Virus record (IMG/VR): IMGVR_UViG_3300036790_000034
Location: 33,492-97,491 of that record
From: a virus
Length of the DNA: 64,000 nt
Direction: 5' to 3' (one strand)
The notes under the pieces are model-generated. The model made no database searches. It saw only the letters and a list, made by a program, of their open reading frames with translations, and was not told where the DNA came from. The position numbers and the translations under genes were made by a program. Positions 1-64,000 of the stretch are shown here, piece by piece (position 1 is the first letter of the stretch; the number at the start of each line of letters is the position of its first letter).

Positions 1-552
1 GTGACACAAGTCAAGGATGCGTTCGGCAACCTCTGGATTGTCACGGTCTATGGGACGTGCGGCAACACAAATCCTTTCATCACCAATCTCAATCCTGTCT
101 TCCCGTCACTCGCGAATCCGACGCAAGTCGCGACGACCGCGACCGACGGCGGCGTCACATGGACCGCAGTCAACCCCAAGGGGCAAGGCTTCCGGCTCAA
201 CCCGATGCCAACCCAGACCGGACCAGTGTGGCAGGTTGCACCTGTGGGCCAAGCCCGCATTGCACAGTTCACTACGCTTGACCAGTTCCTTGAACCAGTC
301 CCCGACGACTACTTCTCGTATCTCAAGACTGGTTTCTTCGCACAGTGCTATCGCTTCCATCCCGACCCAAAACAACGAGGGAAGTTTCAGACAGAGTTCA
401 CTCTGTGGATGCAGGCACTCGACAACGCAGTTCGTCAAGGTTCTCGTGAAGAGGACGATTGGAGTTTCGTGCCATCATCGAATGTGCTCGATACAGGTTG
501 GGCCTTTAATCCAGTAAATCCCGCGATGCCCTATGGTCCTTGGGCCGGTTAG
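1..552 (+). CDS. Tail/connector structural protein, C-terminal part
   Basis: The frame is open to the left edge, so this is the 3' end of a gene that starts outside the window. The 183 visible residues begin with a beta-rich module (a DAFGNLW core and ATDGGVTWTAVN) of the kind repeated in the large tail protein at 4309-8634. A conserved-looking tail follows, with PVPDDYFSYLKTG and a terminal tryptophan/proline-rich stretch. Position just upstream of other tail genes makes a tail or head-tail connector protein likely. That function is inferred from context. Confidence 0.6.
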   Translation: MTQVKDAFGNLWIVTVYGTCGNTNPFITNLNPVFPSLANPTQVATTATDGGVTWTAVNPKGQGFRLNPMPTQTGPVWQVAPVGQARIAQFTTLDQFLEPVPDDYFSYLKTGFFAQCYRFHPDPKQRGKFQTEFTLWMQALDNAVRQGSREEDDWSFVPSSNVLDTGWAFNPVNPAMPYGPWAG

Positions 553-567
553 AATAAACAACTTACG
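550..567 (+). repeat. 18-nt repeat upstream of an HNH gene, copy 1
   Basis: The 18 bases starting with the TAG stop of the structural gene (TAGAATAAACAACTTACG) recur at 8632-8649 with one mismatch. Both copies begin at the stop codon of a tail gene and both precede an inserted HNH endonuclease gene. Either the two tail genes share an ending or this is a boundary of the inserted element. Confidence 0.6.
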
Positions 568-606
568 GGGATTATCGAAAATAATTGAGGCGAATAGAAA
601 TAGAAC

Positions 607-635
607 TTGCTACGGGGTGGATTCTGTGTTATGAT
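607..635 (+). promoter_or_regulatory. Sigma70-like promoter candidate before HNH gene
   Basis: TTGCTA at 607-612 and TATGAT at 630-635 are separated by 17 bases, which fits a bacterial sigma70 promoter. It lies 18 bases upstream of the start of the first HNH gene, in a 100-base gap rich in A and T. It would give the inserted endonuclease its own transcript. Support is by consensus match only. Confidence 0.45.
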
Positions 636-652
636 GAGGGTTAGGAGGAACT

Positions 653-1090
653 ATGCCTTCAGAAGTAACACAATTCAAATCGGGTTCGGCTCACCATTTT
701 GGTCAAAGGGACCGCTGTTCTAGTGGTCATCTATACCTTGAGGGTTCGTTCAAAATTGTTGATAAGGACGGGTACTCATACCGACATTGTCGAGTGTGTA
801 GTCGTCTCGCGACAAAACGTGCTCATCAGATGAGGTACTACGGTATCACACAAGAACAGCGGGACGATATTTTCGTCAAGCAAGGCTCTTGTTGTGCTAT
901 CTGTAAGTCGAAGTATCACGGCGGACGAGGTTGGCATACCGACCACGACCACGTAACGAAGAAGGTGCGGGGCATTCTTTGCCATCCGTGCAATCTCGCA
1001 TTGGGGAACGTTAAGGACAATGTAGAGATTCTACAGGCACTCATCGAGTACCTGCGTGGAACAGAGGGCCGTGAACAACGGGCCACGTAA
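653..1090 (+). CDS. HNH / endonuclease VII-like homing nuclease
   Basis: This 145-aa protein has an N-terminal zinc-binding stretch (CSSGHLYLEG, then CRVC) and a C-terminal treble-clef ββα-metal nuclease core: CAICKSKYH, HTDHDH, RGILCHPCNLALG, ending in a helix with LIEYL. The pattern DHDH...RG-LC--CN--LG is typical of recombination endonuclease VII-family free-standing phage nucleases. Such proteins cut double-stranded DNA and can mobilise their own gene. A strong AGGAGG site lies just upstream of the ATG. The gene sits between two tail genes. Confidence 0.9.
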   Translation: MPSEVTQFKSGSAHHFGQRDRCSSGHLYLEGSFKIVDKDGYSYRHCRVCSRLATKRAHQMRYYGITQEQRDDIFVKQGSCCAICKSKYHGGRGWHTDHDHVTKKVRGILCHPCNLALGNVKDNVEILQALIEYLRGTEGREQRAT

Positions 1091-1114
1091 TATGGATGCT
1101 CTGTCGGATAAGCC

Positions 1115-1531
1115 ATGTTGAATTTCTTTCGTAAAACCGCCCTATGGATTGTCGCTATCCCGATGCTTTGTTTTTTCCTCGGTGCCGCGTCGAATCAAGC
1201 CGTCCTTGTTGCTAATCATGACAAATTTCCCGTCATGTGGAATGACGCCAAGGTCAACCTCTACCGACTCGAAGCGACCAAAGCCGCCGAAGCTGGAAAT
1301 GAAGATGCCGAAATTGCTCTCGCCCTCTTGGAGCATGGCTACCTCGACGATACACATTGTTTGATGACAAAAGAGACGCATCTCAATTTTCTCGCAGACT
1401 GGATTGACTTGAAGTCCGCGACATACAGCCTCGGAGACCTCCTACTTGAATTAGGTGAGCGAGGAATGGGATACTCCTCGGTCGCATGGGTGGTTGTTGT
1501 CCTCGGAGGACTCCGCAAGAAAGAAGAATAA
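1115..1531 (+). CDS. Small integral membrane protein
   Basis: The 138-aa product has a hydrophobic segment near residues 8-27 and another near 120-133, with a charged, partly helical region between them that includes CLMTKETHLNFLADW. The arrangement suggests a two-pass inner-membrane protein. It lies between two HNH genes within the tail region. I do not recognise the family with confidence, and no lysis or exclusion role can be read from the sequence. Confidence 0.6.
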   Translation: MLNFFRKTALWIVAIPMLCFFLGAASNQAVLVANHDKFPVMWNDAKVNLYRLEATKAAEAGNEDAEIALALLEHGYLDDTHCLMTKETHLNFLADWIDLKSATYSLGDLLLELGERGMGYSSVAWVVVVLGGLRKKEE

Positions 1532-1535
1532 AGAC

Positions 1536-1913
1536 ATGGCATTGGCAACTTGTAGAAACGGACATTATCGTACTTCCTCGAATTCCAGAACCCGCTCGAA
1601 TGGTGATGTTCGTTGTCTACAATGCGAACGTGAGAACAAACGTTTTCATAGATACGGCTTATCCGGCAAAGAATGGGAGGAGTTGTTTGATTCGCAAGGT
1701 CGATGTTGTGCTGTTTGTAAACGCACAGAAACTAAGGGTTGGGATTGGCATACCGACCACAGTCATACAACCAGCATAGTTCGTGGCATCTTGTGTGATG
1801 GATGTAATCGTGCTCTTGGAGCCGTCGATGATAATATCGACATTCTGCTGGCTCTTGTTGAATATCTTAAACGGAGTTCTTATGGCGTTGGCAACGTATA
1901 CGATTGCAAATAG
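1536..1913 (+). CDS. HNH / endonuclease VII-like homing nuclease
   Basis: The ATG at 1536 gives a 125-aa protein starting MALATCRNGHY, the usual CxNGH zinc-binding beginning of this family. The core contains CCAVCKRTE, HTDHSHTT, RGILCDGCNRALG and a final VEYL helix. The first metal-core histidine motif is DHSH rather than DHDH. Its 3' end overlaps the start of the next structural gene by 32 bases, so the insertion is tightly fitted between genes. An open frame extends further upstream to 1455 but would overlap the membrane-protein gene. Confidence 0.88.
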   Translation: MALATCRNGHYRTSSNSRTRSNGDVRCLQCERENKRFHRYGLSGKEWEELFDSQGRCCAVCKRTETKGWDWHTDHSHTTSIVRGILCDGCNRALGAVDDNIDILLALVEYLKRSSYGVGNVYDCK

Positions 1914-2826
1914 TATTGAGTGGGCAAAGAAGTTTGCATTTGCACGCGGAATGGTTTTGGGAAATTCGTTGGAGCCTGCTCTTACGAGTGCGTATTTGGT
2001 TACTCAAACGATACTCAGCCCCCCTTTCGAGTGGTGGTGGAACAATGAGGAGTTGGTGTTCACTTGCAATCCGACACCGAACTCCGCGACGAGCACTGCA
2101 ATCAGCATCTCTGCGGGTATCGTCACTGTGACAGCGGCGAACACCTTCGCTGTCGGCAATCTCTTGATGCCCTCGCTCATCGCGGGCGGCTCAATCGCAC
2201 TCAACGGTCAAATCATCGAAGTGCTGACTGCGACAGGCTCCAGCTTCACGGCCGAAATCAATCTGCCGAATTCGACAGATACTGTCGGCACCTTTACGAA
2301 CCTGACCACTCAGGATTACACGATTCCGACGCCGGAATTTTCGCACATCGAACACGCAAGTGTCCTCGACCTAGATGCGACGGGCAATCCGATTAAGTGG
2401 TACGAACTCACGGTCAAGAACATGCTGAGTCTCGAAACCTCAAAAGGCCGTCCTGAGTTCATCTCTCCGCACACGGAAGATGGAGCAGGAAACACGACCT
2501 TCCGCGTCTCGGCAGCACCTTCCAAGAAATTCCCTGTCTCTGTTCACATTCAGAAAGTCGCACCACTTTACACGAGCATTAACCAAGTGTGGGCCGTGCC
2601 GGATTTCATGATGAACATTTACAATTGGGGATTCCTATCCTTGATGTGGCAGTTCGCTGATGATCCGCGTGCTGCATTCGCCAATAACCAGTTCAAGGCG
2701 GCTCTGCTCGGTCGGGCCGAAGGTTTGACAGAGGAACAGAAGAACATCTTCCTCAACAATTGGCAGGACTTGCAAATGGGCTTCATGGCAAAGATGCAGC
2801 AAGGCATAGCAGCACGAGGCCAGTAG
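1882..2826 (+). CDS. Virion structural protein, probable tail tube/connector
   Basis: The start is placed at ATG 1882, inside the end of the HNH gene, because the protein sequence from there (MALATYTIANSIEWAKKF) looks like the true N-terminus and upstream codons are HNH-gene shadow. The 314-aa product contains a central Thr/Ser/Asn-rich beta region, PPFEWWWNNEE, QDYTIPTPEFSHIE, a Phe/Trp-rich stretch and a terminal helix (GLTEEQKNIFLNNWQ). Position between the 1-552 protein and the fibre-like genes suggests a tail tube or adaptor role. The function is inferred from gene order. Confidence 0.65.
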   Translation: MALATYTIANSIEWAKKFAFARGMVLGNSLEPALTSAYLVTQTILSPPFEWWWNNEELVFTCNPTPNSATSTAISISAGIVTVTAANTFAVGNLLMPSLIAGGSIALNGQIIEVLTATGSSFTAEINLPNSTDTVGTFTNLTTQDYTIPTPEFSHIEHASVLDLDATGNPIKWYELTVKNMLSLETSKGRPEFISPHTEDGAGNTTFRVSAAPSKKFPVSVHIQKVAPLYTSINQVWAVPDFMMNIYNWGFLSLMWQFADDPRAAFANNQFKAALLGRAEGLTEEQKNIFLNNWQDLQMGFMAKMQQGIAARGQ

Positions 2827-2835
2827 GAGTTTTGG

Positions 2836-3129
2836 ATGTCCGCACCCACTAAGCAGTCAGTCACCTTCAATTTTCAAGACCCTGCTGGACGCCCTCTTGC
2901 TTTAGGGTCAGTGACTTTTCGTCTTCAAGTAGATATTTCAACTTTTTCTGATAGCGGACCCCAGATATCTGCTGGGCGGCTGGTGACGGCCTCTCTTGAT
3001 TCAAGCGGTTCTTGCACTGTCCTGCTCTGGCCCAATAATCTTCTTGCCCCTGCCTCGATTTATTTCGTGGTGGCGTATACCGCTCAAGGGCAACCCGCGT
3101 GGCGGGGAGAATTGACCGTCACTGAATAG
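2836..3129 (+). CDS. Small beta-sandwich tail protein
   Basis: This is a 97-aa, Ser/Thr-rich protein with alternating hydrophobic strands, matching the first ~100 residues of the next protein in layout: QDPAGRPLALG versus QDSEGNILTNG, TFRL versus KFRL, and a shared GQPAW near the end. The two genes therefore look like tandem paralogues of one beta-sandwich module. A role as a small decoration or fibre-attachment protein is a guess from the fold pattern and the tail-gene context. Confidence 0.6.
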   Translation: MSAPTKQSVTFNFQDPAGRPLALGSVTFRLQVDISTFSDSGPQISAGRLVTASLDSSGSCTVLLWPNNLLAPASIYFVVAYTAQGQPAWRGELTVTE

Positions 3130-3135
3130 AGGTTT

Positions 3136-4296
3136 ATGCCTTCCAAAGTACAACTTATCGGTGGTGCCTTTCAGGATAGCGAAGGCAACATTCTCACTAA
3201 CGGCCAGCTTAAATTTCGACTCTCCCAAGACGCTTCGGTGTCCGGGGTAGGAAATATATGTTCCGGGGTAGAGGTTATCATCCAGCTTGACGCAGATGGC
3301 AACGTGGTCAGTTCTCCGGCCCAATACCTTTGGGGGAATGACAGCCTTCTCCCTATTAACACTTACTATCGTGTGACGGGATATACCTTCGCTGGCCAGC
3401 CCGCGTGGGGGCCGAATAATCAACAAGTCGAGGGTTCGGGGACTTTTGATCTCGGAACGTGGGTGCCTAACAGTGTGATTAGCTGGCTGCCTGTCGTAAA
3501 CCAGCCTCTCGTGCTGAAGAATAACGGCGTGCTGAATAGCAGCCAAGCACTTCTCAATTTGGAATCCTCTGACTCCAGCGTGACTATTACCGACGAGGGT
3601 GGAGGAAATATCAATCTTCAAGCGGGTGGTGGAACATTCCAAAACACCATCGGCAGTACGGCGGCTGGGGTAGTGGGTAATTCTTTCAGTCAAGGTTCCA
3701 ACATCGGCATGGCTCTTACCCCCATCGGAAATTCTGCACTAGGGATCAGTAGTGGCCCGTCCGCAACCGAGGGCTGCTTCGTCCCGCTACAGGGCTCTTC
3801 CAGCGATCAAGTAGGAGCGTTGATTGATGTGACTTTCAATATCTCATTGGGGATTTTGAAAGACTGGTTTTGCAAAGTCACCTTAGTGGGTACAACGTCT
3901 TCTCGATATTGGATGGGAATTTCGGATACCACATCATCGAATGTCGGCAACGTATTATTTTCTGATACACCCGCCGCGAACTTCGTTGGATTCTTGTGGT
4001 CCAGTAGCGTCGGGGGTGGGGGAAACTACAACGCTGTCTGCCAGACAGATGCAACTCATCAAACGCTGGTAGACACCGGAGTATCCCTTGGCGTTGGGGA
4101 TAAATTGGAATTCAAATCATCTGGTAGCTCCGTGTTGTTCTACATCAACGGCTCCCTCGTTGCGACGATTAGCACCAATGTTCCTTCGACATCTCTAGGA
4201 CTATCTTCTGTGCTTACCAACGACTGCGATGGAAATGTTGAGGCGTCAAACTACCAGATGAACTGGTATTACGTCTACGCTATCCTGAATTATTAA
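3136..4296 (+). CDS. Tail fibre-like protein with C-terminal lectin-like domain
   Basis: The 386-aa protein begins with the same beta module as the preceding small gene (residues 1-110), followed by a Gly/Asn/Ser-rich linker. A C-terminal region (about 210-380) contains ISLGILKDWFCKVTL, MGISDTTSSN, DKLEFKSSG and LFYINGSLVATI. The last motif is common in concanavalin-A-like or SPRY-like beta sandwiches. The layout of a short anchor, a linker and a binding domain fits a receptor-binding fibre. It starts 7 bases after its smaller paralogue. Confidence 0.6.
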   Translation: MPSKVQLIGGAFQDSEGNILTNGQLKFRLSQDASVSGVGNICSGVEVIIQLDADGNVVSSPAQYLWGNDSLLPINTYYRVTGYTFAGQPAWGPNNQQVEGSGTFDLGTWVPNSVISWLPVVNQPLVLKNNGVLNSSQALLNLESSDSSVTITDEGGGNINLQAGGGTFQNTIGSTAAGVVGNSFSQGSNIGMALTPIGNSALGISSGPSATEGCFVPLQGSSSDQVGALIDVTFNISLGILKDWFCKVTLVGTTSSRYWMGISDTTSSNVGNVLFSDTPAANFVGFLWSSSVGGGGNYNAVCQTDATHQTLVDTGVSLGVGDKLEFKSSGSSVLFYINGSLVATISTNVPSTSLGLSSVLTNDCDGNVEASNYQMNWYYVYAILNY

Positions 4297-4308
4297 CGAA
4301 AGGCCACT

Positions 4309-7300
4309 ATGAGTCAGCTTGCAGCGAACGGCGGACAGCCGCAAAAAGCACCGAAGTACGCTCCAATCTATCAGGGACGTTTCTTCAACGGCATCAACAC
4401 AAATCGTTCCCCGTTGCGTGCAGCCAGTGCAAGCCACATCGCTGAGAAGTTCTACTCGGATAACTCCGGCGATGCGATGATTGCAGGGTCTAACATCGAA
4501 GTTACTAACCGTCTGACTCTCGGTCGGCGTCCCGGTAACCCGATTTTCGATTTGGCCCATCAGTACAATGACCCGGATGCGTTCGATGAATTCCGCGTCA
4601 ATAAAGCACAGAGCGATGTGTTCGGTACGACTATCGAACAGATTTTTACGATGATTGACGAAACGGGTTCGGGGAATTTCCTCTACTCTTTCGACGCATC
4701 GAGTGGCAAACGTGGCGGTGATTCAGCTTACAAATATGGACTGAAATTCCAGAAAGCCTCTGGAGCCGGACAAACGTTCATGCAGGAAGTGGGCAACTCG
4801 CTCTATCTCGCGAACGGCGTCCAGAACAAGAAGTGGTTGACCAGTCTCTTCGTTCGTAATTCCGCAGGAAACAATCAGTTCCTCCAAGGTTCTGACGGTC
4901 TCGCTGGGACGTATCCTTTTGGCACTTATCTTATCGACCCTGCCACGGGGAATATCCAGCAATTCATCGGCATTAGCATCGGCAACGTCACCAACGTCAA
5001 CGTCTCGAACAACATCTTGACGTTGACCATCACTGTCACGGACGACACTCGCGACTACCCAATCGGAACATCCTTCCAGTTGTGGGGTATGACAAGTAAT
5101 CCGTGGCTCAATGGTGCGACCATCACGCTGACCTCGGAGTATGACCATACGCTTTTCGGTCGAACATTCGTCGGAACAACGACGCACGCGAATACGAACA
5201 CGCCGGAGTCCGGTCAAGCGTTCGTCATTCAGACAGGCACTCAAGGCGGCGGCAGCACGATTTACGTCGCTGAGACGGGCAACAGTGTTCCGACATGGGG
5301 CACGACTCTCCCCGCTATCTCGAATGACTTCCAAGGAAGTTTGACCGAAGATGGCAACACCATCTGGCTCAATCGTGGCGTTAACTACCCGAATGAGTCT
5401 CCTGTCCAGCAGCCTAGCGTCATGAATTGGGGAATTAAAGCCCCGAAGACGGCTCCAGCTTTCACATCTTCAGGTGCAGCGGTCTCGTGGCAGACCAACA
5501 CGTATTATTCTCCGGTCTCAGTCTTCATTGACCCTACGTTCGGAAACCTCTGGCAGATTACAACGCCGGGAACGACGGGGTCCGCACAACCGACATGGCC
5601 CGCGTCACCCGTGCATCAGCAGAAGGTCATCATCACTGGCCTCTATGCCGATGGCACGAACATCTTCGTTAAGACGGACACACAGTCCCCAGCTCTTGTA
5701 GCGGGCGACACGGTCGTCTTCCAGAACATGTGTACCTTCGCCAACGGTCAAGGTTCATTCCCTGACCTCGAAGGCGTATCCGTGACGGTGTCCGCGACTG
5801 GTCTCACCACGACGGCCTTCCAAGCACCTTACACTGCGAACGTCATCGGCTCCGGCTCACCTATCGCGGAGTACGGACAAGCAATTAAGACCGCCGGAAC
5901 GAACCCTCCGACTACAGTGTCGGAATCAGGTCACGGTGGAACTGCGGTGTGGACGAGCATTCAGTTGGCTGCATCACTGACATGGCAGGCTCACACGCAC
6001 TACAACGTCGGAGACTTCATCGTCTCTCCGACCAAGTTCTTGTTCCAGCTTGGCCGCAAGACACAACCTTTCATCAACACAGCACTCGGGCTGCATATCA
6101 ATATGAACTCTCTGAACGAGCCACAATCTCTTCAGAACAGTGCGTATCAAGGTGCGTTCCCGTATTTCAACTCTGGTGACCCAGCTATCAGCGGACTCCC
6201 TAATTGGCAAGCTGAGTCAGGCTTCTACACCAATCAGAATTTGTCATCCGTCTGGTTACAGCGTACTCAACCGCCGGGGAGTGGAAGTTCAAGCACTCCA
6301 TATGGTGAGAACGCTGTCAACGGTGCTGGAGAAGTTGGTGCGAACTCATCACTGGCCGCAGTGTCTTCAAGCTGGGTCGGCGTCATCAAGTGCTATGTCT
6401 TTATTCCTCGACCGGGAACGTACACCTTCACTTGTCAACACAACGATGGTGCGATTTTCTGTTTCGATTCACAAGGTATTGACACAGGCACCGTTGCTCC
6501 GGGTGCGTTCAAAGCATCTGGTGGAACGGACAACGTATCCCAAACAATCTCTCCCGGCTTCGGCTTCGGTCGTCCCGGTGGGGTTGACCTCTGTGGCACG
6601 AACACCAGTGACCGCACAGGTCCGGGTCCATTCGCACAATCGGCAACAAAACCCGCAGACTCCGCGACGTGGAACTTCCCGCAAGCGGGAAATTATGCGT
6701 TGGAAATTGACTACGCAAAGTGGTATCACTCCGGTGGTTACATGGTCTTTATGTGCCCCGGCTCAGGTGGTGCCCCGGCCCAGACTCTCGCAGTAGGACG
6801 CGATGAGTCAGGTACGTCCGCTCCGTCGTGGCCCGCGTTCACCAAAACAGGTGCAGGGTTCGACACAACGAATGAAGTAATCATTTGGGGTGGAAACGTA
6901 GTTGAGGTCTCGACTGCTGGACAGCAGTACCTTTGGAACAACGTCGGACCCAAGAGTGACTTCGTGTGGGTCGCGGGGAAGAATTACACCCTCCCCGGAA
7001 CAGTCATCATCGACACGAACAGCAATCAGCAAGGTGCCTACGAAACAGGCATCACCGGGACGGTTCAACCGACGTGGTCAAACACGACGGTCGGTTCGAT
7101 TCTCGCAGACCCTAACCCACCGCTTCAGTGGATTAACGAAGGGTCGGTGCCCAATTCCTCGACGCAAGGCAACACCATCACGGCGTTGTCTCAACAGGGT
7201 TGGCTCTACTGGATTGCACTGGTCAACACGCTTGACCAGACAGTGTCCAACGTCAGTCCGGTTTCTCTGCCGACTGGCCCAATCAGCAAGGGTCAAATCA

Positions 7301-8634
7301 CCTTCCCTGCTGGCTCGGGCTTGGATGTGACGCAGATTGACCCACAGGCTGATTACGTTGCGATTTTCCGTTCAGCAGATGGCTTCAGTACGCCGCTGCT
7401 CATTCCGGGGTTTGTCAACTCGCCGTACACGGTTCCGCTGGCACAATATCTGGCATACGGATATGTGGACACGGTGCCGGACGCGGAGTTGAACAACCTC
7501 GAACAAGGTGCTCAGGCTGGCGAGAACACGCCTCCTGCCACTGGTGCAAAGAATCTGTCTTACCATCTGTCCCAAATCTGGTACAGTATCGGTAACACGG
7601 TTTACTATACGACAGGCCCGCTGGCTCCCATCGGCAACGGAACTGACGGCACTGCACCGGGGAACTTCGCAGAGTGCTCATCCCAAGTTCGACGACTCGT
7701 GCCGACGGCAATCGGCATGTTGGTCTTCACGGTGAGCGATGTCTATATCATTGCTGGGAATGGAACGTCCACGAGTCCAATCCTTCCCGCGATTCCGTAC
7801 CTCACAGGCATCGGTCTCGCAAACTACAACGCCCTCGACATCAATGGCGGCCTTATCGGGTTCTTCACGACCGACAAGCAGTTCGTCATCTTTGATCCGA
7901 GTGCAGGACTTAGCTACGTGGGCTTCAACATCGGCGACCAGTTCCGTCTCAACAACGGACAACCAGGGCAGAGTTGGAACACTTCGACGGTTTACGTCAC
8001 TTGGTATGTGAACGGCGAAGACGCAGCATGGTACGTAGCTGACGGCGTGAACGGATGGTTCAAGTGCATCGCAACTCCTGCCCCCGAACAGGGCAGTGTT
8101 GCGTGGTCACCGTTTGCGACAATCGTTGGTGGTGCAGGTGCGATTAGGAGTGTCGAGACTACTCCCGGCGTTCACACGTTGCTCGTCGGACAAACAACAT
8201 CGACAAGCAATTTGCTTTACCGTAACTTGTCCGCGACCACGGACAACGGAACAGGTAACTCGAACGGTTCGACGTATAGTGCATACGGCGTCATCGGCTC
8301 AATCGTCCTAGCTCAACCGGGCCAGATTGCGAAACTCGCATTCATCACGACCGATAGCGTCAACGTTGGTTCCCCACTCATCCTTGGGGTCATTCTCGAC
8401 GAAGCCCTGCCGTATTACACGGGTTCGTTTGATATCCTCAAGGACTGGAAGACCGACCCCACGAACATGCCACAGAGCACTTCAATCCTTTCGCAAAGGT
8501 TCTATCTTGCGGAAAATACTGAAGACTCCGCGTACTGCAAGCACTTGCAGATTATGTGCCAGTGGCCTCCCGAAGCTGCGATGAACGAATTGCAGACTTT
8601 GACCGTGTTCGGGGCCTACGAAATTGAGCAATAG
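4309..8634 (+). CDS. Giant tail nozzle-like protein with PA14-like domain
   Basis: The 1441-aa protein has an N-terminal conserved block (NGINTNRSPLRA, RLTLGRRPGNP). Several copies of a beta module follow (W-x-AxTxY..., xxxGNLWQITTPGTTGS, PTWP). At about 690-835 there is a domain with CYVFIPRPGTYTF, HNDGAIFCFD and GNYALEIDYAKW that resembles PA14 carbohydrate-binding domains. The C-terminal third (SDVYIIAGNGTS, GGLIGFFTTDKQFVIFDP, GFNIGDQF) matches the beta-propeller part of podovirus nozzle proteins such as T7 gp12. Gene order just before the gp13-16-like block agrees. The inserted PA14 and beta modules explain the size, nearly twice that of T7 gp12. Confidence 0.7.
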   Translation: MSQLAANGGQPQKAPKYAPIYQGRFFNGINTNRSPLRAASASHIAEKFYSDNSGDAMIAGSNIEVTNRLTLGRRPGNPIFDLAHQYNDPDAFDEFRVNKAQSDVFGTTIEQIFTMIDETGSGNFLYSFDASSGKRGGDSAYKYGLKFQKASGAGQTFMQEVGNSLYLANGVQNKKWLTSLFVRNSAGNNQFLQGSDGLAGTYPFGTYLIDPATGNIQQFIGISIGNVTNVNVSNNILTLTITVTDDTRDYPIGTSFQLWGMTSNPWLNGATITLTSEYDHTLFGRTFVGTTTHANTNTPESGQAFVIQTGTQGGGSTIYVAETGNSVPTWGTTLPAISNDFQGSLTEDGNTIWLNRGVNYPNESPVQQPSVMNWGIKAPKTAPAFTSSGAAVSWQTNTYYSPVSVFIDPTFGNLWQITTPGTTGSAQPTWPASPVHQQKVIITGLYADGTNIFVKTDTQSPALVAGDTVVFQNMCTFANGQGSFPDLEGVSVTVSATGLTTTAFQAPYTANVIGSGSPIAEYGQAIKTAGTNPPTTVSESGHGGTAVWTSIQLAASLTWQAHTHYNVGDFIVSPTKFLFQLGRKTQPFINTALGLHINMNSLNEPQSLQNSAYQGAFPYFNSGDPAISGLPNWQAESGFYTNQNLSSVWLQRTQPPGSGSSSTPYGENAVNGAGEVGANSSLAAVSSSWVGVIKCYVFIPRPGTYTFTCQHNDGAIFCFDSQGIDTGTVAPGAFKASGGTDNVSQTISPGFGFGRPGGVDLCGTNTSDRTGPGPFAQSATKPADSATWNFPQAGNYALEIDYAKWYHSGGYMVFMCPGSGGAPAQTLAVGRDESGTSAPSWPAFTKTGAGFDTTNEVIIWGGNVVEVSTAGQQYLWNNVGPKSDFVWVAGKNYTLPGTVIIDTNSNQQGAYETGITGTVQPTWSNTTVGSILADPNPPLQWINEGSVPNSSTQGNTITALSQQGWLYWIALVNTLDQTVSNVSPVSLPTGPISKGQITFPAGSGLDVTQIDPQADYVAIFRSADGFSTPLLIPGFVNSPYTVPLAQYLAYGYVDTVPDAELNNLEQGAQAGENTPPATGAKNLSYHLSQIWYSIGNTVYYTTGPLAPIGNGTDGTAPGNFAECSSQVRRLVPTAIGMLVFTVSDVYIIAGNGTSTSPILPAIPYLTGIGLANYNALDINGGLIGFFTTDKQFVIFDPSAGLSYVGFNIGDQFRLNNGQPGQSWNTSTVYVTWYVNGEDAAWYVADGVNGWFKCIATPAPEQGSVAWSPFATIVGGAGAIRSVETTPGVHTLLVGQTTSTSNLLYRNLSATTDNGTGNSNGSTYSAYGVIGSIVLAQPGQIAKLAFITTDSVNVGSPLILGVILDEALPYYTGSFDILKDWKTDPTNMPQSTSILSQRFYLAENTEDSAYCKHLQIMCQWPPEAAMNELQTLTVFGAYEIEQ

Positions 8635-8649
8635 AATCAACAACTTACG
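8632..8649 (+). repeat. 18-nt repeat upstream of an HNH gene, copy 2
   Basis: This is the second copy (TAGAATCAACAACTTACG) of the sequence at 550-567, with a single difference. It starts in the stop codon of the nozzle-like gene and lies 63 bases before the next HNH gene. Confidence 0.6.
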
Positions 8650-8711
8650 AGTTTGAATTATGCTCCTTGACTTTCTTGTCGCAACATGAGATACTGGCGA
8701 TGGGAGAAGAT

Positions 8712-9329
8712 ATGGAGAAAAGATACAAACTTGAAGGTCATGAACAAGACGTTGTTGATGCGTATCAGAGTGGACAACCGACCACTCTGATAGCTCGAAC
8801 ATTCGGGGTGTCTGCGACCTCAGTTAATCAACTGCTAAGAAAACTCGGGGTGCCTCGTCGTGATATGAAGACGAGTCACCCTCAAAAATCGCACTGTCGG
8901 TATGGGCACCCCCTATTCGGGGATAACCTCTATACGACGCAACGTGGGACTCGGGGATGTCGAGCATGTCGTAAGGCGTGGTTCGAGAAACATACACAGA
9001 CGGAAGAACAGAAAAATCGTAGTCGTGATTGGGGGCGACGAAAGCGAGAGAGCGACCCCGAATATCAGCGTAATGCGGATTTGTGGTCTTACTATCGTTT
9101 ACGTCGGCCTGAGTACGACCAGAAACTTCAGATTCAAAAACATCAATGTGCCGTGTGTAAGCAGTTGATGGAAAAACCTTGCGTTGACCACGACCACACT
9201 ACGTTTCAAGTGCGAGATTTAGTTTGTCGAAATTGTAATCTCGCTATCGGCCACGTAAGGGAAAGTCTCGAAATCGCAGAGGCTCTCGTCGCTTACCTCA
9301 AGAAATGGAGCACTCATGCCGCCTCTTAG
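8712..9329 (+). CDS. HNH nuclease with N-terminal helix-turn-helix
   Basis: From ATG 8712 (GGAG six bases upstream) the 205-aa protein starts with a helix-turn-helix segment (VVDAYQSGQPTTLIARTF, VSATSVNQLLRKLGVPRR) of the resolvase or invertase type. A CxxGHPL...CRAC zinc motif and an HNH core follow (CAVCKQLM, CVDHDHTT, RDLVCRNCNLAIG). The extra HTH could help in site recognition. Upstream starts at 8700 (ATG) and 8667 (TTG) are possible. The end overlaps the next structural gene by 14 bases. Confidence 0.88.
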   Translation: MEKRYKLEGHEQDVVDAYQSGQPTTLIARTFGVSATSVNQLLRKLGVPRRDMKTSHPQKSHCRYGHPLFGDNLYTTQRGTRGCRACRKAWFEKHTQTEEQKNRSRDWGRRKRESDPEYQRNADLWSYYRLRRPEYDQKLQIQKHQCAVCKQLMEKPCVDHDHTTFQVRDLVCRNCNLAIGHVRESLEIAEALVAYLKKWSTHAAS

Positions 9330-10026
9330 TCATATGATTCGTAGTTCAAGCCCGAAAGGGTTCGAGGCTGTAGAAAATAAACCTGAAGCACCCCCGGTCG
9401 TTCAACCGGGGCGTGCTCAAGGCGGAAATCCCTACATCCGTTGTCCTCTCCCACCCTTCAATGCGACCGTCGATACAATGCGACAGTTCAATGAAGAAGG
9501 AAAGGTTCCGACACGTCGAGTTATCCCTATCCCTGTTCTACTCTCAGGCGGGGGTGGAACGACTGTAACTAAGACTTCTGTCATCAATCAAGGTGGTGGA
9601 GGTTCGGGCGGTGGCTCAACCGTAGTACCTACTAAGTTGGTCTCGGCAACAGTTACTCTGAAGGTACCTGCTTTGACTCCCGGCGGAATCTTCACGGCCA
9701 CGGTGACAATGGCAAAGTCATTCCAGCTTTTGCAATTGACATCTTCGGCACCACTTGAGATTCGCGTATACGGAGATGCACTTACTCAAGGTTCAGACGT
9801 ACCGCGTTCGACGGACACCGCTGTCCCTTTTGAGACAGTTCCCGGCGTCATTACGGATGTGGTCTTCGACACCGCCCCGTTTATTTGGTCCTGGCAAAAT
9901 AGGGTCGGAGCGAATGCCGATTCACCGATATCGACAAGCATCTATATCACGGTAATAAACCCTTCGCAAATCGTGGGTTCCTCTGCGGCTATTCTTTCTT
10001 TTTCGTATCTTCCTTTGGAGTCTTAG
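9316..10026 (+). CDS. Virion structural protein with glycine hinge
   Basis: The 236-aa protein has a Pro-rich N-terminal part with LPPFNATVDTMRQF, then a poly-glycine hinge at about 78-100. The C-terminal beta sandwich (about 105-235) contains SFQLLQLTSSAPLEIRVYG and a hydrophobic final strand. The anchor, flexible hinge and beta-domain layout suits a small tail appendage or fibre. It overlaps the preceding HNH gene by 14 bases. No family is recognised. Confidence 0.6.
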   Translation: MPPLSHMIRSSSPKGFEAVENKPEAPPVVQPGRAQGGNPYIRCPLPPFNATVDTMRQFNEEGKVPTRRVIPIPVLLSGGGGTTVTKTSVINQGGGGSGGGSTVVPTKLVSATVTLKVPALTPGGIFTATVTMAKSFQLLQLTSSAPLEIRVYGDALTQGSDVPRSTDTAVPFETVPGVITDVVFDTAPFIWSWQNRVGANADSPISTSIYITVINPSQIVGSSAAILSFSYLPLES

Positions 10027-10035
10027 GAGTCTTTT

Positions 10036-10398
10036 ATGAACAGGGAGACTTTCCCTTCGTCACAATCACCACTGACAGGCGACATCAGCGGTGCGGCTGG
10101 GCAAACGAACGTCACCGTTGTCGGCCTCCAGACAATTCCAATCGACCCCACACCGCCGACAGCGGAAGAGGAACTTTATTATGATGTGGGTCTGCTCGAA
10201 TGGTCTCCGCGATTGGACGCGAACCGCAGTATCACACTCGGAACATTCGCGACTGACAGCGGGGATATTATTTCACGCGGCCAAAAGCTGAGTGATGATT
10301 ACGATTTTCTCGTCAACTGCGTCGGCCTTGAAGTTCTTGTAGGCTGGACGTACGGGTTTAGTTTTCAAGTATTTTGCAACGGCACGGGGGTCGCATAA
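10036..10398 (+). CDS. Hypothetical tail-region protein
   Basis: This 120-aa protein starts MNRETFPSSQSPLTGDISG and continues with an NVTVVGLQTIPI strand, a motif common where phage fibre subunits attach to one another. The rest is mixed, with ELYYDVGLLEWSP and GWTYGFSFQVFCNG. It is separated from the next gene by two bases. I do not recognise the family; its place among tail genes suggests a virion component. Confidence 0.5.
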   Translation: MNRETFPSSQSPLTGDISGAAGQTNVTVVGLQTIPIDPTPPTAEEELYYDVGLLEWSPRLDANRSITLGTFATDSGDIISRGQKLSDDYDFLVNCVGLEVLVGWTYGFSFQVFCNGTGVA

Positions 10399-10400
10399 CT

Positions 10401-10883
10401 ATGTCAATCAATTTAAGCAATACTACACCTGCTGCACCTTCCGGCGGTACGAACATCCTCTGGCAGAGTGATGGTTCCGGGAATGTCTCTGGCTATGTCC
10501 AATCCGCTGTTGAACTCGTCGGTGATGGCGTTGACCTCACTGCCCAGACAGCCGACATCGGCCCGAACACTCTGGTCACTACGCCGAACGGCTACTATCG
10601 CATTTCGGCCTACCTCATCGTGACAACCGTGGATGGTGCGTCCTCGACGCTCCCGAAGCTGACAATCACATGGAATGACCTCGACAACGGACAAACCCAG
10701 ACCTTTGATTTGACACCAACTATATCGGGGGCGGGTTCCAACCTGTTGACCACGTTTGAGCAATCTGATATGATTGTTTCAGCAGGAAGTTCCGCCACTC
10801 TCGACTACGCGACCTCTGGGTATGCTTCTGGCACGCCCGCGACCATGCAGTACGCGATTCACATCCGAGTCGAACAACTGTAA
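10401..10883 (+). CDS. Jelly-roll-like virion protein
   Basis: Starting at ATG 10401, two bases after the previous stop, the 160-aa product is almost entirely beta strand. It contains NILWQSDGSG, TPNGYYRISAYLIVTTVDG, LTITWNDLDNGQTQ and a terminal YAIHIRVEQL strand. This pattern, with a tyrosine-rich strand after GYYR, resembles small TNF/C1q-like jelly-roll head-fibre or tail-decoration domains. The assignment is by strand pattern only. A start at 10374 would overlap the previous gene and lacks a ribosome site. Confidence 0.55.
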   Translation: MSINLSNTTPAAPSGGTNILWQSDGSGNVSGYVQSAVELVGDGVDLTAQTADIGPNTLVTTPNGYYRISAYLIVTTVDGASSTLPKLTITWNDLDNGQTQTFDLTPTISGAGSNLLTTFEQSDMIVSAGSSATLDYATSGYASGTPATMQYAIHIRVEQL

Positions 10884-10899
10884 TTCTATCAAATAGAAT
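10883..10899. repeat. Perfect inverted repeat upstream of gp13-like gene
   Basis: ATTCTAT and ATAGAAT flank a three-base loop (CAA), giving a 7-bp hairpin directly before the GGAGGAG ribosome site of the acetyltransferase-like gene. There is no T-run, so it is not a standard terminator. It could be an RNase processing site or a protein-binding palindrome. Confidence 0.5.
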
Positions 10900-10907
10900 G
10901 GAGGAGC

Positions 10908-11324
10908 ATGGGCATCGAAATTCGTCCGTTCTCAGAAACGGACATCCCATCGTTGCAGGCTGCTATCGACCGCGACACAATCCATCCCGGCGAGTGGAGC
11001 GTCAGACACTTCTATGACGACCCCGAAGACCCGGATGCACTCAACATTCCTAAAGAAGTGACCACGATGTCGGACCAACACGGCCCGATTGCTTTCGTGC
11101 GTTACACGAAATCGCTCCGCATTTCTTGCATTTGGGATGACGAAAAAGATGTTCATAGAAATGCTCGGGCAATTGTCGCCGGCATTCTTGACGCAGTACA
11201 AAAAGCTAGAGCCAGTGGTTTTACGGAGATAGTCATCCAAACACAAAGTGAGAAACTTGCTATCTTTTTCGAGAAAGTTCTAAGAATGAAGCGTAGCCGG
11301 GAAGAATTTTTGCTGCAAGTATAG
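10908..11324 (+). CDS. GNAT-like internal virion protein (T7 gp13-like position)
   Basis: The 138-aa protein has the secondary structure of a GNAT acetyltransferase: IEIRPFSETD at the N-terminus, a HGPIAFVRYTKSLRI strand pair, a helix with NARAIVAGILDAVQKA, and FTEIVIQTQSEKLAIFFEKV near the end. T7 gp13 has the same length, a GNAT-like start and the same place between the nozzle gene and the gp14-16 genes. The classic acetyl-CoA loop (Q/RxxGxG/A) is not evident, so enzyme activity is doubtful. A GGAGGAG site lies 1-7 bases upstream. Confidence 0.6.
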   Translation: MGIEIRPFSETDIPSLQAAIDRDTIHPGEWSVRHFYDDPEDPDALNIPKEVTTMSDQHGPIAFVRYTKSLRISCIWDDEKDVHRNARAIVAGILDAVQKARASGFTEIVIQTQSEKLAIFFEKVLRMKRSREEFLLQV

Positions 11325-11334
11325 AAAGGCTCTC

Positions 11335-11748
11335 GTGAAGAAATCGAAATGTAGCCGAGGGCATCTCCTAACAAAAGACAACCTCATCATTAACCGAAAA
11401 GGTCGCCAATGTAAGAAATGTCATCGAGTTACTCAGCAGAGGTATCGTAAAACCCAGCAAGGTGTTTGGACTTCTAAATCGCGAGAAATCCGGGATTCTG
11501 GGTGGACATTAGAAAGATACCAAGACTTTTTGCGTGTCCAAGATAATGCTTGTGCTATCTGCAAAACTCCGTTTGAGCAATTTACAAGAAATCCTTCTTG
11601 CGACCACGACCACGCGTGCATGACCCCGCGAGGGTTGTTGTGTGATGCTTGCAATCTGGGAATCGGAAAGTTCAAAGAGAACCCTCTGCTCTTAGAACTT
11701 GCGGCTCAATATTTGAAGAAGTGGAAGGTATACGATGTGCGGACCTAG
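11335..11748 (+). CDS. HNH / endonuclease VII-like homing nuclease
   Basis: A GTG start gives a 137-aa protein beginning MKKSKCSRGHLL, with a CKKC zinc pair and a nuclease core CAICKTPF, CDHDHACM, PRGLLCDACNLGIG and a closing AAQYLKKW helix. It is inserted between the gp13-like and gp14-like genes, and its end overlaps the next gene by 14 bases. The protein is typical of the endonuclease VII-like class in this genome. Confidence 0.88.
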   Translation: MKKSKCSRGHLLTKDNLIINRKGRQCKKCHRVTQQRYRKTQQGVWTSKSREIRDSGWTLERYQDFLRVQDNACAICKTPFEQFTRNPSCDHDHACMTPRGLLCDACNLGIGKFKENPLLLELAAQYLKKWKVYDVRT

Positions 11749-12751
11749 TTCAGCCCTGAAAGCTGTCAATACTCAGATACAGAATCTCGCCACGACCGTC
11801 GGTGACGAGGGCCAACAAATCTTCGGTGATGCCAGCACGGTATTCAATAAGATTACAGGTGCTCTTAACGGCATCATCAGCGGTGGACCCGGCCAGAATG
11901 GATGGAGTGCTTCGGAGAACGCGGCACGTACCGCAGCAACAGTTCAGGCGGGGGCTACGGAAGCACGTAACCTCAAAGGTGCAGCGGCCTCGTCGGTCGC
12001 GGCCATTGGTGGCGGTAACACAGTCGCTCCCGCAGGCAGCACCCAGCAGATTGTCCAGAATGCCAACATTCAAGCGGCGTCTGATACCGCAGCGGGCCTC
12101 AACCAAAATCAAATCGCCAACGCTGAAGCAGGACGTTCGGAATTTAATACCGCCGTCCAGCAAGAAGAAGGTGCGACCCAGATGTTCAATCCGGCGACTT
12201 CGGCAAATCAAGTATCTGTCGGTGCCAACCAGTCAGCATTCCAGTCTCAATCCCAGATGGATACCCAAAGTAATTGGGCGATGAACGACATCATGAAACT
12301 CGGTGTCGCGGGCGTTCAAGGTCTCGGAACCGCGATGTGTCCGGCTGAGGGTAGCAAGTATCTCATGGCCGACTACATGGAACTCCCGGTCGAAACGCTC
12401 AACGTTGGCGACCGCATTCTCGGTATCGACGGTCTGCCAGAAACGATTCTGGAAATCCAGTCTTCGCTCATGCCGATTGTTCGAGTCGAAACGGAAGACG
12501 GTCATGTCTCGCGAAGTTCGAGGGTTCACGCCTTTGCACTTCCTCATGGCGGATTCGTTGTCGCAACGGACTCGATGAGCAAGACGATTCGTACCTCGCT
12601 CGGCAAGAGCAAGGTCATCAACATCAAGTTTGACGGCATGGCACGCGTATTCAACGTCATCACTGACGGGTCACACACTTATCGGGCTGACGGAATTTGG
12701 GCCTTGGGTGTGGGCGAAGCCGAACGTAAGACGATGGCACAGGGAGCATAA
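11735..12751 (+). CDS. Internal virion protein (gp14-like) fused to Hint domain
   Basis: Residues 1-200 are Ala/Gln/Asn-rich and start MCGPSS; length and position match T7 gp14 (196 aa), a core protein ejected into the host envelope. From Cys202 (CPAEGSKYLMADYMELPVE) the sequence is a Hint (hedgehog/intein) domain: TLNVGDRILGIDGLPETI, a block-B-like RSSRVHAFAL with His265, VFNVITDGSHTYRADGIWAL at about 305-324. The domain ends without the HN plus Cys/Ser/Thr needed for full protein splicing. It is therefore more like a bacterial intein-like (BIL) domain that could cleave at Cys202 and release or modify the gp14-like part. The C-tail is ~15 residues. Fusion is seen directly in one uninterrupted frame. 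Confidence 0.75.
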   Translation: MCGPSSALKAVNTQIQNLATTVGDEGQQIFGDASTVFNKITGALNGIISGGPGQNGWSASENAARTAATVQAGATEARNLKGAAASSVAAIGGGNTVAPAGSTQQIVQNANIQAASDTAAGLNQNQIANAEAGRSEFNTAVQQEEGATQMFNPATSANQVSVGANQSAFQSQSQMDTQSNWAMNDIMKLGVAGVQGLGTAMCPAEGSKYLMADYMELPVETLNVGDRILGIDGLPETILEIQSSLMPIVRVETEDGHVSRSSRVHAFALPHGGFVVATDSMSKTIRTSLGKSKVINIKFDGMARVFNVITDGSHTYRADGIWALGVGEAERKTMAQGA

Positions 12752-12752
12752 G

Positions 12753-15071
12753 ATGACTGTCGAACAAAACGCACCACAGCAGCCAAACGCAATGGGCGGG
12801 GCATCGACCACAACGTCGGATGTCAACGACCAACTACAGCCACGCACGCCTGACCAGTTGACTGCCGGGACATCCCCCGACCAGAAGACAGCGGGCACTC
12901 CCGACGTAACGCAGGCTGCTGCGGTCAAGCAGAATCAGACTGACGGTGGGAAGAATCTTCCTCCGGCAGCCGCTCCTACGCAGGACAAACCACATCCGGT
13001 CAGCCGCATCTTCGACAGCATTCTGAAGACGATGACAGGCGGGCCTGTGATGTACACGGCTCCCGATGGCTCCCGCAAGGAAGCCCCTCAGAGTCGCGGA
13101 GCGATGGGCAAGGCGATTGTCGCCGCTGCTCTCGCGGGACTTTTCACGCCGACGCAATATCGCGAAGGTGCATTCGGTTCCAAGGTCGAAGATTTCGGTG
13201 CGACCGCAGCCGGAGCAGCCGGAGCGGGCAAAGGCGTGATGCAGGAGTTCCGCAACAAGCCTCAGCAGATTTCTGATGAGCAGCAAGCGAAGCATCTCCA
13301 GACTGTGCTCAACACGACTAACCTCGCGACCACGATGGCCGCAAGTACGATTCAGAAACACAACGCTTTGGATGCGATGGTCAAGAGTTCGACTCCTCTG
13401 CTCGACAGCATCCGAGATTATGAGAAGACTCGCGTTGACAATCAGCCACAGGCTTTGATTCAAGGTGACATGACCCACGAGGAAGCCCTCGCGAAGTTGA
13501 AGGGTCACACAGGCGAGTGGACCGCAGTTCTTTCGGGAACTAAGGCTACTCTCAATCCTGAGACGGGTGAGACTGAAGAACACCCTGTCTACTCAGTCGT
13601 CAACCCGCACGTCAAGGTTCCTTTGAACGAGGAAGCTGTCAAGTTGTATTCGACAGTCAATCCGACTTACAAAGGTGCGTGGGAAGCGACGAATGGGAAG
13701 GTTGAAGTTCCGTTGAACATGGCTGTGTCCGCACAGAACCTTGTCAATGAATCTCACGTTCTCCAAGCGTTCGCTAACAGCGACGAAATGAAGTCCGCAT
13801 TCCCGAAGGTGAAGCCTGCGAACATCGCGGCTGTCATGAGCGGGCCGGACGGCAAACGCGTTGCTCAAGCACTCGACACGACTCGCGATGCTATCGCAGC
13901 GGGTGCCCCGGCGTACCAGACGTTGAACGCATTACAGCAGGCTCCCGGTGGACGCACGCTGATGCAGGCTCTCGGACTCGACCCCGGTCAAGTCAACGAG
14001 TACGTCAAAGACCAAACGAACAAAGCCATTCGCGAACAAGCACTCGCGAAAGAAGGCGGCGTAGGCGACAAGGCTCCAGTGTCCGCAGCACAGCAACAGA
14101 CCCTCCAGTCGGCCATCAACAAAGTTGAAGACCCGACAGAGCATCAGACACTCTCGGCTCTTATCCCGCCCGACCGTCCGTTGACGATGGGCGAGTTCCA
14201 AAAGGTCGGAAACGAATTGCGTCAGACAGTCCAACGTCTGCACGAAGATAAATTGAAGACGGGTGACCCAGCGGTCCTCCAGTCTGAAGCTGATAGCATG
14301 TTGAATGGCAATGTGTCGAATCCAAAAGACCTCGCAACAATCCGGTCTGGCGGAGCACGTACGCTGATTGACAGCTTGCTCCAGAAGGGTGCTGAAGCAC
14401 GCGGCCTGAATCCTGTGAACCATACGTTCGCAACTCAGGAAGCAAAGGCTCGGGCCTTCGCAGAGTACAGTGACCCACAGAGCAAGATTGGTGCTCAGTT
14501 GAGTTCGTTCGATACCCTGATGCGACACACCGCAGAAGGTCTTGACGCGAACGAGAATTGGGTCCGGTCGGGTTCTCCTCTCATCAACGAGAAGTTGAAC
14601 TGGCTGGCAGAGAACGCGACGAACGACCAAGACTATCAGACGTTCCGCGACACCATCATCGCTCCGGCGAAAGAGTACATGAACTTCCTGAATCAGAATC
14701 GTGCAGAACACGATTCTGACATCAAGGCAATGGACGGTATTCTCGGACCTAACGCAACTGCAAAGTCCGCACTCACGGCACTTCGGGTCATCACACAAAC
14801 CGCTGATGCTCGTGCAGCGGGTCTCGGTCAAAAGTATCTCAACACGGTCAAGAACAACTACGAAGGACTCATCTCTCCGGTCGCTCTGCAAGTCATGCAG
14901 AAGTTCGGAATCAAGAGTCAATCGGGTCCGTTGTCCGTGCAGTTGCCGCGTGGCTGGCAGGGCAACTCAGCATCGCCTCTTACGCCCCAAGCGTTGGATT
15001 CGTTCTGGGAAGCATCTGGTCACAACAAGCAATACGCGATGGACCTCGCAAAAGAAAACGGCTGGCGATAA
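12753..15071 (+). CDS. Large internal virion protein (T7 gp15-like position)
   Basis: The start at ATG 12753, one base after the previous stop, yields 772 aa, close to T7 gp15 (747 aa). Residues 1-75 are low-complexity Pro/Gln/Thr. The remainder is mostly helical and polar, with GAMGKAIVAAALAGLF near residue 110 as the only clearly hydrophobic stretch. No catalytic motif is seen. Gene order places it with the ejection proteins that form the transient DNA conduit in T7-like phages. Upstream codons to 12630 belong to the Hint-domain gene. Confidence 0.65.
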   Translation: MTVEQNAPQQPNAMGGASTTTSDVNDQLQPRTPDQLTAGTSPDQKTAGTPDVTQAAAVKQNQTDGGKNLPPAAAPTQDKPHPVSRIFDSILKTMTGGPVMYTAPDGSRKEAPQSRGAMGKAIVAAALAGLFTPTQYREGAFGSKVEDFGATAAGAAGAGKGVMQEFRNKPQQISDEQQAKHLQTVLNTTNLATTMAASTIQKHNALDAMVKSSTPLLDSIRDYEKTRVDNQPQALIQGDMTHEEALAKLKGHTGEWTAVLSGTKATLNPETGETEEHPVYSVVNPHVKVPLNEEAVKLYSTVNPTYKGAWEATNGKVEVPLNMAVSAQNLVNESHVLQAFANSDEMKSAFPKVKPANIAAVMSGPDGKRVAQALDTTRDAIAAGAPAYQTLNALQQAPGGRTLMQALGLDPGQVNEYVKDQTNKAIREQALAKEGGVGDKAPVSAAQQQTLQSAINKVEDPTEHQTLSALIPPDRPLTMGEFQKVGNELRQTVQRLHEDKLKTGDPAVLQSEADSMLNGNVSNPKDLATIRSGGARTLIDSLLQKGAEARGLNPVNHTFATQEAKARAFAEYSDPQSKIGAQLSSFDTLMRHTAEGLDANENWVRSGSPLINEKLNWLAENATNDQDYQTFRDTIIAPAKEYMNFLNQNRAEHDSDIKAMDGILGPNATAKSALTALRVITQTADARAAGLGQKYLNTVKNNYEGLISPVALQVMQKFGIKSQSGPLSVQLPRGWQGNSASPLTPQALDSFWEASGHNKQYAMDLAKENGWR

Positions 15072-15086
15072 CAGAAAGGGTAGCAC

Positions 15087-18000
15087 ATGGAAAGCATGTT
15101 CCAACAGAAGGAAGACCAGAGCAAGCAACCACCAACTCAACCCAATGCTACCCCTGCTCCGGCCCCAACTCCGGCTGCGGCGGCTCCTGCTGCCCAGCCT
15201 AATCCTGCCGCTGGCGGGATGGACGCCATGTTTAGCCAGAAGGAAAAATCTGAGAACCCGCCTGCTGTAGCTGCGGGTGCAACTCAGCACACCGCGAACG
15301 AGGACAACTCCGCAGCGGCGAAAGAACTCGCAAGCAAACAGGGTGCCGCAAAACACGGCATCCTTGCTCGTGCATGGGATTGGGTCAACGAACCTATTCT
15401 CGACAACGTTCTTCCTGAAGGTGTGAAGACCGCTGACATCATCAAGGGTGCAGCGTTTGAGAAGATGTACAACGAAGCGTACATCCCCGGCGTCAACGAT
15501 TTCAACACGAAGGCAGCAACTCACTTCGAGCCTGCTGAGAAGGCTCTGTCGGCTCTCGGGCCACAGGAGAAAGACGGAGCAATCAAACGAAACATTCGCC
15601 AGTTTCTCATCGACCACGCGTCTTCACTCGACGCGGCTGCGAACGCAGGCAATACGTTCGTTGCTGGTGCGACACGAGATACGGCGGACATGGGAGCGGG
15701 ATTCACTTCGCCTCTATCTCTTGGTACACTCGGACTCGGTAAGGCGGGACGTGTTGGCAAGGTGCTGGCTCCGCTCGTCGGAACCGCATTCGGCCTGCAA
15801 GGTCTCGGTCAAGCGGGTGAGGGTGCCCAGAAACTCGCACGTACAACGACGTGGGAGAATTTGAAGCACGGATACCTCGACCCAGATGCAGTTCAAGAAA
15901 TGCTCGGTGGGGCTGGACAAGCGGCATTGGCAGGTACGGCTCCTGTTCATGGGGCTGGCGACCTCGTCGATTTCGCTAAAGGGAAAGCACGTCCGGTCAT
16001 GTCTACGGTCGGCGGACAAGAAGTCCCTGTTCGTGCATCCGGCACTGTTGCGGAAGCAGTTCAGAAAGGCGTGTCGCCGGAAGTCAATCAGGCCGCGACT
16101 GCGAAGACACAAGCCGCAGTTCAGGAGGGTGTTGGCAACGTCGTTGGTGAAGGCGTCGGTTCTAAAGCCCCGACGAAGATTGCAGGACAAGACCGTCTCG
16201 GCATTCGTGCTCACGCAGCCGACCTCAAAGAAGCTGCGACTGACGCGATGGATGAACTCAATCGTCTCAGCAACGGTGATTACGAAGACGCTAAGGACAT
16301 GATGGAGAAGTCGAAACGCGACTTCACTACCAAGGGTCGTGAGGACTTCACCACTGCACAAGGACTCCACGACGACATCATCGACCAACATCGCGAAGCA
16401 ATGGCGAACGCTGGGTACGATGTCGATGAGATGAAGGCAAATTATCGCAAAGCTATTGCTCTCGAAAAGATTGCCTCTCGCATGGACACAGCCACAGGTC
16501 CGTTGGAAGGTGGGACAGGATATGAAGTCAAGGGTGAACGTCTTGCGAAAATTATCGACGACATGCGACGGGTTCCCGGCAACGAAAATCCCTCGCTCTC
16601 GAAGAACCTCTTCGAGCGTGCTGGGCTGACCGAGGACCACATCAACGCGTTGGCTGACCTCGCGGATACTCTCCGTGACCAGCAAGAGATTCCGAAGTTC
16701 GGGTCTCTGACCAAGTTGGCTGCGAAGGCAATCTCTATCGCGGCGACGACACACATCGCCGGAGCCTCCGGCTTGTCTGGACTCTTCGAGGGTCTTGCGG
16801 GCGAGAAGGCGGGCGAGGTTGTCGGCAGCAAGGTCATGACCAAACTGTTCGGTGACGCTCTGACCTCAGAGCCGTTGGCGAAGGAACTCAACCAGAAATT
16901 GAAAGGCGGTGTCGCGGCCTTGAGCACTTGGGATAAATTCCAGAGTGCCGTGAAGGACGCGTACGCAAAAGCCAAGAGCGTAGACCTCGGCGGTGAAGAA
17001 GGTGCCGTAGGTGCCAACGTCACACGTCGGAATGTCGGTGAGCCACAGACGGGGAAATTCTCCCGTGGTGCCCAGCCCGTCAATGACACGCCGATGAAGG
17101 ACATGGAAGTTAAGAAACGCGAGAACGGCGATTGGGAATTCAATCACCCGAATGGCACAAGCCAGATGGTGTTGCACCCAGAGCCGGACACGCGACCGGG
17201 ATATGAAGGTAAGACTCAGCTTCGCCAGACGGGAATCTCCGCTGTCGATGCTCCCGGTGCAGGTCAACAGATGATGGACGATGCCGTTGCTCGGATGAAG
17301 AATCTCGACAACGTCAGTCGCGTCGTCTCGGACCACCCTGACCTCCGGTCGCCGGAGAACGAAGGGCATTGGTCAAAACTCGCTCGACGCGGTCACAACG
17401 TCGAAACAGAGCCAGCGATGGATAGCGACGGCAAGCCGTTCACTGGTCCGAATGGAGAAGAGGGTAAAGCCTACTCCATCTCGAACGAGGACAACGGAGC
17501 CAGTCAAGTCGCGGCTCACGAAGAAAAGGGTGGTTCGACGTTCGACTCTAAAGGTCGCAACCTCGATGGCTCGGACAAGTATACCGTAGCTACACACCCC
17601 GAACGCACTCAGGTAGTCGATGGGAAGTTGACGCCCGAACGTCTTCGTCAATTTAAGACTTTGAATGCGGACCTTCTGAATCAGGAAGGCTACGGCATCG
17701 GGACTTGGGATGATACGGACTCAGGCAAAACGACTCTCGACATCGTGAAGTTGTTCGACGACCGTAAGGACGCGGTTCAAGCTGGAAAGTCAGCGAACCA
17801 GAAAGCAATTTATCATCTCGGTGGTGAAGGTGAAATTCCGACGGGCGGAACGGATAAGGTTCCCGGCTCGGTCGCGGATGCTGGAGCACGTTATAACAAA
17901 TCAGTCGGCAAGAACCCAGAGATTGACAACACGAAAGTGGGTGTTGACTCTCGGGCGAATGCTATCGCTGACGCGTATGACGCGTTGAAGCACAACCCTA

Positions 18001-19877
18001 ACGACCCCAAGGTGAAGGCAGCATACGACGCACTCATCAAAGAGACGAAGGCTCAGTGGAACGCGTTGAAAGACGCGGGTTATAAGTTGGAGCCGACGGC
18101 CCAAGACCCTTACAAGGGTTATGAAGAGATGCGTGATGACATCAACCAGAACAAGCGAATCAAGGTGTGGACGGGCGGACAACCTCCGGCTGACCATCCT
18201 CTGTCGGCGGTAGACCCGGAGACGGGCCTGACGCACAACACGCTGTTCCGTGCGGTTCATGACATCATGGGTCACGTCGCGGGAGACAACGACTTCTCGC
18301 AAGCCGGAGAAGAGAATGCCTATCAGCGTCACGCACAGTCTTACAGCAAAGAAGCACTCCCGGCTCTGACTACAGAGACCAAGGGTCAAACCTCGAACTT
18401 CTTCAACAGTAGTAAGGTTCGTTCGGGTGCGGCCCCGGATTTCGCAGAACAGAAAGCTGGACTGCTCCCCGATAAGTTCAACGGGCCTCAGCAATCTGCG
18501 ACGGCTGAGAGTAGTGAAATCGCAACGCGTCGTCCGACATCAAAGAAAACTGATGTGACGAACGCTCCCGGCCAACACGCAGATATGGCCGGAGTAGAAG
18601 CCGCGACCAAGGCCAACCCCGGTGGGGGTGGGAAACTTGGATACGCGGAGAAGTTGGCACGAACTGTCGCGAAGTACACAGGGATTGAATTCTCGGAAGA
18701 AGACCTCCAGAATCCGCAGAAGGTGATGGAGAAATTCATCAACCACATGACGGACAATCTCGTGTCGCTGCACGATTCGATGCCGGAGCCAATGCGTCAG
18801 CTTGCTCGTCAGTGGTACGATACTGCGAACACGATGGCAAAGCAGATGGCTCAGAAGCACGGGGTCACACCTGAGCAGTCAGCCGGAGTCTTGGCAGCGT
18901 TGTCCCCACAGAACGCGTGGGACAACAACGTCGCACTGGCCGACCGCGTCATGGACACCTACAAGAATCGCCAGAACTTTGAGTACTCTCCGAAGATGGA
19001 AGCCCAAGCAGCGAAGATTAAGCAAGGGCAACTGTCGCGGGCGGCTCAAGGGATGTTGAAAGACATCCACGGCAAGACGCTGAGTGAGATTGATGCCCAG
19101 CAGATGCCGGAGCGATTCGCAAAGAAATGGGGTGATGAAGCGGACCAAAAGTGGGCGAACGTCAAAAAGGCTCAACAGGCGATGTGGGTTCGGTTGTACG
19201 ACGAAGCACACAATTCTCCTCAGAACCCGATGTTCCACCCGAACGGCGACATAGTTGGAATGTCACCCAACTCTCGTTCGTGGATTGGTCTCGACCGCGT
19301 AGCGAAGTCTCTCCGCATCCTTGACAATGGCAGCGTCGATAACATCAACGCAGTCATGGGGGACGGAAACAAGATTCGCAACTTCTACAACAACATCATC
19401 AATCCCGATTCACCCAACGGGCACACGACGATTGATACGCCCGCAGTTGGTGCGGCTCACTTCCAGCCGTTCTCCGGCGACGATGCTGAAGTTCAACACA
19501 ACTTCGGCAACTCTCCAAAAGGAATCGCTGGTGCCCCGAAGCACGCAGGAACAGGAATGCGTGGGACGTATCCGCTTTATGCGGAGGCGTACAAGCGTGC
19601 GGCTGCGAAGCTGGGCCTCCAGCCCCGCGAATTGCAGTCAATCACTTGGGAAGGGATTCGGTCGCTGATGGGCGACGAGAAAAAGACTCCAGCGTTGAAA
19701 GCCTTCGCCCGCGAAACGTGGGATAAGGTTCAAACAAAAGAGTTGACACCGCAGCAGGCTCGTGATTTAATTATCGAGAAGGCTGGCGGATTCTCAAAAC
19801 CGTCTTGGATGACCGATGAGCAATGGGATGAGGCTATGGGTACAGGCTTCAACCCAGAGGAGTTCAACCATGAGTAA
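15087..19877 (+). CDS. Giant multidomain internal virion protein (T7 gp16-like position)
   Basis: The 1596-aa protein takes the T7 gp16 place. Residues 1-75 contain a duplicated MFQQKE / MFSQKE motif around Pro/Ala-rich sequence. Hydrophobic stretches lie near 205-235 and 550-580. Mid-protein there are acetyltransferase-like sequence (about 670-790) and a block with LFRAVHDIMGHVAGD, GEENAYQRHAQ, ALTTETKGQ and AEQKAGLLP (about 1050-1130) that is shared by many very large phage and prophage proteins. The last 400 residues carry SAGVLAALSPQNAWDNN and GLDRVAKSLRI, again a recurring phage domain. No lysozyme or transglycosylase signature like that of T7 gp16 was found. Proposed role: ejection protein carrying effector-like domains into the host. 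Confidence 0.65.
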   Translation: MESMFQQKEDQSKQPPTQPNATPAPAPTPAAAAPAAQPNPAAGGMDAMFSQKEKSENPPAVAAGATQHTANEDNSAAAKELASKQGAAKHGILARAWDWVNEPILDNVLPEGVKTADIIKGAAFEKMYNEAYIPGVNDFNTKAATHFEPAEKALSALGPQEKDGAIKRNIRQFLIDHASSLDAAANAGNTFVAGATRDTADMGAGFTSPLSLGTLGLGKAGRVGKVLAPLVGTAFGLQGLGQAGEGAQKLARTTTWENLKHGYLDPDAVQEMLGGAGQAALAGTAPVHGAGDLVDFAKGKARPVMSTVGGQEVPVRASGTVAEAVQKGVSPEVNQAATAKTQAAVQEGVGNVVGEGVGSKAPTKIAGQDRLGIRAHAADLKEAATDAMDELNRLSNGDYEDAKDMMEKSKRDFTTKGREDFTTAQGLHDDIIDQHREAMANAGYDVDEMKANYRKAIALEKIASRMDTATGPLEGGTGYEVKGERLAKIIDDMRRVPGNENPSLSKNLFERAGLTEDHINALADLADTLRDQQEIPKFGSLTKLAAKAISIAATTHIAGASGLSGLFEGLAGEKAGEVVGSKVMTKLFGDALTSEPLAKELNQKLKGGVAALSTWDKFQSAVKDAYAKAKSVDLGGEEGAVGANVTRRNVGEPQTGKFSRGAQPVNDTPMKDMEVKKRENGDWEFNHPNGTSQMVLHPEPDTRPGYEGKTQLRQTGISAVDAPGAGQQMMDDAVARMKNLDNVSRVVSDHPDLRSPENEGHWSKLARRGHNVETEPAMDSDGKPFTGPNGEEGKAYSISNEDNGASQVAAHEEKGGSTFDSKGRNLDGSDKYTVATHPERTQVVDGKLTPERLRQFKTLNADLLNQEGYGIGTWDDTDSGKTTLDIVKLFDDRKDAVQAGKSANQKAIYHLGGEGEIPTGGTDKVPGSVADAGARYNKSVGKNPEIDNTKVGVDSRANAIADAYDALKHNPNDPKVKAAYDALIKETKAQWNALKDAGYKLEPTAQDPYKGYEEMRDDINQNKRIKVWTGGQPPADHPLSAVDPETGLTHNTLFRAVHDIMGHVAGDNDFSQAGEENAYQRHAQSYSKEALPALTTETKGQTSNFFNSSKVRSGAAPDFAEQKAGLLPDKFNGPQQSATAESSEIATRRPTSKKTDVTNAPGQHADMAGVEAATKANPGGGGKLGYAEKLARTVAKYTGIEFSEEDLQNPQKVMEKFINHMTDNLVSLHDSMPEPMRQLARQWYDTANTMAKQMAQKHGVTPEQSAGVLAALSPQNAWDNNVALADRVMDTYKNRQNFEYSPKMEAQAAKIKQGQLSRAAQGMLKDIHGKTLSEIDAQQMPERFAKKWGDEADQKWANVKKAQQAMWVRLYDEAHNSPQNPMFHPNGDIVGMSPNSRSWIGLDRVAKSLRILDNGSVDNINAVMGDGNKIRNFYNNIINPDSPNGHTTIDTPAVGAAHFQPFSGDDAEVQHNFGNSPKGIAGAPKHAGTGMRGTYPLYAEAYKRAAAKLGLQPRELQSITWEGIRSLMGDEKKTPALKAFARETWDKVQTKELTPQQARDLIIEKAGGFSKPSWMTDEQWDEAMGTGFNPEEFNHE

Positions 19878-20085
19878 CGCGATTCTCGATGTCATGGATT
19901 ATTACGGTGATGCCATGACCCGCGACAACTATCTGAAGACAGCCTACCCCGGCAAACCGCCGAGTAAGCTGGACAACGAGAGCGAAGCGGAACTCCCACA
20001 GGACGACATCCGGTTCATGGCCCACCGACCCGTGACCCACGAGGAAGAAGTTGCCGAAGCAGCGGCAAAGACCTCGAAGAAATAG
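19870..20085 (+). CDS. Small acidic hypothetical protein
   Basis: The 71-aa product begins MSNAILDVMDYYGDAMTRDNYLK, overlapping the end of the giant gene by 8 bases. It is acidic in the middle (ESEAELPQDDIRF) and ends KTSKK. The overlap suggests translation coupled to the preceding gene. The family is not recognised. Confidence 0.55.
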   Translation: MSNAILDVMDYYGDAMTRDNYLKTAYPGKPPSKLDNESEAELPQDDIRFMAHRPVTHEEEVAEAAAKTSKK

Positions 20086-20122
20086 CGAAGGGTTGACATC
20101 CGTCAGCCCTTCGTGGTAGACT
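20086..20122 (+). promoter_or_regulatory. 12-bp hairpin overlapping a promoter-like sequence
   Basis: Bases 20086-20097 and 20102-20113 form a 12-bp stem (one G-T pair) with a four-base loop. Inside the left arm TTGACA (20093-20098) is followed 18 bases later by TAGACT (20117-20122), a reasonable sigma70 promoter. No T-run follows the stem, so it is not a canonical terminator. It may be an operator over the promoter or an RNA processing site ahead of the 20144 gene. Confidence 0.45.
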
Positions 20123-20143
20123 TGTCAAAGAGGACTCCCAGAC

Positions 20144-20608
20144 ATGTTGAAGCAAGACGACTACATCAAGGGTCGTCTGGTTGAGATGGGTTGGCGTTTC
20201 GGTCAATCATACACCGGAGCAGCCGGACACATCGCAGGCCAGATGATTATGCAGACTCTCGCCAATCGCGTGCGTGCGGGTTGGGCGTCATGGCTACAGG
20301 TCATCGACCGCATCCCGAATCACATGGCAGAGAACGAAATGCCGCCTCTTGTGCATCCACCGATTCATGAGCCGACCTTCGTCAAGCTGCTTCAAGCTGT
20401 TGACGGCGTCTTCGATGGTGCCATCAACGACTTGTCGAAGGGTTCTCTCTATTGGGGCGACCTCGCGAAGATTGAACGCGAATGGTTCCGTGACAAAATC
20501 ATCCACGCAAAGAAGCACATCAACATCAGCGACGGCGGATTAGAGCTAGTCGAAGTTCCGGCACACCAACGTGTCGCGAACATGAACGGTCTGACGTTCT
20601 GGAACTAA
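20144..20608 (+). CDS. Hypothetical protein, weakly cell-wall-hydrolase-like C-terminus
   Basis: The 154-aa protein is helical in its first half (GRLVEMGWRFGQSY). It ends with SLYWGDLAKIEREWFRDKI, then HQRVANMNGLTFWN. The spacing of tryptophans and the final His-Arg-Val-Ala...Phe-Trp pattern recall the tail end of SleB-type cell-wall hydrolase domains, but the catalytic part is not evident. It follows the hairpin/promoter region and precedes small membrane proteins. Confidence 0.5.
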   Translation: MLKQDDYIKGRLVEMGWRFGQSYTGAAGHIAGQMIMQTLANRVRAGWASWLQVIDRIPNHMAENEMPPLVHPPIHEPTFVKLLQAVDGVFDGAINDLSKGSLYWGDLAKIEREWFRDKIIHAKKHINISDGGLELVEVPAHQRVANMNGLTFWN

Positions 20609-20633
20609 GAAGTAGCCGGAGGAGAGAATTGAG

Positions 20634-20909
20634 ATGGGTATGGAGACTGTGATAGCTGGTCTCAAGAAAATGGTCAGCGACAAAACACTGTCTGACCTGA
20701 AGGACTATCATCTGCCAATCATGATTTTTATGTTTCTTGGCGGCGGGGTTCTGGCTTGGTTCGGCAAAATGACGTACGCATTCGTTGCCTTCACGGGAAC
20801 GATTGTTGGGGGAATTACGGGCCACGCTTTCTCCCCGGCCCAACGAGACAAGGACGACTCCGATGTTGCATCTTCCTCTGGCAGCACTGATTCAGGTAGT
20901 AGCAAGTAA
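20634..20909 (+). CDS. Small membrane protein, holin candidate
   Basis: The 91-aa protein has two adjacent hydrophobic segments (LPIMIFMFLGGGVLAWFG at about 28-45 and TYAFVAFTGTIVGGITGH at about 49-66), a basic N-terminal helix and a charged Asp/Ser-rich tail ending SGSSK. Size and topology fit a two-segment holin. It overlaps the next small membrane gene by 47 bases. The phage endolysin (30245-30688) is encoded elsewhere on the other strand, so the lysis role is not proven. Confidence 0.5.
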   Translation: MGMETVIAGLKKMVSDKTLSDLKDYHLPIMIFMFLGGGVLAWFGKMTYAFVAFTGTIVGGITGHAFSPAQRDKDDSDVASSSGSTDSGSSK

Positions 20910-21171
20910 CCCCACACCTTTTGAGTGGGCATCCCAACATATTCATCTCATCGCGTGGCCGACCATCGTATTCTTCGTTGCCAAGGCAGCGTGGTACGCC
21001 GCGAAATTTTTCACTGAGACAAAACAGCAGGTTGACAAGACCATCGGGCAAATCAACACGATGGCGACCAACCACTTCCCCCACATGGAGAAGAGTCTCA
21101 TCAACATGGACAAGAACGTCACTCGCCTCGTGATGCACCAGACAGGCGATGCAAGCGTAGTCGAAAACTAA
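20863..21171 (+). CDS. Small membrane protein with C-terminal coiled coil
   Basis: Starting at ATG 20863 (AAGGA nearby) the 102-aa protein has one transmembrane segment (HLIAWPTIVFFVAKAAWYAA, about 29-48) and then a heptad-like region (TKQQVDKTIGQINTMATNHF). The start lies in the +1 frame inside the end of the holin-like gene, so the pair is probably translated together. It could be a lysis regulator or spanin-like protein. No lipobox is seen. Confidence 0.5.
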   Translation: MLHLPLAALIQVVASNPTPFEWASQHIHLIAWPTIVFFVAKAAWYAAKFFTETKQQVDKTIGQINTMATNHFPHMEKSLINMDKNVTRLVMHQTGDASVVEN

Positions 21172-21183
21172 GACGGAGGACTC

Positions 21184-22815
21184 GTGGCAAAGACGAAGGA
21201 CCAGTGGGTAACAACTGAGTTGGTTTCCGAGGAGTTTGTGAAGCAGGGTGGGAACCAGTCAGCAACGGCTCGTGCGTTGGGCATTCATCGTCGCACTGTA
21301 GACCGACACCTGAGACAGACGGGTCTTCTGAAGAAGCCTCTCGCGGGCGGCAAACGCCATGCTGAGGGACTCAAAACAAATCTCCCGGCCAAGGGAACCA
21401 TCAAACGTTTCATCCTGACATCGGCACAGAACAACACCCACGTCCACAAGGCGTTCTGGGCGAATCTGACTGCGATGGCAGACCACTATGATGCGAAGAT
21501 TCTGGTCGGCACGTTTTCGTACAACCAGAACAATTTCGGTCGCCTCGCTGTCAAGCAAGGCACGAAGAAAGCATACGAAAGCACGCTGTGGTTCGACCCA
21601 GCGGTCAAGCCGTACATCGCGGACGAGAAAATTGAACTCGCTCCGGGGTTGACATGGTGCGGCAACATGAACATTCTCCCGACGATGGACAATCCCATCA
21701 GCGGGCTAGAGACCTATGAAGGCTCTAATAGCACAATCTTCCCGCACACGAAGATTGAGATGCGGTCCATCGCGACAACGCCAGACCTCCCGACGAAGAT
21801 GATTTACACCACGGGAGCCTGCACGCTGATGAACTACATCCAGAAGAAGGAAGGCATCAAAGCAGAGCATCACCACCGTTACGCGTTCCTGCTCGTCGAA
21901 GTTGACGACAAGGGCAACTGGTGGGCACGACAGGTCGCGGCCCGTAAGAGCGGACGAGTCATCCAAGATTTGAATGTCATCGTCGAAGGCGGTGAGGTCA
22001 TCACTGACGACGCGAAGGTCGATGCGATTACGTGGGGCGATTTGCACGGCACGCTGGCCCAGCCGGAAGTTGTCGATGCTTCACAAATCATGCTCGATGA
22101 ATTGAAGCCGCGTTACCAGTTCATTCACGACATCTTTGAGGGCATCTCGGTCAATCCGCACCTTCGGAAGTACAAAGCGATTCACGAGAAATTCTCCGCA
22201 TGGAAGCGGGGTCTGCATCGTGTCGAAGAGGAGTTGAAACAGACGCGGCCAGTGCTTGAACGCTATCTGCGTCCGTGGTGTAAGACAGTTTGCCCCGATG
22301 CAAATCACGACCGTGCATGGTTTAAGAAGTGGCTTCGCGAGTACGACTATCGCCCGGACCCACCGAACACTCAAATTTTCCTGCGGATGCAGGACTTCAT
22401 GTACTCCCAATTGGATAAGGGAGTTCTGGCAAAGAACGTCAATTTGACGAAGTTCGTGCTGGAGAGAGAAGCTGGTTTGAAAGAAGGGGCTATCAAGTTC
22501 CTTCTGCCGGACGAGCCGTATCAGGTTGAAGAGGTCGAGTGCGGAATGCACGGACACCTTGGGCCGAACGGAGCGTTTGGTTCGCCATCGAACCTTGCGA
22601 AGATTGGAAAGAAGGCATCGACCGCACACACGCACTCATGCGGCATCTATCACGGGCTGTATGTCGCAGGAACGTCGTCGAAGCTGACGACCGAGTGGGA
22701 TTATACTAGCGGCCCGACATCATGGTCTCACAGCCACGTCGTGCAGTATCCGAACGGCCAGCGTGCCATCGTGACAATGAAAATTGTTGACGGGGTCGCG
22801 AAATGGCGGGCATAG
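21184..22815 (+). CDS. HTH protein with phosphoesterase-like C-terminus
   Basis: A GTG start gives 543 aa. Residues about 10-45 form an HTH (GGNQSATARALGIHRRTVDR). Between 75 and 340 is a mixed alpha/beta region with LVGTFSYNQNNF and EIRS-like MRSIATTPDLPTKMIYTTG. Near 470-520 come CGMHGHLGPNGAFGS, KASTAHTHSCGIYHGLYVAG and GPTSWSHSHVV. The His/Gly motifs in that order resemble the metal-binding loops of calcineurin-like phosphoesterases. Similar HTH plus phosphoesterase-like proteins occur in other phages without an agreed name. DNA end processing or transfer is only a guess. Confidence 0.5.
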   Translation: MAKTKDQWVTTELVSEEFVKQGGNQSATARALGIHRRTVDRHLRQTGLLKKPLAGGKRHAEGLKTNLPAKGTIKRFILTSAQNNTHVHKAFWANLTAMADHYDAKILVGTFSYNQNNFGRLAVKQGTKKAYESTLWFDPAVKPYIADEKIELAPGLTWCGNMNILPTMDNPISGLETYEGSNSTIFPHTKIEMRSIATTPDLPTKMIYTTGACTLMNYIQKKEGIKAEHHHRYAFLLVEVDDKGNWWARQVAARKSGRVIQDLNVIVEGGEVITDDAKVDAITWGDLHGTLAQPEVVDASQIMLDELKPRYQFIHDIFEGISVNPHLRKYKAIHEKFSAWKRGLHRVEEELKQTRPVLERYLRPWCKTVCPDANHDRAWFKKWLREYDYRPDPPNTQIFLRMQDFMYSQLDKGVLAKNVNLTKFVLEREAGLKEGAIKFLLPDEPYQVEEVECGMHGHLGPNGAFGSPSNLAKIGKKASTAHTHSCGIYHGLYVAGTSSKLTTEWDYTSGPTSWSHSHVVQYPNGQRAIVTMKIVDGVAKWRA

Positions 22816-22872
22816 GCTGGGAGTCAGGGAAGTTCTACAACATATAACGTCCGGCATCTCTGGGAGGAGAAC

Positions 22873-23139
22873 ATGGCAGACGAACAGCAAGGACAGCAGC
22901 AGGGGTTCATTCAAATCCGGCTCGACGGCTCTTACGGCCCCGGCCCGATGGCTGAACTAACAATCACAACCAAGACCGAGACTGGTGGGGAAACGTCCGT
23001 ACAGTTCACGATTCCCTACCTTCTCATTGACATGAAACGTCTTCAGTACATGAGCGACATCAATCTCATTGTGGGGTACGGCGTCAAGAAACAGCCAGAG
23101 GCTCGGCTGGCCGGACTACGGGAATTGGGGCTGGGCTAA
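22873..23139 (+). CDS. Hypothetical small beta-rich protein
   Basis: The 88-aa protein starts with a Gln-rich tail, then alternating strands (FIQIRLDGSYGPGPM, ELTITTKTE, SVQFTIPYLLIDM). It is preceded by a strong GGGAGGAG site. Its stop overlaps the start of the nucleotidase gene by one base (TAATG). The family is not recognised, but the overlap ties its expression to the nucleotidase. Confidence 0.55.
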   Translation: MADEQQGQQQGFIQIRLDGSYGPGPMAELTITTKTETGGETSVQFTIPYLLIDMKRLQYMSDINLIVGYGVKKQPEARLAGLRELGLG

Positions 23140-23765
23140 TGGCACAGGCTAAAATCAATTTCCTGAAAGACCACAAGAAGGTTGTCGGTTGCGACCTTGA
23201 CGATGTCCTTGCTAACTTCATCCAGAAGTTCATGGACATTGCTCATGAGTTGCATGGCGTGGACCCGACCATCCGTCCTTCCGATTGGGAGTGGACAGGT
23301 CTCGGCAAGACGCCCGAGGAGACAATCAAAATTACAGAAGACGTGTGGGCGGCAATCATCGCTGACCCGTATTTCTGGACAACCCTCGAAGTCGAGCCGG
23401 GGGCCAGCGTGGACCTTGTCCAACGTCTGGAGTCGAAGACGAAGCTGTATTTTCCGACGGCTCGTGCAGTCACAACAGGCGGCGTTGATGTCGGCTTCCA
23501 GTCGGCACGATGGCTGCTCAACAAATTCGGAATCCCTTTCCCGACGGTCATCGTTGGCGACCAGAAGGGTCCGTTGGCGAACGCCCTGAAGTACGACTAC
23601 TTCGTGGACGACCGTCCGAAAAACTGTGTGGAAGTCAAAGCAGCCCGTCCTGAGTGTCAGGTGTTCATTAAGACCGCCTCGCACAACACGACGATTGTGC
23701 TGCCGGGAGTGCAACGCGTCGAAAACTTTGACGAGTTCGCCCGTATCGTGTTAGCTGAAGCATAG
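23139..23765 (+). CDS. HAD-type 5'(3')-nucleotidase
   Basis: The 208-aa protein carries the haloacid-dehalogenase signature: GCDLDDVLA near residues 18-25 (Asp19 and Asp21 as nucleophile and acid), then DWEWTGLGK, a GVDVGFQSARWLLNKFGIPF region, VVGD-like VGDQKGP with the motif-III lysine, and YFVDDRPKN for the metal-binding acids. This layout fits the NT5C-like 5'(3')-deoxyribonucleotidase family, which dephosphorylates (d)NMPs. It overlaps the preceding gene by one base and lies 9 bases before a dNTP-hydrolase-like gene. Confidence 0.7.
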   Translation: MAQAKINFLKDHKKVVGCDLDDVLANFIQKFMDIAHELHGVDPTIRPSDWEWTGLGKTPEETIKITEDVWAAIIADPYFWTTLEVEPGASVDLVQRLESKTKLYFPTARAVTTGGVDVGFQSARWLLNKFGIPFPTVIVGDQKGPLANALKYDYFVDDRPKNCVEVKAARPECQVFIKTASHNTTIVLPGVQRVENFDEFARIVLAEA

Positions 23766-23774
23766 GAGGAAGCA

Positions 23775-24254
23775 TTGTCCGAGAACGAGAAGGTTGCCCC
23801 GAAGTCGAAAGCACTCGGCAGCAACCCAAAGGATTTGCTGGGCAGCAAGAAGCCCTCACTCACCAAGATTCCCAGCATCGCTCTTTTGTGGGAATCTCTC
23901 GCAATGATGGACGGCGGTGGTAAGTACGGGCCGTATAATTGGCGGGCGAACAAAGTCATCGCAAGCATCTACATCGACGCGTGCAAGCGACATCTCGACG
24001 CATGGTTCGAGGGTCAACAGTTCGCGGAAGATTCCGGCTGTCATCACCTTGGTCACGCTAGAGCGTGTCTCGGGATTCTGCTCGACGCGGAAGCGACGGG
24101 CAATTTGATTGACGACCGCCCTACAACCGACGGGTCCACTGAAGCGTATCAGCGGACGATGGACGCCGTCATCGCAAAAATCCCAGCAATGACGGAACGG
24201 CACAAGAAGTTCCATGCTGAGAAATCCGCGAAAGAAGCGGCAAAGACGACATAA
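23775..24254 (+). CDS. dATP/dGTP diphosphohydrolase-like protein (DUF5664 type)
   Basis: A TTG start behind AGGAGG gives 159 aa. It contains SNPKDLLGSKKPSLTKIP, then GGGKYGPYNWR near residues 45-55, CKRHLDAWFEGQ, and EDSGCHHLGHARACLGILLD. This K-P-Ip...KYG-NWR...RH...SG-xHLxHA order is that of the phage family annotated as the dATP/dGTP diphosphohydrolase N-terminal domain (related to MazZ). With the adjacent nucleotidase it would reshape the dNTP pool. No PurZ-like gene is visible here, so base modification cannot be concluded. Confidence 0.65.
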   Translation: MSENEKVAPKSKALGSNPKDLLGSKKPSLTKIPSIALLWESLAMMDGGGKYGPYNWRANKVIASIYIDACKRHLDAWFEGQQFAEDSGCHHLGHARACLGILLDAEATGNLIDDRPTTDGSTEAYQRTMDAVIAKIPAMTERHKKFHAEKSAKEAAKTT

Positions 24255-24510
24255 CCCTCGTGCTCCCGGCGACCCCGGTTTGAGCGAGGGCAGCGTGACT
24301 CCCCACCAGTTAGAGACAAAGCGGGAGCGGTGGACGGGTAGACCGGAAGCGTGAGCCGAACTGCCCGACAAATTCTATGACCCCGTGAAGATGAGAAATG
24401 TGGTCAGCATCGCTCATTCGAGAGCGAGGAACGAAGGGCACACCACCTTCCACGGGGACCAGTTTAAGCGTTCCGAGACGTAAACTCGGTGGGGTGACAC
24501 AGCACAGAGC
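24255..24510 (+). ncRNA. Structured noncoding RNA candidate A
   Basis: No convincing gene lies here, but complementary segments are nested. CGGGTAG (24335-24341) pairs with CTGCCCG (24361-24367) around an inner CGG/CCG stem. CCCCGTG (24381-24387) pairs with CACGGGG (24451-24457), enclosing GTGGT/ACCAC (24400-24404 / 24442-24446), which encloses CGCTC/GAGCG (24411-24415 / 24422-24426). CCGAG/CTCGG and CCCTCG/CGAGGG hairpins flank these. Three coaxial perfect stems in about 80 bases are unlikely by chance. The type of RNA is unknown. The strand is assumed from the flanking genes. Confidence 0.5.
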
Positions 24511-24515
24511 CGCGA

Positions 24516-24536
24516 CCTATCGTCACAAGATAGGAG
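24516..24536 (+). promoter_or_regulatory. Hairpin masking an HNH gene ribosome-binding site
   Basis: CCTATC (24516-24521) and GATAGG (24529-24534) form a perfect 6-bp stem with a 7-base loop. The right arm contains most of the AGGAG ribosome site (24532-24536) of the GTG-started HNH gene at 24543. Such RBS-hiding hairpins are known for T4 late genes and intron endonucleases, where they limit translation from early transcripts. Confidence 0.5.
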
Positions 24537-24542
24537 TTCTTC

Positions 24543-24839
24543 GTGGGCTACAAAAGTAAGTTGGATAAACAGGCTTGGGACAAACGCCGCATGGCGGATA
24601 CCAAGCAACGAATTGAGCAGTATCTCCGTGAACATCCCTGCGTGGATTGCGGAAATGATGACATAAATGTGTTAGAGTTCGACCATGTACGAGGATGTAA
24701 GTCTTATAACGTGGGTCGATTCGGAACGCTTCGCTTTGAAACTCTATTGAAAGAAATTGCGAAGTGTGATGTTCGATGTGCGAACTGTCATCGTAAGAGA
24801 CATAGACTTTGTGGTGCGTACCGTCCGATGACGGCGTGA
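24543..24839 (+). CDS. Small HNH endonuclease
   Basis: The 98-aa protein starts at GTG. It has a basic N-terminal helix (KSKLDKQAWDKRRMADTKQR) and a compact HNH core: CVDCGNDDINVLEFDHV, then KCDVRCANCHRKRH. This is the short HNH type with LEFDHV in place of the DHDH of the endonuclease VII class, and it is related to the gene at 25096. Its last codons overlap a tRNA-like element (24812-24886). Confidence 0.8.
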   Translation: MGYKSKLDKQAWDKRRMADTKQRIEQYLREHPCVDCGNDDINVLEFDHVRGCKSYNVGRFGTLRFETLLKEIAKCDVRCANCHRKRHRLCGAYRPMTA

Positions 24840-24886
24840 GCCTGTGATGCTCATCGAAAAGGGTTTGACTCCCTGCGTACCCTCCA
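24812..24886 (+). tRNA. tRNA-His(GTG)-like element, degenerate
   Basis: The sequence can fold as a tRNA: acceptor TGGTGCG/CGTACCC (six of seven pairs), anticodon arm TGAGC-CTGTGAT-GCTCA with anticodon GTG after U33, a five-base variable region, T-arm AAGGG-TTTGACT-CCCTG, U73 and encoded CCA. The D-arm is reduced (CCGT/ACGG with a six-base loop lacking GG), and T-loop position 56 is T instead of C. The 5' part overlaps the end of an HNH gene. It may be a decayed or unusual tRNA. Confidence 0.4.
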
Positions 24887-24897
24887 ATCGAGGAAGC

Positions 24898-25095
24898 ATG
24901 AAAGCACCATCCATTGGTCCGCAAGACGGAGCACGGTTCAACATCGCAGTTCAACGACCGACCGTCAACATCAAAGAAGCTGAGAACGTTGGTGAACAGG
25001 CTCAAGCAGCCGCCCATGTGACTCCGCGAGTATCATTCTCCAAGCACGCGACCTTCGGCCCGAAGGCCGTGACGCATCCGGGTTTGGAGAGTTAG
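24898..25095 (+). CDS. Hypothetical small protein
   Basis: ATG 24898 behind CGAGGAAGC gives a 65-aa protein rich in Ala, Pro and Val (MKAPSIGPQDGARFNI, then VTPRVSFSKHATFGPK). No hydrophobic segment or motif is seen. Upstream in-frame starts (24844, 24847) fall inside the tRNA-like element and lack a ribosome site. It ends directly against the next HNH gene. Confidence 0.5.
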   Translation: MKAPSIGPQDGARFNIAVQRPTVNIKEAENVGEQAQAAAHVTPRVSFSKHATFGPKAVTHPGLES

Positions 25096-25464
25096 ATGCC
25101 TAAGGGTGTTTATAAGCATCGGAAAGGGCGTAAGTCGCCCAACTGGAAAGGCGGGGTCTACTTGTCGAACCCGCAACGATACCAGAAATCCTATCGCCAG
25201 TCTCACTATACCAGCACTTATAAACGTGACCGTTATCGTGTATTCAAGGCGATGTGGGTCGCGTACAAAGGTGGGAAATGCGAAGATTGCGGTGGGACTT
25301 TCCCCAACTGTGTATTCCAGTTTCATCATCGTAACCCCGAAGAGAAGAAGTTTACTATCGGGAGCGGGGCACACAAGGCTTATGAGGTAGTGAAGGCCGA
25401 AGTTGATAAGTGTGATTTGCTTTGTGCGAACTGTCATTTCATCCGAGAGTATGAAGATGATTAA
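25096..25464 (+). CDS. Small HNH endonuclease
   Basis: The 122-aa protein begins MPKGVYKHRKGRKSPNWKGG, a basic start with the NWKGG motif frequent in NUMOD/HNH homing proteins. It carries CEDCGGTFPN, VFQFHHRNPEEKKF and KCDLLCANCHFIREY. The histidine motif FHHRNP followed by CANCH is the same HNH type as in the 24543 gene. It starts immediately after the previous stop and overlaps the next gene slightly. Confidence 0.82.
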   Translation: MPKGVYKHRKGRKSPNWKGGVYLSNPQRYQKSYRQSHYTSTYKRDRYRVFKAMWVAYKGGKCEDCGGTFPNCVFQFHHRNPEEKKFTIGSGAHKAYEVVKAEVDKCDLLCANCHFIREYEDD

Positions 25465-25939
25465 CATCAAATTCACGAAAGAACAGGTCGGGTTTGAATC
25501 CCCGGCCAAAGGGCCTCATCATTGTGGAGAGTGCCGCTATTTTCTAGGCGGTCGATGTGCTATCGTCTTCGGAGTTGTCACTTCTGGAGACTGGTGTGAA
25601 AAATTCCAAGAGAAGGAAAATATGAACGCGAAGAGTCCCGCAGAGTTGAACAAGGCCGAGGCGTGCGAAGCACGTTGCGGTGAAAAGAAGGCCGACGAGA
25701 GGTCCAACCATCCCGGCCAAGGTATCAAAGAGCATGGTTTGAAAATCAAAAGCCGGACAACCGGACGTGTCGTTGATGTGGGTTTCGGTCCACAAGGCGG
25801 CGGTCTTGTCCCGAAGAATCCGTTCGCGTCCCTCGCACAAGAGGGCTATCTGCACGCACATCCTGAGAAGCTGGGTGCGAAGAAGCTGGCCGAGTTCGAT
25901 GCGGCGACGAAGGGGAAGAAACTTCCCAAGAAGAAATAG
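25457..25939 (+). CDS. Small Cys-motif protein, HIPIP-like N-terminal part
   Basis: From ATG 25457 the 160-aa protein has HHCGECRYFLGGRCAIVFG and GDWCEKF in its first 50 residues. The C-x2-C...C...C spacing and WC-x-F ending resemble high-potential iron-sulfur-like or zinc-binding phage proteins. The second part is Lys/Gly-rich and could be translated separately from an ATG near 25622 that has AAGGAAAA in front. It overlaps the preceding HNH gene by 8 bases. Confidence 0.5.
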   Translation: MINIKFTKEQVGFESPAKGPHHCGECRYFLGGRCAIVFGVVTSGDWCEKFQEKENMNAKSPAELNKAEACEARCGEKKADERSNHPGQGIKEHGLKIKSRTTGRVVDVGFGPQGGGLVPKNPFASLAQEGYLHAHPEKLGAKKLAEFDAATKGKKLPKKK

Positions 25940-25949
25940 TGGAGGAGCA

Positions 25950-26699
25950 ATGAGTACACCGACAGTGACACCAGAAACTCCCGTGGCAGGGGTCTCAGCA
26001 CAGACTTGGTTTCAGAAGCATGAGCGGATTGTCATCGCTCTCTTTGCTCTGACACTCGGCGTGTGGGGATTCAACAAGTGGGTGGATGTTTCCGCGAACA
26101 ACGCGAAGACTCAAGCAGCCGTCTCGGAGCAAGCACGAGTCGCACAAGACACGACCGTCAAGCAGTTGCAGGCTCAGATGGCAACACAGGCTCAACAGTT
26201 CTCCCAGAGCCAAGCAGAGATGAAGGCAGAGGTTCTTTCCCTTGTCTCCGCAATCGCTCAACGGGATGCGAAAGCTGCCCAACAGATTCAGATTGTGACC
26301 GCTCCGAAGACGCCGACACAAGCTGTCGCGGATTTGACGACGGCCTATCCGAAACTACCGGATGCTCCAGTTGTCACCGATGGTGGTGCGACGGTCTCGA
26401 CCGCCGATGTTCAGCAGTTCACAGTCGCTAAGATTGAAGGCGACACGGCGAAGGCGGACCTCGACGACACGAAGACTGAATTGACCAAGACGAACACGAC
26501 GCTGTCGCAAGCAGTCTCGCTCCTCGGAACGAAGGACACTGTCATCGCTGGATTACAGTTGGATGTCACGAAGCACGACAAAGCGTGCGAAGACTCGAAG
26601 ACGGAATTGAAGAGAGAAGCACGCAAGGACAAGTGGCACGCGTTCCTCGCTGGTGCAGGCACCGTCGCCGTCATCGCAATGAAGTTCATGAAATTCTGA
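25950..26699 (+). CDS. Membrane-anchored coiled-coil protein
   Basis: ATG 25950 follows GGAGGAGCA. The 249-aa protein has a membrane segment at about residues 27-42 (RIVIALFALTLGVWGF), a long Gln/Ala-rich coiled coil (about 50-120) and another heptad-like region (about 150-220). It ends with AFLAGAGTVAVIAMKFMKF, a second membrane segment. The two-anchor coiled-coil layout could span the periplasm, as spanins do, but no lipobox is present. It ends directly against the tRNA cluster. Confidence 0.6.
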   Translation: MSTPTVTPETPVAGVSAQTWFQKHERIVIALFALTLGVWGFNKWVDVSANNAKTQAAVSEQARVAQDTTVKQLQAQMATQAQQFSQSQAEMKAEVLSLVSAIAQRDAKAAQQIQIVTAPKTPTQAVADLTTAYPKLPDAPVVTDGGATVSTADVQQFTVAKIEGDTAKADLDDTKTELTKTNTTLSQAVSLLGTKDTVIAGLQLDVTKHDKACEDSKTELKREARKDKWHAFLAGAGTVAVIAMKFMKF

Positions 26700-26773
26700 G
26701 CGGGTGTGGGCCATTGGTAGGCTAGTTGGCTTCCACCCAACTTATGGGAGTTCAATCCTCTCCACCCGCTCCA
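26700..26773 (+). tRNA. tRNA-Gly(TCC)
   Basis: A full cloverleaf is visible: acceptor GCGGGTG/CACCCGC, D-loop with TTGGTA, anticodon arm GTTGG-CTTCCAC-CCAAC giving TCC, T-loop TTCAATC, U73 as expected for glycine, and an encoded CCA. It begins one base after the stop codon of the upstream gene. Confidence 0.92.
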
Positions 26774-26836
26774 TCGACGTAAAGCAAGCATACCCCGGTG
26801 ATGCCGATTAAAAGGATTCGCCGGGGATTGTGATGT

Positions 26837-26923
26837 TGGCATGTAAACCGTAACTGGTAGCGGGCTGCACTGTTAATGCAGTAGCTCACGCTTCTGTAGG
26901 TTCGAGTCCTACCTTGCCAGCCA
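26837..26923 (+). tRNA. tRNA with GTT anticodon and long variable arm
   Basis: The anticodon arm CTGCA-CTGTTAA-TGCAG gives GTT (Asn). The T-arm GTAGG-TTCGAGT-CCTAC, the G73-CCA end and acceptor TGGCATG/CTTGCCA (one mismatch at the sixth pair) are clear. The variable region is 14 bases with a small AGC/GCT stem, as in class II tRNAs (Ser, Leu, Tyr), and the D-stem looks like 3 bp. Bacterial tRNA-Asn is class I. The body resembles tRNA-Tyr, so an anticodon change from GTA to GTT is possible. Confidence 0.75.
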
Positions 26924-27283
26924 ATTTGTCTGCCTCTGTTGAAACAGGCTTGCCCCGGATTCAGGGTAACGAACGCCCACGCGACACAGATGGCGTGGTG
27001 ATGGTCTGCTGCTCGGTGAAACTCCGGGCGTATCCGAGATGACGAGAAGGATTACGCACGACGCGTGCTGGCGTTGCATCGTGTGACTTCGCTCGTCGGT
27101 TCCACCAGCAAAGACTTGCCGTAGAAGACCCCTGAACTCGTCGAAGGCGTTGCAGCCGAGAGTTCATGCCTCTACGCCCCACCTTTCCGGCCCGATGCAA
27201 CTAAGGCTAGTGAGGTTGCGTGCAACGGGGAACTCGCTAGGTCCGTCGAGTGGGCATTTTATAGATGCCTGTTACGGACCCAC
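26924..27283 (+). ncRNA. Structured noncoding RNA candidate B in the tRNA cluster
   Basis: The 360 bases between two tRNAs hold no credible gene but many complementary segments. These are CCACGC/GCGTGG (26977-26982 / 26993-26998), CTCGG/CCGAG near 27015-27045, and a long-range GTTGCATCG/CGATGCAAC pair (27073-27081 / 27193-27201). The long-range pair encloses TGCTGG...-independent stems GTAGA/TCTAC (27121-27125 / 27171-27175) and GAACTC/GAGTTC (27134-27139 / 27160-27165). GGTCCGT/ACGGACC (27240-27246 / 27274-27280) encloses GGCAT/ATGCC. Large ornate phage RNAs (GOLLD, ROOL classes) occur beside tRNA genes, but membership is not shown here. Confidence 0.55.
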
Positions 27284-27358
27284 GGGCCTTTATTTCAATT
27301 GGCAGAATCCCTCCCTTGCACGGAGGAGATGGGGGTTCGAGTCCCTCAAGGTCCACCA
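27284..27358 (+). tRNA. tRNA-Ala(TGC)
   Basis: Acceptor GGGCCTT/AAGGTCC, anticodon arm CCTCC-CTTGCAC-GGAGG with TGC, T-loop TTCGAGT, A73 and an encoded CCA are all present. The second acceptor pair is a G-T wobble rather than the usual third-position G-U identity pair, which is worth noting but does not remove the assignment. Confidence 0.88.
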
Positions 27359-27396
27359 TTCTTTTTGTCCGTTACTAATGGACACGCAACGAACAC

Positions 27397-27472
27397 GGAC
27401 AGATAGCTCCAATGGTAGAGCGTCGGTTTGAAACTCCGAAGGTTCGTGGTTCAACCCCACGGCTGTCCACCA
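27397..27472 (+). tRNA. tRNA-Phe(GAA)
   Basis: The cloverleaf has acceptor GGACAGA/GCTGTCC (last pair mismatched), D-arm GCTC/GAGC with the CAATGGTA loop, anticodon loop TTGAAAC giving GAA after U33, T-arm CGTGG-TTCAACC-CCACG, A73 and an encoded CCA. The anticodon stem has a T-T mismatch next to the loop. Confidence 0.85.
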
Positions 27473-27490
27473 TCTTCCCGAAAGGTAATC

Positions 27491-29290
27491 ATGCCACGAG
27501 GACTCAATCGCAGCGGTGACTTCCGCAACGGCTCACCCGTAACAACTCCAATCGACTTCGGTACAGACATCACTCTGCCACATGACTTCGGGAATGACGT
27601 GACGTGGCCGACTCCTGACCCAACTCACTTCGGCAACGCGGTCACTTGGCTCCCAGACCCCGCACACTTCGGCAACAAGATTCAACCACCGTTTCCGGCT
27701 CCGACGTTCACGAGTGCAACTCCGAACAATGGACCGACGACAGGTGGAACGCCCATTGCCATCGTAGGCTCGGGCTTCACAGCGACAGGTCTCGAAGTTC
27801 TCATTGGTGGAGTACCGTGTACGAGTGTCGTCGCAAGCGATGACAACAATCTGACGTGCGACTCTCCGGCGGGTTCCGCTGGGTTGACCGACATAGAAAT
27901 TATCACGGATGGCGGCAGCGTCGATGTACCGAATGCATGGACGTACAACGTCCCGGCCATCGCAATCGTCGCTCACACGATTCAGACGGGCGTTACATTC
28001 ACTCCCGGCATCACGACTTCAGCCATCAATTCATCTGGGGCATCGTTGCTGTTTCTCGCGGTCAACGGCTACCCAGCCGTCAATGCTCAAACGAGTAACT
28101 CTATCGTCATCACGGACTCAAAGGGTAACACATTCCGTCCGGTTCCGAACGGGAACACGGCACCATCTCCCGGCATCGTTCTCTTTTATTGTTCCGAACC
28201 TGTGACTGGCTCCGGCCACACAGTCAAGGTAGCATTCGGTGATTCAGGTGCGGGCGGTTACATTGCGTTTTCTGCATGGTCGAGCACACACAATCTTGTT
28301 CCGCAAGGCCAGGTTGTCAACTCGGGCACGACGAATCATGCGGCTCCATTCCAAGGCGGTTCACTCAACAGCAACACGGGCGACCTCATTCTGTCGGTCA
28401 TCGGTGGATACAACGGCTTCAGCACGAGCACGGGTCTCCCAGCAACAGTTGACACGGGCTTCACCATTCTTGATAGTGCCTTTGACTTGACGCCCGGTGC
28501 TGGCAGCGGTTGCGGTGGACTATCATACGGATATCTATTAGCACCGAATGCAACGCCCGTCAACCCGACGTGGACAATGCAGGCATCTGTTACTGCTGCG
28601 ATGGTGGTCAATGTCGTCTTCGCGAAGGCTTCTACGGCGACGGTTCAACTCATTGTACAGGCAAAAGCTACTTCTGCGAATGCGACAACAACGACTCCGG
28701 CGGTCAATACGACAGGAGCCAACTTCCTCATCGCATCCGTTCAGAAGTTCTCAGATACGGGTGGTCCTGCGGGCATCACGGACAGTTTCGGCAATACGTG
28801 GCACAATGTCGCGTGGAGTCAATCTCAGAGCAACGGCAAACCTGCATTCTACTACGCGTTCAACGCAACGGTAGGAGCAGGGCATACGTTCACAGTGACA
28901 GATAGCGATGGAGCTATTTGTGTCATGGCCTTCTCCGGTGTCCAGTCTAATGCTGACCCGTTGGAGTCCGGTAATGACATCGCGGCTCTATCCGGGTCCG
29001 CGACATATCAAGCGGCATCACCAATTACTCCGGCGTCGGCGGGTGACCTAGTTGTCACGGCTCTCGGCAACATCTTCGCTACGACTCCTCTGACGACCTT
29101 CCTCAGTGTTGACCAGACCAATCTGTCTGGTGGTTTGACTTCACCGAACAGCAACGATTGTGCTGGAGCTATCGCGTTTAGCATCGCACAGGACAATACG
29201 ACTCCACTTCAACCGACGTGGACCGGATTGACCAGTGGTGCAGACTTCAACCGAGGTTACAACATCTTCGCCGTGTTCAAGCACGCATAA
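27491..29290 (+). CDS. IPT-domain virion surface protein
   Basis: The start is ATG 27491 after GAAAGG; an in-frame start at 27428 would lie inside tRNA-Phe. The 599-aa protein opens with four short DFG/HFG-type repeats (residues about 20-62). An IPT/TIG immunoglobulin-like domain follows (TPNNGPTTGGTPIAIVGSGF, about 72-155), then two beta-rich repeats of about 200 residues each with TDSKGNTFRPV and TDSFGNTWHNV. IPT domains often mediate surface attachment in phage fibres. The gene is last in the late block and directly precedes the terminator. Confidence 0.7.
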   Translation: MPRGLNRSGDFRNGSPVTTPIDFGTDITLPHDFGNDVTWPTPDPTHFGNAVTWLPDPAHFGNKIQPPFPAPTFTSATPNNGPTTGGTPIAIVGSGFTATGLEVLIGGVPCTSVVASDDNNLTCDSPAGSAGLTDIEIITDGGSVDVPNAWTYNVPAIAIVAHTIQTGVTFTPGITTSAINSSGASLLFLAVNGYPAVNAQTSNSIVITDSKGNTFRPVPNGNTAPSPGIVLFYCSEPVTGSGHTVKVAFGDSGAGGYIAFSAWSSTHNLVPQGQVVNSGTTNHAAPFQGGSLNSNTGDLILSVIGGYNGFSTSTGLPATVDTGFTILDSAFDLTPGAGSGCGGLSYGYLLAPNATPVNPTWTMQASVTAAMVVNVVFAKASTATVQLIVQAKATSANATTTTPAVNTTGANFLIASVQKFSDTGGPAGITDSFGNTWHNVAWSQSQSNGKPAFYYAFNATVGAGHTFTVTDSDGAICVMAFSGVQSNADPLESGNDIAALSGSATYQAASPITPASAGDLVVTALGNIFATTPLTTFLSVDQTNLSGGLTSPNSNDCAGAIAFSIAQDNTTPLQPTWTGLTSGADFNRGYNIFAVFKHA

Positions 29291-29293
29291 CAC

Positions 29294-29354
29294 AAAGGCC
29301 CGCTGTCAACATGGTTCCATTACGGAACTATATTGACAGCGGGCCTTTTTCTTT
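29294..29354. terminator. Bidirectional intrinsic terminator
   Basis: AAAGGCCCGCTGTCAA pairs with TTGACAGCGGGCCTTT in a 16-bp perfect stem, with a GTTCC/GGAAC hairpin in the loop. T-runs follow on the plus strand and the complementary A-run gives one on the minus strand. It lies between the converging plus-strand late genes and the minus-strand genes, so it can stop both. Confidence 0.93.
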
Positions 29355-29431
29355 TGGTGGCTAGGGGACGATTTGAACGTCCGACGGCGGGCTTATGAGG
29401 CCCGTGCTCTACCAGACTGAGCTACCCAGCC
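29355..29431 (-). tRNA. tRNA-Met/Ile2(CAT)
   Basis: On the minus strand the acceptor GGCTGGG/CCTAGCC, D-arm GCTC/GAGC, anticodon arm CGGGC-CTCATAA-GCCCG with CAT, T-loop TTCAAAT, A73 and an encoded CCA are visible. The first pair G1-C72 argues for elongator Met or Ile2 rather than initiator. It directly abuts the terminator at the end of the minus-strand transcripts. Confidence 0.9.
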
Positions 29432-29434
29432 ATG

Positions 29435-29935
29435 TCAGTAGCCGAGGTCGATGAGGACCGATTGGTCATGATTCATTCTCCTCTTCCTGACGTTCTCCGT
29501 ATGAATGTCTTGACATCGAATCCTGACGACTGCGAAGATGAGCCGCTGAATCATCTGGCCCATCGCATCTGCTTGGTCTTCAAAGCTGTCGTACTTCGGA
29601 TACTTCCGCATGACAATAATCCCTCGGGCCTTGTCGTAGTAGAAGACCTCTGGTAGATGTGGGAGCATGACGCGATGCTTCTTCAGTCGTTTCAATCGTG
29701 CCATCTCCGTCGCCGTGTGGCGTCGGCCTGACACGTACTTCTTGCGTGACAGTGGAAACTTGACGACGAGGTCACAGTTCAAAATCTCACAGCACTCGCG
29801 GAAAGCCCCGGTGCCAATCCAACGGAGCGGAAGTCCGATGGCCTTGAAGTCCTTATGCGTTTGCGGTTTCGCCGCCCGAATCTTCTTGAGTGCTCGGGCG
29901 ATTGGGATTTTGCTGCGACTTCGGCGTTTGCTCAT
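29435..29935 (-). CDS. Protein-kinase-like protein
   Basis: The 166-aa protein has a shortened kinase plan: IGTGAFRECCEI as glycine-rich loop (41-44), LVVKFPL with Lys59, TATEM with Glu77 and hinge-like GIIVMRKY. The catalytic loop CQDIHTENVR has Asp143 and Asn148, and VLIDLGY has a DLG metal motif at 163-165. The order G-loop, Lys, Glu, D-x4-N, D-x-G is that of protein kinase folds. T7-like phages encode a host-modifying kinase (gp0.7), though that gene is early and larger. This one is last in the minus-strand operon. Its start overlaps the previous gene by 83 bases. Confidence 0.7.
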   Translation of the reverse strand: MSKRRSRSKIPIARALKKIRAAKPQTHKDFKAIGLPLRWIGTGAFRECCEILNCDLVVKFPLSRKKYVSGRRHTATEMARLKRLKKHRVMLPHLPEVFYYDKARGIIVMRKYPKYDSFEDQADAMGQMIQRLIFAVVRIRCQDIHTENVRKRRMNHDQSVLIDLGY

Positions 29936-30236
29936 TCGGACTCTCTGCGGTCAACTGCGGTGTGCGGTGCGGCTGGATGCGGTCTATTTCGCGTCCGAAG
30001 TCGCTGTACTGCGATGCCTCCGTCGAATAGCTGACGAGGTATGCCAGCCTCTTCTCAATCATGCCGACCGTCGTTGTCAGGTCCGCCTTCATCTTCTTGT
30101 CAGTGTCGCTGACATACGACTGGTTCATCCGGTCGATGACATCAATGCCAAGCAGGAAGACTTCCTTCAATTCCATGTAATGACTGTAGCGAGTCCCCGT
30201 CTCCATGAGATTTAGTTTGGATGCGACAGAATCCAT
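29853..30236 (-). CDS. Hypothetical helical protein
   Basis: ATG 30236 follows GGAGGGAC. The 127-aa protein is helical for about 85 residues (MELKEVFLLGIDVIDRMNQ, TTTVGMIEKRLAYLVSYSTE) and then has a disordered Gln/Pro/Asn-rich tail that overlaps the kinase-like gene by 83 bases. No motif is recognised. It is coupled to the endolysin gene, which ends 9 bases upstream. Confidence 0.55.
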   Translation of the reverse strand: MDSVASKLNLMETGTRYSHYMELKEVFLLGIDVIDRMNQSYVSDTDKKMKADLTTTVGMIEKRLAYLVSYSTEASQYSDFGREIDRIQPHRTPQLTAESPNEQTPKSQQNPNRPSTQEDSGGETANA

Positions 30237-30244
30237 CGTCCCTC

Positions 30245-30688
30245 CTAGACCCATTGCTGGGTCGCCATCTGTTGAACCAATCGTTTTGCCCTGTCACCAA
30301 CCTGAGTATACCAGAGCGATGCCCTCATGTCGGCAGCGGCTTGAACGTAGTTCCCGGCCTGTACGTCCGCCAGCATGTGGTGGAACGTTTCTTCCCCGGC
30401 CACACCCATGTTGAACGCCATGTTGACAAGGACGCCTTGGATGACGAGCGGGAGCCGCTGTATCCACGGGAGGTCTTTGAACAATTTCATCTGAATGCGG
30501 GCCACATCAGCAAGGAGCACGACGCTGGCCGTCGCTTCGTTCGCTGCCGCGATGACTGCGGCGGGCAACGGGTTGGCGTCCAGATTGTGTCCGTAATAAA
30601 TTGTGGAGAAGCCACGCGTGTCCTTGTAGGGCACGAGCCTCAGACCTTCGTCACGCTTGAGTGCGTCGATTAAATTTGTTGGTGCCAT
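30245..30688 (-). CDS. Endolysin, T4-type lysozyme (GH24)
   Basis: From ATG 30688 the 147-aa protein has RDEGLRLVPYKDTRGFSTIYYGH near its N-terminus, described here by residues: Glu14, Asp23 and Thr29. The 9- and 6-residue spacing equals the Glu11-Asp20-Thr26 triad of T4 lysozyme. The C-terminal helices (VLVNMAFNMGVAG, SLWYTQVGDRAKRLVQQM) match the family. It would hydrolyse the MurNAc-GlcNAc bond of peptidoglycan. No signal peptide is seen, so a holin is needed. The gene overlaps the preceding one by 38 bases. Confidence 0.88.
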   Translation of the reverse strand: MAPTNLIDALKRDEGLRLVPYKDTRGFSTIYYGHNLDANPLPAAVIAAANEATASVVLLADVARIQMKLFKDLPWIQRLPLVIQGVLVNMAFNMGVAGEETFHHMLADVQAGNYVQAAADMRASLWYTQVGDRAKRLVQQMATQQWV

Positions 30689-30971
30689 GAACCCTTTCGA
30701 GAAACGTGCAATGGAACGACTGCGGAGTCTTCTGGCCATCGAAGACAATCCTGACACAACCCTGAGTGCGACTAAGGCCAACTACCTTGGCCTTCTTGCC
30801 GACGGGGAATCTCTTACTGAATCCCCAATCCTTCCACTCGCCGCCGAGGACGACTCTCCGGCCCACGCGGAAATACTTCGCGAGGCAGGAGTCGCATGGA
30901 GCGAATGTGTTGCCGACGCACTTAGGGCGTCTCTTACCTTTATACCGTGTAGAATACGAGCAAGCCTTCAT
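30651..30971 (-). CDS. Hypothetical Cys-containing beta-barrel-like protein
   Basis: The 106-aa protein has three or four cysteines in its first 30 residues (KACSYSTRY, KCVGNTFAPCDSC), then short strands (RRVVLGGEW, KKAKVVGLSR, CVRIVFDGQKT) suggesting an SH3/KOW-like barrel. A GAAGAGAGG site precedes the ATG. It overlaps the upstream gene by 4 bases and the endolysin by 38. The function is unknown. Confidence 0.5.
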   Translation of the reverse strand: MKACSYSTRYKGKRRPKCVGNTFAPCDSCLAKYFRVGRRVVLGGEWKDWGFSKRFPVGKKAKVVGLSRTQGCVRIVFDGQKTPQSFHCTFLERVHGTNKFNRRTQA

Positions 30972-31369
30972 TGCGGCCTCTCTTCCTTGACCTCATCGAC
31001 AGAGCGGAGGTCATGACAACCGATGCCTTCAATCGAACGGTGGGCTACGGTCTCGTATGTCAAGACCATCAGCCCGCGTTTGCCCGCGAACTTCTCCGCG
31101 ACGTTGTCGTAGTCGCAGAACAGAATCTCTTGCGTGAAGAGGGAGTAGACGCCGCGAGGCTGGAGTCGGAGGTTCACTCCGGTGCCGACCAGTGAGACGT
31201 TGCTGAGGCTTCCCTCGACGTACGTGAAGGGGTTCGTTTCGTACTGGATGACCCCGAGGCTGTTGCCGTGCTTCTTGCCCACGGCTCCATATGCGAAGCC
31301 GCTGAACCCGATGAGTACGACAGACAGCAGGAATAGAATCAGAGCGATTGCAGCCGCGACTCGTCGCAT
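30968..31369 (-). CDS. Exported or membrane-anchored small protein
   Basis: The 133-aa protein starts with a signal-anchor (MRRVAAAIALILFLLSVVLI, about residues 1-27). A polar domain with VSLVGTGVNLRLQPRGVYSL and two cysteines follows. AGGAGGCACC precedes the ATG. The likely location is the inner membrane or periplasm. Proximity to the endolysin hints at a lysis-related role, which is inference. Confidence 0.55.
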   Translation of the reverse strand: MRRVAAAIALILFLLSVVLIGFSGFAYGAVGKKHGNSLGVIQYETNPFTYVEGSLSNVSLVGTGVNLRLQPRGVYSLFTQEILFCDYDNVAEKFAGKRGLMVLTYETVAHRSIEGIGCHDLRSVDEVKEERPQ

Positions 31370-31377
31370 GGTGCCTC

Positions 31378-31815
31378 CTACTTCAGAGTGAGATAACGAA
31401 CCAACTTTTTGAATTCCGCCAGAGTCCCGTCGTTCTTAAGAACGTTCGCTCGTCGCGAGATGACAAACACATTTCCTTTGACGTACCCGAGTTCGTTCTT
31501 GAATCGGTCCAACGATGGTGACGCTGGGTTCCCTTTAGAACCCGCCTTGAGCACCATGCCTAGAACCGGACACCGTTTCGGAATCTTGATGTCGCTGAGT
31601 TCAATATTGAAGGCCAACCCATCCACCTTCGCACGATGCTTCGCCCACGTCAATAGAAAAGATTCAGGTCGTTTGACCTTTCTCTCCAGTGTGATGCGTG
31701 CAAAATGCTTCTTCCGACGATTGCGATACGCTCGAACATGCGTCTTATTCTTATCGTACCATCGCTTGCTTCGTTCTGCGGAAGTCAGCGGCTTACTTGA
31801 GACTGAGGTACTCAT
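31378..31815 (-). CDS. HNH-type endonuclease, PSLDR/GYVKGNV class
   Basis: The 145-aa protein is basic at the start (SAERSKRWYDKNKTHVRAYR). It contains CPVLGMVL, SPSLDRFKNELGYVKGNVFV and ISRRANVLKNDGTLAEFKKL. This SLDR...GYVxGNVxVIS--AN--K pattern is a variant HNH class distinct from the endonuclease VII type, and the gene at 53418 has the same class. Its start lies inside the end of the RNA ligase gene. Confidence 0.8.
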   Translation of the reverse strand: MSTSVSSKPLTSAERSKRWYDKNKTHVRAYRNRRKKHFARITLERKVKRPESFLLTWAKHRAKVDGLAFNIELSDIKIPKRCPVLGMVLKAGSKGNPASPSLDRFKNELGYVKGNVFVISRRANVLKNDGTLAEFKKLVRYLTLK

Positions 31816-32965
31816 TCGATACCACTTTCAATCGCTGACCTGTCTCAAGCGAACGGATGACGATGCCTTCGCGAAGGTGCTTGGCACCGGGGACGACTGA
31901 ATCACCATCGACAAGCGACAGAATCTTCGCTTCATCGAAAGGCCCAGCGTAGAGAATCGGAGCATTCAACGTCATGCCTTCGTTTCCGTCCCAAGTGAAC
32001 TTGGTGGTCTCGGGGTCATAGACATCGAATGTGAAGACGAACGTCTCGTTCTCTTTGGCTCCATAGCGAAAGCTGACCTTGCCCTTCTTCTGGCACGGGC
32101 CGACTTCAGCATAGAGAACCTTGCCGGGATTGGCGATGCACCACTGTTCAATCTCAGGAAACTGACGTGCGACGTTCCACCAAACGTTGGGTCCGTCCTT
32201 CTTCCACTGCTCGTGAGAGCCGACGTAGAAGGTGCCGGGATAGATTCCGGTCTCAGGCACGTCGTTGGGGTTGTCCGCGATGAAGACGTAGCGGGCGTTG
32301 CAGCCGTGAATCTTCTCGGTCACTTGGACATCCTCGCCGGGAGTGAACTTCCGACGAGCGTGCTTGTAAGCATTGACATCGTAAATCGGGAAGTCAAACG
32401 AGACCTCCAGCTTGTACGAGCGTCCACCCGCGTTCTTGAACCCCAGCTTGCGAAGGGTCCAATAGAACCATCCACGGAGGGACTTCGGGTACTTGCGGCG
32501 AGGAGCAGCCGTCGTGTCGGCCTTCGTGTTCTCGCGGTCGAACTCTTCGACGTAACGCGTGATGCCGAGGAGTTCAGCCACATCTTGGCCGACTTCTAGA
32601 GCCTTACCGTTGAAGTAAAGGCCCAGCATCTTGCCTGTCGTGTCAATCTGGAAACCGAGTTCGGAGATGGGCATCAGCAGACCCTCGCTCCATTCCTTGC
32701 GGAAGCGATGAGGGATGACACGACGACGGGATTCCGGCACGGTGCCATCGAGTCCGACGTGGTCCTGCCAGATGAACTTGAACGGGTCCGTCTGTGGAAC
32801 GACGCAATCTGGCTGGACAAACACCGCGAGGTCTCCCTCTTTGAACTGGCCTTTGCCGACAACCATCTGATAGCCGCCGACCATCGTCAGTTCGAGTTTG
32901 TCCGCGTTCGGATGCGGAAGGATGGAACCGACAAGGATGATGTTTGCTTCGCTCGTATTGCTCAT
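31793..32965 (-). CDS. RNA ligase, DRB0094/Rnl5-like
   Basis: ATG 32965 gives 390 aa. The N-terminal domain (about 8-70) has HPNADKLELTMVGGYQMVVG, an OB-fold like the EMAP/tRNA-binding domain. The nucleotidyltransferase domain carries motif I KIHG with Lys218, then FYVGSHEQW, LYAEVGP, VFTFDVYD and REGIVIRS with RLKVVS as motifs IV/V. An OB domain placed before the ligase domain is the hallmark of DraRnl (DRB0094). It would seal nicks or 3'-OH/5'-PO4 ends in RNA, for example to repair cut tRNA. A second ligase of another class is at 43803. Confidence 0.85.
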   Translation of the reverse strand: MSNTSEANIILVGSILPHPNADKLELTMVGGYQMVVGKGQFKEGDLAVFVQPDCVVPQTDPFKFIWQDHVGLDGTVPESRRRVIPHRFRKEWSEGLLMPISELGFQIDTTGKMLGLYFNGKALEVGQDVAELLGITRYVEEFDRENTKADTTAAPRRKYPKSLRGWFYWTLRKLGFKNAGGRSYKLEVSFDFPIYDVNAYKHARRKFTPGEDVQVTEKIHGCNARYVFIADNPNDVPETGIYPGTFYVGSHEQWKKDGPNVWWNVARQFPEIEQWCIANPGKVLYAEVGPCQKKGKVSFRYGAKENETFVFTFDVYDPETTKFTWDGNEGMTLNAPILYAGPFDEAKILSLVDGDSVVPGAKHLREGIVIRSLETGQRLKVVSNEYLSLK

Positions 32966-33054
32966 GATTTTTTCTCCCGAGTTATCCACATCCCGAGGAG
33001 CCAACCGCCCGCGAGTGCAGAAATTACGACAACGATTTTGAGGACGACGTGCAT
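32962..33054 (-). CDS. 30-residue membrane peptide
   Basis: A 30-codon gene links the zinc protein and the RNA ligase by a TAATG overlap at its start and an ATGA overlap at its end. It encodes MHVVLKIVVVISALAGGWLL followed by a short basic tail, a single membrane segment. The perfect double overlap argues that it is translated. Confidence 0.55.
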   Translation of the reverse strand: MHVVLKIVVVISALAGGWLLGMWITREKKS

Positions 33055-33329
33055 TACGCCGTCAGTTCAGCTTGGACCGGGACGACTTCTTTCTTTGCCG
33101 TCCGCTGGACCTTGCAGGGTTTACGACATGTGGAACAACGCCACGAGCCAAGTCCGACCAATCGGTCGTCTGGCGGAATCGCACCGAGGTAGGTGCCGAT
33201 GCGGACGTTCTGCGGCACGCCGCACGGAGGCTTCTCCGCGATGGCGTTGCAGCAGACAGAGAAGTACGCGAACTTCGCGTCCTTCAGGTTGACGGTCTTG
33301 GGCACACTACGATTCCGACCTTTGCTCAT
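33054..33329 (-). CDS. Hypothetical Cys-rich (zinc) protein
   Basis: The 91-aa protein has CCN near residue 26, CGVP near 36 and SWRCSTCRKPCKV at about 63-75. These can make one or two zinc knuckles on a basic body. A GGAAC site precedes the ATG, and the gene starts 11 bases after the recA stop. No enzyme motif is seen. Confidence 0.55.
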   Translation of the reverse strand: MSKGRNRSVPKTVNLKDAKFAYFSVCCNAIAEKPPCGVPQNVRIGTYLGAIPPDDRLVGLGSWRCSTCRKPCKVQRTAKKEVVPVQAELTA

Positions 33330-33340
33330 GGCGTTCCTCC

Positions 33341-34504
33341 CTAACTGTTGACAGCAATCTTTGCGTCGATGACCTTCTTGGCCTCTTTCGCAATCTTATC
33401 AAAAACCTCGTCCTCTGTCAAGAACTGGTCGTGACGGTAGGGCTGGCCTTCAAAGCCCCAGAATCCCTTCCCGATGCCGTTCCCCTCGTCGGTCTTGGTC
33501 TTGTCTCCGGCGACGATGATGCCTTGATTCTCTGCATATTGCACCATGTCGGCCCGTTTGTCAAATCCGGTGTCGTAGAGCAAATCCACGACGGTCTCAC
33601 GGAACGGGTTGCCGACTTTGTTCTTGATGCACTTGACCCTCATGCGATGGCCGACGTGCAGCTTGGTCGCGGGGTCAATCAGTTGCCCGCCGTCAGTGTT
33701 ACTCAGACGCCGGACCTCGAAGCGGAGCGAGGCATAGAACTTCAGAGCCTTGCCGCCCGTCGTCGTTTCGGGGTTGCCGAACATGACGCCGATTTTCTCG
33801 CGAACCTGATTGATGAAGATGAGAATCGTGCCGCTCTTTGCAGTGGCACCAGTCAACTTCCGCATCGCTTGCGACATCAGTCTCGCTTGGAGACCCATGT
33901 GGCTGTCGCCCATATCTCCGTCAAGTTCGGCTTTCGGTACGAGAGCAGACACCGAATCAACGACAATGACATCAAGAGCACGAGAGTTGACCAACGCCTC
34001 GACAATCTCCAAAGCCTGCTCACCGTAGTCCGGCTGCGAGATGATGAGGTCTTCAATGTTCACTCCGATGCTGCGTGCGTGACTCAGCATCAATGCGTGC
34101 TCCGCGTCCACGATGGCCGCGAGTCCGCCTTCACGTTGGGCCTGTGCAATGACGTGGAGAGAGAAGGCAGTCTTGCCCGCTGACTCCGGCCCATAGATTT
34201 CGATGATACGACCGCGAGGGATTCCACCGCAACCGACGGTCTCCTCATCCACTGTCGGCAATCCGAGAGAAAGCGAAGGCACTCTGACCGCGAGTGCCTT
34301 CTTTCCGAATCGCTGAATCAGCTTATTGTCCTTCGTGTTAAATGAGGCCGCTACTGATGCGACCGCTTTCAACTTTTCTTCCTTGGTCATCACCACTGCT
34401 GGCGTCACCAACTCCACTTGCTCCGGCTTCGTCGTTGAGACCTTGAGCGTTGCCTTCACCGTTGACGCTATCTGCGTCGGTTCCTTGCTGATTGTCAGAC
34501 TCAC
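33341..34504 (-). CDS. recA: RecA-like recombinase
   Basis: The 387-aa protein is a full RecA core: Walker A GPESAGKT at 105-112, [20 protein letters not shown] as Walker B (about 180-190), and a [20 protein letters not shown]1 region. [20 protein letters not shown] forms the L2 region, and [10 protein letters not shown] is followed by the C-terminal domain. It forms filaments on ssDNA and promotes strand exchange. The GTG start adds about 45 residues before the usual N-terminus; this extension overlaps the previous gene by 167 bases. An internal ATG at 34390 would remove most of it. Confidence 0.93.
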
Positions 34505-35063
34505 TTGGGATTCGTCCTTCCTGTTTCATCAGGTGAATGATGGTCGCCATGTAGCGAAGGAACATCTTGACGAACTTCTCGCCACGCATTCCGACCATCG
34601 GCTTCTTGCCGTGGGTGCGGAAGAACTGGTCCGCGACCTCGACAAGCTGCGGGTGAGTGTTGAAGAACTGAAACCAACACTGTTCGCAGTTGTTCTTGGG
34701 CTGGTTAATCATGTCGAGCAGATGGCCGCACACGCCCAGCCGGACGTGCTTGACCGTGAAGTATTTGCCTCGTAGAGAGCGAAGCAACCGTTCCGTTATG
34801 ACTGGAGGGTTGCCGTCTTTGTCTGGCCAGAGTTCGGGCGGAACGCCCTCGTATCCCTTGGGCGAGGCTGCTGGGTCTGGTTCCGTTGCTGGTGCCTCTG
34901 TTGTGCCTGTGGGTTCTTGAACTGAATCTCCCTCCACGGCTTTGAGGTTTTCTGCGAACGTGGGTCCACAGGCGAGGACGGTCGAGGCTGGAAGGTCCGA
35001 CGTTGCTGCGGGACTACCAGTCCCTTCGTCGATTTGTACCAATCGTTCAGTTTGCGTTTCCAT
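34338..35063 (-). CDS. Hypothetical protein overlapping recA
   Basis: The 241-aa protein has an acidic Pro/Ala/Thr-rich N-terminal third, a central folded-looking part ([40 protein letters not shown] with four Cys/His) and an Asp/Gly-rich tail. The tail overlaps recA by 167 bases and the head overlaps the next gene upstream by 268 bases. GGGGGTGG precedes the ATG. The central CxH...CxxC may bind zinc. Such long overlaps could also reflect a frameshift. Confidence 0.55.
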
Positions 35064-35332
35064 TCAGCCACCCCCATCCAATTTGGTTTTGTCATCAAGC
35101 GGTCGATTCTGGGTGCCGCCACACCGTACTTCTGGAGCAGTTGAAACCGCTCGTCCTTCTGTGGTTCGTCTTCTCCGAGGTCAAAGGCGACTTGCCGTCG
35201 AATGACCACATCGAGACTCACGCTCGTCTTGCCGCGTGCCTTGCGTTCTCGTTTCTGTTGCGTTTTGGTTGTGGAGTCACAGACCTTGCACTCCGCGAGT
35301 AGCCCCTTGTGGAGCACTGCACCTTGATTCAT
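34796..35332 (-). CDS. Basic hypothetical protein
   Basis: The 178-aa protein starts with LLAECKVCDS, continues with a helical part ([38 protein letters not shown]) and ends in an Arg/Gln/Pro-rich disordered tail. The last 89 codons overlap the N-terminus of the next gene in another frame. The first half looks like a real domain, and the tail may be a by-product of the overlapping gene. The family is not recognised. Confidence 0.55.
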   Translation of the reverse strand: MNQGAVLHKGLLAECKVCDSTTKTQQKRERKARGKTSVSLDVVIRRQVAFDLGEDEPQKDERFQLLQKYGVAAPRIDRLMTKPNWMGVAEWKRKLNDWYKSTKGLVVPQQRRTFQPRPSSPVDPRSQKTSKPWREIQFKNPQAQQRHQQRNQTQQPRPRDTRAFRPNSGQTKTATLQS

Positions 35333-35361
35333 ACTGCCTCTTGCTGCGTTGGATTTAACAC

Positions 35362-35796
35362 CTAACCTTTTCGCGGAGCGTAAAAGTAGCCCCGACCCTG
35401 AACCGGAAAAATTTTGCGACGGAGGAACTCAGCACCGAGGCGTTGCTCGACACTGTGACGCCTGTCGTGCAGAACCTTCTGTGCCCATAGCTCACGGTCT
35501 ATCGCATCGTCGCTGTCGTATAGAGTGTAGGCTATATGAAACTGAACGAGGTCGATGTCCCGAGGCACCGCGACCTTGATTGCGAGAAAGACATCAGCCC
35601 AGAAGTCAACCATGCTGGGCTTTGCGGGATTCTTTACAGCGGGCTTGCCGCCGCTTTGGGCCTGAATGTTGACAGCCCCGACGTGTCCGAGTGTCGGGCG
35701 TCCCATCCGGCGAAGGTGACTCATCACTCCGTCAAACGCCTCTTTGTTTTTGCGATACCCTTCTGGCTTTGGGCCGCGTTTTTTCTTTTGGGGCAT
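35362..35796 (-). CDS. Hypothetical phage protein
   Basis: ATG 35796 sits five bases after AAGGTGG and gives 144 aa: a basic start (MPQKKKRGPKPEGYRKNKEA), a middle part with VDFWADVFLAIKVAVPRDID and a C-terminal basic segment with RRHSVEQRLGAEFLRRKIF. The composition suggests nucleic-acid contact, but no family is recognised. Its 5' end overlaps an HNH gene by 65 bases. Confidence 0.55.
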   Translation of the reverse strand: MPQKKKRGPKPEGYRKNKEAFDGVMSHLRRMGRPTLGHVGAVNIQAQSGGKPAVKNPAKPSMVDFWADVFLAIKVAVPRDIDLVQFHIAYTLYDSDDAIDRELWAQKVLHDRRHSVEQRLGAEFLRRKIFPVQGRGYFYAPRKG

Positions 35797-36145
35797 ATCC
35801 ACCTTTCGCCGCGATGACCACGTTCCATTCTTTGTAGTAGTCCACGACCTTCTGCGGGTCGATGTCCAGCTTGATTAGGTACTCGATGATGCCGACTGCT
35901 TTCTTGTTACAGATGTAACAAAGCAGAGACCTGTTGCACTTGCCACAATAACGTTTCTGTCGCCGGGGACAGCACTTGTGGTCATGGTCTTGATAGGCTT
36001 GATACTGGCTGAAGGGGCGTCGGCAGATTTGACAGGCGTTTTTCTGAGTTCGGCGTTGCTCATTCTGGGCCTCCAGTGTCGTGTTATAAATCTCTCGAAG
36101 GCGTTTGTCCTTCGCAATCTCACTCTTAGTCAGTTTAGCGTCCAT
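35732..36145 (-). CDS. HNH / endonuclease VII-like nuclease
   Basis: The 137-aa protein has CQICRRPFSQYQ, YQDHDHKCC, RYCGKCNRSLLCYICN and IIEYL. The CCPRR...CGKC insert between the histidine motif and the second cysteine pair is shared with the genes at 43522, 46442 and 58498, which suggests a sub-family that spread within this genome. It overlaps both neighbours. Confidence 0.85.
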   Translation of the reverse strand: MDAKLTKSEIAKDKRLREIYNTTLEAQNEQRRTQKNACQICRRPFSQYQAYQDHDHKCCPRRQKRYCGKCNRSLLCYICNKKAVGIIEYLIKLDIDPQKVVDYYKEWNVVIAAKGGYAPKEKTRPKARRVSQKQRGV

Positions 36146-36570
36146 ATCGAACCCGCCCTACCTTTCTCCATCCGATGACGTGGAACGCGGGAGGGAATTC
36201 GATATAAGCCATGAAGCAACTCAACAGTTGAATGTCGTCTTGCACCTTACCAAGAACGTCGTTGCATCTCCAGCACAGCAGCCCGCGTATCAGTTTCGTA
36301 TCGTGGTTGTGGTCAACTGCCAATCGCCGCTTCCTAGAAGGCTTTCGATTGCAAATCGCACAACGCCCTTTCTGGGACTTCAGAATTTTCTTGTACTCCG
36401 CGACAGTGATATTGAACAATCGCTTCAATCGGCACGCGGTCACAACTCGCTGGTGGGTCTTAGACCGCGAGGCAGCAGCGTGCTTTCTACAGTGGACCCC
36501 CGCCCTTCGCTCTGGACTTGCACTTCAAACAGATTCCTGCCTTACGACGTTTCCGTCGATACTCTTTCAT
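36135..36570 (-). pseudogene. HNH nuclease gene split by a one-base frameshift
   Basis: The downstream frame (GTG 36443 to 36135) has a complete HNH core: CAICNRKPS, VDHNHDT, RGLLCWRCNDVLG. An ATG at 36570 opens MKEYRRKRRKAGICLKCKSR and then reaches TAG at 36487. If one G is dropped from the GGGGG run (plus-strand C5 at 36497-36501), the two frames join to give CLKC...HCRKH leading straight into the HNH core, the usual N-terminal zinc motif of the family. So this is a frameshifted gene, a programmed +1 shift, or a homopolymer sequencing error. Confidence 0.75.
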
Positions 36571-36574
36571 GTAC

Positions 36575-36895
36575 TCAGTTCGTCCACCGCTCATGTGCAG
36601 TCCTCTTGAACATCACATCACCAATCTTGTTGAGGACGACGATGACAATCTCGCGTCCCTCTCCCGAGTAGCGGTCCACCAACTCGGTGTACTTCGGCCA
36701 GCATGTTGCATCGCTCATGAGACCCAACTCGCAAAGACGGAGCGTAGCGTTGAAGTCGAGAGTGATTTCATCTCGCCTCTTGTCGCTGTCCGTCCCGGCG
36801 GGCTGGCAATAGACCTTGACCTGACTATTAGCCAGCCGTCGCAACAGTTTGAACTGGTGTAACGTCAGTTGCTCGGTGGTGTCGGTTGGCTGCAT
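36575..36895 (-). CDS. Hypothetical protein
   Basis: The 106-aa protein is mixed helix/strand: LTLHQFKLLRRLANSQVKVY, DEITLDFNATLRLCELGLMS and REIVIVVLNKIGDVMF. It has a winged-helix-like spacing (helix, LCELGL turn, strands), but no clear family. Its start lies in the end of the MazG-like gene, so the two are coupled. Confidence 0.5.
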   Translation of the reverse strand: MQPTDTTEQLTLHQFKLLRRLANSQVKVYCQPAGTDSDKRRDEITLDFNATLRLCELGLMSDATCWPKYTELVDRYSGEGREIVIVVLNKIGDVMFKRTAHERWTN

Positions 36896-37308
36896 GGTTG
36901 GGCCTCGTAGTGCTTTCCGAAGTCAATCGTATCGAGAATCGCTCGGACGCTCATCGCGGCCAACTGCACCAATTCCTCTCGCTGGCGGGGACGTGTGTCC
37001 CGATTCTTGCGAGGGTTATATTTCCAAACTTCTTCCTTGTACTCTTCCCACTCTTCCTCGATTACTCCGAGGGCTTCGTGCGGGGAGTTCATGGGGTTGA
37101 ACATCTTCGAGGCACGGACTACTTCATCCGCGACCTCTTTGGCGATTTTCCAGATGCCGTCTTCTTTCTCCGGTGTCAGGTTCGTCAGTTCGAGTTCACC
37201 CAAAAAGTTGATGATGAATTCTTGTGCCGCTGGACCTCGCAGGTCGCGGCCCGCTGCCGCTTGAAACGCCATGCGAATATACTCGGGCTTGAGATTTTCA
37301 ATCTTCAT
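36865..37308 (-). CDS. MazG-like NTP pyrophosphohydrolase
   Basis: ATG 37308 (GGAGAGTGAA upstream) gives 147 aa. Around residues 75-130 it has HEALGVIEEEWEEYKEEVWK and REELVQLAAMSVRAILD. The pattern of E-x2-E in one helix followed by a later acidic residue in a second helix (E-x3-V-x-LAA) is that of all-alpha MazG-like pyrophosphohydrolases, which split NTPs or dNTPs to NMP and PPi. A second, smaller MazG-like gene is at 37855. Confidence 0.65.
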   Translation of the reverse strand: MKIENLKPEYIRMAFQAAAGRDLRGPAAQEFIINFLGELELTNLTPEKEDGIWKIAKEVADEVVRASKMFNPMNSPHEALGVIEEEWEEYKEEVWKYNPRKNRDTRPRQREELVQLAAMSVRAILDTIDFGKHYEAQPCSQPTPPSN

Positions 37309-37309
37309 T

Positions 37310-37759
37310 TCACTCTCCACACTTCAAGAAGCCCCACGCGTGGGACTTACGTCCAGTCACCACAAGGGACCACGACCGACCGTACGGCGTGATGACATCG
37401 TGTGCGTGACTTGCTGGCCTATAAAGAATCTGGCCGGGGTAGCGACGTTTCCTTCGAGCCTCGTCGCCGTGATTCTGTTTTTCGAGGTATCCGCCCTTCA
37501 AGAGCACCGTGACGAACCACCACGGATGGTCGTGACAACCGACCGGATGCCATTGTGGTGCATCAAGCTGGTGCAGGTAGACGTTGACCCATTTCGTCTT
37601 CAGCAGTTGATAACGATAGAAAACCTCACCGATGTCTTGCCAGCCAATCTCTTTGTGCGGTAAGAAGCGACGGAGAGTTCTCTCGAACCAACTTTTCGGA
37701 GTGAGGTCTCTGCCCGAGTGCGTCGGACTTGACATCACAATCTTGTCAGTAGCCTCCAT
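37310..37759 (-). CDS. Cupin-fold protein
   Basis: The 149-aa protein has a conserved cupin set: VNVYLHQLDAPQWHPVGCHD, HPWWFVTVLLKGGYLE, a glycine turn (YPGQIL), ASHAHDVITP and SWSLVVTGRKSHAWGF. The first motif supplies His residues for a metal, the GHxH-like part is CHDHP, and the second motif contains AHDV. Similar small cupins with a terminal WGF occur in phages and bacteria with no known substrate. It lies between a Lys/Pro-repeat peptide and the MazG-like gene. Confidence 0.65.
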   Translation of the reverse strand: MEATDKIVMSSPTHSGRDLTPKSWFERTLRRFLPHKEIGWQDIGEVFYRYQLLKTKWVNVYLHQLDAPQWHPVGCHDHPWWFVTVLLKGGYLEKQNHGDEARRKRRYPGQILYRPASHAHDVITPYGRSWSLVVTGRKSHAWGFLKCGE

Positions 37760-37889
37760 TATATCGTCCTTCCCACGGATTTTCAGGGCTTCTGTACTCC
37801 CAACCTAGCTCCGAATCCCGTTTCGGTTTTGGTTTCGGCTTCGGCTTCGGTTTATTAGTTGTGGTAGAGGTACTTTTTAACTCGTTCAC
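37746..37889 (-). CDS. Small KP-repeat protein
   Basis: A GTG at 37889 preceded by GGAGTCC opens a 47-aa peptide with a KPKPKPKPKPK tract and an aromatic, glycine-rich end (WEGRYNGGY). It overlaps the end of the MazG-like gene (37855) and the start of the cupin gene (37759). The 12-base CCGAAG-type tandem repeat coding the KP tract is visible at about 37822-37850. Coding status is uncertain. Confidence 0.4.
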   Translation of the reverse strand: MNELKSTSTTTNKPKPKPKPKPKRDSELGWEYRSPENPWEGRYNGGY

Positions 37890-38145
37890 GTTTGGACTCC
37901 AGTGAGGCTTGGATTTTCTTCGAGCGAACATCTCCAGCTTCGACCAACATCTCAACCGCGTTGAGCACATTGCCAATCTCTTCTTCGAGATGGCCGCGAT
38001 TCGTCGGCCCCGGCTTACGTGGGTGCTTCCTGTCGTAGCCCCGGCGTATGACCTTCATCGCCGCTTGAACTGTCTCGCCGCACTCCTCTGCGAGAATCGC
38101 CAACCGCTCAATTTGGGCCGCTGATAGTTTGTTGAATGATTTCAT
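37855..38145 (-). CDS. Small MazG-like pyrophosphohydrolase
   Basis: The start is ATG 38145, giving 96 aa; a longer frame to 38286 lies inside the helicase gene. The sequence has IERLAILAEECGETVQAAMK, then TNRGHLEEEIGNVLNAVEML. The LAEE-x2-E and EEE-x2-NV motifs provide the four acidic metal ligands of the phage MazG-like / dUTPase-type family. The ATG overlaps the helicase stop (ATGA). Confidence 0.75.
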   Translation of the reverse strand: MKSFNKLSAAQIERLAILAEECGETVQAAMKVIRRGYDRKHPRKPGPTNRGHLEEEIGNVLNAVEMLVEAGDVRSKKIQASLESKRERVKKYLYHN

Positions 38146-39821
38146 TTCTTGCCTTTTCTGTTCAAACGTTCGGCAATCATCTTCGACGCCATCCCGCTTG
38201 TCATCTGGTCGTACGGGAAGACTTTGTGCGGGAACAATCGCCCTAGCATTTTCTTCTGTCCCGTCGTCACTGGCTTGCCGTGCCACGTTGCCTGTCTCAG
38301 CACGAAGCTGAGTGCCATCTTCGACAGGCGTTTGCGAATCTGTTCATCCGCTGCCTTGAATGCTTCCTCCAGCGTAGGCCGGATGCCCCGCAGATTCACA
38401 TCTTTGATGCGGCCAACGCATTCCCATTGCCCTAACTGGTTCTCGAAGACGTGCATGAAGCCTGTCTTCTCTGGACCATCCTTCGGGACAATCATCTTGT
38501 ATCCGCCTTCGACAGCACGGAACCAGATGAGTTCTGAGTTTTCTTCCACTTCCTTCGGGAAGCGAATCTCGAACATGTTAATCTGCTGCACGAGGGTCTT
38601 CAACTCATCGACATCTTTCAATGTCGTAAAGTCGATGCCGGGGTGTTCCTCTTGCAGTGCTTCAATCTCTTCGACAACTTCGATGAGGTCTCGGCCCTTG
38701 AGGTCGAGAATATTTTGTAGACCCATCAATGTCGGCAACGTGATGAGCGAGTGACCGATGGACGCATCGACAACGTCTAGAACGATGAGGTCTTTCTTGC
38801 CAGTAGCAAGAGACAGCCGAGTACCACGTCCCACCATCTGGACATAGAGCACACCACTCGCGGTAGGACGAGCAAGTATGATGCACGAAATGCTCGGGTC
38901 GTCGTATCCTTCCACGAGGACAGAGCAGTTGCAGAGGACGGTGATTGTTCCGGCACGATGTGCCTCCAGTTTCTCTTCGCGTTTCGGGTCATCACCCCAG
39001 ATAGCTTCTGCGGCGACACCTTCATTGCGAAACTCTTCAGCCAGCTTTTCAGCGTGGTCGATATCGACTGTGAATGCGACAGTCTTGCGATTCTCTCCCA
39101 GCTTCAGCCACGATGAAACAATTTGGCGATTCCGGCTCGGAGTGTTAACACTCTTGACGAGTTCGCTCTTGACAAAATCGCCATTCGACTTTCCAACTTC
39201 GCTGAGGGAAGTGTCGGTCGAAATCCGATACCCCCGCACTGGCACGAGCCATCCATCTTTGATGGCTTGCCGCATTGAATACACGTAGGAAATTCGTTCG
39301 TAAATATCGGATAGAGCCTTACCATCAGGTCGTTGCGACGTTGCTGTAACACCCAGCAATAGTTTGTCGCAGTTCTGAGTGAGGACTCCAGTCGCCTCAA
39401 ACACTCGCCCGTAAGCATCAGCAGTCGAATGGTGGGCTTCATCCACCACGAGTTTGTCAATCTGGCTGAACGCGGCGAGTCGCTTACTTCCCATGCGGCC
39501 AACTGTCGCAACAGATGCCGATACGATATCTGAGTTCGGGTCCGCGTACTCACCAGCCATTTCCTTTCCGACTTTCAGAGTCGGATTGACGCTTTGCATC
39601 TTCTCGCGGTTCTGCTCTACGAGTTCTTCCGTGTGAGCGAGAACCATCATCTGGCCCTTGAGCCGAGAGCGGAACTTCTCGAACATCTTGGCGAACACGA
39701 TGGTCTTGCCCGTGCCAGTCGCCATGTTCAACATCATCCGGCGGAAGCCTTTGTCGTAGTCTGAGATGGACGAGCCGATGGCTTCATCCTGATAGTGCCT
39801 GTCCTGTAATTCGAGTTGCAT
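38142..39821 (-). CDS. SF2 DEAD/DEAH-box helicase
   Basis: ATG 39821 (GGAGGTAGG upstream) gives 559 aa. Motifs occur in order: QDEA Q-like region, NMATGTGKT (Walker A, about 32-40), VLAHTEELVEQN (Ia), VVDEAHH (DEAH at 127-130), GVTATSQRPDG (III), then domain 2 with TVAFTVDIDHAEKLA, VLVEGYDDPSISCIIL and VQMVGRGTRL (VI). It resembles type III restriction/UvsW-like helicases and lacks a nuclease domain. About 180 residues follow the core and may carry specificity. A role in replication or recombination is likely. Confidence 0.88.
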   Translation of the reverse strand: MQLELQDRHYQDEAIGSSISDYDKGFRRMMLNMATGTGKTIVFAKMFEKFRSRLKGQMMVLAHTEELVEQNREKMQSVNPTLKVGKEMAGEYADPNSDIVSASVATVGRMGSKRLAAFSQIDKLVVDEAHHSTADAYGRVFEATGVLTQNCDKLLLGVTATSQRPDGKALSDIYERISYVYSMRQAIKDGWLVPVRGYRISTDTSLSEVGKSNGDFVKSELVKSVNTPSRNRQIVSSWLKLGENRKTVAFTVDIDHAEKLAEEFRNEGVAAEAIWGDDPKREEKLEAHRAGTITVLCNCSVLVEGYDDPSISCIILARPTASGVLYVQMVGRGTRLSLATGKKDLIVLDVVDASIGHSLITLPTLMGLQNILDLKGRDLIEVVEEIEALQEEHPGIDFTTLKDVDELKTLVQQINMFEIRFPKEVEENSELIWFRAVEGGYKMIVPKDGPEKTGFMHVFENQLGQWECVGRIKDVNLRGIRPTLEEAFKAADEQIRKRLSKMALSFVLRQATWHGKPVTTGQKKMLGRLFPHKVFPYDQMTSGMASKMIAERLNRKGKK

Positions 39822-39822
39822 C

Positions 39823-40248
39823 CTACCTCCGAAATTTACGAATGACAAGACCGATGGCTTTCCACTCAGCATACGTGAAGTGGTAAGATTTGGCTCGATT
39901 GCATCGACTACAGCAGACGACGCAGTTTCGTTTCGAGTAACCCTTCGCGTTGTTCTTTCGGTCGAGGTAGTAGCAACGGGAATTCTTCGTTGCATGTGGG
40001 TGCCACTCAATCCCAGCGTTGCAATAGTGGCAAGCGGTCACGCTGGTGAAAGCGATGAGTTGAGTGTAAGTCAAACTGCAAGGACGGCCCGCCTTCCTCG
40101 CTTCGTATCGAATCTTGTTGAGCAACCAGCCGAAGGCCCGTTTCTTATGCCCTTGCTTTCCTAAGCTGCATTCCCGTCCGCAATATTTTCTCTTCTTGCA
40201 CGGCCACGCCTCGAAGGGCTTGTGGCATGTCAAACATGTCGTTTCCAT
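39823..40248 (-). CDS. HNH-type endonuclease
   Basis: The 141-aa protein has a first zinc motif (TTCLTCHKPFEAW, KYCGREC), CHYCNAGIEWH, YYLDRKNNAKGYSKRNCVV and CCSRCNRAKSYHFTYAEW. The LDR...GYxxxNCxxCCxxCNxxK arrangement marks the HNH class related to AP2/HNH homing enzymes. It ends one base before the helicase ATG; its final codons supply the helicase ribosome site and end in RKFRR. Confidence 0.83.
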   Translation of the reverse strand: METTCLTCHKPFEAWPCKKRKYCGRECSLGKQGHKKRAFGWLLNKIRYEARKAGRPCSLTYTQLIAFTSVTACHYCNAGIEWHPHATKNSRCYYLDRKNNAKGYSKRNCVVCCSRCNRAKSYHFTYAEWKAIGLVIRKFRR

Positions 40249-40499
40249 TTATCCGTCTTCCAAAACTTCACTACTATGTCGTTGGGTAGTTTCTCCACGA
40301 CTTCGATTCTCAATCGACCTGCATGAATGTCATCGTGGCAACGACGGCAGAGTGCAATGAGGTTGTCTAGTTCTTCCGACCCACCTTGACTCGCAAAGAT
40401 GACGTGATGCGGGTCAAGGCCGTTCGAGTTGTTGCAATGGCGGCAGTGCCAACCATCACGCTGATATACTGCTCTTGAAACCGTGGCTGGGACTGGCAT
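40230..40499 (-). CDS. Small classical HNH endonuclease
   Basis: The 89-aa protein contains VYQRDGWHCRHCNNSNGLDP, HHVIFASQGGSEELDNLIAL and CRRCHDDIH. This is the McrA-type HNH motif (C-x2-C, HH, N, H). It starts inside the end of the Clp-like ATPase gene and overlaps the next HNH gene by 19 bases, so two different nucleases are stacked between the ATPase and the helicase. Confidence 0.88.
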   Translation of the reverse strand: MPVPATVSRAVYQRDGWHCRHCNNSNGLDPHHVIFASQGGSEELDNLIALCRRCHDDIHAGRLRIEVVEKLPNDIVVKFWKTDKWKRHV

Positions 40500-41529
40500 C
40501 TTCCCTCGCGACCGCGATGTATCGCCACTCCCCTTTGTCCTTCAGGTAGTCGCAGACAATGACATCGTTGTCCTGAATCTGGCCCGTGGTCACCAGTCGC
40601 GTCAACGGCAGAGATATGTTGTTCTCTATCGTCCGGCTCAGATGGCGGGCATTGTAACGCTTGTCGTATCCGTCGAGCAACAGCTTGTCGAGTCCCGCGT
40701 TCGTCACACGAATCTCGAAGAGAACCTTCGAGCCGAGGACAATCCGCATTTGAACTTTTTCGAGCATCAACGCCCGAACTAGAGCGAGGTCGTCTTTCGT
40801 CAACGACCGGAACATAATAATCTTATCGAGACGATTGAGGAACTCTGGCATGAACTTGCGACGTGCCGCGTTCATCGCGATGTCCTTCATCTTGGCATCA
40901 TCGACTGCGACCTCCGGCTTGTTGAAGCCGATAGCGTCGTCGTCCGCTGCCATCTCCCCAGCCCCAACGTTCGAGGTCATGATGATTATACAATCACCAA
41001 AATCGACCTTCTCGTTCGTGCCCGTGGTCATCGTTTTCTTGTCGAGAATTCCCAGCAGCAATTGCCACAGAGCATCGCTGGCCTTCTCAATCTCGTCGAA
41101 TAGAATGACGGTGAACGGCATAACTTCGTTTCCGGCGGCATCGCAGCGTGCAGCCTTGATGCTGGCGTTCGTGAAGTACGGATGCGTCTCGCGATGGCCG
41201 AGATAACCCGGAGGGCTACCTTGCAACTTCGCAACCTCATGACTGTGCTGAAACTCCGCACAATCGACCTTCATCATCTTGTCAGCTAAACCGAACAGAC
41301 CTTCGACGAATGCTTCGACGGAGCCTGTCTTACCTGTGCCAGTCGGCCCGAGGAACAACAGAGAACCGATGGGTTTGGATTTGTCGTACATCCCACTCGT
41401 GTATTTATCGACGAGGTCAATCATCGCGTTGACAGCATCACTCTGGGAAACGATACGACTCGCGAATTTCTTTGCGAGAGCCGTGGCCTTGGTGCTCCGT
41501 TTGGAAACGTCCAGCGTCCGATAAGCCAT
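40456..41529 (-). CDS. Clp/Hsp100-like AAA+ ATPase (D2-type)
   Basis: The 357-aa protein has GPTGTGKT (61-68), a pore-loop-like LQGSPPGYLGH (about 103-113), FTVILFDEIEKASD (Walker B), IIIMTSNVGAGEM (sensor 1) and RRKFMPEFLNRLDKIIMF with the arginine finger. A C-terminal D2-small domain with YDKRYNARHLSRTIEN (sensor 2) follows. It corresponds to a lone ClpA/ClpB second ATPase domain. No protease gene and no IGF/L loop for ClpP docking is seen, so an unfoldase acting alone is likely. It neighbours a GroES-like gene. Confidence 0.85.
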   Translation of the reverse strand: MAYRTLDVSKRSTKATALAKKFASRIVSQSDAVNAMIDLVDKYTSGMYDKSKPIGSLLFLGPTGTGKTGSVEAFVEGLFGLADKMMKVDCAEFQHSHEVAKLQGSPPGYLGHRETHPYFTNASIKAARCDAAGNEVMPFTVILFDEIEKASDALWQLLLGILDKKTMTTGTNEKVDFGDCIIIMTSNVGAGEMAADDDAIGFNKPEVAVDDAKMKDIAMNAARRKFMPEFLNRLDKIIMFRSLTKDDLALVRALMLEKVQMRIVLGSKVLFEIRVTNAGLDKLLLDGYDKRYNARHLSRTIENNISLPLTRLVTTGQIQDNDVIVCDYLKDKGEWRYIAVAREDASPSHGFKSSISA

Positions 41530-41537
41530 GCACCCTC

Positions 41538-42296
41538 CTAGAATTCGATGTCGGTTGTGGTTGCCTCCGCAGGTTCAGCGGCGGGTTCAGGTGCTTCGGG
41601 AGTGCCATTCACCGTCTCCGGCTTTGGTGCTGCGACTTCGTCGATGGCCCAATTCGGGTCTGCGAGGAAGTTCGCACAAATCATTTCGAGTGCTCGGCCA
41701 TCGCTCTCGTCTTTCTGCTGGCCTTCTTCACCCTCGACGCCCTCAGCGGGCTTGGTGCCAAGATGCTTCTTTGCCAGAGCGAGAGCAGGCTTGATGACAT
41801 CCTCGCGTGCAGACTTCTTGCAGCGAATGTTGAGCCATACCATCGACTCGTCGTCCGTCAATCCGAGAATCGTATCGACCTCGAACTGGACTTCTTCGAG
41901 CGACATGTCACTCGCCTTCATCGTCAGTTCACGGATGAGCATTGAGACGGGCGTCCCATTGTACTCCGTGTCTGGCTTCAGGCGGCTGATGACTCGCAGC
42001 TTGGCGAGACCGACGGGTTCATAGACCGGACGCTCAAGAGCAGCGGCCTTCATGTTCTCGACGATGCGGACAAGATAGTAGCTCTTGGCGACTTTGAAGT
42101 CGAGTGACTTCACGTACTTGCTGAAGGACTCGAATCCCCAGCCCGCGTAGAAGTTTTTCGACTTGGCCTCGAAGAGAAGTTCTGCGAGGTCAAACGTCGA
42201 ACTGTTCGCTGTGGAAATCAATTTGTTGATGGTGCGGCGGACTTGTGTCGCCCGCCCCGCCTCGACCTCTCCTACGATGACTTGCTGGTCTGCCAT
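41538..42296 (-). CDS. Hypothetical helical protein, possible DNA-binding
   Basis: The 252-aa protein is helical with SSTFDLAELLFEAKSKNFYA, WGFESFSKYVKSLDFKVAKS and YYLVRIVENM in the first 85 residues. This pattern is seen in phage proteins with an HTH-like WGYxSFxxYV...KxSYLVR motif. The middle has ESMVWLNIRCKKS, and the last 45 residues are an acidic Glu/Pro/Ala tail. It lies between the AAA+ ATPase and the GroES-like gene. Confidence 0.55.
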   Translation of the reverse strand: MADQQVIVGEVEAGRATQVRRTINKLISTANSSTFDLAELLFEAKSKNFYAGWGFESFSKYVKSLDFKVAKSYYLVRIVENMKAAALERPVYEPVGLAKLRVISRLKPDTEYNGTPVSMLIRELTMKASDMSLEEVQFEVDTILGLTDDESMVWLNIRCKKSAREDVIKPALALAKKHLGTKPAEGVEGEEGQQKDESDGRALEMICANFLADPNWAIDEVAAPKPETVNGTPEAPEPAAEPAEATTTDIEF

Positions 42297-42305
42297 GTGG
42301 GTCTC

Positions 42306-42854
42306 CTATGCCGACGCTACGCAAACTCCCGGCGTCAGTGTATATTCAGTCTCGACATCCACCCCACCGAATTCCTCAGCGGTGATGCTGCCGAAAATGT
42401 CTTCGTCACGCATGAACAGCAGCGTTTCGCCGTTCAGCTTGAACTGCGTACCAGAGTACTTGCCGAATGCAACGTAGGTGCCCACGGTGTGCAGTGTGCC
42501 CTTGCCTGCTTCAACGATGACGCCTTCGGCGGGCTGTTCCTTGTTCGCTTCTTCTTGTACCAGAGTGACCTTGGACTTGTCAACATCGGCCTGCAATGCC
42601 TCTTCGACAGATGAGAATCCGTAGCCCTTCGCCACAGTCTGGCGGACGAGGTAGACGCCGGGGTGGGGGTTGAACTTGCGACGAGGCTCGACAACTTTCG
42701 GAGTCGGGTCGAATGTGTGGACGGCTTCTTCAATCTCGCCGCCCTCTGCTAATGTCTTCAAGCGTTCGAGCAACGGTGATTCACCGATGCCGCCCGCGAG
42801 AATCATCTTACGTCCGCCAGCGGCGAGAACGTCTTTCTTTCCGGGGATGCTCAA
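42306..42854 (-). CDS. GroES-like co-chaperonin
   Basis: Residues about 62-157 of the 182-aa protein follow the chaperonin-10 pattern: NPHPGVYLVRQ as the first strand, GVIVEAGKG, VGTYVAFGKYSGTQFKLNGE and TLLFMRDEDIFGSI near the end. A long insert (AKGYGFSSVEEALQADVDKS) precedes the core strands. There are about 60 extra N-terminal residues and a 25-residue tail. T4 gp31 and other phage homologues replace host GroES with GroEL. Adjacent Clp-like ATPase suggests a chaperone pair. Confidence 0.7.
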   Translation of the reverse strand: MSIPGKKDVLAAGGRKMILAGGIGESPLLERLKTLAEGGEIEEAVHTFDPTPKVVEPRRKFNPHPGVYLVRQTVAKGYGFSSVEEALQADVDKSKVTLVQEEANKEQPAEGVIVEAGKGTLHTVGTYVAFGKYSGTQFKLNGETLLFMRDEDIFGSITAEEFGGVDVETEYTLTPGVCVASA

Positions 42855-43180
42855 TGTTTCCTCCCGCCGTACACGATGCTGTCAGGCACCGGAACATCGG
42901 TCGTCTTCTGGACGAACACGACTTCGATGGACTTGCCGCCGTCGTACGGTGCGATGCGAGTCTCGAAGCCGAGAATTTCTCCGGCCTTAGCGGTCGCGAC
43001 GAGTTCTTCAATCGACACGATGGCTCGGCCCTTGGGCTGGCCTTCAGAGTTCGTGATGGTGACAGGTGAGGTCGAGTGACGACGCACCTTGGGGTTGCGA
43101 ACGGATGTCGCGTAAGCACGGGCCTCAGACAACAGAGTGTCGTACTTCGCTTGAACTGCTTTCAATGTGAGTTTCGGCAT
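42851..43180 (-). CDS. Hypothetical protein coupled to the GroES-like gene
   Basis: The 109-aa protein has a helical start (LTLKAVQAKYDTLLSEARAY) and then strands (GRAIVSIEELVATAKAGEIL, KSIEVVFVQKT). Its stop overlaps the GroES-like start (ATGA). No motif is recognised. Confidence 0.55.
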   Translation of the reverse strand: MPKLTLKAVQAKYDTLLSEARAYATSVRNPKVRRHSTSPVTITNSEGQPKGRAIVSIEELVATAKAGEILGFETRIAPYDGGKSIEVVFVQKTTDVPVPDSIVYGGRKH

Positions 43181-43197
43181 GGTGAACCTTTCTATTG

Positions 43198-43267
43198 CGT
43201 AGAAAATAACGGGGCCGAATGCCGCCCGCGAGTCCCTTGCGGGATAGTCGCAGGCGGGTCTAGCCCC
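43198..43267 (-). terminator. Structured intergenic element, terminator-like
   Basis: On the minus strand GGGGC (43263-43267) pairs with GCCCC (43211-43215) around CCGCC/GGCGG and a CCCGC/GCGGG hairpin, followed by GTTATTTTC. The GC-rich compound stem with a T-rich tail suggests at least partial termination between the 43274 gene and the GroES operon. It might instead be a leader element. Confidence 0.5.
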
Positions 43268-43273
43268 ATGTCG

Positions 43274-43510
43274 TTAGCTGGCTGACGCGGCTGACGCGGT
43301 GCCAGTGGCCGGAGCCACGGAGAACTTCTTGCCCGTGCGAACGAGCGTGCCATCAGCAGTCAATTTCTGCGTGGCTTCCTGAATCTTTCGCATCGACGGC
43401 AGCGAGTTGATGCCGAAGTAGATGTTGGAGTTCGTGCTGTTGGGGTTGGCCGACAGGAAGCTGACAATCTCCTGACGAAGCGACGGGCTGACTTTCGAGG
43501 TTTGGCTCAT
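43274..43510 (-). CDS. Small winged-helix-like protein
   Basis: The 78-aa protein reads as helix (SPSLRQEIVSFLSANPN), turn, helix (SMRKIQEATQKLTADG) and strand pair (TLVRTGKKFSVAP), the usual order of a winged helix, with a Thr/Ala/Ser tail. It could be a small transcription regulator. It is preceded by GGAGGATACACC. Confidence 0.55.
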   Translation of the reverse strand: MSQTSKVSPSLRQEIVSFLSANPNSTNSNIYFGINSLPSMRKIQEATQKLTADGTLVRTGKKFSVAPATGTASAASAS

Positions 43511-43521
43511 GGTGTATCCTC

Positions 43522-43806
43522 CTAAAATTTGTTGAGATAGTCGATTGCCTTCTGTAATCGTAACACGTCATCTTGGAAGAATCCAAGCCCTCTGTTACAG
43601 GGTCCGCAGATTGTTCCACGGAGACACTTGCCGCAACTTCTTCGACCCGGACAACACCGATGATTATGGTCGATGTGAGGCTTGACCATGAAGTCACCGC
43701 ACAATTGGCAGAGGGTTACTGCCTCACGAGCGGCTAGTTCTTTGGTCGAAAGTTTGTATCGCGACTTCTTGTTGGGAAGTCTGCGATTCGGTCGTACTCG
43801 CTTCAC
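43522..43806 (-). CDS. HNH / endonuclease VII-like nuclease
   Basis: The 94-aa protein has CQLCGDFMVKPHIDHNHRCC, then GRRSCGKCLRGTICGPCNRGLG and KAIDYLNKF. It shares the CCPGRR...CGKC insert with the 35732 gene. Its start overlaps the stop of the RNA ligase gene (ATGT/TGA junction), so it is coupled to it. Confidence 0.87.
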   Translation of the reverse strand: MKRVRPNRRLPNKKSRYKLSTKELAAREAVTLCQLCGDFMVKPHIDHNHRCCPGRRSCGKCLRGTICGPCNRGLGFFQDDVLRLQKAIDYLNKF

Positions 43807-44951
43807 ATGTCTCCGTTAATCATAGGGTGCCCGTTTTGGGCCAGTTCCTTGACCTGTTTCCAGATTACCACACTTGCGTCCTTCCCGTCAAGCATGGAAA
43901 ACAAAATTGCTCGGACATCGACGTTCTCCGGCTTGGTGAACTCCAGAGCGTACGCCTTGCGGAAGGCTCCCAGATTGGCGAACTCCCCAGCGAGATGACG
44001 TGGTGCCATGTCACGAACCGTCCGCATGTAGACCTCGGTCGCTTGCTGCTGGAGTTCATCGTGACGAGCGGTCAAAGCCTTGACCCACTTGCGAACGAAC
44101 CCAGCGAACCACGGGGTCGAATTGGTGAGGTATTCCTGTAGCTCTGCCGCGAGATGCGGTTGGCTCAGGGACTCCCAGATGCGTTTCGGGCTGACTCCAC
44201 AGACCATACGATGCAGACGAAGATACTCGACGTACTTCATCTTCAGTCTGACAGGAGGCTTGCCGTCCTGATACCACGTCAGGACATAACCTTCATCGTT
44301 CTTCACGTCGTCAAGAGTGTGTTCCTTCGCCTCTTGCAACGTAATGAGATGTTGGTCCGGCGTGTTGTAGTCCGCCGACAGCGTCCGCAGTTTCACGGGC
44401 GTCATCTCTTCCCCGGTCTCGATGTTGACAAGAGCGAGGAGAACGAGTTCCTTCCGGTCGCCGTAGTTGACAACGATGCGGAGGTCGGGATGCAGACCCT
44501 CGAACATCGGAGTCCATCCCTCGGGAAAATTATTTTCATGCCGACGCAATTCAGCCGTTGCCCACTTCGCGTGAATGCTGTGGAAGCTGCTCTTGCTGGC
44601 CGCGTGCCACACGCCTTCATACTTGAACGCGGTGACCATGAAGCCATCCATCTTCTCCCAGACGGTCGGCTGGACACGAGCGTCGAACAGGACGCCCTCT
44701 GCTTGTGGAGAGCCGTAGTTGTGAAACTTCTCGAAGGGTCGGGCCACAATCTCCCCGGTCCAACGGTCCACAACGATGCCACGACACTTGGAGATGACAG
44801 AATCCCAATTGTCTTCTTGCTGACACTTCCGCGAGTACGTGAAGATGTTCAGCGGCAGCGTTTTGTGGATGCCCTCGGTGACCCACCCACCGTGCAGATA
44901 CTTCTCGGTGAACGTGTCTTGGTCGATGCCGATGTACTTGAAGAAGTTCAT
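43803..44951 (-). CDS. RNA ligase, T4 Rnl1-like
   Basis: The 382-aa protein has SKCRGIVVDRWTGEIVARPF and EKFHNYG upstream of motif I KMDG (Lys100), FEGLHPDLRIVVNYG, NDEGYVLTWY as motif IV and RLKMKYVEYLRLH as motif V. This set, with the RG-xx-D...RPF-KF-NYG block before the lysine, is that of T4 RNA ligase 1, which repairs tRNAs cut by host anticodon nucleases. The C-terminal 120 residues are helical, as in Rnl1. Together with the Rnl5-like ligase it gives two unrelated RNA-sealing enzymes. Confidence 0.87.
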   Translation of the reverse strand: MNFFKYIGIDQDTFTEKYLHGGWVTEGIHKTLPLNIFTYSRKCQQEDNWDSVISKCRGIVVDRWTGEIVARPFEKFHNYGSPQAEGVLFDARVQPTVWEKMDGFMVTAFKYEGVWHAASKSSFHSIHAKWATAELRRHENNFPEGWTPMFEGLHPDLRIVVNYGDRKELVLLALVNIETGEEMTPVKLRTLSADYNTPDQHLITLQEAKEHTLDDVKNDEGYVLTWYQDGKPPVRLKMKYVEYLRLHRMVCGVSPKRIWESLSQPHLAAELQEYLTNSTPWFAGFVRKWVKALTARHDELQQQATEVYMRTVRDMAPRHLAGEFANLGAFRKAYALEFTKPENVDVRAILFSMLDGKDASVVIWKQVKELAQNGHPMINGDM

Positions 44952-44959
44952 GCTGGCTA

Positions 44960-45370
44960 CTAGCTGGTCAGAGGTTCGCCGTCAACCGCAGGCACGCTCA
45001 TCGCGGCGTCACACGCCTTGGTAAACGTCCGGCTGGCATCTTCGACAATCGCTTCTGCGTGCAGTTCTTTGTTGCCGGGACGGGACTTGCCTTGTATCCC
45101 GTGATGACGATACCGCTTCATGCCCGCGAACGTGAGATGCGGCGGGTTATTGAACGCAGGCTGCTCTACGACCGCAGGCAGTTCGTACTGGATGACCTTG
45201 GTCGGCTTGCCATCGACTTCAGGGCCATCGACTTCGGTCTTGATGAGCGTCTTGCCCAACTCGACGAGATTCAGACGACGTTGTTCGGCACGGACTCGCT
45301 TGCCTTCGAGATTCCGCAGTTTACGGTTGAGCCGCTTCGCTTGGCGTTGATGGTCCCTTGCTAATGTCAT
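44960..45370 (-). CDS. Hypothetical basic protein
   Basis: The 136-aa protein opens with a strongly basic helix (RQAKRLNRKLRNLEGKRVRA) and continues with KVIQYELPAVVEQPAFNNPP and YRHHGIQGKSRPGNKEL. It may contact nucleic acid. It overlaps the end of the nuclease gene by 50 bases and precedes the RNA ligase by 8 bases. The family is not recognised. Confidence 0.55.
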   Translation of the reverse strand: MTLARDHQRQAKRLNRKLRNLEGKRVRAEQRRLNLVELGKTLIKTEVDGPEVDGKPTKVIQYELPAVVEQPAFNNPPHLTFAGMKRYRHHGIQGKSRPGNKELHAEAIVEDASRTFTKACDAAMSVPAVDGEPLTS

Positions 45371-46382
45371 CGTTTGCCTCCGGGTGTTTGTCTCGATAGA
45401 TTTTCTTGCACGCCTCGCACTGGCTTCCGTCAGGCAGGCACTTACTCATTCTTGAACCTTTGTAGGCATCAGCCTTGTCGCATCGAATCTTAGCAGCCTC
45501 GGCCTTCGCCTGTCTAGCTTTTTCTTTGCGGGCCTCTTTGACATCCCGCATATCCTGCTCGGTGTCTTCGACGGACTGCTTCAGGTCCAATGCCCGCTTG
45601 AAGAACGAGAGATGCCGCTCGTGCATCTCATCTCCGAAAGAGAACCACGGCTCGAACTCAGCCGCATCATCTTTGCCCAGCCGGAGAATGACGACGCCGT
45701 CAAACTTCGTCTCGGGAAATTCTTCGACCTTCGCCTTCCAATAAAAATTTGCTTGGGCGAAGTAGGTGACTTGCACCTGATTGCTGGTCTTCAAATCGAG
45801 AACGACTCGCTTGTCTTTGAAAGCGGGGAACGCTTGGCACGGACATTCAGGACGGTCGCACGAGTCAATGAGCACGTCACCATCGAGCGTCCCGGCAACA
45901 AGCCACTCTCGCGAGACGACTCGTTGCTCTGCCGTGATGTAACGCACATTGTGGTCTGCGAAGAACGCAAGACAAGCAACAGCAGCGTTCGTAGCACGCT
46001 CATCTTCAGGAAACTTTGCCAGAATCTCCATTCGGCGTAGTTCATCGTCAGCCATCGTCGCTTTAACCAGAGATTCAACGAAAGAGTGAGCCTCATGGCC
46101 TGTGTCTCCTGCCCGTTCGAGCACATTCTTGTGTTCGTCCTTCGACGCCATCAGAATGCTGACCAACTCGTCGTAATCGACTTCGACGAATCCGTCCCGG
46201 CGGCGATTCTCTTGGAGCAGGAAGATGGCCCGTTCCATGAACAGACGAGTTGCCCAGCCAATCAACGCATTTGATTTGTCTACGATTTTAAGGGTATTGG
46301 TCACTCCGCTAATCGGAGTGAGTGAGCCGTCATCACCTTCGAGTAAATAGAGCCAGTGCTTCGGACTGAAATAAAGTCGCAT
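45321..46382 (-). CDS. PD-(D/E)XK nuclease, RecB/Cas4-like
   Basis: From ATG 46382 the protein has 353 aa; upstream in-frame codons lie in the HNH region and no strong ribosome site is visible, so the start is uncertain. It contains GHEAHSFVE (His-Glu region), VAGTLDGDVLIDSC, RVVLDLKTSNQ and VTYFAQANFYWKA. The D...D-x-K...Q-x3-Y order is the RecB-type nuclease core. The C-terminal part has a helix and CLPDGSQCEACKKIY, a C-x7-C-x2-C cluster that might bind zinc or iron-sulfur. It probably acts as an exonuclease in replication or recombination. Confidence 0.75.
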   Translation of the reverse strand: MRLYFSPKHWLYLLEGDDGSLTPISGVTNTLKIVDKSNALIGWATRLFMERAIFLLQENRRRDGFVEVDYDELVSILMASKDEHKNVLERAGDTGHEAHSFVESLVKATMADDELRRMEILAKFPEDERATNAAVACLAFFADHNVRYITAEQRVVSREWLVAGTLDGDVLIDSCDRPECPCQAFPAFKDKRVVLDLKTSNQVQVTYFAQANFYWKAKVEEFPETKFDGVVILRLGKDDAAEFEPWFSFGDEMHERHLSFFKRALDLKQSVEDTEQDMRDVKEARKEKARQAKAEAAKIRCDKADAYKGSRMSKCLPDGSQCEACKKIYRDKHPEANDDISKGPSTPSEAAQP

Positions 46383-46441
46383 CGTGTTCTGATAGTGGGA
46401 TAGTGGTCCACTCAAATCGGAGTATCTTTTCAGAATGAGGC

Positions 46442-46855
46442 TCAATGATACCTCCGCAAGAACTTGACTACCATTTTCGCCATGCTCAAACGGTCTCCCA
46501 CCATAGCCAGTACGTGATTGTGTTGTGAGCAGAGCATGCACACTTGACATCGTTCGCAACCGTTTTCGCTTCGACAGCATTTCAATCGCTGCTGAAGTTG
46601 ATGGTTGTGATGTACGAATAGTCCTCGAACGCGTTTACAGCCGGGGAAACGGCATACCTGTCCAAGACGAAGAACTGTTCGTTTTCGTTTCTTTCTGTCC
46701 CAACGACGACGGTCGGCATTCCATTTCTCCCGATTTTCCGCACGGTGTTTCCGCTGCCATGCGAGTATACGGCTCACTTCCCTGCGGCGAAACGCACGAT
46801 TCTTACGTCGCTTTCGTTTGTACAGTCGTTGATACGTTTTCCGAGATGCCTTCAT
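46442..46855 (-). CDS. HNH / endonuclease VII-like nuclease
   Basis: The 137-aa protein has a very basic N-terminal half (RLYKRKRRKNRAFRRREVSR), CRFPGCKRVRGLFVHHNHQL, CCRSENGCERCQVCMLCSQH and MVVKFLRRY. The first metal motif is VHHNHQ instead of DHDH, and the final CN is changed to SQHN. The fold is clear but catalytic residues have drifted, so activity is uncertain. It lies just downstream of the first copy of the duplicated small gene. Confidence 0.75.
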   Translation of the reverse strand: MKASRKTYQRLYKRKRRKNRAFRRREVSRILAWQRKHRAENREKWNADRRRWDRKKRKRTVLRLGQVCRFPGCKRVRGLFVHHNHQLQQRLKCCRSENGCERCQVCMLCSQHNHVLAMVGDRLSMAKMVVKFLRRYH

Positions 46856-46867
46856 CTGCCTTCCCTT

Positions 46868-47101
46868 TTACACCAACACTCTCTTCTTGATACGCGTATA
46901 CGGCAGGAGGAGAATCCACTGACGTTGGATGGCCTCACGCGTGACATGAATCGCACGATTGCGAACGAAGCGGAGTTTCTCAGCCGTCATCGGCTTCGTG
47001 ACATCAGCGAATTGGTTGACACCTGATGCGGCCTTCCGCTTGAGCGTCATCAGATGTGGCTGTTTGTCTTTGCCAGTGACTCGGTGAAGTTTCGGTTTCA
47101 T
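46868..47101 (-). CDS. Small duplicated gene, copy 1
   Basis: The 77-aa basic protein contains SGVNQFADVTKPMTAEKLRF, VRNRAIHVTREAIQRQWILL and ends KKRVLV. The coding region is identical at the DNA level to the copy at the right edge of the window for at least 179 bases. Only the last codons differ (YTRIKKRVLV versus YVSIKKRVLG). The start overlaps the stop of the next gene upstream (ATGA). The function is unknown. Confidence 0.6.
   Translation of the reverse strand: MKPKLHRVTGKDKQPHLMTLKRKAASGVNQFADVTKPMTAEKLRFVRNRAIHVTREAIQRQWILLLPYTRIKKRVLV
46902..47080 (-). repeat. Long exact direct repeat, copy 1
   Basis: These 179 bases are identical to 63822-64000, with a constant offset of 16920, and the match reaches the window edge. 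It covers most of the small gene at 46868-47101. Sequence to the left diverges quickly, close to the adjacent HNH gene. Confidence 0.95.
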
Positions 47102-47319
47102 ATTTTCTCACCTACCTTCGCAACAGCGTTGTTGAAGCGAACGTCGCTATTAACGCGGACGCGTTCGGTCTCCGCACGGAAGTGTTCGACCATTATAGCC
47201 GCGAGGTCCGCACGGAATTTCTTATCGCCCGTGCTGGCTGCGTGCATGATGTTGTTTGCGAACTCCCTTGGCGAGTAGTTCGGGCTTTTGATTTTTTGAT
47301 TTGCTTTCAGTTTTGGCAT
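47098..47319 (-). CDS. Hypothetical small helical protein
   Basis: The 73-aa protein reads YSPREFANNIMHAASTGDKK, FRADLAAIMVEHFRAETERV and NSDVRFNNAVAKVG, a helical protein. AGGAGGCAT precedes the ATG. It overlaps the zinc-repeat gene upstream by 98 bases and the duplicated gene by 4 bases. The family is unknown. Confidence 0.55.
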   Translation of the reverse strand: MPKLKANQKIKSPNYSPREFANNIMHAASTGDKKFRADLAAIMVEHFRAETERVRVNSDVRFNNAVAKVGEKI

Positions 47320-48154
47320 TTATGCCTCCTAAAGTGTTGAGAATTTTCTTGACTGCGATACCACGTTCGAGGATACCTGATAATTCTTTTCCTGTCAAGC
47401 CGGGATGCCAGTACTTATTACTAATCCTTGTCTGGCTGCACGTTGTACACTCAGGGCTATGTAATCTATACCATTCTGATAATCTAACCCATGATGCCTT
47501 GCCACAGTCACATAGCAACTCAACTTCTTGATATATCTTAATTTTTCGTACTCGCAATACTCTCCGTCGTCCCTGCCTACGTCCTATATGCACCGGGAGT
47601 CTGCGATTAAAACTTTCACAGCTACGACAACGTAAAGCCCTCCCGCCGGAGAGAGCACCCGCTGCCTGCCATATGCGAGACCCGCAGACGCAGGAGGTTT
47701 GGACGAGAAGTTTCCCTTTGTAGCATTGTTTTTTAAGCACTGTGCGATTTCCGAAAGTCATACCAATTTTAACTTTGGAACGTCCCCGGAGTTCACATTT
47801 TGAACACCGCGAGGAACGAGGTACGGCATAAGCATATGCCCAGTTAATGGTCCCACAGTCGCACAGCATACGCCATTGAAGGTTCTTTTTCCTTCTTCTA
47901 GCTTTGATAACGGTGCGGGTTCCAAAACGTTGTCCTAACAATGTTTTTATCTGTCCTTGGCCACATTTTATGCACAACTTTGTACGACGGGCGTTCGCTA
48001 CTGTCATCCATATGGATATCTCACCACACTCGCATCGTAACTTTATCCAAGTCCCGGCGTCCTTCTTAATACTAACGACTACTCTCTTCCCGAATCTCTG
48101 GCCGACTTTTACATCTCGGGGTCTCATGTGTCGCTTTACGCGTTTAGTTATCAC
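47222..48154 (-). CDS. Four-repeat zinc-ribbon protein
   Basis: The 310-aa protein, started at GTG 48154 overlapping the previous stop, is built from four modules of about 55 residues: VGQRFGKRVVV...LRCECG...CIKCG, LGQRFGTRTVI...LCDCG...CSKC, IGMTFGNRTVL...SCVCG...CRSC, and IGRRQGRRRVL...LCDCG...CTTC. Each supplies a CxCG and a CxxC pair for one metal. Single modules of this kind occur as DNA-reading parts of homing-type proteins. The C-terminal 60 residues (WHPGLTGKELSGILERGIAV) resemble a short helical domain. No nuclease core is seen. Confidence 0.7.
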   Translation of the reverse strand: MITKRVKRHMRPRDVKVGQRFGKRVVVSIKKDAGTWIKLRCECGEISIWMTVANARRTKLCIKCGQGQIKTLLGQRFGTRTVIKARRRKKNLQWRMLCDCGTINWAYAYAVPRSSRCSKCELRGRSKVKIGMTFGNRTVLKKQCYKGKLLVQTSCVCGSRIWQAAGALSGGRALRCRSCESFNRRLPVHIGRRQGRRRVLRVRKIKIYQEVELLCDCGKASWVRLSEWYRLHSPECTTCSQTRISNKYWHPGLTGKELSGILERGIAVKKILNTLGGINAKTESKSKNQKPELLAKGVRKQHHARSQHGR

Positions 48155-48855
48155 GCATTTGCCTTCCGTGTCTCGCCGTCCTCTTCGTAGATTCGTTCGA
48201 CAGGGAAGCCGCCGCGAATCAATTCCTGCACGACCTTGGTCGAACCGATGCGGACCTGTCGGATGTTCGGATACTGGCCGCTGTACTTCTGATGACCGAA
48301 GTTGACGCCGACTGCGTCACGTATCATGGTCGTCAGTGCCGGGAAGTTCGCGAAGTCAACATTCCACTTCGAGCCGCCTGACGTTTTGCGTTTGCGAATG
48401 GAGACGAGGTCACACGCTTGGTCGAGGTCAATCTGCTTGATGTCGGCCAACTCCTGAGCGACCTTGGAGAAATTTTTCTCGGTCGCGTAGACCGTAATCT
48501 TGCAGCCACGCGAGGCGAGTTCAATCCCCAGCCATTTGAATTCAGAGCAGGTGACATCGGGTTCATCCTTGTCGAAGGGCACGGTCATGAAGTGCGTCAG
48601 GCCGTCCGCTGTCGCCGCCTCGTACGCTTCCTGCGAGGCGTCCTTCTTGACAGCAATCTTCTTCGGTTTGGGGTCTTCGTATGGCTCCAGCTTCGCGACT
48701 TGAGCGGCGGTCTCGATGCCGGACTTGTCGAACTTGACACGCTGGTAGGTGACGGGATATTTGGCGTCGTCCTCGGGGTCTTTGAAGAACTCGCTGGTGA
48801 CCGTGCCCACGCCGTAGAACGTGCTGATGACTCGCTGTCCAATGTCAAAGGCCAT
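48151..48855 (-). CDS. Hypothetical protein with SH3/Tudor-like N-terminus
   Basis: ATG 48855 after AGGAGGCAACACC gives 234 aa. The first 60 residues (DIGQRVISTFYGVGTVTSEF) look like a KOW/Tudor barrel. The middle has THFMTVPFDKDEPDVTCSEF and ELASRGCKITVYATEKNF, and the end has KYSGQYPNIRQVRIGSTKVV. I do not recognise a family. The stop overlaps the start of the zinc-repeat gene. Confidence 0.55.
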   Translation of the reverse strand: MAFDIGQRVISTFYGVGTVTSEFFKDPEDDAKYPVTYQRVKFDKSGIETAAQVAKLEPYEDPKPKKIAVKKDASQEAYEAATADGLTHFMTVPFDKDEPDVTCSEFKWLGIELASRGCKITVYATEKNFSKVAQELADIKQIDLDQACDLVSIRKRKTSGGSKWNVDFANFPALTTMIRDAVGVNFGHQKYSGQYPNIRQVRIGSTKVVQELIRGGFPVERIYEEDGETRKANA

Positions 48856-48901
48856 AGGTGTTGCCTCCTGAATCAAGATTATCACGGGGAAGGGCCGAGG
48901 G

Positions 48902-49135
48902 TCAACTAACTTCTTCTACCTCGACGTTTCTGAATCCGAACGACACAATCATTTTGACGCTGGTGATGCGACGACTTCGCAGTGCGGGCTTCTTCAGCAA
49001 ATCCTTGACGGCGTTCGCCGCCGCGACACGGATGTTCCCGCCCTCGCCTCGGCCTTGCTGATACATGTTCTTGACGAGTAGTTCGGGGAACGTCCCTTCA
49101 ATGAAACACGTCTTGATTGTCTTCGGCTTGTCCAT
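48902..49135 (-). CDS. Hypothetical small protein
   Basis: ATG 49135 lies behind CTGGAGG, giving 77 aa: TIKTCFIEGTFPELLVKNMY, a glycine turn, IRVAAANAVKDLLKKPALRS and VKMIVSFGFRNVEVEE. The helix-strand layout suggests a small folded domain, but no family is recognised. An extended -10 promoter candidate sits just upstream. Confidence 0.55.
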   Translation of the reverse strand: MDKPKTIKTCFIEGTFPELLVKNMYQQGRGEGGNIRVAAANAVKDLLKKPALRSRRITSVKMIVSFGFRNVEVEEVS

Positions 49136-49154
49136 GAGAAATCCTCCAGACAAT

Positions 49155-49163
49155 AGTATAGCA
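49155..49163 (-). promoter_or_regulatory. Extended -10 promoter candidate
   Basis: The minus-strand sequence TGCTATACT is a good extended -10 element 20-30 bases before the 49135 start, in the short gap after the 49178 gene. A TTGACA is present but only 7 bases from the -10, too close to be its partner. Confidence 0.35.
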
Positions 49164-49177
49164 CGCGTGTCAAGCCC

Positions 49178-49540
49178 CTAGTTTTTCGATGCGTCGGAAT
49201 TTTCCTTCGCTTCACGCTTCCGGCGGGCCGTGATGCTCTCATCGAGATACTTCGCTTCGCGGGCCGCGTGACTCTCTGTGTTGACGGAGATGAGACGCAC
49301 CGCGTTGACTTTCTCGCCACGAATGAAGGCGGGTCCGAGGTCGATGACATCATCCTGATGAATGTACTCCGGCAGCATGACGGAATTGCCTTGTCGTGTC
49401 GGCGGGTTGTATGTGAACTTCGGAGTGTCAGCGGGCATACGGAATCCAGTGTCGCGAGTTGGACTCACGCTCTTGTCGCCGTTGACGTGTCGGCCTGTCT
49501 TCGTGTCGGCAGGGTTCTGCAAATTCGGAATCGTGAACAT
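49178..49540 (-). CDS. Hypothetical protein
   Basis: The 120-aa protein has a Thr/Asn/Arg-rich start, then TYNPPTRQGNSVMLPEYIHQ, DDVIDLGPAFIRGEKVNAVR and a charged helical end (AREAKYLDESITARRKREAK). A tightly spaced AGGAGACCCC site is present. The family is unknown. Confidence 0.5.
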   Translation of the reverse strand: MFTIPNLQNPADTKTGRHVNGDKSVSPTRDTGFRMPADTPKFTYNPPTRQGNSVMLPEYIHQDDVIDLGPAFIRGEKVNAVRLISVNTESHAAREAKYLDESITARRKREAKENSDASKN

Positions 49541-49614
49541 GGGGTCTCCTAGAGTCTTAGGTCGCTACCCGATTTATTCGTATCGCATTCTAGCCCTCGG
49601 AGGGCCAAAATCAC

Positions 49615-49833
49615 TTACAGATTTTTCCAGCGTTGCTGCATTGCCTCGAACTCAACCTTCGCCGCATCCCATCCACGTTCCCATATTACGCGTGGTGTCG
49701 GTGCGTTCTCCGGGTTGTTGCGTCGTTCGATTCCCATGCGATAGGCCAGCTTGCCCTTCGCAGCGATGGCATCGTTGACAACGGCTTCCCGTTGCAGGTT
49801 CGCCTTGACTTGCTCCAGTGCTGCACTCTTCAT
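49615..49833 (-). CDS. Small protein, weakly RMF/CrpP-like
   Basis: ATG 49833 behind GGAGGCAAC gives 72 aa: a helix (SAALEQVKANLQREAVVNDA) followed by AYRMGIERRNNPENAPTPRV and IWERGWDAAKVEFEAM. The G-x-x-A--xG...NP...W--GW pattern recalls ribosome-modulation-factor/CrpP-type small proteins common in phages. The match is loose, and no ribosome-related activity should be assumed. Confidence 0.5.
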   Translation of the reverse strand: MKSAALEQVKANLQREAVVNDAIAAKGKLAYRMGIERRNNPENAPTPRVIWERGWDAAKVEFEAMQQRWKNL

Positions 49834-49841
49834 GTTGCCTC

Positions 49842-50003
49842 CTAGCCGATTTTCGGCTTCTGTGAATTCGGGTTCAGCTTTCGCCACTTCAGATTCGGGC
49901 AGCGGCACCACCATCCATCAAGTCGCTCAACGTACTTGTGCAAGCAGCCGAGACAACGACCACACGCAGGGCACCGATGCTCTACATCATGTCCGCAAGT
50001 CAT
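49842..50003 (-). CDS. 53-residue Cys-rich zinc protein
   Basis: This small gene fits exactly between the HNH gene (ATGA overlap at 50000-50003) and the 49615 gene, whose ribosome site overlaps its TAG. It encodes CGHDVEHRCPACGRCLGCLH and GWWCRCPNLKWRKL, with seven cysteines that can make two zinc knuckles. Confidence 0.6.
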   Translation of the reverse strand: MTCGHDVEHRCPACGRCLGCLHKYVERLDGWWCRCPNLKWRKLNPNSQKPKIG

Positions 50004-50410
50004 ACGTACTTCCTCAGATAGACAGCAAGACCGAGAATCTTGTCGATTGAATCATCCAGCAATCCCAACGCTCTGTTACACCTACCACATAATAGTCCGC
50101 GAAGTTTCTTGGACTCGTGATTGTGGTCCTGCTGTGCGTCTGAACATGAATCGAAGTAATATCCGCACGCAGGATTGGCACATAAACTATTTTGTGTTTT
50201 GAGTAAAGACTCTTTGCCCTCCAACGTCTGTCCATAGTTCTTTTTCAACGACCAGTTCGCCATATAAAGTTGATTGGTCTTCGGGCCTCGTTGAGAATCC
50301 AAGATACACCGCCGACAACATTTTGCTGGGTTCGGACGGTTCTTCTGCTGACGCATGTAGATATTCGACGGCACCATCAGGTGACCCCGTTTGCATCGCC
50401 GTGTTGACAT
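50000..50410 (-). CDS. HNH / endonuclease VII-like nuclease
   Basis: The 136-aa protein starts MSTRRCKRGHLM, has KCCRRC as zinc partner, CANPACGYYFDSC, QQDHNHESKKLRGLLCGRCN and RALGLLDDSIDKILGLAVYL. It is a typical member of the CxRGH...DHNH...RGLLC--CN class. It begins inside the last third of the transglycosylase-like gene, so its insertion may have replaced that gene's original 3' end. Confidence 0.88.
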   Translation of the reverse strand: MSTRRCKRGHLMVPSNIYMRQQKNRPNPAKCCRRCILDSQRGPKTNQLYMANWSLKKNYGQTLEGKESLLKTQNSLCANPACGYYFDSCSDAQQDHNHESKKLRGLLCGRCNRALGLLDDSIDKILGLAVYLRKYV

Positions 50411-50861
50411 TTCTATTTCCTCTCATGTACTCGTCGAACGTCAGTCGCGGGCTTATCTGTAAAATCTTGCAAAGCGTCTTCGGCCACTGCGGGGATGCTG
50501 CATAGACCTTGGCAATCTGTGCGAAGGTCATCTCGCGATTGTAGTACGCGGAATCGTCATCGAGCACCTTGCGAATTTGCTGGTAGAGTGCAGCCCATCC
50601 GAACTGGTCACCGCGAAACACGACGTAGCCGTGGTAAAGACCTATCTGGCCTTCGTATGCGTGAGGCAATCGCGACCGGATGTCCCCCGGATTATGAAGC
50701 CTGTTTGGGAGAGTTCCCCGGACGTAGAAGCCTTCCGTGCGTGCTATCGCATGAGCAAGCCGTGCGACCTTCTTGTCAATCTCCGTCTGCTGTGCCCAGC
50801 ATGTGCCGACCAGCAGAAGTCCCAGCAACTTCGCAATCACGAACCGTTTGAGAATTCTCAT
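50187..50861 (-). CDS. Exported transglycosylase-like protein
   Basis: ATG 50861 after GGAGGGC gives 224 aa. Residues 1-25 form a signal peptide (basic RILKRFV, then AKLLGLLLVGTCWAQQ). The next 120 residues have AIARTEGFYVRGTLPNRLHN, PGDIRS, FRGDQFGWAALYQQIRKVLD and FAQIAKVYAASPQWPK. The EG...NPGD...GW-AL layout is that of phage and bacterial lytic transglycosylase-like domains, with Glu in ARTEG as candidate acid. The last 75 residues run through the HNH gene in another frame and look unlike the rest. Confidence 0.65.
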   Translation of the reverse strand: MRILKRFVIAKLLGLLLVGTCWAQQTEIDKKVARLAHAIARTEGFYVRGTLPNRLHNPGDIRSRLPHAYEGQIGLYHGYVVFRGDQFGWAALYQQIRKVLDDDSAYYNREMTFAQIAKVYAASPQWPKTLCKILQISPRLTFDEYMRGNRNVNTAMQTGSPDGAVEYLHASAEEPSEPSKMLSAVYLGFSTRPEDQSTLYGELVVEKELWTDVGGQRVFTQNTK

Positions 50862-50884
50862 GCGTGCCCTCCGGTTAGGAATTT

Positions 50885-51028
50885 TTATTTGCGGGCCTTC
50901 CACATCGCCCTGTCGTCTGCGAACATTTGTCGTATACGTTGTAAACGGTACTTATGCCAGATGAGAATCAGGACGACCGCCCCGACCGCCAACGCGAACA
51001 TTGCCAGCCCTGTGATTAGTCCGTTCAT
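50885..51028 (-). CDS. 47-residue membrane protein
   Basis: An ATG at 51028 overlapping the previous stop (ATGA) opens a peptide with LITGLAMFALAVGAVVLILI followed by a basic tail (WHKYRLQRIRQMFADDRAMW). This is one membrane segment with a cytoplasmic basic end. It precedes the exported transglycosylase-like gene by 23 bases, so a joint envelope role is possible. Confidence 0.6.
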   Translation of the reverse strand: MNGLITGLAMFALAVGAVVLILIWHKYRLQRIRQMFADDRAMWKARK

Positions 51029-51267
51029 TGTCCCATCTCCCCGGTCGTAAATGGCTCGTCCTGAAACTTGATTCGCGAGTACGCATCGGCGTCCCGCTTC
51101 AACCGCGTCAACTCCGCATCGGCCACGAGTGCCCGCTTCAGCAGTGCCAGCAGAGCCGTCCGCGAGTCTGTCAACTCTTGCAACGCCTCTGGGGAATCGT
51201 CGCCGTCACGTTCAACAGCAGAGACCGCTCCCTCCCATCGCGTCAAAACTTTCTCAAGGTCTTCCAT
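51025..51267 (-). CDS. Small acidic helical protein
   Basis: ATG 51267 behind GGGAGGTAGC gives 80 aa: MEDLEKVLTRWEGAVSAVER, SPEALQELTDSRTALLALLK and RALVADAELTRLKRDADAYS, with a C-terminal IKFQDEPFTTGEMGQ. It looks coiled-coil-like. Its start is one base from the recombinase stop. Confidence 0.55.
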   Translation of the reverse strand: MEDLEKVLTRWEGAVSAVERDGDDSPEALQELTDSRTALLALLKRALVADAELTRLKRDADAYSRIKFQDEPFTTGEMGQ

Positions 51268-51268
51268 G

Positions 51269-51799
51269 CTACCTCCCCGCCGCCGCCGCGAATGCGGACG
51301 ACGCCTGTTCTTCAGTCGCCTCAAGGTACACCATCGTGTTCTTGCCGTTGACGTGGCCCAGATACGTTTGCAATTCAGGGATGCCCATGCCGCCTTCGTA
51401 TCCGAGGCGACCACACGCGTGCTTCAATGCGTGAGCGTGGCACTTGTGCTCGGGCACGTTCGCCAGCTTGCCGTACCGACGCATCAGCCGATTGAACTGA
51501 CGACGGGCCGACTCGCGATTCTCAATCTCAGGCAGGAAGAAATAGCCTGTCGAGGTCGCGGCCAGTTTCATGAGTGCCTCACGTTCGCCGCCCAGCAATG
51601 GCTGTATCGTTCGCTTGCTGCCCTTCAGCCGTTGCACGTCGATGAGTTCCGCCGGAATGTTGTCCGCCGTCAGGCCCAGCGTCTCAGAGACGCGGAGACC
51701 ATGATTGAAAGTACACAGCAGCATAATCCAATGATTCTCGCTGTGCTTTTTGGCGACTTCCAGCAGAGCGTCTAGTTCCCCGACCGTGAGAGCCTTCAT
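51269..51799 (-). CDS. Short tyrosine recombinase (catalytic domain only)
   Basis: The 176-aa protein contains HGLRVSETLGL with Arg36, a beta hairpin with RLKGSKRTI carrying the catalytic Lys, CHAHALKHACG (His123, Lys126), YLGHVNGKNTMVYLEAT (His149, nucleophile Tyr158). The second catalytic arginine of HxxR is lysine here. The N-terminal core-binding (SAM-like) domain of normal integrases is absent, so it is roughly half the usual length. It could resolve genome multimers or act with a partner. No adjacent att-like repeat was seen. Confidence 0.8.
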   Translation of the reverse strand: MKALTVGELDALLEVAKKHSENHWIMLLCTFNHGLRVSETLGLTADNIPAELIDVQRLKGSKRTIQPLLGGEREALMKLAATSTGYFFLPEIENRESARRQFNRLMRRYGKLANVPEHKCHAHALKHACGRLGYEGGMGIPELQTYLGHVNGKNTMVYLEATEEQASSAFAAAAGR

Positions 51800-52158
51800 A
51801 AATTTCTCCTATCCCGAATATGATACCCGAGATTGCGGAGGAAGTCAACCATCTCCCGTTCACTAATCCCTGCTGGGTGGATACGGTACACGATGAGGTT
51901 CTTTATCCGGTTATCCGCCCGTTTTCCATTCCGATGATGCACAGTTTCGGATTCGCTTAACTCTCGCCCCAAGAAACGCTCCATGACGAGACGGTGGAGC
52001 ATCTTCAACTTCCCATCATACCAAATGTGAGCATACCCCTTCTTAGTAATAGGTTGTCGCGGCGTGCGTTTGTTTTTGACCAGCCTATCGAGGAGTCGCT
52101 CGATACGAAGGTTATTATGTTTTCGCTTTTCCTTCGCATTCCTGCGAAGGGCACACAC
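51796..52158 (-). CDS. HNH endonuclease, HNH_3 class
   Basis: A GTG at 52158 overlapping the TAG of the upstream gene, with GAAGGA nine bases before, gives about 120 aa; longer starts at 52215 or 52233 would overlap that gene. Key features are KKGYAHIWYDGKLKMLHRLV, MERFLGRELSESETVHHRNG and KRADNRIKNL. This RLV-E--LGR-L---E-VHH-NG---DNR--NL pattern defines the HNH_3 homing class. The end overlaps the recombinase start by 4 bases. Confidence 0.82.
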   Translation of the reverse strand: MCALRRNAKEKRKHNNLRIERLLDRLVKNKRTPRQPITKKGYAHIWYDGKLKMLHRLVMERFLGRELSESETVHHRNGKRADNRIKNLIVYRIHPAGISEREMVDFLRNLGYHIRDRRNL

Positions 52159-52331
52159 TAAGCAGTATCCTTCGGGGGCCGAACATATAAATTGCCGACT
52201 TGTACCCATCGCCATTTCTTGCAGAGGTCGCATAACAACCACACATGCCGACCCTCGGCAGCCCGAATGTGCAGATGCGGCCATCGTTTTCTAGCGGCAT
52301 CGAGGATTGAATAATTTGTCCAGCGGGTCAT
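52158..52331 (-). CDS. Hypothetical 57-residue protein
   Basis: ATG 52331 overlaps the DNA ligase stop (ATGA). The product has TRWTNYSILDAARKRWPHLH, IRAAEGRHVWLLCDLCKKWR and WVQVGNLYVRPP, with a single CxxC. It is a small basic domain without known family. The HNH gene begins within its stop codon. Confidence 0.5.
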   Translation of the reverse strand: MTRWTNYSILDAARKRWPHLHIRAAEGRHVWLLCDLCKKWRWVQVGNLYVRPPKDTA

Positions 52332-53242
52332 TCGCTCATATCCTTTGCATCTCTCCAGCCTTTCCAAAGCGGGTGACGCGGCTTGTCGATGGAACCGACC
52401 GGGAAATACTTGTACGTCAGAATCTTCCCGACGACCTTGCCCTTCTTATATTGCTCCCACACTGCCTTGCGTTCCGCGTGGGTCATCGGTGAGACCGCGA
52501 CATCGTGCAGGACGGTGTCGTAGGTGCCGTTGATGCTGCGGACCTCGAAGCCGCCCAGCGTGTCCTTCGCGACCTTGCCGTCCTTCGCCGCAGAGCGTGC
52601 CGTGCGTCCGAGTTCGTTCGTCGTGGCGACGTTTGTGTTCTCGTACTCAGGATAGCAGCCGACGACTCTCGCCTCGGCATCGACGAACCGTTTGACTTTG
52701 AGGAGAATGCCTTCCTTCTCCGATGAGCGACCGTGCTTGTACTCGTCGTAGAGCGAGTTGAGCATGACGCCCTCGTAGCCCTTCTCGATGCAGGCTTCCT
52801 CGAACGACATGAGTTCTTCAAGGTTCGAGATGGTCAAATGCGGAACAATGATAACGCCGTCGTCTTCGATGCTGAGGATGTGGCTGTAGCGATGAACGTA
52901 GTCGCCCGCGATTTGACGGTCGAAGATGTACCACTTCGTGTCGTCAGCGTTTGTCTTTTTGCCGGACTCCATGACGACACGACGGGTCCGGTCGTAGACG
53001 CCTTCGCCGCTGGGTGCCCCGGTAATCAACTCGCCGTCCAGCCCCGGATATTTCGCCGCAATCGCCGCGAGTTTTTCTTGGATGTGCGGGTTCGGGATGT
53101 CCTTCAGACTCCGGCTCCGCAGGATGCCGTCGTGTGCCGTCGCACGGATGCCATCCAGCTTCGGGCTTCCCAGCTTCGGAAATTGAATCGCTGCGAAGTC
53201 CTCGACGTTCGTCGCTAACATTGGCTTGGGAAATTTGCTCAT
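52328..53242 (-). CDS. ATP-dependent DNA ligase
   Basis: The 304-aa protein has motif I SPKLDGIRA with Lys28, RSRSLKDIPN, LDGELITG (motif III), KWYIFDRQIA, GYEGVMLNSLYDEYKHGRSS (motif IV) and GILLKVKRF (motif V), then an OB-fold domain with FEVRSINGTYDTVLHD. Length and layout match small phage ligases such as T7 gp1.3 (about 359 aa). It seals nicks in replication and repair. It is coupled on both sides by ATGA overlaps. Confidence 0.92.
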   Translation of the reverse strand: MSKFPKPMLATNVEDFAAIQFPKLGSPKLDGIRATAHDGILRSRSLKDIPNPHIQEKLAAIAAKYPGLDGELITGAPSGEGVYDRTRRVVMESGKKTNADDTKWYIFDRQIAGDYVHRYSHILSIEDDGVIIVPHLTISNLEELMSFEEACIEKGYEGVMLNSLYDEYKHGRSSEKEGILLKVKRFVDAEARVVGCYPEYENTNVATTNELGRTARSAAKDGKVAKDTLGGFEVRSINGTYDTVLHDVAVSPMTHAERKAVWEQYKKGKVVGKILTYKYFPVGSIDKPRHPLWKGWRDAKDMSE

Positions 53243-53421
53243 GCTGTCGCCGCCTTTGCCCTGAGAGATTCAGCGTTCGCCCATATCCACTGAGCGTGCT
53301 CCCGGTATTCCTGTCGGAGCAGCAGGTTCTTTGATTCAGACGACATCCGATGACAATATGCGAACGCCTTCTGATGGTCCTGATTAAACCGCGAGAGAAT
53401 CGCCAGCCGTGTCAGTTTCAT
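53239..53421 (-). CDS. Hypothetical small helical protein
   Basis: The 60-aa protein (KLTRLAILSRFNQDHQKAFA, SKNLLLRQEYREHAQWIWAN) is all helix. ATGA-type overlaps join it to the HNH gene before it and to the DNA ligase after it, supporting translation. The function is unknown. Confidence 0.55.
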   Translation of the reverse strand: MKLTRLAILSRFNQDHQKAFAYCHRMSSESKNLLLRQEYREHAQWIWANAESLRAKAATA

Positions 53422-53948
53422 TTTGTGTACCTCATAAGATTCTTGAATTCCTCGAATGTCCCATCCCTCTTGAGTTCGTTACAACGATAACATACAACTC
53501 GCACGTTGTCTAGAGTGTATCCTTTCGTATTATCCCATCGGTCGAGTGACGGGGAATCGCGTTTGTCGTAACCCCGACCTACGCTGTAGTCAAGCAGCTT
53601 TCGACAGCACGCACAATGCGTGGGTGGATTCGCTTTTAGTACATACTTCACTCGTAGCTCGAACGGATGACCCCGACGCATAGCTTTCGCAAACAACGCG
53701 ACTAAACGATTTTCTGGCTTTGAATTCCATCGCTGCCACGATGCTCTAAGTACGCGGGGACATTTCTTTTGATAGGCTCTTTGCCAAGCCCGGATTTTCT
53801 TACGATTCTTTCGACGATACGCAGCAGCTTTCTTAAGACGATTTTCTCGATGACGACGATAACTATTAGCGTCGTTTGCTGTTTTCTTATCCGGGTTACA
53901 GCCAGCCCACTGTCGCATGTATTCTCGATGTTTTGTTTTCTGGCTCAT
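53418..53948 (-). CDS. HNH-type endonuclease, PSLDR class
   Basis: The 176-aa protein has a long basic N-terminal half (RRHRENRLKKAAAYRRKNRK), then CACCRKLLDYSVG, SPSLDRWDNTKGYTLDNVRV and VCYRCNELKRDGTFEEFKNL. It is the same class as the gene at 31378 but keeps an intact zinc pair. The start overlaps the SWIM-protein stop by 4 bases. Confidence 0.83.
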   Translation of the reverse strand: MSQKTKHREYMRQWAGCNPDKKTANDANSYRRHRENRLKKAAAYRRKNRKKIRAWQRAYQKKCPRVLRASWQRWNSKPENRLVALFAKAMRRGHPFELRVKYVLKANPPTHCACCRKLLDYSVGRGYDKRDSPSLDRWDNTKGYTLDNVRVVCYRCNELKRDGTFEEFKNLMRYTK

Positions 53949-54790
53949 CTAAATTTCCTACCTGAATTTCCCCACAATAACAAGTCCGCATCACCGCTCG
54001 TTGGTTTCTGTTCTGCGTTTGCAACCTTCTGTCGTTTGAATTCTGCGAATGCCGCTGCTTCTTCGTTGTCGAGATTCGCTATCGCGGCCTTCGCCGGACT
54101 CACCTTGCCGAGTCCGTACGTGTGTTTGACGTTGATGATGTGCTTGCAGTCCTTGCGTGGGGAGTGCTGAGTGAATGCACGGCAAGAGCAGGCCCAGCCA
54201 TCCGCCGACGTGCCGCCGTCAACTTTGTTTTTCTTCGAGACGATGTACGGCTCTTTCGCGGAACCCTGATAGCCCCACTGCTTTGTCCACAGCGGCGAGG
54301 ACGACGCGGGAATCTCCCAGATGTCGCCTTCTTCCCGCTTCAACAGGACAGGCTTCTTGATGGGCGAGTTGAACTGGTTGGAAAAATTCGTCACGGGTTT
54401 TGCTTTCTCCATCCCGATTTCTTTCATCCAGTCATGCTTGTTCTTCATCATCGCCTTCTTGTCCTCCATGTGGCAATCGACGCATGTGTTGCCCGCGTAC
54501 GTCTCGTGAACTTTCTTGTTGCACTTCGAGCACTTCAGGTCGAGGTCGAGTCTATATTCTACCAGCATCCCGCTCGTGACGCAAGCCTGATTCCACTCCG
54601 CGATGAGAGCGACCGCATCCTCGAACGTCTTCGGCTGAAGTGCTGTGCCGAACCACTCGGTAATCCAGCCGCCGCCTTTGTAGTCCGCCGTCTTCGGGAA
54701 GACAACGCCGCCCTTTGACTTCTGGAGTAGCCGACGCTGATAGACGCTCCACTGAACGTGCTTACACTTTCCTTTTGCTGGAGCACTCAT
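53945..54790 (-). CDS. SWIM zinc-finger protein ending in GRKFR
   Basis: The 281-aa protein begins with KCKHVQWSVYQRRLLQKSKG. It has a zinc ribbon (CSKCNKKVHETYAGNTCVDC, about 87-107) and the SWIM motif WACSCRAFTQHSPRKDCKHI (CxC...CxH, about 205-224). SWIM fingers bind DNA or protein partners and are known in phage clusters with AAA ATPases. The last five residues are GRKFR, shared with two other proteins of this window. It overlaps the clamp-like gene by 4 bases. Confidence 0.7.
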   Translation of the reverse strand: MSAPAKGKCKHVQWSVYQRRLLQKSKGGVVFPKTADYKGGGWITEWFGTALQPKTFEDAVALIAEWNQACVTSGMLVEYRLDLDLKCSKCNKKVHETYAGNTCVDCHMEDKKAMMKNKHDWMKEIGMEKAKPVTNFSNQFNSPIKKPVLLKREEGDIWEIPASSSPLWTKQWGYQGSAKEPYIVSKKNKVDGGTSADGWACSCRAFTQHSPRKDCKHIINVKHTYGLGKVSPAKAAIANLDNEEAAAFAEFKRQKVANAEQKPTSGDADLLLWGNSGRKFR

Positions 54791-55464
54791 TCGCCTTCTC
54801 CCCGAAACCTCCGACCTTCGACAACGTTCATGACGACGCCCGCCTGCTGTGGCTTTACCTCAGCCTTCGGTGAATCTGTCGTGGGTTCGCCGGGGATGTA
54901 GTTCCCGTCGTACTCCATCTCTTTCAACATCCCGCAAAACGACTGGTCTCCCGGTTGTGTGTACGTGTCAATCCGCAGCGTACGCGTCCGGCCATCCTTG
55001 CCGACCGAATCACACAGTCGCAGCGTAATCGTTTTGTCGGCGTCCTCGCAGACCTCACAGGCCGACGTGAGCAGAGCACGCAAGGCGTCACCGTTGCATG
55101 TGAACTTAGCAACCTGTCGTTCTGGGCCGGGGAATACTTTCTTCCAGTCAGGGATGACCCATTGCGGACCCGTGATGTCTGGCTTGCCGTCCGGCAGTTC
55201 GACCAGTGTCGCACTCTCCGGTGCTGGCCGCTCAATCTTCGCGATGTCATCGTGCGGGATGATGACGCTATGCTGGTGACCCTTTGCCACGTCGGGCAGG
55301 CTTACTCTCGCTGCCAGTGCGTTCGTCACCACGCTTGTTCCCTCGGGGCCGACGTGCATGTAGCGAAGGCGTCTCAGCTTTTCCGTCATCTCCGGCGACG
55401 GATACTTTGCCTTTGCCATCAGCCGCAGCACGCTCAAACTTTTCCCGTTGACCTGATAGTTCAT
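54787..55464 (-). CDS. Possible sliding-clamp-like protein
   Basis: ATG 55464 after AGGGGAGAC gives 225 aa, near the length of T4 gp45 (228 aa). Suggestive parts are YMHVGPEGTSVVTNALAARV, SLPDV, VIIPHDDIAKIER, PQWVIPDWKKVFPGPERQVA, KFTCNGDALRALLTSACEV and TITLRLCDS. The order resembles the strand-helix-strand rhythm and the IP-D---V-P phrase of DnaN-type clamps. It ends NVVEGRRFRGEGE, with a near match to the GRKFR tail. Clamp identity needs structure comparison. Confidence 0.4.
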   Translation of the reverse strand: MNYQVNGKSLSVLRLMAKAKYPSPEMTEKLRRLRYMHVGPEGTSVVTNALAARVSLPDVAKGHQHSVIIPHDDIAKIERPAPESATLVELPDGKPDITGPQWVIPDWKKVFPGPERQVAKFTCNGDALRALLTSACEVCEDADKTITLRLCDSVGKDGRTRTLRIDTYTQPGDQSFCGMLKEMEYDGNYIPGEPTTDSPKAEVKPQQAGVVMNVVEGRRFRGEGE

Positions 55465-55612
55465 AAGTCTCCCCTTGGCAGAGTCCGTATTCACATCCGC
55501 AACCTTCGCACGTCCCGGTCAAGTCCAGTGTCCAGTGAGCATAGACCCAGACGTGCAGTTTCGTTTCGTGTCCGCAGTAGGGACACTTCGCATGACTCGG
55601 AACATTCTTCAT
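55268..55612 (-). CDS. Zinc-ribbon protein overlapping the clamp-like gene
   Basis: ATG 55612 gives 114 aa with KCPYCGHETKLHVWVYAHWT and CEGCGCEYGLCQGE, a good four-cysteine ribbon within the first 50 residues. The remaining charged, low-complexity region overlaps the clamp-like gene by 197 bases, so only the N-terminal half may be constrained. The start overlaps the previous stop (ATGA). Confidence 0.5.
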   Translation of the reverse strand: MKNVPSHAKCPYCGHETKLHVWVYAHWTLDLTGTCEGCGCEYGLCQGETYELSGQREKFERAAADGKGKVSVAGDDGKAETPSLHARRPRGNKRGDERTGSESKPARRGKGSPA

Positions 55613-55848
55613 GGTCCCGGCTCCTCGATATTCGCCAGCGGTGCGTGCTCGACACGCCACTCGTCGTACGACATCGTCGGCAGGACTTCGCCCGCGTCAC
55701 TCTCCAGCCAAGCGAACCACACGCCGCGTTCAGGATGACTCATCCGCTTGATGAACTCATCTCGCTCGAACTCAGCCGTGTGCCTGCGATTGCAGGTCGC
55801 GATTTCGTAGCGAAGGTCGCCATCACATTGCCAGTATGCAGTCCACAT
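55609..55848 (-). CDS. Hypothetical 79-residue protein
   Basis: ATG 55848 with GAGGGGG upstream gives MWTAYWQCDGDLRYEIATCN, ERDEFIKRMSHPERGVWFAW and EVLPTMSYDEWRVEH. It is Trp-rich, with a helix between strands. Its start is shared with the stop of the small membrane peptide (TGATG). The family is unknown. Confidence 0.55.
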   Translation of the reverse strand: MWTAYWQCDGDLRYEIATCNRRHTAEFERDEFIKRMSHPERGVWFAWLESDAGEVLPTMSYDEWRVEHAPLANIEEPGP

Positions 55849-55949
55849 CAGTGCCCCCTCGTTGCGAACTCGAAGATGATGACGACCCACAATCCAATTT
55901 CGATTGCGTCTCGCAGTGTCAGCAGAATTTCGTGACCTCGACGACCCAT
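55848..55949 (-). CDS. 33-residue membrane peptide
   Basis: An ATG at 55949 with GGAG eight bases upstream opens a 33-aa peptide with a charged start (MGRRGHEILLTLRDAIEIGL) and the hydrophobic WVVIIFEFA. It starts inside the 55919 gene and ends on the next start (TGATG). The tight fit favours translation. Confidence 0.45.
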   Translation of the reverse strand: MGRRGHEILLTLRDAIEIGLWVVIIFEFATRGH

Positions 55950-56080
55950 TTGTCATTCTCCTCGTAGGCCGACTCGTAGGATACGTGGTCGGAGTCAACG
56001 AAGTCAATGCCCTCGGTGAAGGCGATTGCTTCAGCTTCGGTGTCGAACTCTTCGCGGTAGACCTGAGAATCAGTTGCCAT
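55919..56080 (-). CDS. Small acidic protein
   Basis: ATG 56080 after GGGAGGAAG gives 53 aa: ATDSQVYREEFDTEAEAIAF, TEGIDFVDSDHVSYESAYEE and NDKWVVEVTKFC. It is strongly acidic and looks like a compact alpha/beta unit. Small acidic phage proteins often inhibit host enzymes by DNA mimicry, but nothing here proves this. Confidence 0.55.
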   Translation of the reverse strand: MATDSQVYREEFDTEAEAIAFTEGIDFVDSDHVSYESAYEENDKWVVEVTKFC

Positions 56081-56333
56081 CTTCCCTCCCCTTGTTGTCG
56101 CACTTCGCACAGTTCTGGCCGTGACCGCCACAGAAGTCGCAGCAGCCATCGCCCACAAAATGCGTGACGCGGTTGCTCAACTGTTTCTGCATTCGCTTTT
56201 TATTCGCGTGGGTCCGATTGCTCTGGCACCAGCCACAGCTTCCGCCCGTCCGACAGCTACGGCTATGCTTCGCCGCACCCCGGTACGGCTTGCGGTGTTC
56301 CTTCCCCGCCGCGATAGCTTTATCCAGTGACAT
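56070..56333 (-). CDS. Cys-rich zinc protein
   Basis: ATG 56333 with GGAGG upstream gives 87 aa. It contains SRSCRTGGSCGWCQSNRTHA and GDGCCDFCGGHGQNCAKCDN, nine cysteines that could hold two zinc ions, the second resembling DnaJ-type CxxCxGxG repeats. The body is basic. RNA or DNA binding is plausible. Confidence 0.55.
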   Translation of the reverse strand: MSLDKAIAAGKEHRKPYRGAAKHSRSCRTGGSCGWCQSNRTHANKKRMQKQLSNRVTHFVGDGCCDFCGGHGQNCAKCDNKGREDGN

Positions 56334-56361
56334 AGAGACCTCCCTGCCGGATGGGGCACCG

Positions 56362-56805
56362 TTATGCCCACCCCGGCTTTTGCAGTTGTGGTTCATAGAC
56401 AATCTCGTCCGGTAACACCAGAGCAAAATGGTCCGCGTTGAATCGTGAGTGATTGCTGACAATGCCGCCATTCTTGCTGCGATACGCCGTCCTCACTTCG
56501 ATGCGAAGCAGCTTCCCGTCTTTCAAAATGGCGAGGTCGCATGAGCAAGCAGGACTGAGTGCTCGAAAGACCTCGTAGCCCTTCGCGAGTAGGTCCACCG
56601 AGACTCGTAATTCTGAGATGGCTCCAACCGTCCCGGTATTGATGCCGGGGTATGCCGACTGGCACCCGAGACTCTTGTTGTAGTGTGCCGTCTGGCATGG
56701 CACACTGTGGAACTTCTGATTCACGCGGCGAGTCTTGAAGGACACCCCGCATGGACAAATGACTTCTCTGAGTGGCTGGCGTTGACCGCCATAGGTATCT
56801 GGCAT
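56362..56805 (-). CDS. PD-(D/E)XK-type endonuclease with zinc finger
   Basis: The 147-aa protein has an N-terminal zinc motif (VICPCGVSF...VPCQTAH). It continues with GTVGAISELRVSVDLLAKGY, EVFRALSPACSCDLAILKDG and LLRIEVRTAY. The Glu in SELR, Asp in SCDLAI and ExR in IEVRT form the nuclease core of the group-I-intron-endonuclease/PDDEXK type, with Arg in place of the usual Lys. A strong promoter candidate directly precedes the gene, as expected for a free-standing mobile nuclease. Confidence 0.7.
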   Translation of the reverse strand: MPDTYGGQRQPLREVICPCGVSFKTRRVNQKFHSVPCQTAHYNKSLGCQSAYPGINTGTVGAISELRVSVDLLAKGYEVFRALSPACSCDLAILKDGKLLRIEVRTAYRSKNGGIVSNHSRFNADHFALVLPDEIVYEPQLQKPGWA

Positions 56806-56825
56806 ATAATCCTCCGTCTAAGGCC

Positions 56826-56854
56826 ATAATAGCCGATTAACGGTCGATTGTCAA
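56826..56854 (-). promoter_or_regulatory. Strong sigma70-type promoter
   Basis: On the minus strand TTGACA (56854-56849) and TATTAT (56831-56826) are separated by exactly 17 bases in an AT-rich gap. The -35 overlaps the stop of the 56855 gene. It points at the PD-(D/E)XK gene (ATG 56805) and the downstream replication genes. It is the best consensus promoter seen in the minus block. Confidence 0.72.
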
Positions 56855-57016
56855 TCAAATCCACCACCACCAGCACCACATTTTCCGTTCGTCCGTCTCC
56901 GATGTTTGTAGCTCGATTCTCGGGGATTCTACCTTGTAGACAAGTCCACAGATTCGACATCGAAAGCCGAACCCGTGGACCTCCAGCCTCAGTTGCCCAC
57001 AGCGTGAGCACACCAT
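56855..57016 (-). CDS. 53-residue zinc-ribbon protein with poly-Trp end
   Basis: ATG 57016 after AGGAGGCGTC gives a ribbon with CSRCGQLRLEVHGFGFRCRI and CGLVYKV (two CxxC pairs), and an unusual tail KMWCWWWWI. The two CxxC knuckles resemble rubredoxin-like or transcription-factor ribbons. The Trp-rich tail may insert into a membrane or a hydrophobic partner site. Confidence 0.6.
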   Translation of the reverse strand: MVCSRCGQLRLEVHGFGFRCRICGLVYKVESPRIELQTSETDERKMWCWWWWI

Positions 57017-57024
57017 GACGCCTC

Positions 57025-57237
57025 CTATTGTGTGCATGGCTCGACGAACGAGCCGTTGAGGTAGAAGGCTTCGTGCAGTGAGCACATCGTGCCCGCGTTG
57101 ACATCCACGCGGGCATAGTCGTGTGCCACGGAGCCGTCGGCCTGTGGAGTGTCAATCCGCTGGACGACGTACGTGCGAGGATGATAGAACATCATCCCCG
57201 CAGCAATCAGCATGGCGACGAGCAGGAGCAATTTCAC
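57025..57237 (-). CDS. Small membrane-anchored protein
   Basis: A GTG at 57237 after GGAGGGG, overlapping the previous stop (GTGA), gives 70 aa. KLLLLVAMLIAAGMMFYH is a signal-anchor and the rest is a polar domain with two cysteines (TMCSLHEAF, VEPCTQ). It is probably in the membrane with its C-terminus outside. The function is unknown. Confidence 0.55.
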   Translation of the reverse strand: MKLLLLVAMLIAAGMMFYHPRTYVVQRIDTPQADGSVAHDYARVDVNAGTMCSLHEAFYLNGSFVEPCTQ

Positions 57238-57701
57238 TTTCCCCTCCGGGTTTCGTGTCCTGTCTCGTCCTCGCCGCCGACCGTAGGCACGCGGCACTGA
57301 GTGCAGAGCAATTCGTTCTGGTTAATTTCGTCACCGCACGAACCGCAGATTGATGCGTGCTTCTTTTGCTCCGTAGCCTGCCATGACATTTTCTCCAGTG
57401 GGCTAGTTGCCCGTGACGATGTTACGCAAACGGTCTCGCTCTCCTCGATTTTACGCCGCACTTTGTCGGCAGAGATTTCGCTGTCTTTGCAGGCCAGCGT
57501 GCTTCCAGTCTGGGGAGAGTTGAAGTAAACGAGTCCTTCCATGTAACCGACCCACTGTCCGCCGCCTTCTGTGACTGCGAGACGTGCGAGTGATTCACTA
57601 GACTCGGGTGTTGGGGGAACGCTCGTCTGACGCATCCACTTGCCTGTGAATGCGACAACCAGAGCGTAGAGAATCGAACCGACGATGTAGAATGCTTTCA
57701 C
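57234..57701 (-). CDS. Membrane protein with C-terminal zinc ribbon
   Basis: A GTG at 57701 (GGAGCATC upstream) gives 155 aa: an N-terminal membrane segment (AFYIVGSILYALVVAF), a polar region with GGGQWVGYMEGLVYFNSPQT, and CGSCGDEINQNELLCTQCRV near the end. A membrane-tethered ribbon is unusual. It is linked by overlaps to genes on both sides. Confidence 0.55.
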   Translation of the reverse strand: MKAFYIVGSILYALVVAFTGKWMRQTSVPPTPESSESLARLAVTEGGGQWVGYMEGLVYFNSPQTGSTLACKDSEISADKVRRKIEESETVCVTSSRATSPLEKMSWQATEQKKHASICGSCGDEINQNELLCTQCRVPTVGGEDETGHETRRGK

Positions 57702-57841
57702 AGTGATGCTCCTCTCGCTTTGCGGTTGGGCCGCTTCGGTGGAAATGCTAACACAACGTAGACCGAGAATCCAGAGATGGTGTCTTCGCGAAGAAAAGTT
57801 TTGAAGCCTGCTGGCTTACTGGCGTGATTCCGATGACGCAA
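57698..57841 (-). CDS. Small hypothetical peptide
   Basis: A TTG at 57841, two bases after the DUF2997 stop and behind CAGGTAG, would give 47 aa with TISGFSVYVVLAFPPKRPNR and a basic end. Its stop overlaps the GTG of the next gene. Translation depends on the weak TTG start, so it remains tentative. Confidence 0.35.
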   Translation of the reverse strand: MRHRNHASKPAGFKTFLREDTISGFSVYVVLAFPPKRPNRKARGASL

Positions 57842-57843
57842 GA

Positions 57844-58041
57844 CTACCTCGTGATGCAGGTAGTCTTGGTCGGAAGTTCGTGGTACTCCGGCTTCTGCTT
57901 CATGGCTGTCACGTCGCCGCCTAGAGCCTTCGAGACCGCCTCTTGAATCGCATGGCATCCTTTGCCGTGGAATCCTTTGAGGTCCAGTTCAACGTCGCCA
58001 GTCTCAGGGTCGATTGTTACGATTGCAATTTCGCCTGCCAT
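57844..58041 (-). CDS. DUF2997 protein
   Basis: The 65-aa protein is GEIAIVTIDPETGDVELDLK, then GFHGKGCHAIQEAVSKALGG and a terminal KPEYHEL. This I-x-I---G-v-v-v-GF-G-xC----xL---LG pattern is that of DUF2997, a small family usually encoded next to DUF1257 (Ycf35-like) proteins, as here. Its role is unknown. In bacteria the pair often accompanies an AAA ATPase, which is also present at 60528. Confidence 0.75.
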   Translation of the reverse strand: MAGEIAIVTIDPETGDVELDLKGFHGKGCHAIQEAVSKALGGDVTAMKQKPEYHELPTKTTCITR

Positions 58042-58060
58042 GTTGCCCTGCTTTCTGCGA

Positions 58061-58501
58061 CTAGAACGTCGCGGTCATCTTCATGTACTTGATTTGAATC
58101 TTGCCGTTGACCATCTCTTTGCCGAGATACTTGAACCCGTTCTTCGCGAGTTCTTTCTTGACTCGCTTGTCCGAGTAAGATGTCTTCAGGCCAGCCAGCC
58201 ACTTCGTGTTGTGCTTGCCGCTGTCGTACTGCGAGATGATAGCGTCATAGCACTTCGTGACGGGGTCCAGTTTGAAGCCGAGGTCGTTGGCTACTCCACC
58301 GACGTGATTGCGACGGACGATGATGTTCGCCTTGTCACCAGTCTTGTCGAGGTAATGGGTTGGACGCCCGTGCCAGTCGTAAAGCTGCTGGGGCACTTCG
58401 TGATACTCGATGTGCTCACGCTTGTAGCCCATCTCGACAAGGGCGTCGATGAGAACTTCCCGGTCCTTACATTTTGTGGTCGTCTTTCGATATTCGCTCA
58501 A
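58061..58501 (-). CDS. DUF1257 (Ycf35-like) protein
   Basis: The 146-aa protein has KDREVLIDALVEMGYKREHI, VPQQLYDWHGRPTHYLDKTG, DKANIIVRRNHVGGVANDLG, FKLDP and CYDAIISQYD. The KDRE-LI-AL--LG, PQ-LYG-HGD, IIIR--IG---ND-GF and Y-AIISEYD motifs define DUF1257. In cyanobacteria and plastids Ycf35 has no settled function. It lies between DUF2997 and an inserted HNH gene. Confidence 0.82.
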   Translation of the reverse strand: MSEYRKTTTKCKDREVLIDALVEMGYKREHIEYHEVPQQLYDWHGRPTHYLDKTGDKANIIVRRNHVGGVANDLGFKLDPVTKCYDAIISQYDSGKHNTKWLAGLKTSYSDKRVKKELAKNGFKYLGKEMVNGKIQIKYMKMTATF

Positions 58502-58878
58502 GGCTTTGTCCTCCGATTCAGAATTTTATCCCAGCGTTGTAGATACCGCAAGGCTTTCTTTACCAGTCTTGGCGAATCCTCGAACCCGCCGAGGCTGGTA
58601 TTACATCTCGGACACAGCACCCCACGTCGGCACCGTATGCAGCCATTTCGTGGAACGTGCGTACAAAATCGTTTAGCGGTCTCGTGACTGTGGTCGAGGT
58701 TAAACTTAGTCAGTCGCCGTTCGCAAATTTCACAACGTTTGGCGATGTCACGTAACTGTTTTCTCCGTTGTCTACGACGGGCGTTGTTGTGCTCACGAAG
58801 GCGTTTCTTGTCCGCCGCGTATCGCCGCTTTCCGTATGCCCTCATCCGTGCTAAATTTTGTTCGCGTGTTAGCGGCAT
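58498..58878 (-). CDS. HNH / endonuclease VII-like nuclease
   Basis: The 126-aa protein has a very basic start (RMRAYGKRRYAADKKRLREH), CEICERRLTKFNLDHSHETA, VPRNGCIRCRRGVLCPRCNT and SLGGFEDSPRL. It has the same two-cysteine-pair insert as the 35732 and 43522 genes. It overlaps the DUF1257 start by 4 bases, so it has entered that operon without breaking coupling. Confidence 0.86.
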   Translation of the reverse strand: MPLTREQNLARMRAYGKRRYAADKKRLREHNNARRRQRRKQLRDIAKRCEICERRLTKFNLDHSHETAKRFCTHVPRNGCIRCRRGVLCPRCNTSLGGFEDSPRLVKKALRYLQRWDKILNRRTKP

Positions 58879-58882
58879 TCTT

Positions 58883-59245
58883 TCACCCCTTCAGAAACCA
58901 TTCATTCAGGAATGCGACTTCGGCTTCGATAGCCTCTTGTCGATTCTTAAATCGCTGGAGTAGTATCACGCCAGCCGTTGGCCGGGTATCGACCAACCAC
59001 TCAGTCTGCCACTGCCTCGTCCAATCCGCGACACGTCCTCGCTCACCAAAGAATGTACGAAGTAAACGAAACACTTGGCGATACCCCCAATTCGTGGGGA
59101 GTACATGAGATGCACGGGCGGTCACAACTTCTCCAAGTTCCGCAAAAATATCGTGTTCGGAAGTTTTGAGGTATACTAAATTCCCCTCTTCGTCGATGGT
59201 GACCGTCAGCACTTGCTGCTCTGGCTTTGCGAATAGCTTGTCCAT
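58883..59245 (-). CDS. Hypothetical phage protein
   Basis: The 120-aa protein has VLTVTIDEEGNLVYLKTSEH, RASHVLPTNWGYRQVFRLLR, TFFGERGRVADWTRQWQTEW and EAIEAEVAFLNEWFLKG. The block ASHV-P----R--F--LR---G--GRVA-WTR-W is also seen in other phage proteins I cannot name. It lies between the GRKFR-ending helical protein and an HNH gene. Confidence 0.55.
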   Translation of the reverse strand: MDKLFAKPEQQVLTVTIDEEGNLVYLKTSEHDIFAELGEVVTARASHVLPTNWGYRQVFRLLRTFFGERGRVADWTRQWQTEWLVDTRPTAGVILLQRFKNRQEAIEAEVAFLNEWFLKG

Positions 59246-59284
59246 AAGTCCTCTCTGAGAATACAGCCGGGGGAGGGCTGTTGT

Positions 59285-60202
59285 CTAGCGGAACTTGCGT
59301 CCCGTCTCTTGAACCAGAACCGCAGCCGTCTGTTTGATGACTGCGACCTTGTCTGCAACGTACTTCTTGAGGTTCTGTGACTCGCGAATCTTGTCCATCG
59401 TCACGCCCTTCAGGATGCTACGGAGTGGGGAGACGACTTTCTCCTGATACTCAGCATCACCCGCGAGGTCGCGATTCGTGAACGTGTCCAGATACTCGGT
59501 GAGGTTCGTGATTGTGGTGTCGAAAAGTTTCTTCGACTTGCCAGTGACAGGGTCAGGCGTCAACGCGTTGACCAGAGCATCGACCGCCGTCATGCCCATC
59601 ACTCGCATCGTGTCACGCCATTCAAGAACTGCCTCGTGGCGAATCGCGAGTTCCTTCTCCAGTTCCATCGCGACGATGAAGTCCGGCAGACCTTCGAGGT
59701 TGATGGCACCGACCGGACGGATGTTGAACGTGAACGAGAAGCCAGCTTCGACTTCATCTGACTTCGGATAATCACCACGGTCAAACTTATCACCGAGTGC
59801 TTCAGCGATTGGCTTGAAGTCTACCGCTTCGAGTGCTCGGTAGGTCGCCATGAACTTCGCGACCAGAGACGGACGACGAATCTCTTGATACGCACGCAGC
59901 GACTTGTATATCGCCGCGAGTTCCGTCTTCTGGATGAAGCGAGTCGCTTTGCTGTAACGTGACGACTTGCTGTCGATGTGACGCGTCATGTAGCCGTCTT
60001 GACTGCGAATCTCATCGAGTTCAGGAGAGTCAATCAACTGCTTCTGGTGACGCAGGAGAGTTTTATCTGCTGTCGTGACCACTTCGAGGTTGCGAATCTG
60101 ACGCATCCTGCCTATCCCCATCGTGGTGTGCGTTGTGATGAAAACACAAGCCTCAGTTTTCTTGAGGCTCACAGAGGCTAACGCGGGTGCGGGTGCTGAC
60201 AT
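59285..60202 (-). CDS. Helical partner of AAA ATPase, ends in GRKFR
   Basis: The 305-aa protein is mostly helical with RHIDSKSSRYSKATRFIQKT, ELAAIYKSLRAYQEIRRPSL and a long central region with LEKELAIRHEAVLEWRDTMR. It resembles the DUF3150-type proteins that accompany phage or bacterial AAA ATPases, but this is not certain. The last five residues GRKFR equal those of the AAA ATPase and the SWIM protein. A GGAG site precedes the ATG, which lies within the end of an HNH gene. Confidence 0.55.
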   Translation of the reverse strand: MSAPAPALASVSLKKTEACVFITTHTTMGIGRMRQIRNLEVVTTADKTLLRHQKQLIDSPELDEIRSQDGYMTRHIDSKSSRYSKATRFIQKTELAAIYKSLRAYQEIRRPSLVAKFMATYRALEAVDFKPIAEALGDKFDRGDYPKSDEVEAGFSFTFNIRPVGAINLEGLPDFIVAMELEKELAIRHEAVLEWRDTMRVMGMTAVDALVNALTPDPVTGKSKKLFDTTITNLTEYLDTFTNRDLAGDAEYQEKVVSPLRSILKGVTMDKIRESQNLKKYVADKVAVIKQTAAVLVQETGRKFR

Positions 60203-60524
60203 TGGATTCTCCTAGCCACTTTGCAGCGGCGGTTATGAGTTTGAGACTATCCTCGAACTTACCAAGCCCGAGGTTGCAACTGTGGCAGAGCAAACCACGA
60301 AACTCTTTCGTGTCATGATTGTGGTCTGCACAAGGTCGCAAGGTTTCGCTGAACTCCCGCTCACAGATGCCACAGCGATTATGTTGCTTCGCGATGGCAC
60401 CCGTGAATTGTTCAGGAGTGCAGCGTCCGTTCCTTTGTCGATAGTAGAGACTCAACCGTTCGTGGTTGCGTGCCTTATACCGACGATTCTTAGCAAGGAT
60501 GTTTGGGGGAGTTTTCATGAGCAC
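60153..60524 (-). CDS. HNH / endonuclease VII-like nuclease
   Basis: The 123-aa protein has KNRRYKARNHERLSLYYRQR, CGICEREFSETLRPCADHNH, FRGLLCHSCNLGLG and AAKWLGESN. It sits between the AAA ATPase and its helical partner. Its last 16 codons overlap the partner's start, so they are probably extra read-through residues beyond the normal end of the fold. AGGTAGG before the ATG is part of the codons for the ATPase GRKFR tail and stop. Confidence 0.87.
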   Translation of the reverse strand: MLMKTPPNILAKNRRYKARNHERLSLYYRQRNGRCTPEQFTGAIAKQHNRCGICEREFSETLRPCADHNHDTKEFRGLLCHSCNLGLGKFEDSLKLITAAAKWLGESNVSTRTRVSLCEPQEN

Positions 60525-60527
60525 ATC

Positions 60528-62102
60528 CTACCTGAACTTTCTACCATCCTCACTTGGGACAATGGATGGCTCGTACTTCGTAACCGGGGGCGAGTATTTG
60601 TAGACTCCCGGCTTGCTGGCCGACAGGAAGCGGCCAGTCGCATAGTTGCGGAGGTTGTCCATCTGCTCACGGTGAGATGAGAGCAGCGGAACGACGTGCT
60701 GTCCGGCTTCGGTGAGGTCCATCCCCATTGCCTCAGCCTTGAATGCACAGTTGTTCACGTCGCGACCAGTCCAGTCGTCCATCTTCGGAAGCGGCTGTTT
60801 CGGGTCCAGTTTATACTTGGCAATCTTCAACTTCATGATGCCCTGTTTCTCAGCCTCATCGGGCACGTCGAAGAAGTAGATGCCGCCGACTTGGAACCGC
60901 GAGATTAGCTCAGGTGGCAGACCGTCGAGCGAGTTCGCGGATGCAATCAACCAGATGCGAGGATTGCTGACGCCCTCGACACCGCCGCTGATTGCGTTGA
61001 GCACCTTGTGAGCGGTGCGTTGATGACGTGACGACTTGCCAACGTGCTCGTGTTCCATCGCGGGCAGCGAGTATTCGATGACAGGTGTCTCGAACTCACC
61101 GCCGATGCAGAACACTGACCATGACTTCGACGAACCCGGAACGCCGAGGAGCAGCGTGCAGACCACGTCGTTGTCGTTGACCCACGTCAACCATTCACCA
61201 AGCAGGTTGCCCTTGGTGCCGGATGAGTCTGTGCCGTTGCCTGAGAACTGACGTTGAATCTCATCCATGCGGACGATGACGTTGGGCCGATACTTGCCCG
61301 CGAAGAACTTGTTCGCCAGCGTGCGGATGACATCGCAGCCGTACATGTCCTTCAACGTTTCGCCTTTGTTGATGTGATACGTCAGCCCCGGATTGGCAGA
61401 GACGATTGTCTTTTTGCGTGACCAGAGGGACGCGAAGTCCATCTTGCCAGTCTTCATGTCGAGCGACTGAGAGAAAGCCTGCTCTGCCGGGAATGCCGGG
61501 AGGCCGATGGTAGCGGCCACGCATTTCTCAATCACTTCAGCCGTCGCTGCATTCTTGCACGCGGGATACTTCTGTGCCGCGTACGCGAATGTGTCAGTGA
61601 CAATCTTCGCGAGTTCTTCGCGAGTGGGCAGTGGCTCCTCAAGCACCAGCATGTCCTGCTGAAGTTCGCCGGGGAGTTCATCGCCCATGCCTACAAGGTT
61701 GACCAGCATGTTGCCGCGTGCCTTGTAGAGATTGCGACAGTTCCATTCGGCCTGAATGACTCGCTGGTCTTTCTCCCAGACCAACTGCGGATTGTGAATG
61801 AATGCGATGACATCCTCTTTCGCTTTCTCAAGAGTCGTCAACGCCAGCGTGAGGTCCACAGTCGCGGCCAACTCGCCGCCGACTTCAGATGCCATCTCGT
61901 TCAGTGCCTCGCCGCCAATCTTGTTGAGGCCGACCAACCCGTGTATGCTATCCCACGACACAAGCGGAGTTAAGGCAGCTAACTCTTTGCCCAACGATTT
62001 TGTGATGCTTTGAATAGTACTTGATGGGTCAAAGGTTCGCACGGTTACTAAGGGCGTTGATATCGCTCGTGCCGAAGAGAACATATCAATGAAGGACTTC
62101 AT
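60528..62102 (-). CDS. AAA ATPase, Ycf46/phage AAA type, ends in GRKFR
   Basis: The 524-aa protein starts MKSFIDMFSSARAISTPLVT, continues with an unusual helical N-terminal half, then NVIVRMDEIQRQFSG (about 274-288), LLLGVPGSSKSWSVF (Walker A 320-327), and RIWLIASANSLDGLPPELIS with RFQVGGIYFFDVP (sensor 1 and arginine-finger region). This DE-x-E/Q before the P-loop and SxxL-PEL--RF after it fit a phage AAA family related to Ycf46. With DUF1257 (Ycf35-like) and DUF2997 nearby, it forms a recognisable cluster whose job is not known. The stop is followed by an HNH gene 3 bases on. Confidence 0.75.
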   Translation of the reverse strand: MKSFIDMFSSARAISTPLVTVRTFDPSSTIQSITKSLGKELAALTPLVSWDSIHGLVGLNKIGGEALNEMASEVGGELAATVDLTLALTTLEKAKEDVIAFIHNPQLVWEKDQRVIQAEWNCRNLYKARGNMLVNLVGMGDELPGELQQDMLVLEEPLPTREELAKIVTDTFAYAAQKYPACKNAATAEVIEKCVAATIGLPAFPAEQAFSQSLDMKTGKMDFASLWSRKKTIVSANPGLTYHINKGETLKDMYGCDVIRTLANKFFAGKYRPNVIVRMDEIQRQFSGNGTDSSGTKGNLLGEWLTWVNDNDVVCTLLLGVPGSSKSWSVFCIGGEFETPVIEYSLPAMEHEHVGKSSRHQRTAHKVLNAISGGVEGVSNPRIWLIASANSLDGLPPELISRFQVGGIYFFDVPDEAEKQGIMKLKIAKYKLDPKQPLPKMDDWTGRDVNNCAFKAEAMGMDLTEAGQHVVPLLSSHREQMDNLRNYATGRFLSASKPGVYKYSPPVTKYEPSIVPSEDGRKFR

Positions 62103-62545
62103 GATTTAGCTCCTGATTGGAATTTGTAAACTTTCGCAATGTGTTCAAGATATTGGTCTTGGCTCAGAGTTCGTTTAGCGAGGTTATCGACGTTGCAACA
62201 AGGCAAACAGTTTTCTATCTGATACCCAATTGCATTGTCTGCTCTGTCGATACCTAGCGATGGTGTCTGTCCGCAATAAATGCAAGGGCTGTTCATCATC
62301 GCCACGAAAATATCATATGGCAACTCGAACACAAGGCCACGTTTGACAGCGGAATTACGGTACGAGCGGTAGACGCCCTCGGGTTTGCATCGAGGACAAT
62401 AAGAACGTTGGCGAAGGTGTGAACAGACGCCATTGCCCTTACAATCAACACATTGATATTTATGTCTACCGTGAGGACATGTCGAGGCACCACCACATTC
62501 GGCACAACGACATAATCTATGACCGTGCTTGCATTTTGTTTTCAT
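62099..62545 (-). CDS. HNH endonuclease with zinc-repeat N-terminus
   Basis: The 148-aa protein begins with three CxHG...CxxC units (CKHGHRLCRCAECGG, CPHGRHKYQCVDCKG, CSHLRQRSYCPRC) and has CIYCGQTP, LGIDRADNAIGYQIENCLPC and CNVDNLAKRTLS. The second zinc pair of the core is changed to CCNVDN, so metal binding may be altered. It overlaps the AAA ATPase start by 4 bases. Confidence 0.8.
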   Translation of the reverse strand: MKTKCKHGHRLCRCAECGGASTCPHGRHKYQCVDCKGNGVCSHLRQRSYCPRCKPEGVYRSYRNSAVKRGLVFELPYDIFVAMMNSPCIYCGQTPSLGIDRADNAIGYQIENCLPCCNVDNLAKRTLSQDQYLEHIAKVYKFQSGAKS

Positions 62546-62552
62546 AAAACAC

Positions 62553-62681
62553 TTACCAGCATTTGACTACGAAATGAGTAACGACTACTGCGGTCGTCCC
62601 AATCAATATGGGCCAGAGCAACAGTCGTACGATGAACAGGGGCAACAGAATCAAACCACCTAAAAGGTTAAAAATTTTCAC
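62553..62681 (-). CDS. 42-residue membrane peptide
   Basis: A GTG at 62681 with AGGAGG upstream encodes KIFNLLGGLILLPLFIVRLL and LWPILIGTTAVVVTHFVVKC, two hydrophobic segments. The excellent ribosome site in a 145-base gap supports it. The function is unknown. Confidence 0.55.
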   Translation of the reverse strand: MKIFNLLGGLILLPLFIVRLLLWPILIGTTAVVVTHFVVKCW

Positions 62682-62690
62682 GACTGCCTC

Positions 62691-62927
62691 CTATAAAGAT
62701 GCGATGTGGTTGGGTTCAGTAATTTCGCGGCTGCGTTGTTCCGCAGCATCACGGTTAATTAAACCACAACTTAGCTTGTGACCAGAGCGGCAGTCACAGT
62801 GTGGGCATTCGATGCCTTCGTTCTGCAAGGCAAGAACACGCGTGTACTCATCGACGCCGCCGTTCAGCTTCGACTTGAGTTCGTTGACGCGTGCAAAATT
62901 TCCACCGCCTTCAAAGTATCGCGACAT
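62691..62927 (-). CDS. Hypothetical Cys/His protein
   Basis: The 78-aa protein has a helix (NFARVNELKSKLNGGVDEYT, RVLALQNEG), then IECPHCDCRSGHKLSCGLIN with four Cys and two His, and an acidic end. AGGAGCACAC precedes the ATG. It may be a small zinc-binding regulator. Confidence 0.55.
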   Translation of the reverse strand: MSRYFEGGGNFARVNELKSKLNGGVDEYTRVLALQNEGIECPHCDCRSGHKLSCGLINRDAAEQRSREITEPNHIASL

Positions 62928-62949
62928 TGTGTGCTCCTATGGATTGAAC

Positions 62950-63370
62950 TTACTCGCTCAGGTCACGCTTCTCATTGCTCGTCTGACACGGTCGTCTGCA
63001 CGTATCGTGTGCCATCGAAGGCAGTCAGCTTTCTAGGTTCGTGACCTGAACACGTTTTTCAATCTTGAACCGCCGATTTTAGGTATCGGGTCAACCTGCG
63101 ATTAGCCCTGCAAGTGGGCTTGCGTCTCGTGCCCTTCGCTCTTACCGTGCCGTACGCTTGTGGCGTTTCTCGCGGTTAGCATCCTCATGTGCGGCTGCTG
63201 TCCTACATCGCTGAGGCATTGGTACGGCATCTCAGCAGAGCCTAGATTAGTGCTTTACGCTGGCACAGTCCCGACGAAGGCGACTGTATCGACTATATTG
63301 TGCCAGCCCCGGTTAACCACCCACCGGAAGTATGTTGCGACTGGCTAGATTGTCAATGAACCAACTGAAC
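62950..63370 (-). ncRNA. Structured noncoding region C
   Basis: About 450 bases between 62928 and 63380 hold no gene I can support. They contain GCAAG/CTTGC with a four-base loop (63110-63114 / 63119-63123), a long-range TGCCGTAC/GTACGGCA pair (63148-63155 / 63222-63229), and CTGAG/CTCAG (63211-63215 / 63231-63235). ACAGTC/GACTGT (63265-63270 / 63282-63287) lies inside CTGGC/GCCAG (63260-63264 / 63302-63306). The minus strand near 63290-63303 reads AATATAGTCG, like the S element of group I introns, but no matching R element was found. The strand is assumed from neighbours. Confidence 0.4.
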
Positions 63371-63380
63371 TACAAATATC

Positions 63381-63791
63381 TTAACACAAGAGGAGAACAG
63401 CACAAGGCACTAAAGTGCTATACGAGACGATTTTAGTAACCAGCGTAAACCATAGATTCCAAAGGCGTTGTCGCTCGAAATGAAACAGGTGGACGTGTCT
63501 ATACCGTATGCACAAAGCCGCTCGATACTCATTTAGCGTCAATGCGGCCTTGTCTTGGTTGCACCGATAACAGACGAGATGGAACGCGGGCAAGTCTTTG
63601 CTTGAATGGTCACGCATGAAGTCACGGCTAACAGGAATGACGTGGTCAATTGTCGCTGCCTGATAGGAGCACTGTGAACGCTTTCGCCACATCCTGTGGC
63701 CGCAATACGCACACAGTCTCCCATCCGCCGCGTTGAGCAGCAACTTGCGTGACCAATAAACGCCGTCAACCCATCCGCCAAAGTAGCTCAT
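63381..63791 (-). CDS. HNH endonuclease
   Basis: ATG 63791 overlaps the stop of the duplicated gene (ATGA) and gives 136 aa: MSYFGGWVDGVYWSRKLLLN, RLCAYCGHRMWRKRSQ, ATIDHVIPVSRDF and FHLVCYRCNQDKAALTLNEY. The CxYCG...IDHVIP...CYRCNQDK pattern is the general HNH (McrA-like) type. The C-terminal 35 residues are hydrophobic, which is unusual for the class. It is associated with the second copy of the duplicated gene, as another HNH gene is with the first. Confidence 0.8.
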   Translation of the reverse strand: MSYFGGWVDGVYWSRKLLLNAADGRLCAYCGHRMWRKRSQCSYQAATIDHVIPVSRDFMRDHSSKDLPAFHLVCYRCNQDKAALTLNEYRAALCIRYRHVHLFHFERQRLWNLWFTLVTKIVSYSTLVPCAVLLLC

Positions 63792-64000
63792 CCGAGCACT
63801 CGTTTCTTGATACTCACGTATGGCAGGAGGAGAATCCACTGACGTTGGATGGCCTCACGCGTGACATGAATCGCACGATTGCGAACGAAGCGGAGTTTCT
63901 CAGCCGTCATCGGCTTCGTGACATCAGCGAATTGGTTGACACCTGATGCGGCCTTCCGCTTGAGCGTCATCAGATGTGGCTGTTTGTCTTTGCCAGTGAC
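63788..64000 (-). CDS. Small duplicated gene, copy 2 (runs off the window)
   Basis: The frame is identical to that of 46868-47101 from the window edge down to the last ten codons, where it reads YVSIKKRVLG. Its start lies beyond 64000. Perfect DNA identity including third codon positions shows recent copying or gene conversion. Confidence 0.65.
   Translation of the reverse strand, partial: VTGKDKQPHLMTLKRKAASGVNQFADVTKPMTAEKLRFVRNRAIHVTREAIQRQWILLLPYVSIKKRVLG
63822..64000 (-). repeat. Long exact direct repeat, copy 2
   Basis: Identical to 46902-47080 in the same orientation. The right boundary is not reached within the window, so the true repeat is at least 179 bases. Confidence 0.95.

What the first reader, a model, noticed from the sequence alone, without database searches (positions are those of the whole stretch)
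11735..12751. Hint (intein-like) domain fused to a gp14-like ejection protein
One uninterrupted frame joins a ~200-aa Ala/Gln-rich protein in the T7 gp14 position to a Hint domain beginning at Cys202, with TLNVGDRILGIDG, a block-B-like SSRVHAF and GSHTYRADGIWAL. The C-terminal HN and nucleophile of splicing inteins are missing. The domain might cleave the protein during assembly or ejection, or link its end to another molecule. Intein-like processing of an ejectosome protein would be a new use.
Basis: partly seen in the sequence, partly recalled or inferred. Interest (0 to 1): 0.75.

Follow-up and report, generated by a model that had tools for sequence, protein, structure and literature searches.

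The report
Self-processing domain on phage ejection protein
In soil podophages, a small protein in the gene slot of the T7 outer-membrane pore protein often carries an intein-like domain at its end that can no longer splice but still looks able to cut itself off, which would be a new way to mature a DNA-injection protein if it works.

Summary
The 338-aa ORF at 11735-12751 is one open frame: a ~201-aa Ala/Gln-rich body in the T7 gp14 slot, then a Hint domain from Cys202. A 16-sequence AlphaFold model of the Hint is confident (pLDDT 89.8); its best PDB matches are inteins, a bacterial intein-like (BIL) domain and Hedgehog. It is no accident of one contig: 17 distinct IMG/VR proteins carry this Hint family, C-terminal on a gp14-slot protein in each locus examined. 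The bodies fall into several families; the two largest show no detectable homology. Cys1, block-B Ser and His, and block-F His are invariant in all 17; the block-G His-Asn is absent from all 17. In the best sampled body family (24 loci) the Cys sits where Hint-less homologues end (median 192 versus 191.5 aa). Hint, no module, or a CFI-box-like module that also starts with Cys alternate there (at least 10 changes on the tree). Best reading: a phage-specific, type-B-BIL-like module that makes a thioester at Cys202 and is cut off, releasing a normal-sized gp14-like protein. Fold, position, conservation and exchange are shown; cleavage, its timing and the ejection role are inferred.

The parts
11735..12337 (+). 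Ala/Gln/Gly-rich, predicted helical body (residues 1-201) of the gp14-slot protein; starts MCGPSS
   Evidence: (low-confidence model, helices only); Hint-less homologues L003, L011, L012 and Tunturi_3 ORF23
12338..12727 (+). Hint domain (residues 202-331), intein blocks A, B, F present, block G replaced
12338..12340 (+). Cys202, Hint residue 1, predicted N-S acyl shift nucleophile; invariant in 17 of 17
12518..12529 (+). block B S262-R-V-H265 (intein positions B:7 and B:10); S and H invariant in 17 of 17
   Evidence: position names from PMC4031507
12650..12703 (+). block F FNVITDGSHTYRADGIWA (F:4 is N307 instead of Asp; F:13 is H314, invariant)
12704..12709 (+). L324-G325 in place of the block-G His-Asn, so no Asn cyclisation
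12710..12748 (+). C-terminal tail VGEAERKTMAQGA; the VSMxxWxxIGxxL segment of most family members is missing here
10908..11324 (+). 138-aa protein upstream, in the slot and size of T7 gp13; conserved across relatives
11335..11748 (+). Endonuclease VII gene overlapping the gp14-slot start; also present in Hint-less L003, so not tied to the Hint
12753..15071 (+). gp15-slot protein (likely ATG at 12753; the mechanical ORF starts at 12630)
15087..19877 (+). gp16-slot protein, 1596 aa, with DUF7178 match

Best explanation
The C-terminal Hint is a phage-specific self-processing module. It folds, moves the M201-C202 peptide bond onto the Cys202 side chain (thioester), and the thioester is resolved by water or a small thiol, so the Hint is released and a normal-sized (~201 aa) gp14-like ejection protein remains. 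It cannot splice because the His-Asn and the following nucleophile are gone. Before release the soluble Hint may keep the aggregation-prone pore protein in solution or block premature assembly. Shown: fold, boundary, conserved N-terminal-reaction residues, loss of block G, purifying selection, recurrent fusion in one gene slot, exchange between unrelated bodies. Inferred: that cleavage happens, when, and what it is for.
For: Confident Hint fold. Cys1, B:7 Ser, B:10 His and F:13 His invariant in 17 of 17 sequences of 39-76% pairwise identity, block-G His-Asn in 0 of 17. In the MSRAQ body family the length up to the Cys is 188-206 aa (median 192, n=9), against 158-198 (median 191.5, n=10) for whole Hint-less homologues; known gp14-like proteins are 181-240 aa (PMC8954989). 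Identity at codon positions 1/2/3 is 0.81/0.87/0.38 for the Hints of L027 and L030, a sign of purifying selection. These two Hints are 77% identical on bodies with no detectable homology. Type B BILs are described as lacking block G and cleaving without splicing (PMC4031507; PMC7765530). T7 gp14 is insoluble alone (PMC8954989), which makes a removable soluble tail plausible.
Against: No biochemical data. B:7 is Ser, not Thr, and F:4 is Asn or Ser, not the usual Asp. In the window's own body family, Hint-less homologues run about 14-35 aa beyond the Cys site, so the match to the natural end is good only in the MSRAQ family. The window copy is a long branch and lacks the conserved tail, so it could be partly decayed. 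Hint presence is patchy, so processing is not essential to gp14-slot proteins in general.
Confidence: 0.55

Rival explanations
1. Hedgehog-like transfer: the Cys202 thioester is resolved by another molecule (a lipid, a partner virion protein, or the exposed N-terminal Cys2 of a neighbouring copy after Met removal), leaving the gp14-like C-terminus covalently attached.
For: Same residues as for cleavage; block G is replaced by a conserved motif ([L/Y]-G-V-G) followed in most members by VSMxxWxxIGxxL, which could be a recognition segment. CFI-box-like modules starting with Cys occupy the same place, hinting that the C-terminus is a site for attachment or sorting. The window body starts M-C.
Against: The tail is absent in the window and different in L105. 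Most Hint-bearing bodies start MS or MA, not MC, so ligation to an N-terminal Cys cannot be general. No partner gene that follows the Hint was seen.
Confidence: 0.2
2. Catalytically silent Hint kept as a folded C-terminal tag or assembly domain; the protein stays full length.
For: The splicing half is lost; B:7 and F:4 are atypical; the patchy distribution fits an optional add-on.
Against: Cys1 and the block-B pair stay invariant over 39-76% pairwise identity, which a silent domain would not need.
Confidence: 0.15
3. Remnant of a mobile intein that spreads as a nearly neutral C-terminal cassette by recombination, perhaps helped by neighbouring endonuclease genes.
For: At least 8 changes of Hint presence on a 24-locus tree; transfer between unrelated bodies; EndoVII genes nearby in the window, L003 and L011.
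Against: No endonuclease domain in the ~130-aa Hint; EndoVII is also near Hint-less genes (L003, L011), and none matching the window's was found beside the Hint in L001; always the same gene slot in the loci examined; purifying selection.
Confidence: 0.1

Closest known systems
Type B bacterial intein-like (BIL) domains
   Same: Hint with blocks A, B, F and no block-G His-Asn; described as cleaving without splicing (PMC4031507, PMC7765530)
   Different: Those lie in hypervariable bacterial proteins; this family was found only in phage contigs, at the C-terminus of gp14-slot proteins, with its own W(A/S)LGVG(E/D)AER motif; cleavage untested
Hedgehog C-terminal (Hog) Hint domain
   Same: C-terminal Hint without Asn; Cys1 and block-B His; TM 0.67 to 1at0
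   Different: No sterol-recognition region; animal signalling proteins; no evidence of lipid transfer here
Phage inteins (terminase, helicase, gp41-1)
   Same: Fold (TM 0.86 to gp41-1) and N-terminal sequence, e.g. the Mesorhizobium phage terminase intein
   Different: Those keep His-Asn (or Asn) plus a nucleophile and a C-extein; here these are lost
Achromobacter phage JWF Hom_end-Hint protein (AJD82922)
   Same: C-terminal Hint without His-Asn on a tail-fibre-like protein; first 55 Hint residues 33% identical
   Different: Different host protein and a diverged second half
T7 gp14 and other podophage ejection proteins
   Same: Slot between gp13-sized and gp15/gp16-sized genes, ~200 aa, Ala/Gln-rich
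   Different: No detectable sequence homology; T7 gp14 carries no Hint
CFI-box-CTERM domain (NF041770)
   Same: Alternative C-terminal module starting with Cys at the same place on MSRAQ-type bodies
   Different: ~70 aa, unrelated sequence, matches below the curated cut-off; function unknown

Membership tests
Hint superfamily | Hint fold | tested here: met
   AF2 pLDDT 89.8; Foldseek top hits all inteins, BIL and Hedgehog
Hint superfamily | Cys/Ser at position 1 and block-B [T/S]xxH | tested here: met
   17 of 17
Splicing intein (class 1) | C-terminal His-Asn followed by Cys/Ser/Thr | tested here: not met
   Leu-Gly or Tyr-Gly then Val in 17 of 17
Splicing intein (class 1) | C-extein that continues the host protein | tested here: not met
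   Protein ends 13-31 aa after the block-G position; Hint-less homologues end near the Cys
Split intein | Complementary C-intein elsewhere in the genome | tested here: not met
   No second match in the 97.5-kb record; the record may be incomplete
Type B BIL | Hint without block G | tested here: met
   definition from PMC4031507
Type B BIL | Clusters with known type B BIL sequences | not tested
   No reference set was at hand
Type B BIL | Autocatalytic cleavage | not testable with these tools
   needs expression
T7 gp14-like ejection protein | Slot directly upstream of gp15- and gp16-sized genes; 181-240 aa | tested here: met
   201 aa before Cys202; order; size range from PMC8954989
T7 gp14-like ejection protein | Detectable sequence homology | tested here: not met
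   hhalign probability 0.1%; no PHROG or PDB match; profiles were shallow
T7 gp14-like ejection protein | Virion location and outer-membrane pore | not testable with these tools
   Nearest isolate, Tunturi_3, is a podovirus (PMC11924767); no proteomics found
Hedgehog Hog domain | Sterol-recognition region after the Hint | tested here: not met
   only 13-31 residues follow

The most novel reading that the evidence does not exclude
The C-terminus of podophage pore proteins is a dedicated processing or attachment site served by interchangeable Cys-initiated modules (Hint or CFI-box); the Hint uses its thioester to join the ejection protein to another molecule, making a covalently modified DNA-injection channel.
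Probability: 0.15. Interest if true: 0.85.

Novelty: new variant of a known kind. Interest (0 to 1): 0.62.

Why it matters
Self-processing of a podophage ejection protein by a Hint domain was not found in the papers searched. It would explain how a pore-forming protein can be made and packaged safely, gives a compact Hint that would naturally stop at the thioester stage (useful for protein ligation), and links two poorly understood C-terminal modules, Hint and CFI-box, to one site on one class of protein.

Tried and rejected
Trans-splicing partner: no second Hint in the record. Collaborative homing by the adjacent EndoVII gene: EndoVII is also next to Hint-less L003, and the blast against window genes found none beside the Hint in L001. 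Bacterial origin: two genome-contig scans found no relative, although the peptide-pattern scan is narrow. Close relatives in isolated phages or plasmids: none. AlphaFold of the full protein with 5 sequences was poor (pLDDT 43) and was not interpreted beyond helix/strand content. Homology between MCG and MSRAQ bodies, or to T7 gp14: none detected with shallow profiles. Tree of Hints: mostly unresolved, and one-clade tests did not reject (p 0.22 and 0.12), so exchange rests on identity contrasts instead. dN/dS: dS close to saturation, so codon-position identity was used. Head-to-tail ligation by an N-terminal Cys: not general, because most members start MS or MA. Literature: no paper on Hint in ejection proteins; only open-licence papers were searched.

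Full report
What is there. The ORF at 11735-12751 encodes 338 aa in one frame. Residues 1-201 are rich in Ala/Gln/Gly/Thr/Ser/Asn (67%) and predicted helical (low-confidence model). From Cys202 a Hint domain begins. Pfam Hom_end_hint matches at E=3e-5, below its curated cut-off. phmmer against the PDB finds PI-SceI and Prp8 inteins only weakly; a family profile does better (E=7e-5). AlphaFold with 16 family members gives pLDDT 89.8 and pTM 0.82. Its PDB neighbours are inteins, BIL domains and Hedgehog, with 57 matches at E<=0.001.

Context. The window is bases 33492-97491 of a 97,491-base virus record. The upstream part carries a large terminase, a head-tail connector/portal match (phrog_332) and a major head protein. 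The nearest cultivated relative found is Tunturiibacter phage Tunturi_3, a 97.6-kb podovirus (PMC11924767), whose ORF23 is homologous to the body but has no Hint. The gene order is: large tail protein (1441 aa), EndoVII, 236 aa, two small genes, 138 aa, EndoVII, gp14-slot, ~772 aa, 1596 aa. It parallels T7 gp12, gp13 (138 aa), gp14 (196 aa), gp15 (747 aa), gp16 (1318 aa). Sequence homology to T7 gp14 was not detectable, so 'ejection protein' is a positional inference.

The family. Searches with the window and L001 Hints, then with growing alignments, gave 17 distinct Hint proteins: the window, the 15 other rows of alignment A7, and the diverged L105. A further scan with the C-terminal pattern found no new member. 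In each locus examined the Hint is C-terminal and the gene lies in the gp14 slot. The bodies fall into several families: MCG-type (window, L001/L027, L029), MSRAQ-type (9 loci), SNAA-type (L032, L034), and single cases. MCG and MSRAQ bodies show no detectable homology (hhalign 0.2%). Nevertheless the Hints of L027 (MCG) and L030 (MSRAQ) are 77% identical while their bodies align at 23%. Between the window and L001 the Hint is 66% identical and the body 33%, whereas other shared genes are about 31-47%. So the Hint travels between unrelated gp14-slot genes.

Conservation. In all 17, Cys1, block-B Ser and His (B:7, B:10) and block-F His (F:13) are invariant, and the block-G His-Asn is replaced by Leu-Gly or Tyr-Gly (block names from PMC4031507). 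The other A7 members carry a following GVG(E/D)AERxVxMxxWxxxG tail; the window has lost most of it and L105 differs. Codon positions 1 and 2 are conserved far more than position 3 (0.81/0.87 versus 0.38 for L027-L030). This pattern is expected if the N-terminal reaction is under selection and splicing is not.

Where it sits. I compared 24 MSRAQ-type loci. Nine carry the Hint, ten carry nothing, and five carry another module that starts with Cys (CW[IV][AS]...[FY]GGW), weakly matched by CFI-box-CTERM (E=4.6e-5 in one, 0.009-0.022 in three, no match in one). The body length before the Cys is 192 (Hint) and 188 (CFI) at the median, and the whole length is 191.5 where there is no module. On the body tree the module state changes at least 10 times, and Hint versus no Hint at least 8 times; several forks are unresolved, so these counts are approximate. 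In the MCG family the Hint-less relatives instead run about 14-35 aa beyond the Cys site.

Mechanism. The most economical reading is an N-S acyl shift at Cys202 followed by hydrolysis or thiolysis: the Hint leaves and a gp14-sized protein remains. By the definition in PMC4031507 and PMC7765530 this works like a type B BIL. Membership in that family was not tested by phylogeny. T7 gp14 is insoluble alone and kept soluble by gp15 (PMC8954989), so a removable soluble tail makes sense; this is inference. Transfer of the thioester to another molecule, a silent folded tag, and a near-neutral mobile remnant remain possible.

Comparison with the known. A C-terminal Hint without His-Asn on a phage tail-fibre-like protein has a precedent in Achromobacter phage JWF, and BFVD lists many phage Hint proteins. 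I found no report of a Hint on an ejection protein in the open literature searched. I therefore rate it a new variant of a known kind.

Noticed in passing
L055, L056, L057, L062, L068: CFI-box-CTERM-like modules, starting with Cys, replace the Hint at the C-terminus of the same gp14-slot family.
   Followed up: partly
window 8667-9329 and 11335-11748: Two Endonuclease VII genes lie within the virion gene block; the second overlaps the gp14-slot start by 14 bases and also occurs in L003.
   Followed up: partly
window 21184-22815: 543-aa protein matching phrog_1745 'DNA transfer protein' (E=2e-153) with an N-terminal helix-turn-helix motif.
   Followed up: no
window 26700-29431: Five tRNA genes (Gly, Asn, Ala, Phe, Met).
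   Followed up: no
L018:2077-3525 (Achromobacter phage JWF): Tail-fibre-like protein with a CNCDCNCNCSC stretch running into a C-terminal Hint without His-Asn; two genes on is an annotated anaerobic sulfatase-maturating enzyme.
   Followed up: partly
L016:1387-6165 (Ruegeria phage V18): Hint domain inside a tail tape measure protein, ending HHN-T, thus probably a true splicing intein in a virion protein.
   Followed up: no
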